Below are positions 1-18,698 of a DNA stretch of 18,698 nucleotides, one piece after another (within the stretch, counting starts at the first letter, position 1; the number at the start of each line of letters is the position of its first letter). The notes beneath the pieces were generated by a model that was not told the origin of the DNA, made no database searches, and saw only the letters and a list, made by a program, of their open reading frames with translations. The stretch comes from Lachnospiraceae bacterium Zagget3 (GTDB lineage: Bacteria; Bacillota_A; Clostridia; Lachnospirales; Lachnospiraceae). The position numbers and the translations under genes were made by a program. Location of the stretch: the NCBI GenBank assembly GCA_001941025.1, contig MSHE01000018.1, forward strand, positions 1-18,698, given 5' to 3'.

Positions 1-138
1 CAAAACAAAGACAGCCTCTAAACTGGCTATGTCGAAGCTGATGTTTGACTGTCTCCTGCAACCCAAAAACCTCCTGCGAATCCTTTCTCAAAATTGACTT
101 CCGTGAGTCCATAGACTGATCCTCCAGCCAACTTTTCC

Positions 139-167
139 TTGAAGTGCCGCCCGATCCATACTATAAT
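139..167 (+). promoter_or_regulatory. Sigma-A-type promoter of the two-component operon
   Basis: A -35 TTGAAG at 139-144 and a perfect -10 TATAAT at 162-167 are separated by 17 nt. The start codon of the response regulator lies about 80 nt downstream. The leader holds a small perfect hairpin (CAGACT, loop TCTCC, AGTCTG) near 186-202. I found no convincing LytTR direct-repeat box in 1-138, which otherwise shows no gene. Confidence 0.7.
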
Positions 168-249
168 AACAATAACGTCAAAAGCACAGACTTCTCCAGT
201 CTGGATGACACGCCGGCACAACCGTATTTCCGGAAGCAGGGTGAGAAAT

Positions 250-960
250 ATGCTCCACATTGCGATCATAGAGGACGAGGACAAGGCCGCAGAGACCCTC
301 TGCGGCTATTTGCGCCGGTTCGAGGAGGAGATGGAGGAGCCGGCCCAGGTCACCCGCTTTTCCGACGCGCGGCCCTTTTTGGAAGCCGAAACAGGCTATG
401 ACCTGGTGTTTATGGACATCGAGCTGCCGGGGATGAACGGCATGGAGGCCGCCAGGCAGCTCCGATCGAAGGATCGGCAGGCAAAGCTGATCTTTGTCAC
501 CAACATGGCCCAGTATGCGGTGGAGGGCTACCAGGTGGACGCCCTGGACTTTATGGTCAAGCCGGTGACCTATTCTGACTTTTCCTTTAAGATGAAGCGG
601 GCCCTGTCGGCCATTAAGATGAGCCGTGTACAATGGCTGGTGATTCAGCAGTCCACCGGCCTGACCCGTATCTCCTCCGGGGAGCTGCTCTATGTGGAGG
701 TGCAGGGACACACCCTGACCTATCATCTGGAGCGACGGGAGCCTGTCAAAGCAAGGGGAACTCTGACCGATGCGGAGCGATCGCTGCGCCAATGCCACTT
801 CCTGCGCTGCAACAACTGCTACCTGGTCAACCCGGAGAAGATACGGTGGGTGAGGGGGTATCTCGTGAATGTGGGCGGGGACGAGCTGCAAATCAGCCAT
901 CCCAGGCGAAAGCAGTTCCTGAAGGATCTAGGCGAATGGTATGCGAAAGGAGGCGTTTGA
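250..960 (+). CDS. LytTR-family response regulator
   Basis: A 236-residue response regulator of the AgrA/LytR class, acting as a phosphorylation-switched transcription factor. The receiver domain spans about residues 1-120: acidic pocket E8/D9, phosphoacceptor D56 in VFMDIELPG, switch T84 and conserved K104 in FMVKPV. A LytTR DNA-binding domain follows (about 130-236, including YVEVQGHTLTYHL and FLRCNNCYLVNP). The ATG at 250 is chosen because AGGGTGAG precedes it and the receiver fold starts at once (MLHIAIIEDE); upstream in-frame TTG/GTG codons add non-homologous residues. The kinase gene follows with its RBS inside the end of this gene, so the two are one operon. The DNA target is unknown; the GH3 genes downstream are a plausible but unproven target. 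Confidence 0.93.
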   Translation: MLHIAIIEDEDKAAETLCGYLRRFEEEMEEPAQVTRFSDARPFLEAETGYDLVFMDIELPGMNGMEAARQLRSKDRQAKLIFVTNMAQYAVEGYQVDALDFMVKPVTYSDFSFKMKRALSAIKMSRVQWLVIQQSTGLTRISSGELLYVEVQGHTLTYHLERREPVKARGTLTDAERSLRQCHFLRCNNCYLVNPEKIRWVRGYLVNVGGDELQISHPRRKQFLKDLGEWYAKGGV

Positions 961-961
961 G

Positions 962-2281
962 ATGTCGGATATTCCTGTTTTCCTCGCGACGCAGCTTCTC
1001 TTTCTGCTGGAGCTGACGGTTGGCGAGCTGATTTTTGCCGCCTCCTATCGGAGAAAGGCCCACTTCGCCCGGCAGCTGCTGGCGGCGCTGTTGGCGGAGA
1101 CGGCGCTGTGCGGAGCGCTGTACGCTCTGACGGTGAGTAGCGCGCTTTGGCTGGTCAACAACACCCTGTATTATCTGCTCATGTTCGCCGTCTCCCTGCT
1201 GCTCCCCTTCCTGTGCTTTCAGGAGGAGCCTATCCCACTGATTTTCTGCGCCGTCTGCGGCTACCTGCTCCAGCATATGGGCTCTCAGGTTCTCCAGCTG
1301 TTCTGGAACAGGAACTCTCAGGCGTTCCAGCTCGACAACAGCGCATGGATGCCGCTGTATTTGCTGTCTTCGGCAGCGGTCTACGTCCCCATTTTCTGTC
1401 TGAGCTACTGGCTGTTTGCCCGGCGGAAGCGGCCAGTCGTCTATTCCAAAACGGTGTATCGGAATCTGGCGGTGTTGTCCATCGTCACCCTGGGCCTGGT
1501 CATTGTTCTCAGCAGCGTCCGGGATACCTACGCCGGAGAGAGTTTTGCACTGACGCTCATCACCCGCGTCTTTTCTGTCTTCTGCTGTGGCTTTGTCCTG
1601 TGCCTCCGCACCAGTGTGCTGGAGCAGGTGGAGTGGGAGCAGGAGCGCACACTGTTACAGCGGATTAACGAGATCCAGCGGGAGCAATATGAGCAGAGCC
1701 GGGAGAACATCGAGCTCATCAACATCAAGTGCCATGATCTGCGCCACCGGATGGAGAGCTGGGAGCAGCAGGGCGGCAACGTCGATCTGGAGGAGCTGCG
1801 GGAGACCCGCCATATGGTGAACATCTACGACTCCTCGGTCAAGACCGGCAACGAGACCCTGGATACCATACTGACCAAGCACAGCCTCTACTGTCAGGAG
1901 CACGGTATCCGCCTCTCCTGTATCGCAGACGGGAGCAGGCTCCGCTTCCTCCCTGTGGGGGAGATCTGCGCCCTGTTTGGCAACGCACTGGAGAACGCCA
2001 TCGAAGCGGTCTCCCGGCTGGAGCGCCCGGAGGACCGCATCATCAGCCTCCAGATCCGGGAGCAGCGGGGGATGCTGATTGTCCTGGTGGACAATAACTA
2101 TTCCGGCGAGCTGGTCTTTCAGGACGGACTGCCCCAGACCAGCAAGCCGGAGGGGGCGGATCATGGCTTCGGGCTGAAATCCATCCGTCTGGTGGCAGAG
2201 AAATACGGCGGAGAGGTGACGGTCACGACGGATGAGCTGTTCCATCTCTGTGTGCTGCTTCCCCTGCCGGAAAAAACGTAA
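962..2281 (+). CDS. GHKL-domain sensor histidine kinase (AgrC/LytS-like)
   Basis: A 439-residue membrane sensor kinase partnered with the LytTR regulator just upstream. The N-terminal ~200 residues hold about six hydrophobic segments (LLFLLELTVGELIF, LLMFAVSLLLPFL, LAVLSIVTLGLVIVL and others), as in AgrC-like peptide sensors. A short coiled linker (about 220-255) leads to the phosphoacceptor motif KCHDLRHRM, with H258 the likely site by analogy with the HD(Y/L) motif of this class. The ATPase follows: N-box NALENAIEAV near residue 341 and G-box HGFGLKSIR. The ATG at 962 has AAAGGAGG 8 nt upstream and starts one base after the regulator's stop codon, so translation is coupled; an ATG at 941 lacks such a site. 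No AgrB/AgrD-like peptide genes lie in the window, so the ligand is unknown. Confidence 0.93.
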   Translation: MSDIPVFLATQLLFLLELTVGELIFAASYRRKAHFARQLLAALLAETALCGALYALTVSSALWLVNNTLYYLLMFAVSLLLPFLCFQEEPIPLIFCAVCGYLLQHMGSQVLQLFWNRNSQAFQLDNSAWMPLYLLSSAAVYVPIFCLSYWLFARRKRPVVYSKTVYRNLAVLSIVTLGLVIVLSSVRDTYAGESFALTLITRVFSVFCCGFVLCLRTSVLEQVEWEQERTLLQRINEIQREQYEQSRENIELINIKCHDLRHRMESWEQQGGNVDLEELRETRHMVNIYDSSVKTGNETLDTILTKHSLYCQEHGIRLSCIADGSRLRFLPVGEICALFGNALENAIEAVSRLERPEDRIISLQIREQRGMLIVLVDNNYSGELVFQDGLPQTSKPEGADHGFGLKSIRLVAEKYGGEVTVTTDELFHLCVLLPLPEKT

Positions 2282-2306
2282 GGTTACGCCAATATTTGCA
2301 AGGTTA

Positions 2307-2341
2307 GGACACCTGGGTTGACCGGGTGTCCTTCTTTTTTT
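2307..2341 (+). terminator. Rho-independent terminator of the two-component operon
   Basis: A 10-bp stem (GGACACCTGG / CCGGGTGTCC, one G-U pair, loop GTTGA) is followed by TTC and a run of seven T. It ends the kinase transcript 26 nt after the stop codon and overlaps the promoter of the next gene. Confidence 0.85.
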
Positions 2342-2346
2342 ATAAT
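2318..2346 (+). promoter_or_regulatory. Promoter of the first GH3 gene, embedded in the terminator
   Basis: TTGACC (2318-2323) and TATAAT (2341-2346) lie exactly 17 nt apart. The -35 occupies the loop and descending arm of the terminator hairpin, and the T-tract forms the end of the spacer. The GH3 start codon is at 2395, with AAAGGAG as RBS. Confidence 0.7.
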
Positions 2347-2394
2347 GCAAACAGTTCCTTCCCAACCATACAACAACGAAAGGAGAAACGAAGC

Positions 2395-5300
2395 ATGGAA
2401 AAGGGAAAACGATTGAAAATGTCCAACAAAGTGTTCCGACGCATCCTGATCCCCCTGCTGGCCATCTTCACGGTGGTCTGCATCGTGCTCAATGTGGCGG
2501 CCACTGCGCTGGCTACCACCCTGGACACCTACCTGGGGGCAGGGGAGACCTACCTCTCCACCCCCAGCGAGTCCGCCGACCTGGATGCAGACTACTACAC
2601 CGAGCTGTATTCCAGCGGCGAGGAGGCCACTGAGGCCGCCTATGAGGTGGCGCAGCAGGTGGCGGAGGAGGGCAGCGTTCTGCTCAAGAACAATGGCGTT
2701 CTGCCCCTGGAGAAGGGGAGCAGCGTCATGCCTTTCGGCTACGCCTATCTCTCCCCCATCTACGGCCAGCTGTCCAGCGGCGGCTCGGCCAAGTGGGTGG
2801 TAGACCCGGTGACGCCGGAGGAGGGCCTGTCCGCCTTTAACATCAACACCGCTGCCGCCGACCTGATGGAGGCCGCCGGTGAGCCGGAGGCCCTGGAGGA
2901 GGCGGAGGGCACCACCGCCGCCGGAGAGGCCGGCTCCGTCCTGGGCGGCGACTGCCGCATCTATGAGTACAACTCCTCCATCTACGACAGTCTGGAGCCC
3001 GTCTCCGACACCACCGGCATCGTCTTCATCTCCCGCTCCGGCCAGGAGGGCCAGGACCAGAAGTACGACGCCTACGAGGACGGCACGCCCCACTATCTGG
3101 CGCTCTCTGAAAACGAGAAGGGCGCCATCCGGGTGGCCAAGGAGACCTGTGGCAGCGTAGTGGTGATTCTGGTCAGCTCCGCCGTCATGGAGCTGAGCGA
3201 GCTGATGACCGGCGAGCTGGAGGTAGACGCCATCCTGTGGGTGGGCCATCCCGGCGAAAAGGGCTTTAGCACCCTCTCCGACCTGCTGGACGGAGACGTG
3301 AACCCCTCCGGCCGGACGGTGGACATCTATCCCGCCGACCTGACCGCCGACCCCAGCTATCAGTCGGTGGGCACCTACACCTACAGCAACCTGACGGTGA
3401 GCACGCCCGGCTACACCGGGGAGGGCGCTGAGGAGTACAACCGGCTGTACAACGAGTACATGGAAGGCATCTACATGGGCTACCGCTACTACGAGACGGC
3501 GGACGAGGAGGACGACACCTTCGCCTACGGCGAGCTGGATGGTCAGGGAGCCTTTGTCACCGAGGGAGCCGTGTGCTATCCCTTTGGCTACGGCCTGAGC
3601 TATACCACCTTCGAGCAGGAGCTGCTCAGCGTGGAGCGGGACGGCGACACCATCACGGCGACGGTCCGGGTGACCAACACCGGCGACGTGGCGGGTAAGG
3701 AGGTCGTGCAGATCTACTACTCCGCCCCCTACACCGACCTGGATATCTCCTATCAGATCGAAAAGTCGGTGGTCAACCTGGTGGCCTTTGACAAGACGGA
3801 GCTGCTCCAGCCCGATGAGTCTGTCACCCTGGAGCTGACCTTCACCACCGACGACATGACCTCCTACTGCTACACCCACGAGAACAGCGACGGCACCGTC
3901 GGCTGCTACATGCTGGAGGCGGGAGATTACACCATCTCCCTGCGGGCCAACAGCCACGACGTGATCGACGAGGCAGTCATCGCCCAGACGGAGACCATCT
4001 GGTACGACGGCTCGGATGAGGACCACATCCGCCAGACAGAGAAGGACGCCCAGTCCGTCCTGGATGTGGACGGCAATCCCACCGGCACCCCCGCCGCCGC
4101 AGAGGCGGACGAGAGCGCCACCTTCGTGGCCGCCGCCAACCAGTTCCAGAGCAGCTCCGACTACATGAACACCAACTCCACCATCCTCAGCCGCAGCGAC
4201 TGGGCAGGCACGCAGCCTCAGGCCGCTGAGGGCAACACCAAGGAGATAGGCGAAGAGTTTGCCGCCCTGCTGAACCTCGAAAACACCTTTGACGTGGAGA
4301 CAGACGAAACTCTCGGCAACGTGGAGGGCAGTCTGGTCTACGCCGATGAGGAGCCCACCTCCGGGGCGGACAACGGCCTGGTGCTCTCTGATCTGCGGGG
4401 GTTGAGCTACTATGATGAGAAGTGGGAACTGCTCCTGGACCAGATCGACTGGATCACGGACAAGGACAGCATCCTCCAGAACTTCAGCGGCGACGCCTAT
4501 TGCACGGCCGCCATCGCCTCCATCGGCCTGCCCGCCACAGTGGACGAGGACGGCGCCAATGGCCTGAAAATCAACGGCATGACCGACGACGGCAGCGGCT
4601 ACGATATGTCCCAGAGCTCCTCCTTCGGCTTTGCCCCCCTGATGGCGGCTACCTGGAATGTGGAACTGATGTATGCCGTGGGCGAGGCTTTCGGCCAGGA
4701 GGCGCTGGAAAACGGCATCAGCGGCTGGTACAGCCCCGGCCTCAACCTGCACCGCTCCGCCTTCTCCGGTCGCGTGTTCGAGTATTTGTCCGAGGATCCG
4801 GTTCTGACCGGCTGGATGGCGGCCGGCATCATCTCCGGTGCCGGAGATCAGGGCATGTACTGCTACGTGAAGCACTTCGCTCTGAACGAGACGGAGACCG
4901 GTCGGTCTGAGCTCATCAGCACCTGGGCTGACGAGCAGACCATGCGGGAGCTGTATCTGAAAGCCTTTGAGATCGCCATTAAGAACGCCAAAATGACCAT
5001 CCAGTATTATGACGAGGATGGCAACCTGACCCAGAAGACCATGCGGGCGGCCACGGCAGTCATGGCGGCCCAGAACGGTGTGGGCACTGTGGTGGGCGAG
5101 TGCAACTACGCCCTGCTGACCAGTGTCCTGCGCAACGAGTGGGGCTTCCAGGGCATGGTCATCTCCGACTACTGGGTGTGGGGCGACAACAGCCTCCGGG
5201 ATCTGGCGGTCCGGGCCGGGTGCGACACCTACCTGTGTATGTATGTGCCCTCCATCTGGAGCCTGGACGACTATGACAGCGCCACCGCCCGGAGCGTCAT

Positions 5301-5538
5301 GCGCAACGCCATCCACAACATCGCCTATGCCGTGGTCAACTCCAACGCCATGCAGGGCTATGCACCGGGCACCGTGGAGAAAACCACCATGTCTCCCTGG
5401 AAGATGGTGCTGATCGGGATTGATGTTGTTGCGATCCTGCTGGTGGCAGGCGGCGTTGTCTGGATCGTCCGCCGCGGCAAGGCGGAGAAGGCGCATCCGG
5501 AGCTGTTCAAGCCCAGCAAGAAGAAAGCTGCAAAGTGA
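2395..5538 (+). CDS. Membrane-anchored GH3 glycoside hydrolase, reversed domain order
   Basis: A 1047-residue family 3 glycoside hydrolase (beta-glucosidase-like; substrate not predictable), probably facing outward. Order: basic N-tail and signal-anchor helix (about 16-40); GH3_C alpha/beta domain opening with EEGSVLLKNNGVLPL (about 91-105) and containing GHPGEKG and DVNPSGRTVD; Fn3-like domain (about 395-530) with YPFGYGLSYTTFE and VTNTGDVAGKEV; GH3 N-type barrel (about 640-990) with YSPGLNLHRSAFSGRVFEYL, the KHF substrate-binding motif, and nucleophile D925 in GMVISDYW; C-terminal helix (about 1004-1025) and a basic tail. This is the reverse of the usual barrel-first order, as reported for some ruminal clostridial GH3 enzymes. 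The ATG at 2395 is preferred to an in-frame start at 2326, which lies before the -10 and lacks an RBS. A paralogue follows. Confidence 0.92.
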   Translation: MEKGKRLKMSNKVFRRILIPLLAIFTVVCIVLNVAATALATTLDTYLGAGETYLSTPSESADLDADYYTELYSSGEEATEAAYEVAQQVAEEGSVLLKNNGVLPLEKGSSVMPFGYAYLSPIYGQLSSGGSAKWVVDPVTPEEGLSAFNINTAAADLMEAAGEPEALEEAEGTTAAGEAGSVLGGDCRIYEYNSSIYDSLEPVSDTTGIVFISRSGQEGQDQKYDAYEDGTPHYLALSENEKGAIRVAKETCGSVVVILVSSAVMELSELMTGELEVDAILWVGHPGEKGFSTLSDLLDGDVNPSGRTVDIYPADLTADPSYQSVGTYTYSNLTVSTPGYTGEGAEEYNRLYNEYMEGIYMGYRYYETADEEDDTFAYGELDGQGAFVTEGAVCYPFGYGLSYTTFEQELLSVERDGDTITATVRVTNTGDVAGKEVVQIYYSAPYTDLDISYQIEKSVVNLVAFDKTELLQPDESVTLELTFTTDDMTSYCYTHENSDGTVGCYMLEAGDYTISLRANSHDVIDEAVIAQTETIWYDGSDEDHIRQTEKDAQSVLDVDGNPTGTPAAAEADESATFVAAANQFQSSSDYMNTNSTILSRSDWAGTQPQAAEGNTKEIGEEFAALLNLENTFDVETDETLGNVEGSLVYADEEPTSGADNGLVLSDLRGLSYYDEKWELLLDQIDWITDKDSILQNFSGDAYCTAAIASIGLPATVDEDGANGLKINGMTDDGSGYDMSQSSSFGFAPLMAATWNVELMYAVGEAFGQEALENGISGWYSPGLNLHRSAFSGRVFEYLSEDPVLTGWMAAGIISGAGDQGMYCYVKHFALNETETGRSELISTWADEQTMRELYLKAFEIAIKNAKMTIQYYDEDGNLTQKTMRAATAVMAAQNGVGTVVGECNYALLTSVLRNEWGFQGMVISDYWVWGDNSLRDLAVRAGCDTYLCMYVPSIWSLDDYDSATARSVMRNAIHNIAYAVVNSNAMQGYAPGTVEKTTMSPWKMVLIGIDVVAILLVAGGVVWIVRRGKAEKAHPELFKPSKKKAAK

Positions 5539-5632
5539 GTGCGCATCATAAGAAAAAAACCGCACTGTCGGTTCTATCCTGCCATTATCCCAAACTCCCT
5601 GCAGGATAAAATGCGACTGCTTCCCTAAAAAG

Positions 5633-5670
5633 CTTCCCCGGCAGCAACCGTTGCCGGGGAGGTTTTATTT
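5633..5670 (+). terminator. Terminator after the first GH3 gene
   Basis: Stem CTTCCCCGGCA / TGCCGGGGAGG (11 bp with one G-U pair), followed by TTTTATTT. It ends about 18 nt before the start codon of the second GH3 gene, leaving almost no room for a promoter and leader. Confidence 0.8.
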
Positions 5671-5688
5671 CTGACAGGCTACGCCCGG

Positions 5689-8607
5689 ATGGTGAACAGC
5701 TTTTTGAACGGATTCAACATCTCCGTGGACAACTCTGCTGTAGACACCACTGGCCTTGACCCGGACTACTACACTTCCGACTACACCGCCGAGACCATCA
5801 GCGACGCCGAGGACGCTCTGGCTAATCAGATCGCCGACGAGGGCATTGTCCTGCTGGAGAACAACGGCACCCTGCCCCTCAGCTCGGACACAGTGTACAG
5901 TCTGTTCAGCGTGAACAGCACCATCGTTGCCTCCTCTGACAGCCTGCTGGGCGGCCGCGACCTTCAAACCCTGTTTACTGAGGCGGGGGTCAGCATCAAC
6001 ACCACTCTGTGGGACTACTACACCGCCAAGGCCGGCGAGGGCTACGGTCTGGGCAGCGGCTCCATCAGCTACGGCGACGATGAGGACTTCTCCATCAACG
6101 AGGTTCCCCTCAGCGAGTTGGAGGCGGAGGACGGCCTGCTGGAGAGCGTGGAGGGCACCGTCCCCGTCTACTGGCTCAAGCGGGTAGCCGGCGAGGGCCG
6201 GGATATGCCCCGCTCCATGTACAACCACACCGACATTGAGGAGGACAAGAGCAAGAGCTATCTGGAGCCGGACTCCATCGAGTTGGAGATTCTCCAGTAC
6301 CTGAACGACAACTATGATGAGGTCATCCTGGTGGTGAACTCCAACGCAGCCCTGGAGCTGGGCTGGCTGGAGGACTATCCCAACATCACCGCCGTCCTCT
6401 ATGCCCCCGACGGCATTGAGTCCATCCCCCGCATCCTCACCGGCGAGGTGAACCCCTCCGGCCGGACGGTGGACACCTTCGCCGCCGACGCCCTGGCCTC
6501 TCCCGCCGCCCAGAACTTCGGCGACTATCAGTACACCGATGAGGACGGCAACATGACCGTCTACAACTACGTCTCCTATGAAGAGGGCATCTATGTGGGC
6601 TATAAGTACTACGAGACCCGCTATGAGGACGTGGTGCTGAATCAGGGCAACGCCGGGGATTACGATTATGACACCGAGGTGGTCTATCCCTTCGGCTACG
6701 GCCTGAGCTACACCACCTTCGAGTGGTCCAACATGACCACCACCTGGACGGACGATACCTGCACCGTCACCGTGGACGTGACCAACACCGGCGACGTGGC
6801 GGGCAAGGACGTGGTGGAGGTCTACATCCAGTCCCCCTACACCGAGTACGACATTGCAAACAGCGTGGAAAAGGCCTCCGTGGCTCTGGTGGGCTACGGC
6901 AAGACCAGCGAGCTGGAGCCGGGGGCCACCGAGACGGTGGAGGTCTCCTTCTCCCGGGAGCAGCTGAAATCCTATGACTACACCAACGCCCAGACCTATA
7001 TTCTGGACGCCGGGGACTACTACGTTACCGCCGCCGCCAACGCCCACGCCGCCGTGAACAACATCCTGGCCGCCAAGGGGGCAGACGTGGAGGGAGACGC
7101 CTCCTTTACCTCCCTGTATGTGGTGGAGGAGTTTGACGCCACCACCTACTCTGTGGACAGCTACAGCGGCGTGGAGATCACGAACCAGCTCTCCGATGCC
7201 CAGGGCGACGTCACCTACCTGACCCGGTCCGACTGGGTAGGCACCTTCCCCACCCATGACGGCGAAGTCAGCGACCAGGTCTCCACCTGGGGCAACGAGA
7301 TCAATGGCGAGGACGGCGTCTCCTACACCTACACCAAGGTGGCCAGCGACGAGCTGCTGGCCCAGCTGGAGAGCTTCGACTCCGGCAGCCCGGTGGACGC
7401 CTCCACCATTGACGTGGACATCGTCTATGGGGCGGACAACGGCCTGACCCTCATCAACCTCCGTGGCCTGGACTATGACGACCCCCTGTGGGACGATTTG
7501 CTGGATCAGCTCACCGCCGAGGACTATTACAACACCATCGCCCTCTCCGGCTACGGCGTGGAGGCCATCGAGAGCGTGGATAAGCCCTTCACCATCGACG
7601 CCGACACCGCCAACGGCCTGATTTACGGCGGCACCGGGAGATATTATCCCAACTCCATGACGCTGGCCCAGACCTGGAACCAGGAGCTGGCCCTGGAGTT
7701 TGGCACCATGATCGGCAACGAGGCCCTGTTGGGCGGCTGCAACGGCTGGTATGCCCCCTCCATGAACATCCACCGCACCCCCTTCTCCGGGCGGAACGGC
7801 GAGTACTACTCTGAGGACGCCTTCCTCTCCGGCGCTGTGGCCTCCAACGCCATCTACGGCGCGGCCACCAAGGGCGTGTACGCCTACATCAAGCACTTCG
7901 CCTTCAACGACCAGGAGAACCACCGGGGCGACCGGGACGGCCAGCACTCCATCGCTACCTGGCTCAACGAGCAGGCCGCCCGCGAGATTTATCTGGTGCC
8001 CTTCGAGATGTGTATGAAGGTGGGGGATGTGGAGCTGAACTACATCGCCCAGGATGAGGACGGCAGCCTCACCAACGCCACCACCACCATCCGGGCGGCC
8101 CAGGCGGTCATGACCGCCTTCAACCGGGTGGGGGCCACCTGGGCAGGCGGCGATTACGGGGTGCTCACCGGTATCCTCCGCACCGAGTGGGCGTTCGATG
8201 GCTTTGTGCTGACGGACAACGCCAACACCGGCGTGTTCATGGACGGCTACCAGATGACCGAGGCCGGCGGCGACGCCAAGCTGACCTATCTGGAGGAGGC
8301 CGCCCGGTACGACTTCGACGAGAACGACGAGGCCACCTACTATTACGCCCGTCAGGCCATGCACCACATCCTCTACACCATCGCCAACTCCAACGCCACG
8401 AACGGCCTGGCCCCCGGCGGCTCCTTCGTGGAGGGGATGCGCATCGTGGACAAAATCATCATCGGCGTGAACGTGGTCTGCATCCTGCTGATTCTCTGGA
8501 TCGCCTACACCATCTTCCGCACCTTCAAGCCCAGCAGGCGCAAGCTGGCCAAGCTGGAGCGCAAGGCGGCGAAGAAGGCCGCCAGAAAGGCCTCAAAGCA
8601 GGCATGA
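5689..8607 (+). CDS. Second reversed-order GH3 hydrolase, N-terminal anchor missing
   Basis: A 972-residue paralogue of the preceding enzyme with the same order: GH3_C (starts DEGIVLLENNGTLPL, about residue 48), Fn3-like (YPFGYGLSYTTFE, VTNTGDVAGKDVV), GH3 barrel with YAPSMNIHRTPFSGRNGEYY, KHF, and nucleophile D843 in GFVLTDNA, then a C-terminal helix (about 922-945) and a long Lys/Arg/Ala-rich tail. It begins at a point matching about residue 40 of its neighbour, just after the latter's signal anchor, so no export signal is present. The frame is open back to 5629 but has no better start codon. The ATG at 5689 has only a weak ACAGG upstream. As drawn, the catalytic part would stay inside the cell, which conflicts with the C-terminal anchor; the gene is probably 5'-truncated. 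Function beyond the GH3 family is unknown. Confidence 0.82.
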   Translation: MVNSFLNGFNISVDNSAVDTTGLDPDYYTSDYTAETISDAEDALANQIADEGIVLLENNGTLPLSSDTVYSLFSVNSTIVASSDSLLGGRDLQTLFTEAGVSINTTLWDYYTAKAGEGYGLGSGSISYGDDEDFSINEVPLSELEAEDGLLESVEGTVPVYWLKRVAGEGRDMPRSMYNHTDIEEDKSKSYLEPDSIELEILQYLNDNYDEVILVVNSNAALELGWLEDYPNITAVLYAPDGIESIPRILTGEVNPSGRTVDTFAADALASPAAQNFGDYQYTDEDGNMTVYNYVSYEEGIYVGYKYYETRYEDVVLNQGNAGDYDYDTEVVYPFGYGLSYTTFEWSNMTTTWTDDTCTVTVDVTNTGDVAGKDVVEVYIQSPYTEYDIANSVEKASVALVGYGKTSELEPGATETVEVSFSREQLKSYDYTNAQTYILDAGDYYVTAAANAHAAVNNILAAKGADVEGDASFTSLYVVEEFDATTYSVDSYSGVEITNQLSDAQGDVTYLTRSDWVGTFPTHDGEVSDQVSTWGNEINGEDGVSYTYTKVASDELLAQLESFDSGSPVDASTIDVDIVYGADNGLTLINLRGLDYDDPLWDDLLDQLTAEDYYNTIALSGYGVEAIESVDKPFTIDADTANGLIYGGTGRYYPNSMTLAQTWNQELALEFGTMIGNEALLGGCNGWYAPSMNIHRTPFSGRNGEYYSEDAFLSGAVASNAIYGAATKGVYAYIKHFAFNDQENHRGDRDGQHSIATWLNEQAAREIYLVPFEMCMKVGDVELNYIAQDEDGSLTNATTTIRAAQAVMTAFNRVGATWAGGDYGVLTGILRTEWAFDGFVLTDNANTGVFMDGYQMTEAGGDAKLTYLEEAARYDFDENDEATYYYARQAMHHILYTIANSNATNGLAPGGSFVEGMRIVDKIIIGVNVVCILLILWIAYTIFRTFKPSRRKLAKLERKAAKKAARKASKQA

Positions 8608-8645
8608 CGGCACATATCATTTGAGTTTCCCGCTTCCCAAAAATG

Positions 8646-8675
8646 GCTCCCCGGCGGCTACCGCTGCCGGGGAGC
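8646..8675 (+). terminator. Terminator-like hairpin after the second GH3 gene
   Basis: A perfect 10-bp stem GCTCCCCGGC / GCCGGGGAGC lies 38 nt after the stop codon. It has no T-tract, so termination may be weak. It closely resembles the hairpin after the first GH3 gene, as expected if gene and hairpin were duplicated together. Confidence 0.55.
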
Positions 8676-8857
8676 TTCGAGCATTCTGGTCGGTTAAAAC
8701 AGCATTAGGTCAGACATATTGCGGCAAGGCAATGTCTTTGTGCTACAAAGGCCCGCTGCGCTTGCCTTGTTGGGGGAATCCCCAAACCCCTTTTGAACAT
8801 CACCGGGGTGATGGACTGCGCATTCCTGCGGAACGCTTCCAACTCTATTCATAAAAA
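8676..8857. other. Gene-free stretch, origin unclear
   Basis: No convincing gene. A 77-codon frame crosses it (8621-8854) but starts inside the hairpin region, has no RBS and no family I can name. The stretch contains the compact inverted repeat GGGGGAATCCCC (near 8773-8784). Its style recalls noncoding tails seen near clostridial mobile elements, but I cannot confirm that from sequence alone. Confidence 0.3.
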
Positions 8858-8858
8858 G

Positions 8859-8892
8859 GAGAGAGCATCCCTTCTATGCCCTCTCTTTTTTT
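8859..8892 (+). terminator. Rho-independent terminator
   Basis: Stem GAGAGAGCAT / ATGCCCTCTC (10 bp, one A-C mismatch, loop CCCTTCT), followed by a run of seven T. It would stop any read-through from the GH3 pair. Confidence 0.75.
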
Positions 8893-8989
8893 ACACACGA
8901 TTGTAAGCGTCAAATCAAATAGCGTGTAGTGTGAATGCTAAAATGGACTTGAGCCATTAAAGCAAAAATGACAATGAACATTTTGAGTG

Positions 8990-9388
8990 TGTTTGTCAAA
9001 TAAAAATGTGAGCAAAAGGTCCCCCAAAAAGTGAGCACCTTCAGCACCTTATAGATTTTTTGGATTGCGCGAGCAGGGGCCAAACGCACACCTTTTGGAG
9101 AACTAACAGGTCGAACCCTTTCGCTCACATTTTGGAAGCCCAAAGTCCTTTTTTAGAAGGAGGCCCGCTACCGTTGCATGGACTGCGCAAGCCGATAGCT
9201 TTCACCGGAGAAAATCACAATGTGGCTGTGGTGAATCAGCCGGTCAACCAGGACCGCTGTCAGGCGGTTGTCTCCAAAAACCGTGTTCCACTGAGAGAAC
9301 TCCGGATTTGAGGTAATAATCAGGCTCTTGCGCTCGTAACAATCGGAGATTACCTGGAACAGCAGCTCAGCGGAGTCCTTGCCTACAG
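8990..9388 (-). mobile_element. Remnant of one end of an IS21-family element
   Basis: The segment holds the 3' end of an istB-like gene (minus strand) and, beyond its stop, IS21-style end repeats. GCTCAC(A)TTTT occurs at least three times: twice on the minus strand near 9004-9034 and once on the plus strand near 9122-9132. The outer end is placed at TGTTTGTCAAA (8990), an estimate. No istA and no second end are present, so the element cannot move by itself. Confidence 0.6.
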
Positions 9389-9389
9389 G
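9168..9389 (-). pseudogene. istB: istB-like IS21 helper ATPase, C-terminal fragment
   Basis: The minus strand encodes about 73 residues matching the last part of IstB: SAELLFQVISDCYERKS, then LIITSNPEFSQWNTVFGD, NRLTAVLVDRLIHHSH and a GESYRL ending, with a TAG stop. IstB is the AAA+ partner of the IstA transposase. The Walker A and B parts (about the first two thirds) are absent. There is no start codon in the homologous segment; the reading frame passes straight into the truncated ceramidase-like gene at about 9385-9389, which marks the recombination junction. It cannot be functional. The family call rests on motif recognition and is strong for this short piece. Confidence 0.88.
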
Positions 9390-9801
9390 CGGTGCGCAGC
9401 GCTTCCAGATGTGCGCGCACCATCAGGTTGTCCCGATTCATATACTGTCTGGCTGCTTCTTCCGATACCGGATTGCAGCTGTGCATATCATCCCGGTTCC
9501 AGTCCTCCAGGGAAGCCCATTCTTGGAAGTGAGGAGTTGCCAGCACATGGGTGGCATGAATCAGGATATGGTTCTCCGGTAGCTTCAGCTCCTTGGCGGC
9601 CTCCTTCAGCAGTTGCTCCCTGATTTTGAGTATAACGATGTCTACAGAGAGGATAGCGTATCCTTCGCCGCATTGCAATAACAGCACCTGGAGCATCGGG
9701 AGGTCGTGAACGTAATTGTATCCTTCTCCATAGGTTGGAAGCATTTCCTCAGTATAGCGGATCTCTGCCTTACCCGCCCCTGCGTATAATTCATTCATCA
9801 T
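9367..9801 (-). pseudogene. Ceramidase-like (neutral/alkaline type) protein, truncated
   Basis: A 144-codon frame that looks like the N-terminal third of a larger enzyme. It opens with AGAGKAEIRYTEEMLP, then VHDLPMLQVLLLQCGEGYAILSVDIV, and has a histidine-containing HATHVLATPH segment. This layout resembles the N-terminal domain of neutral/alkaline non-lysosomal ceramidase-type proteins, usually over 400 residues. Homology should end near the ALRTACRQ segment, where the DNA becomes istB; only three further codons follow before a stop, supplied by the istB region. The start ATG (9801, or 9798) has AGAAAGGGGGTC upstream. It lies downstream of the aldo/keto reductase on the same strand with a bidirectional hairpin between them, so it was probably once part of the same cluster. 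Family assignment is tentative; truncation is clearer. Confidence 0.6.
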
Positions 9802-9825
9802 TTTGACCCCCTTTCTGTGTCATTC

Positions 9826-9864
9826 AAAAGGAACTGCCCGGCACCCCGGACAGTTCCTTTTTTT
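9826..9864. terminator. Terminator hairpin between reductase and truncated gene
   Basis: A 14-bp stem AAGGAACTGCCCGG / CCGGACAGTTCCTT (one mismatch, loop CACCC). It has a T7 tract on the plus-strand side and TTCCTTTTG on the minus side, so it can act in both directions but is weaker for the minus-strand genes around it. Confidence 0.7.
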
Positions 9865-9880
9865 GGCCGTCGGCGACGGC

Positions 9881-10837
9881 TTATACGTTGTACAGCCAGT
9901 CCGCTTCTTCCGGCGTAAGGTTCAGCTCCGCCGCATCTAGGCTTTGCCCCAGCATCTCCGTATTCTCCGCGCCAACAATGGCGACCACAGGCAGCTTATT
10001 GTAAATGATATGGGCCAGCCCTACTGCGGGGATGGAAGCGTGCTTTTCCTCCGCCATCTGCTGAACCCGGGCCAGGCGCTTCATGTTCTCCGCAGAGCCG
10101 TAGGATTCCCGGAGGCTCGCAGGCATGGCGTCCAGCCCCTGAGCGGCTACCCGGGCAAAGAAGCCCTGGGCCTGGGAGCTGAAGGCAAAGACGGGGATGT
10201 GCTTCTCCTCATAATAGGCGTATTTGTCCGGGGTCATCATCAGGGAGCCGAACTGAACGAAGTACTTATCCTCCGATGCGGCCAGGGACATACCGATTTG
10301 GCTGCCGCCGATGATGTTGCTCCCCTTGCTTTCGGCGTACTCTACCGCCGCCTTCACGCGGCAGGTGTCGTAGTTGGAGACGCCCACCCGTCTGGCCTTG
10401 CCAGACTTCACGATGTCCTCCATGATGTCCACGATTTCCTCGATCGGCACCTCCGGGTCATCCTTGTGAATCCAGTACATATCCAGGTAGTCGGTATGCA
10501 GCACCTTCAGGCTTTGCTCCAGGTCGGCCATAATGCACGCCCGGTTGACTCGCTTCACATCGGGAGCACTCTGCATGGGATGGCCGCCCTTGGAGCAAAC
10601 CATCAGCCTGCTGCGGTTGCCCCGGGACTGGAGGTACTCGCCCACCATCTCCTCGGAGTGGCCGTCGCCGTAGGCTCTGGCTGTGTCGATAGTGTTGCCG
10701 CCCCGGTCGATGAAATAGTCATACAGCCGAAACTTTTCCTCCGTGGAGAGCATCTCCATGCTCATGGACGAACCCATGGCGATTCTGGAGAACTTCATGG
10801 CTTCGCCGTTCGCATCCTTCAATTCAATGTAAATCAT
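9881..10837 (-). CDS. Aldo/keto reductase
   Basis: A 318-residue cytoplasmic NAD(P)H-dependent oxidoreductase of the aldo/keto reductase superfamily. The catalytic tetrad is visible: D51 and Y56 in DTARAYGDG, K83 in CSKGG and H124 in YWIHKDD. The C-terminal cofactor-binding segment includes VVAIVGAENTEML. The start is the ATG at 10837 with AAGGAG about 10 nt upstream. It follows the GPH symporter by 69 nt on the same strand, with no terminator seen between, so the two are probably co-transcribed. In this setting it may oxidise or reduce the imported sugar or its keto/inosose form. Substrate cannot be read from the sequence. Length and motifs are normal for the family. Confidence 0.92.
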   Translation of the reverse strand: MIYIELKDANGEAMKFSRIAMGSSMSMEMLSTEEKFRLYDYFIDRGGNTIDTARAYGDGHSEEMVGEYLQSRGNRSRLMVCSKGGHPMQSAPDVKRVNRACIMADLEQSLKVLHTDYLDMYWIHKDDPEVPIEEIVDIMEDIVKSGKARRVGVSNYDTCRVKAAVEYAESKGSNIIGGSQIGMSLAASEDKYFVQFGSLMMTPDKYAYYEEKHIPVFAFSSQAQGFFARVAAQGLDAMPASLRESYGSAENMKRLARVQQMAEEKHASIPAVGLAHIIYNKLPVVAIVGAENTEMLGQSLDAAELNLTPEEADWLYNV

Positions 10838-10906
10838 AGCAGTATTCTCCTTATTTTATGGCGTTTCCGTATCAGTGTATCGTTATCATGGCGGGAAGGA
10901 TAAAAA

Positions 10907-12352
10907 TTACATTCCCTGCTCCTGACGGATCTTTTCCAGCTCCGGCTCAAACTCCTTGTGCTTCTTGTCCAGGTCATAGAAGCTCATGGCAACGAACATC
11001 AATGCCAGGCTAAGCAGAGGGAGGCCGCCCCATACGAAGCTGATGGCGCTCATGGCGGAGGCGGTCTGTGTCGCCGCGCCGCCGAGATAGCCGGAAGCGC
11101 CCAGAACGCCCGCAATCAGGGAACTGGCAACGCCGGAACCAATCTGGCAGGCCAGGGAGAAGCTGGCCATGATAACGCCGGCGTTGATGGTTCTCGTCTT
11201 AACCGTCAGCTCATCCACAATATCCGGCTGGGTGGACTGAATCATGCACCCAATAAAGCCGCTACCGAAGCCCGCAATCGCCATGCCGACAACCAGGATG
11301 AAGGCAACGCTGGGTGCCAGGAACCGCAGGGAAACGCCAACTGCCGTGATACCAATACCAATCAGCGCAATGGGACGCTTTCCCAGTTTGATGGCCATAG
11401 CAGGCACAACCAGAGGAGAAATCAGGCCGGCAACACTGTAAGAGGTCATTGCCAGGGCCATGATGGTGAAGTTGCCGTTCATCTGATAGGTGATGTAATA
11501 GACCATGGTGGACATCAGCGAGATAGTGTAGAACAGGTTGCCGAAGCAATACAGCAATTCCACGACAAAGTTCTTGGTGGTGATGTAAGTTACCAGGTTC
11601 TTCAGCAGGGAGCCATTGCTCTGGGGCTTCGCAGCCGCTTTTTCTGTCTGCTGCCCGGGGTTTTCCTGTGCTTTGGTTTCGGAGACTGCCGTATTGCCGG
11701 CGGCCGTCATGACGACCATGATTGCACCCAGGAGCAGGGCGGTGCGCAGATAGCCGACAGCGTCATTGGAAGCGCCCAGCAGCGCCACCAGAGGCGTCAC
11801 CACGCTGCCAATCACGCTGGTACCCAGGCCGCCGGTGATGCCCCGGACGGTGGCCAGCATATTCCGTTCCTTCGGGTCGGTAGTCATGAAGGTCATCAGA
11901 GAGCCTTCCGGGATGTTGACCATCGTCAGGCCGGTGGTGTAAATCACATAAGCAAAATAGGTGAAGGCCATGGTCGCTGCGATAGAGGAGCCGTCAAAGA
12001 GGGTCGCGGTTCCGAACAGCATCAGGAGGCCCGCCAGAAAGACAATGCAGCCGCCGTAAATCCAGGGACGGGCGCGGCCAATTTTGGTGTGCGTCCTGTC
12101 AACCAGGGCGCCGATGATGAAGTCACTGCAGGCATCGATTACCTTACAGACGAGAAACATCAGGCTAACCGCCGCTGCGGCCTTGGCGTAATTGGTTTCA
12201 TCCAGGCCGCCGAACACAATGTTCAGCAGGTATGCGGAAAGGTAGGTGTCCGCCAGGGACTGGGCGATTTGGCGGCCAAAGTCGATGGAGCCAAAGCCGA
12301 TTCTCTGCTTCCAGAGGGCCCCTCTGGAGAGGGAAATTGAAGTGTTTTCCAT
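10907..12352 (-). CDS. GPH-family (MelB-like) sugar:cation symporter
   Basis: A 481-residue polytopic membrane protein of the glycoside-pentoside-hexuronide:cation symporter family within the major facilitator superfamily. The family signature lies at about residues 70-97: KVIDACSDFIIGALVDRTHT followed by KIGRARPW. About 12 hydrophobic helices are present, with a long polar middle loop (around the KAQENPGQQTEKAAAKPQS segment). The start is the ATG at 12352, with GGAGG 7 nt upstream; a longer frame to 12409 adds 19 residues unlike the family. It is first in a minus-strand unit with the aldo/keto reductase, and divergent from the lysR gene. Its substrate is probably a sugar, glycoside or uronide, unidentified. 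Regulation by the adjacent LysR protein is likely given the shared motif over its -35. Confidence 0.93.
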   Translation of the reverse strand: MENTSISLSRGALWKQRIGFGSIDFGRQIAQSLADTYLSAYLLNIVFGGLDETNYAKAAAAVSLMFLVCKVIDACSDFIIGALVDRTHTKIGRARPWIYGGCIVFLAGLLMLFGTATLFDGSSIAATMAFTYFAYVIYTTGLTMVNIPEGSLMTFMTTDPKERNMLATVRGITGGLGTSVIGSVVTPLVALLGASNDAVGYLRTALLLGAIMVVMTAAGNTAVSETKAQENPGQQTEKAAAKPQSNGSLLKNLVTYITTKNFVVELLYCFGNLFYTISLMSTMVYYITYQMNGNFTIMALAMTSYSVAGLISPLVVPAMAIKLGKRPIALIGIGITAVGVSLRFLAPSVAFILVVGMAIAGFGSGFIGCMIQSTQPDIVDELTVKTRTINAGVIMASFSLACQIGSGVASSLIAGVLGASGYLGGAATQTASAMSAISFVWGGLPLLSLALMFVAMSFYDLDKKHKEFEPELEKIRQEQGM

Positions 12353-12431
12353 GTTGATTCCTCCATTTGTCATCAGGTATTTTTTCTTCAGGTTTTCGCT
12401 GAGACGCAAGCCGGCGTTTGCTTCTGATTAC

Positions 12432-12465
12432 AGAATACCCGTTTTACCGCCGTTCTGCAATTCCG
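12432..12465 (-). promoter_or_regulatory. Promoter of the symporter operon with LysR-type half-site
   Basis: On the minus strand, -35 TTGCAG (12455-12460) and -10 TATTCT (12432-12437) are 17 nt apart. The 9-mer CGGAATTGC (12457-12465) overlaps the -35. The same motif, in the same position, lies over the lactonase promoter. Confidence 0.6.
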
Positions 12466-12553
12466 TTTTAAAATGTGAAATCCCAAAATAGAATCGGAAC
12501 TGGCGGAGCAGGTTGCAGGAAAAGGCCCCGTTGCTGGTTTCTGCAAAAGCAAA

Positions 12554-12583
12554 TTGACACTTCTTGCGGGAATGTGCTATAAT
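12554..12583 (+). promoter_or_regulatory. Strong promoter of the lysR gene
   Basis: Consensus -35 TTGACA (12554-12559) and -10 TATAAT (12578-12583) with an 18-nt spacer and an extended -10 TGC. The start codon is 71 nt downstream, leaving room for the inverted repeat in the leader. Confidence 0.85.
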
Positions 12584-12608
12584 AAAGTTGCATTTCCTGT
12601 GGACAACG

Positions 12609-12638
12609 GGGAATTGCCGCAAGTCTGCCGCAATTCCC
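12609..12638. promoter_or_regulatory. Inverted-repeat operator candidate in the lysR leader
   Basis: A perfect 9-bp inverted repeat, GGGAATTGC (12609-12617) and GCAATTCCC (12630-12638), separated by 12 nt. It lies just after the lysR promoter. The core GGAATTGC is the motif found over the -35 of the two neighbouring enzyme operons, which suggests an autoregulatory binding site rather than only an RNA hairpin. Confidence 0.6.
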
Positions 12639-12654
12639 GGAAACGGAGGCGACC

Positions 12655-13560
12655 ATGAAGATCGAATACCTGGAAGAATTTGTCACCCTTGCGGATATGA
12701 AGTATTATCATACGGCGGCAGGCAAGCTGTTCATCTCTCAATCCGCCCTGTCCAAGCACATTCAGGCGCTGGAGGCATCTATGCACGTCCAGCTCTTTGA
12801 GCGGGGGGCCACCGGCGCAGTTTTGACACGCTACGGCCAGGAATTTTTACCCTATGCCCGAACGATCGTCAACCAGTATAAGGAGGGGAGCGACAAAATC
12901 AATCAAGAGGTTACCGGCTTTTCCACCTCGGTCTCTGTCGTTTCAGAATTTGACATTTTCCCGGATATACTGGAATTTTGTGCCGCCAATCCCTGCTATC
13001 GCATGACGTTTGAAGAAAAAATCGCGGCCAGTGCGGTCTGCTTGGATCTGGAATTAAACCACTCCGATTTGGCTGTCTTGCTGACCGGCGAAACCGAATA
13101 TTCCGAGTTCAACAGTTATCCATACATCAATGACCATTTTGTGGCGATTGTGCCGCAGACACACCGCCTGGCAGAACAGCAGCTGGTTTCCCTGTCCGAC
13201 CTCTCAGAGGACCGGTTCCTTCTGCCCACCAGAGACACCGCAGAGTACCACATCATCACAAAAACCTGCCAAAAGGCAGGCTATGAACCGAAGTCGGCAG
13301 GGAACGGCTTCACTTTTATGCAGCGTGTGATGATGACCGCAAGGGGGCTGGGCGTTTCCATTGTCCCCAAATACATCACCTTTCAAATGCACGACGGACT
13401 GTATCCCCAGGCGGCGCTGGACAGCATCTCGGTTCTGGAACTGAGCGCGGATATTCGGATTTACGCCAATCTCTATTTCCGGAAAACGGAGATCCTCCGG
13501 CCCGGCGCTGCGGCATTCCTGGAGTTCATTCGTCAGAAAGCTCAGAAAAGGCTGACTTGA
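12655..13560 (+). CDS. LysR-type transcriptional regulator
   Basis: A 301-residue LysR-family regulator. The winged-helix DNA-binding domain fills about residues 1-60 (YLEEFVTLADMKYYHTAAGK, then LFISQSALSKHIQALE, ending VQLFERGATGAVLT), followed by a linker helix and a periplasmic-binding-protein-like effector domain (about 90-295). The ATG at 12655 has GGAGG 7 nt upstream and gives a typical LysR N-terminus. It is divergent from the symporter operon and convergent with the hydrolase/lactonase operon, so it lies between the two units it probably controls. The effector is unknown; a sugar acid, lactone or related pathway intermediate is a reasonable guess. Its leader holds a GGGAATTGC inverted repeat, suggesting autoregulation. 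Confidence 0.93.
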   Translation: MKIEYLEEFVTLADMKYYHTAAGKLFISQSALSKHIQALEASMHVQLFERGATGAVLTRYGQEFLPYARTIVNQYKEGSDKINQEVTGFSTSVSVVSEFDIFPDILEFCAANPCYRMTFEEKIAASAVCLDLELNHSDLAVLLTGETEYSEFNSYPYINDHFVAIVPQTHRLAEQQLVSLSDLSEDRFLLPTRDTAEYHIITKTCQKAGYEPKSAGNGFTFMQRVMMTARGLGVSIVPKYITFQMHDGLYPQAALDSISVLELSADIRIYANLYFRKTEILRPGAAAFLEFIRQKAQKRLT

Positions 13561-13567
13561 CGGTTTT

Positions 13568-13596
13568 GGGCGGCGCCGTATCATACGGTGCCGCCC
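13568..13596. terminator. Bidirectional terminator hairpin between convergent genes
   Basis: A 13-bp stem GGGCGGCGCCGTA / TACGGTGCCGCCC with a TCA loop and one G-U pair, in the 41-nt gap between the lysR stop and the stop of the MBL-fold gene. T-tracts are weak on both sides, so termination relies on the strong stem. Confidence 0.7.
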
Positions 13597-13601
13597 TGAC
13601 T

Positions 13602-14429
13602 TTATCCTAAGATTGCCGGGTTATAGGTGATAGCCGCCCGGCCTGCGATGTGCTTTTTCTGATGGGGTACCGGGGAGATTGGATTGTATTCCTCGGTGTC
13701 GGCATCAGTCTGCCCTGCCGCAATCTCTCTGGCAGCTTGCATTTCATCCTGCATCAACTGATGGCTGACCGGTTCTGTACTGTGGCCGTGGTAGACGGTG
13801 GTGTCGGCGTGGATGACGCTGAGGAAGCGCTCGATTCCCTCTGCCATCTCCCGGAACTCAGCCAGACTTTTCAGGGAGGAGGCGGGTACATGGGTACTGA
13901 ATGCATCGCCGCTGAACACGATGTTGTCCCCGCGGTCATAAACCGCAATCTCTCCCTTGGAATGGCCGGGCAGCTTATAGATTTCCAGCGTAATGCCGCC
14001 CAGATCGAAGGAATCTCCCTCATCCACATTTTTGCTGTGGAAGCCGCCGCAATCCAGAATGTGTTCCCTGGCGTAGGCCAGGACTTCTTCGTTCCCGTGG
14101 GAGAACATCCCCGTGTCAAACAGCCGCTTTTCCGGAGCCAGACGGCCCACCTGATCCAGATCCCGCTCATTGAGATACACCTCATCGAACAGGACGGAAC
14201 CTGCAATGTGATCCGGGTGGCCGTGGGTGCAGATGCAGATGACCGGCTTATCTGTCAGCTTTTTGACCTCCTCGTAAACGCCGGGGCCGAACACTCCCAT
14301 GCCAGAGTCGATCAGTGCCGCTCTCTGAGTGCCGATGATCAACCCCATGACCAGAGAAGAATCCTCCGCATAATGCTCCTGAATCAGCCAAATATGGTCA
14401 TTCAGCTGCGTGTGAGAAAAGTATTCCAT
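13602..14429 (-). CDS. MBL-fold metallo-hydrolase
   Basis: A 275-residue cytoplasmic hydrolase of the metallo-beta-lactamase fold. The dinuclear metal-binding motif is present as H69, H71, D73, H74 in THGHPDH. Further ligands are likely in the LPGHSKGEI and VFSGDAFS segments and in VYHGHS near residue 230. The ATG at 14429 is chosen because AAGGAGG lies upstream; a frame extended to 14564 overlaps the lactonase gene and is unlike the family. It begins 13 nt after the lactonase stop, so the genes are co-transcribed and probably translationally coupled. Members of this fold hydrolyse lactones, thioesters and phosphoesters; pairing with a lactonase suggests a lactone or ester step, but the substrate is not determined. 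Confidence 0.9.
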   Translation of the reverse strand: MEYFSHTQLNDHIWLIQEHYAEDSSLVMGLIIGTQRAALIDSGMGVFGPGVYEEVKKLTDKPVICICTHGHPDHIAGSVLFDEVYLNERDLDQVGRLAPEKRLFDTGMFSHGNEEVLAYAREHILDCGGFHSKNVDEGDSFDLGGITLEIYKLPGHSKGEIAVYDRGDNIVFSGDAFSTHVPASSLKSLAEFREMAEGIERFLSVIHADTTVYHGHSTEPVSHQLMQDEMQAAREIAAGQTDADTEEYNPISPVPHQKKHIAGRAAITYNPAILG

Positions 14430-14442
14430 TGAAAATGCCTCC

Positions 14443-15561
14443 TTATCCTTCGTCAAACGTGATGCAGGCACAGCTGTCCACCCCAAAGCAATGGGGCGCA
14501 TAGCGCAGCGTGCCGTCCGGGAGAACCTCCCAAATCTCAACGCTGTTGTTGTCGTTCCCATCAAAGCAGAGGAAGCGCCCGTCAGGGGAGAAGGTCGCGC
14601 CCCGGGGAACCTTGGTGTTCAGGGAGGCCCTCTGCATCAGGGTGAGCCTCCCCGTCTCCTGGTTGACATCAAACACTATCACCATACCGATGCCCCGGAT
14701 GACATCATAAAGCCTTGTCTCGTCCCGGTTCAGCAGAATTTCAGACTGATTATCCTTCTGGCGGTTCATCTCATATCCCTTCGGCAAAACCGGGTAGTCT
14801 GCCACAAATTCCTTACGCTCATCTGCGACAAGGAACTGGGAAACCGCACCCTTGCTCTCGTAGTTGCAATACAGGTATGGCAGCTTCCTGGCAAAGACCT
14901 CGTGCCGGGGGCCTGCGCCCGGCTCACAGTCCAGCTTCCCCGGAACCGGAACCAGCTTGCCTTGCTCCCGGTCGATGCGGAAGAAGCCGATATACCCGCC
15001 GGTGAGGTTCCCGTAGGAGTAGATGTCCTGGGCCTCACTGTAGAACACCTTATGAACACAAGAAGCAAAATCCGGAGATGCCTGTGGCACCACCATGACG
15101 TCCAGCAGCTTGCCCGGCGTGCCGTCCTCGCCAATGTCAAACAGGTCGATCACGCACTCAGGAAACACCTTCCGGGAACCCCAGCTGCCGTCCGCCTCCT
15201 GCGTGACCTTGATGCAGGGATGGAACTCAATGGAAAAGTGAGCGACCAGCATCCAGCCGCTCTTTTCGTCAAAGACGATACCCGCCGGTTTGCAGCCCAG
15301 GGTACGCACCTCCGCCACTCTGTCCAACATCCCGGTTCGCCGGTCGATGCGGAAGGCAACGATCCTGCCACCGGGCGCTCCGTTTACCGTGTCCACCTCG
15401 TCTGTGGCGTACACCATGCCGTTCCTGGCCACCACACAGCCCGCATTCAAATCCGGCGCTGTGTGTCCTTTCGTGGTCATTGTTCCGCTTTTTTCATCAT
15501 ACTCCAGAATTGTGATTCCGTGGGTTCCCTCATAGTAGAATCCACCCGCATAGGCAAACAT
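14443..15561 (-). CDS. Seven-bladed beta-propeller lactonase family protein
   Basis: A 372-residue protein of the lactonase / 6-phosphogluconolactonase-like beta-propeller family. Signatures include GAGPRHEVF in the middle and PRGATFSPDGRFLCFDGNDN near the C-terminus, with repeated blade strands such as GRIVAFRIDRRTG, GYIGFFRIDREQGKL and MVIVFDVNQETGRL. No signal peptide is seen, so it is probably cytoplasmic. The ATG at 15561 has AAGGAGG about 9 nt upstream; a GTG at 15579 would place the RBS inside the gene. It is the first gene of a two-gene operon with the MBL-fold hydrolase. It probably hydrolyses or binds a sugar lactone in the same pathway as the reductase and symporter. True 6-phosphogluconolactonase activity cannot be assumed. 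Confidence 0.85.
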   Translation of the reverse strand: MFAYAGGFYYEGTHGITILEYDEKSGTMTTKGHTAPDLNAGCVVARNGMVYATDEVDTVNGAPGGRIVAFRIDRRTGMLDRVAEVRTLGCKPAGIVFDEKSGWMLVAHFSIEFHPCIKVTQEADGSWGSRKVFPECVIDLFDIGEDGTPGKLLDVMVVPQASPDFASCVHKVFYSEAQDIYSYGNLTGGYIGFFRIDREQGKLVPVPGKLDCEPGAGPRHEVFARKLPYLYCNYESKGAVSQFLVADERKEFVADYPVLPKGYEMNRQKDNQSEILLNRDETRLYDVIRGIGMVIVFDVNQETGRLTLMQRASLNTKVPRGATFSPDGRFLCFDGNDNNSVEIWEVLPDGTLRYAPHCFGVDSCACITFDEG

Positions 15562-15607
15562 AGAAAAGTCCTCCTTCACAGTTTTGTGAGCAATCGCTGT
15601 ATATCAA

Positions 15608-15641
15608 TATATAAAACATAATTGCCCTTTGCGCAATTCCG
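15608..15641 (-). promoter_or_regulatory. Promoter of the lactonase operon with LysR-type half-site
   Basis: On the minus strand, -35 TTGCGC (15631-15636) and -10 TATATA (15608-15613) are 17 nt apart. CGGAATTGC (15633-15641) overlaps the -35, and an inverted half-site gives AATTGC-N7-GCAATT (15620-15638). The start codon is 47 nt downstream. Confidence 0.6.
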
Positions 15642-15937
15642 ATTTGCCATTCTTTTTTCTTAAATGGAATGACAGCGGGGACAACGTTGGGTCTTGTTCC
15701 TGTGGCCAATCGGATAGACAGACCCGTTTCCTCACAGCGTAGGTATGAGCCACCGAACGGCACTGATTCACCGTGTTTCGAGTCAAGCATATTGTAGGCA
15801 AGCATGGTATACGGGCTATTCCTGCTTAGCGCCTAGCGGAGAGTTTTCTCTGATGCGCTTTTTTGTCCACTGAAAAATCGCATTTGTGTCTTTTCAGAAG
15901 TAGAGGGATATATCCCTTAACGATTGGAGGGACAGTG
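15642..15937. other. Gene-free stretch before the mobile-element remnant
   Basis: No gene is supported. A minus-strand frame (15530-15805) has protein-like composition in its first half but no RBS, and it overlaps the lactonase promoter and start. A perfect 14-bp palindrome AGGGATATATCCCT (15904-15917) sits just before the RBS of the next gene and could be an operator. Confidence 0.4.
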
Positions 15938-16346
15938 ATGACCAATGAACAGAAAATGATGATATCCGCTCTCCGTGTGGAAGGCAAGGGCTATGGCTCC
16001 ATTACCCGCAAGGTTGGGATTTCAGAAAATACAATAAAATCATTCTGCCGTAGGAGCGCACAGCAGCCGGAGCTGGTTCAGCAGGATATCACTGAACATA
16101 AATGCCTGTGCTGCGGTGTTCCCGTCAAGCAGAACCCAGGGCGCAAAGAGAAGAAGTTCTGCTCGGATAAGTGCCGGAATAAGTGGTAGAACGCCCATCC
16201 TGACCGGGTTGACCGCAGAGCAATGCGTGAAGTCACCTGCGCAAACTGCGGAAAAAACCTTCTCGGTTTACGGCAGTGCCGCCAGGAAGTATTGCTGTCA
16301 TGAGTGCTACATCGAGCATCGGTTTGGAGGCGGCGGCAATGAGTGA
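15938..16346 (+). pseudogene. HTH / zinc-ribbon regulator of a mobile element, inactivated
   Basis: An N-terminal helix-turn-helix (MTNEQKMMISALRVEGKGYG, then GISENTIKSFCRR) is followed by a Cys-rich zinc ribbon (CLCCGVPVKQNPGRKEKKFC, then SDKCRNKW). Intact relatives accompany SHOCT and serine recombinase genes in clostridial mobile elements and usually read NKWWN at this point. Here the second Trp codon is TAG (16187-16189). The frame then continues NAHPDRVDRRAMREVTCANC and shifts by one base at a run of six A (16252-16257); with five A it would read GKTFSVYGSAARKYCCHECY and end at 16346. So there are two lesions. The ATG at 15938 has GGAGG 7 nt upstream. The first 83 residues could still be made as a short protein containing the HTH. 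Confidence 0.75.
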
Positions 16347-16515
16347 GGAACAGATGAGGAATGAGAAGCTGTACCAGGCAACCACGAGCATGGTTAGGCT
16401 TATGCTGGAAAATGGTATCATAAATGAACAGGAGTATCGTCAGATTGATACAATATTTCTTGAGAAATACCGCCCTGTTTTCGGCACATTATTTTCGGAC
16501 ACACGCTTGACTTAA
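16339..16515 (+). CDS. Small SHOCT-domain protein
   Basis: A 58-residue protein with the short C-terminal-type SHOCT motif: LYQATTSMVRLMLENGIINE then EYRQIDTIFLEKYRP, ending near LFSDTRLT. Relatives lie between the HTH/zinc-ribbon gene and the recombinase genes of clostridial mobile elements, as here. The ATG at 16339 overlaps the end of the preceding pseudogene by 8 nt, with GGAGG upstream; longer in-frame starts have no RBS. It appears intact although both neighbours are broken. Its role in the element is not established. Confidence 0.75.
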   Translation: MSEEQMRNEKLYQATTSMVRLMLENGIINEQEYRQIDTIFLEKYRPVFGTLFSDTRLT

Positions 16516-16560
16516 GGGGCTTTTAGAGTGATGTATAGTAGCGGAAAGGAGCGTGATTTC

Positions 16561-16704
16561 ATGCCAAATTTAATAAAAATAGAAGCCGCTGCGCCTGCCA
16601 TTCCCGCAAGGAAACAGATAGCTCCGCATCCCGTTAATCCAGGCCGTGTAACGATCGCCCTGACCGCCAGCTTTCATGGCAGCGGCCTGCTGGATGTCGC
16701 TTAA
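16561..16704 (+). pseudogene. Serine recombinase, N-terminal stub only
   Basis: ATG at 16561 with AAGGAG 10 nt upstream. The first ~19 residues, MPNLIKIEAAAPAIPARKQ, match the leader of large serine recombinases from clostridial mobile elements, where a catalytic AAYARVS-type segment should follow. Instead the frame enters unrelated DNA, the antisense of the next gene, and stops at 16702-16704. The catalytic serine and all other domains are missing. The cut lies at about 16613-16619. Confidence 0.65.
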
Positions 16705-16815
16705 CCGGTCTATTTCATATTTGCGTCCATCTTCCCAGGTTATTATGCGAGGAAGCATTACCCCATCGCTGCGGAAGCTGACCACCACATCCACATACAC
16801 CTTAATACTATTCAT
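16570..16815 (-). pseudogene. Conserved small protein, C-terminus lost at junction
   Basis: An 81-codon frame beginning MNSIKVYVDVVVSFRSDG, with the start at 16815 (GGAGA upstream). The body (ITWEDGRKYEIDRLSDIQQA, then MKAGGQGDRYTAWINGMRSY and LF) resembles a family of ~80-90-residue clostridial proteins of unknown function, often near mobile-element or DNA-repair genes. Relatives usually continue after the SYLF-type motif with Tyr/Glu and a Trp-Phe-Val tail. Here the last ~13 residues (PCGNGRRSGFYFY) are antisense recombinase sequence, so the true C-terminus is gone. It starts 10 nt after the nuclease stop, as last gene of that operon. The family name is uncertain; the junction is well supported. 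Confidence 0.6.
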
Positions 16816-16825
16816 GGCATCTCCA

Positions 16826-17728
16826 TCACGGATTGCACCGTTTGCAAGGCTCATATCCCTGCGCAATTAAATCATCGCGGCTGCCTGTGTACTCCTGTCG
16901 ATTCCCCTCGCTGATCTGGTCTACGCTGGAACAGGTGGGGTAATGAAACTTCTTCCCGCTTGTGTTCAAAATATATGTCGTTTCTTCGGCGGAATCTTCC
17001 GTTGCGGCGGAATCATCTTCCCAGCTGTCTCCCGTGGCGTAATCAATCACCACACCCAGCTGCACGTTGTAGCAGTACACGTTGAAGAGGACGCCGTCCC
17101 CTTCGTCCTCCACCGACATGGCTTCCATCTGCACCCCGCTGGCGACAAGGTTGTCGCCAGCGAAAATCGCCGTGACCCGGTACAGGACATGGTTCTCTGT
17201 CTCCTGAACATAGTCAGCGACCAGGTTCTCAAAGGGCAGCATGCCCTCCACGTTCAGGTATCGGGTGCCGGTGATCAGGTTTTGTTCATTGGCATTTTCA
17301 GCTGTAAGCTGGTATCCAATCAGATGGCAGCGGTTGTAAAGATAGCTCCCGTCCACAAAGTCATACTGGACGCTATGCCAGCCGGTGGGTTTGACAGAGC
17401 TGATGTCGCCGCGCTCCTCCGTGGGCATCAGGTTGGTACCAACGTTGGCAAACGCTGCGCCACATCTGCCCAGCGCATCCAGTTCACTGTAACGCTCAAA
17501 CGATGTGGTTGTCAGGTCATCTTCCATGAATTCCGGCACATTGCCGTTGAGTTCCACATACGGGTCGCCTGAGTATGCCGGAAGATGAGCCAGGTCAATG
17601 ATTTCCTCAGCGACTGACGTTGATGCCTCAGAGAGAACGTCGCTGGTAGCCGGTTCGGCGCCACACCCGACCAGGAACGCAGCGATGAGGCAGCAAAGCG
17701 CAGCAATTTGCCGGAAGCTCTCTTTCAT
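16826..17728 (-). CDS. Lipoprotein DNA/RNA non-specific endonuclease
   Basis: A 300-residue nuclease of the DNA/RNA non-specific (EndA/NUC-like) family. The N-terminus is a lipoprotein signal (basic start, hydrophobic core, LVGC lipobox with C22), so it is probably anchored outside the membrane. The beta-beta-alpha-metal core includes YNRCHLIGYQL with catalytic H135 and NLITGTRYLNVEGMLPFEN. After a Glu/Asp-rich linker, the C-terminus (about 252-300) is an Ada-like metal-binding motif, with KKFHYPTCSS and GYEPCKRCNP (H262, C266, C295, C298). The ATG at 17728 has GGAGG 10 nt upstream and overlaps the previous stop as ATGA, so translation is coupled. Likely roles are digestion of extracellular DNA or defence; unproven. 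Confidence 0.9.
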   Translation of the reverse strand: MKESFRQIAALCCLIAAFLVGCGAEPATSDVLSEASTSVAEEIIDLAHLPAYSGDPYVELNGNVPEFMEDDLTTTSFERYSELDALGRCGAAFANVGTNLMPTEERGDISSVKPTGWHSVQYDFVDGSYLYNRCHLIGYQLTAENANEQNLITGTRYLNVEGMLPFENLVADYVQETENHVLYRVTAIFAGDNLVASGVQMEAMSVEDEGDGVLFNVYCYNVQLGVVIDYATGDSWEDDSAATEDSAEETTYILNTSGKKFHYPTCSSVDQISEGNRQEYTGSRDDLIAQGYEPCKRCNP

Positions 17729-18138
17729 CTGGTGTAGACCTCCATTGTGATTTTGTCGTGGGACGAACCCCGAAACTCCTCGGTAGACGTCAAGCGCCAT
17801 CCGTTGCCATGCACATCAATGTCGAAATAAAAATCACCCGGGTATTTACGGTTCCATTTGAACAAAATGATTTTCTCGACCCATTTCTCATATGGCGCAG
17901 CTGCAACATCTTCCACGAAGCAGTACTCCCCGGGGGCCGCTTCACTCAGGAACCGCTCATCCACATTTATTTGCGGAGCATCAGATTCTGAGAATTGCTT
18001 TTTCGTGTAATGGTTCATCCAGAGCCGGCTGTCGGCCGTCAGCGCAAGGACCCGCTGCCGCAGCACGCGATCCTGGCTCTGCCGCCGATGATGGAACATC
18101 ATGCCGTTTCTGTCATCTACAGCCGCTATTATCATCAT
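17725..18138 (-). CDS. Conserved hypothetical protein (sometimes labelled ribonuclease Z)
   Basis: A 137-residue cytoplasmic protein. The N-terminus MIIAAVDDRNGMMFHHRRQS, then QDRVLRQRVL, SRLWMNHYTKKQF, GEYCFVEDVA and the SSHDKITMEVYTR ending recall a family of clostridial proteins that is sometimes automatically named ribonuclease Z. I see no metallo-beta-lactamase HxHxDH motif, so I do not accept that name as function. The start at 18138 has GGAGG 9 nt upstream. Its stop codon overlaps the nuclease start (ATGA), so the two form a coupled pair. A role linked to the nuclease, such as control or protection, is possible but speculative. Confidence 0.75.
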   Translation of the reverse strand: MMIIAAVDDRNGMMFHHRRQSQDRVLRQRVLALTADSRLWMNHYTKKQFSESDAPQINVDERFLSEAAPGEYCFVEDVAAAPYEKWVEKIILFKWNRKYPGDFYFDIDVHGNGWRLTSTEEFRGSSHDKITMEVYTR

Positions 18139-18218
18139 TTTCAGTGTCCTCCAATGTTATAAATCAATTATCTGCATCGTGCTTTCGCAAAATTGGATGT
18201 CATCGGTGCGCCCAATAG

Positions 18219-18255
18219 GACAGGAGGCTGGCCAATCCATGGTCAGCCTCCTGTC
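18219..18255. terminator. Strong hairpin, probable terminator for minus-strand relic
   Basis: A 15-bp stem, GACAGGAGGCTGGCC / GGTCAGCCTCCTGTC with a 7-nt loop and one G-U pair. There is no T-tract on either side. It lies about 30 nt after the stop of the nuclease-tail relic on the minus strand, where a terminator would be expected. Confidence 0.5.
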
Positions 18256-18284
18256 TGCTTCGTAAATTTGAGGGTTACTGCCTG

Positions 18285-18320
18285 CTATGGTTTGCAAACC
18301 TTACATGGTTCATAGCCCTG
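18285..18320 (-). pseudogene. Ghost of an Ada-like nuclease C-terminus
   Basis: The minus strand reads AQGYEPCKVCKP and then stop, against AQGYEPCKRCNP and stop in the nuclease gene 1.5 kb away. The DNA differs mostly at third codon positions, which indicates a diverged coding relic and not a recent copy. Only 12 residues match and there is a stop 17 codons further upstream of them, so the rest is lost. Confidence 0.5.
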
Positions 18321-18358
18321 GGCAATTGCAATTGTAGCATCAATGTAAGGTTTTTGCA
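18293..18358. repeat. Inverted repeat around the nuclease-tail ghost
   Basis: TGCAAACCTTACAT (18293-18306) is inverted as ATGTAAGGTTT...GCA (18343-18358), with a 2-nt bulge and a 36-nt spacer. The left arm lies within a further palindrome GGTTTGCAAACC (18289-18300). Confidence 0.55.
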
Positions 18359-18508
18359 ATACTTGCTTTGAAGATTATGGCCAACGGCTAACTATGTTTA
18401 ACTCGTATACAACTTGACCATAACGTGAGCGCGGGCCATCCCTGCCGACAGCACCGCCCTGATGCAAGGCAGGAATCAGCTCATACCGCTTTCACGCAAC
18501 CTTTTTCC

Positions 18509-18537
18509 TTGACTACTTTTCGTTTGGCTGTTATACT
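18509..18537 (+). promoter_or_regulatory. Strong promoter of the final secreted-protein gene
   Basis: TTGACT (18509-18514) and TATACT (18532-18537) separated by 17 nt. The start codon at 18622 is 85 nt downstream, preceded by AGGAGG. Confidence 0.8.
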
Positions 18538-18621
18538 AATAAGTAACAAACTGATGCAGACTACAAACGGTGCGCATCGGGGCGCGTACCCGGCAAAATT
18601 TTTTACAGGAGGAAAAAGGGT

Positions 18622-18698
18622 ATGAAACACAGATGTAAACGGCTGACAGCCCTGCTGTTGGCGCTGGCCATGTGCCTGTCCATGCTGTCCGTCAGCGC
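18622..18698 (+). CDS. Secreted protein, N-terminus only (runs off window)
   Basis: The first 25 codons are visible. They form a classical Sec signal peptide: basic MKHRCKRL, hydrophobic ALLLALAMCLSMLS and VSA as a probable cleavage site. ACAGGAGG lies 9-10 nt before the ATG. The strong promoter upstream suggests good expression. Nothing of the mature protein is in the window, so its function cannot be stated. Confidence 0.85.
   Translation, partial: MKHRCKRLTALLLALAMCLSMLSVS

Follow-up and report, generated by a model that had tools for sequence, protein, structure and literature searches.

A LysR-type regulator very probably controls a small dedicated regulon in a narrow clostridial lineage, comprising a symporter–aldo/keto reductase operon and a lactonase–MBL hydrolase operon with a shared operator. 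The elements of this operator, at fixed spacing, are conserved in orthologous clusters, are nearly unique to them in three genomes and co-occur with lysR. The comparison comprised eight promoters, four of the symporter and four of the lactonase, from three related genomes and from the window, i.e., the whole analyzed stretch of 18,698 nucleotides from Lachnospiraceae bacterium Zagget3.

The gene cluster and its putative regulator

The cluster consists of the following genes:

12655..13560, plus strand: LysR-type regulator gene (lysR, 301 aa), divergent from the symporter gene; assigned by Pfam domains and orthologues
10907..12352, minus strand: GPH/MFS symporter gene (gph), first in operon 1; MFS_2
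9881..10837, minus strand: aldo/keto reductase gene (akr), last in operon 1; 94-99% identity in L001, L002 and L010
14443..15561, minus strand: seven-bladed beta-propeller lactonase gene (lact), first in operon 2; PF10282
13602..14429, minus strand: MBL-fold hydrolase gene (mbl), second in operon 2; PF00753

Of the five genes in the conserved cluster only lysR codes for a regulator, with an N-terminal HTH_1 and a C-terminal LysR_substrate domain, both above the Pfam cut-offs. Its orthologues are 85-91% identical, and searches against solved structures returned distant relatives only. In NCBIfam, CidR (111.5 bits), GltC (100.2 bits) and AlsR (88 bits) were among the models scoring highest for the protein. 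As all three scores are far below the respective cut-offs (415, 350 and 430), the protein is none of these equivalogs, whose target genes also differ from those proposed here. The symporter reached 220 bits against the GPH model, just below the cut-off of 231.35.

In the window and in three relatives lysR adjoins, and diverges from, its putative target, the symporter operon. The order akr-gph<->lysR together with mbl-lact is found in L001 and L010, and akr-gph<->lysR also in L002, where the contig stops. The gap between the lactonase and MBL hydrolase genes is 13 nt in the window and 12-13 nt across the window, L001 and L010. In one relative (G002) the lysR frame is interrupted, possibly by a sequencing error, and the operators there are intact.

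A shared 9-mer at two promoters with poor hexamers

Three promoters were assigned:

12432..12460, minus strand: symporter promoter TTGCAG-17-TATTCT; hexamers poor, kept in 4/4 clusters
15608..15636, minus strand: lactonase promoter TTGCGC-17-TATATA; TTGC and TATATA kept in 4/4
12554..12583, plus strand: lysR promoter TTGACA-18-TATAAT with TG before the -10; 12/12 consensus

The -35 and -10 boxes of the symporter promoter are located at 12460-12455 and 12437-12432, those of the lactonase promoter at 15636-15631 and 15613-15608, in agreement with the 17-nt spacers of the initial annotation. A consensus promoter scan listed neither of these two promoters among its sites. Both hexamers of the lysR promoter are present in all four clusters.

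The word CGGAATTGC has two exact matches in the window (12457-12465 and 15633-15641, both minus strand), and its offset to the -35 is identical in the symporter and lactonase promoters, as the initial annotation had proposed; its description of the 9-mer as beginning 2 nt into the -35 is correct in plus-strand coordinates. On the minus strand, in 5' to 3' direction, the 9-mer ends with TTGC, the four bases with which the -35 starts; four of its nine bases could therefore be kept as -35 and not as operator. By itself, the two-copy evidence is weak: shuffled windows contained 0.19 copies on average and at least two copies in 2 of 200 cases, and with one mismatch the 9-mer is not enriched in the window, since 5 matches were found vs 5.47 expected. 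The shared 9-mer is settled as real because it is invariant in the promoters of the relatives. Not one orthologous cluster, the case the initial annotation had named as refuting, has lost CGGAATTGC (symporter 4/4, lactonase 4/4, for the window and three genomes). Its claim of a match beyond chance is hence borne out by the orthologous promoters, the window copies alone being a weak argument. Duplication of a promoter as origin of the shared word was rejected, as the two window promoters agree at only 22 of 60 upstream positions, a value which was reached by 62 of 5000 shuffles.

A proposed composite operator with two arms

A second element, ATTCYRTTT, which the initial annotation had not noted, precedes the 9-mer by exactly 29 nt in all eight promoters; in the window these left arms are located at 12494-12486 and 15670-15662. 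This yields two composite operators:

12457..12494, minus strand: symporter operator ATTCTATTT-N20-CGGAATTGC; left arm at about -69 to -61, right arm over the -35
15633..15670, minus strand: lactonase operator ATTCCATTT-N20-CGGAATTGC; layout as for the symporter, kept in 4/4, the fourth copy coming from L075

Together, the two arms form a 35-bp interrupted palindrome with its left half near -65 and its right half over the -35. With start sites inferred from the -10 boxes, these positions fit a recognition element near -65 and an activation element at -35 in all eight promoters. The 35-bp dyad is the top-scoring long-dyad centre for both promoter groups jointly, and the symporter operator of the three relatives, read on the opposite strand, differs from the pattern at one scored position.

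A 13-bp dyad as common operator was not supported: its score at centre -22 amounts to 0.31 of pairs for the symporter promoters and 0.81 for the lactonase promoters, and three other centres outscore it for both groups together. A conserved downstream half-site GCAATT in the lactonase promoter was dismissed, with the three relatives reading CCAATT, CCAATT and CAAATT. The eight promoters share no T-N9-A, T-N10-A or T-N11-A pair; T-N11-A at index -28 occurs in 4/4 lactonase promoters and in one of four symporter promoters, that of the window. All eight have T-N12-A at two shared positions, both of them outside the arms.

The lysR leader

Two further features overlap in the lysR leader:

12630..12667, minus strand: third, weaker operator copy ATTCGATCT-N20-GGGAATTGC, over the lysR leader and start codon
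12609..12638, no strand assigned: inverted repeat GGGAATTGC-N12-GCAATTCCC; arms at 12609-12617 and 12630-12638

The left arm of the third copy has the same 29-nt offset and one to two mismatches in 4/4 clusters. As this copy overlaps coding bases it is partly constrained by the protein; it is a probable autoregulatory site. The 9-bp inverted repeat reported by the initial annotation is present with a spacer of 12 and is exact in L002 and L010, but its upstream arm is altered and its spacer shortened in L001, one of the three relatives. In this respect the repeat is weaker than the initial annotation had stated.

It is conceivable, though on balance unlikely, that this inverted repeat acts as an RNA hairpin controlling stability or translation instead of as an operator, a function which would be compatible with the regulon. 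Eight outer stem pairs are possible in all four sequences, and one base changed in L001 still pairs, G-U replacing A-U. Against this, three pairs, the ninth and two inner ones, are each broken in one sequence, none of the pairs shows changes on both of its sides, the folding is not unusual (z -1.25, with 25 of 200 shuffles equally stable) and there was no Rfam match at gathering scores. Moreover, the downstream arm is the word of the promoter sites and has its partner arm at 29 nt.

Conservation and occurrence in related genomes

Across the eight promoters not only the 9-mer but also ATTC..TTT, at equal offset, is invariant. At offset 0, seven of nine columns are invariant and shared, compared to five at the best of 80 other offsets, and seven were reached by 5 of 20,000 column permutations. 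For the window pair alone 8/9 was observed, a value as high in 19 of 5000 shuffles. The longest invariant run of the symporter-lysR intergenic region, 35 nt, includes the 9-mer and was equaled in 10 of 20,000 permutations; that of the lactonase promoter is not exceptional (3208 of 20,000). As the four clusters are closely related, shared ancestry explains part of this conservation.

Within three genomes the perfect composite has exactly two matches each, at the symporter and lactonase promoters, while the bare 9-mer occurs 21, 22 and 26 times and its reversed form 3, 5 and 4 times. These three are the only ones among 198 related genomes with the perfect composite, and the same three carry orthologues of lysR (E <= 1e-40), the lactonase (E <= 1e-40) and the symporter (E <= 1e-80), each found in no other genome of the 198. 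Six other relatives have one composite with one mismatch each, similar to the reversed control (three genomes). In viral contigs six stretches contain an exact composite, and no homologues of window proteins (E <= 1e-5) were found in them. Around the other two-mismatch composite in G003 (C100) the 3 kb locus L082 contains no homologue of a window protein.

The search for lysR loci returned 71, of which three are orthologues (86-90%) and the remaining 68 are at most 48% identical and often partial segments. Upstream of lysR in four of these distant loci (L003-L006, 32-35% identity) only two matches with three mismatches were found, both in L004. Exact GGAATTGC copies in nine of the 68 (L003-L009, L023, L025) had, by eye, no left arm at 29 nt. 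In the literature collection searched, there was no paper joining LysR, glycoside-pentoside-hexuronide and lactonase and none on a LysR regulon with ATTCC and phylogenetic footprinting; papers returned for GGAATTGC and LysR were off topic by title.

That the shared element is read by a regulator encoded elsewhere or by a dedicated sigma factor, with lysR controlling something else, appears improbable. Such a reading draws on the binding of LysR being deduced, on the classical T-N11-A box not being common to all eight promoters and on the four -35 bases inside the 9-mer. From a global regulator or sigma factor, however, more sites would be expected, whereas in three genomes perfect composites are confined to both operons of the lysR cluster and, among 198 relatives, to genomes with this lysR, and the third, weaker copy lacks a -10 at the distance that would turn it into a -35. 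That the 9-mer recurs at two -35 boxes by chance and without regulatory meaning is extremely improbable: although one window word was chosen post hoc, two copies arise in some shuffles and one-mismatch copies are at chance level, this is in the main refuted by the orthologue comparison, with 8/8 invariant promoters, a second element at fixed spacing and two perfect composites per genome, but none in the other 195 relatives.

The end of operon 1

Soon after the akr stop codon a stable hairpin is present in 4/4 clusters (fold z -6.5, -6.6, -2.2 and -3.0), at which transcription of operon 1 may terminate. A terminator scan did not list the hairpin of the window because its short T run pairs with the A run before the stem. 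The ceramidase-like ORF beyond it is cut short in the window and adjoins an IstB fragment. It has no match at E <= 1e-10 in L001, L002 and L010, which extend about 5.3, 3.2 and 5.1 kb beyond akr; its relatives are a 77% identical one in G002, on another contig, and ones of at most 38% in G001 and G003. With the hairpin after akr and no hit for it beside the cluster in relatives, this ORF was rejected as a member. Of the regulon originally proposed, the cis-element shared by two operons and kept in orthologous clusters thus stands, but the ceramidase-like gene does not.

Comparison with known LTTR systems and proposed mechanism

The regulon is well supported and is, in kind, ordinary LTTR gene control. 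PMC8407307 and PMC4834489 describe typical LTTR regulons as having a recognition site close to -65 and an activation site at -35, along with autorepression. The present system resembles these accounts in its protein domains, divergent gene order, elements whose places, by the predicted start sites, are near -65 and over the -35, poor target promoters and, for the regulator itself, a strong promoter with a site close by. Unlike in these accounts, the sequence shared by both promoters is not a T-N11-A box but an interrupted palindrome of 35 bp, and the probable site of autoregulation follows the lysR promoter, within the leader and start codon. As in the ThnR system described in PMC4834489, one LTTR would act on more than one promoter; unlike the two promoters activated there, which are divergent neighbours, the second operon here is about 3 kb away, beyond lysR.

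In the mechanism which we propose, LysR, produced from its consensus-strong promoter, would bind the 35-bp interrupted palindrome ATTCYRTTT ... AAANCGGAAT, followed by TGC, upstream of both operons, as suggested by the conserved arms and the co-occurrence with lysR. One arm would lie near -65 and the other overlap the -35 of the poor-hexamer promoters, where effector-bound LysR most likely touches RNA polymerase. Both operons would then most likely be activated together rather than repressed, and binding to the weaker copy over the leader and start codon would probably make lysR repress its own gene. Only tentatively can it be suggested that LysR reads the palindrome, which spans about -69 to -35, as a single operator whose best-conserved half covers the -35, instead of a T-N11-A dyad near -65, and that the same operator silences lysR from the leader and start codon.

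With these results, a word seen by eye becomes a defined operator with arms, spacing and a short list of targets, i.e., two operons and probable autoregulation. The symporter, reductase, lactonase and MBL hydrolase would form one co-regulated unit, which may serve the uptake and processing of a sugar-derived lactone or glycoside and whose substrate could be traced via the effector of the regulator.

The 9-mer at two promoters

The 9-mer CGGAATTGC occurs in exactly two copies within the window, as located by the initial annotation, and both overlap the -35 element of a minus-strand promoter:

Symporter promoter, minus strand: TTGCAG, 17-nt spacer, TATTCT
Lactonase promoter, minus strand: TTGCGC, 17-nt spacer, TATATA

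Its proposed start 2 nt into the -35 is correct in plus-strand coordinates; along the promoter direction, the final four bases of the 9-mer are the initial four of the -35. Taken from the window alone this evidence is weak, as two copies were reached in 2 of 200 shuffles, the word was picked post hoc, and copies with one mismatch are at chance level (5 versus 5.47 expected).

The regulator is, according to Pfam, a LysR protein with HTH_1 and LysR_substrate domains, and the window also encodes an MFS_2 symporter, an aldo/keto reductase, a seven-bladed lactonase and an MBL-fold protein. CidR, GltC and AlsR were ruled out as its identity by the NCBIfam cut-offs. A consensus scan found a lysR promoter matching 12 of 12 positions, whereas the symporter and lactonase promoters were too poor to be listed. 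This conforms to the rules outlined in two accounts of LysR-type transcriptional regulators (LTTRs), where a strong own promoter and poor target promoters are usual for an LTTR that activates regulated targets and limits its own promoter (PMC8407307, PMC4834489).

The plus strand of the window also carries a pair formed by a LytTR response regulator and a GHKL histidine kinase (139-2281), upstream of the genes for two large GH3 proteins (2326-5538 and 5689-8607), in both of which the C-terminal GH3 domain of Pfam precedes the N-terminal one, a reversed domain order.

Orthologous clusters and the proposed composite operator

A search with the LysR protein yielded four close relatives (86-91% identity, one partial), before identity dropped to 35%, and a pattern scan of genome contigs gave 71 loci, three of them orthologous (L001, L002 and L010). 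The reductase-symporter operon divergent from lysR and the lactonase-MBL hydrolase pair are both kept in L001 and L010; in L002 the contig stops after the former, and the lactonase lies on a separate contig, L075. There, a GH3 homologue (2085-3038) is located immediately upstream of the lactonase on the opposite strand; GH3 genes are also found near the cluster in the window. The lysR of L002 (6002-6897) is split over two frames with a stop, either by recent decay or by a sequencing error, and both operator arms are kept at the promoters. Among 198 related genomes, orthologues of lysR (threshold 1e-40), lactonase (1e-40) and symporter (1e-80) occur in the identical three.

Alignment of the orthologous upstream regions bore out the 9-mer, which is invariant in 4/4 symporter and 4/4 lactonase promoters, from four clusters that are all close kin. 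In the symporter-lysR intergenic region it lies in the longest invariant run (35 nt; 10 of 20000 permutations); the longest run at the lactonase promoter contains it too, at a length that is not unusual (3208 of 20000).

When the groups were aligned by the 9-mer, a second common element, ATTC..TTT, appeared exactly 29 nt upstream in 8/8 promoters, and AAA directly ahead of the 9-mer is also shared. This left arm, ATTCYRTTT, was absent from the initial annotation, and the idea of a LysR regulon is strengthened by it. Sliding the groups against each other gave 7/9 invariant shared columns at offset 0 and 5 at the best of 80 other offsets; seven were reached by 5 of 20000 column permutations. Between the two window promoters by themselves, agreement was 8/9, a value matched by 19 of 5000 shuffles. 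The left arm and the 9-mer, as right arm, are inverted copies of each other and make up a 35-bp dyad, ATTC..TTT...AAA.CGGAAT, which ranks first among the long-dyad centres when both groups are scored together (0.84 and 0.75 of pairs). If transcription is taken to begin about 7 nt past the -10, position -65 marks the middle of the left arm, and the right arm overlaps the -35. None of the T-N9-A, T-N10-A or T-N11-A boxes is common to all eight promoters.

The operator was not seen at distant lysR loci (9/68 and 4/68 loci in two comparisons). Distant LysR relatives (27-35%) adjoin a lactonase homologue in L003-L005, adjoin lactonase and MBL homologues in L023 and L025, and are divergent from a GPH-type transporter in L007-L009; the gene association thus recurs more widely than the operator.

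The lysR leader

The window, L002 and L010 have the inverted repeat of the lysR leader in exact form; in L001 the downstream arm is kept, the upstream arm is changed and the spacer is shorter. On the minus strand, the 29-nt offset recurs here in 4/4 clusters, with a left-arm partner (1-2 mismatches) to the conserved arm. As only 139 of 37380 window positions resemble the left-arm consensus with two mismatches or fewer, a partner at the exact offset is unlikely by chance, yet not conclusive; it overlaps the lysR start codon and is therefore also constrained by protein sequence. The simplest reading of the leader element is an autoregulatory operator. The repeat may act as an RNA hairpin, though this is less likely.

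Extent of the proposed regulon

The core of the proposed regulon stood, while its member list held one gene too many, the ceramidase-like ORF. Operon 1 comprises symporter and aldo/keto reductase and is followed by a stable hairpin 3′ of the reductase stop codon in 4/4 clusters, which a simple terminator scan did not list. Operon 2 comprises lactonase and MBL hydrolase, 12-13 nt apart in the window, L001 and L010. The ceramidase-like ORF, named by the initial annotation and without a Pfam match, was rejected as a member, as it lies past the hairpin, is truncated beside an IstB fragment and was not found next to the cluster in relatives:

9168-9395, minus strand: fragment from the C-terminal end of an IS21 IstB helper protein
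9367-9801, minus strand: truncated ceramidase-like ORF, into which the IstB piece runs straight

The joint is either what remains of an insertion or a junction from the assembly.

On its own, the 9-mer has 21, 22 and 26 copies in the three genomes, where its reversed form, used as a control, has 3, 5 and 4. The composite ATTCYRTTT-N20-CGGAATTGC is matched perfectly at just two places per genome, the symporter and lactonase promoters, and among the 198 related genomes only the three with this lysR have any perfect match. With one mismatch, six other genomes contain one match each, and the reversed control matches in three genomes. Up to three mismatches yield 26 places in the three genomes, of which six are perfect and three lie at the lysR leader; the others are opposite-strand reads of the same operators or scattered single places. 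Given so few places, the regulon appears small, with two operons plus probably lysR itself. We infer that LysR binds the operator and activates its targets in response to an effector, and the predicted LysR regulon is a new case of a well-known kind.
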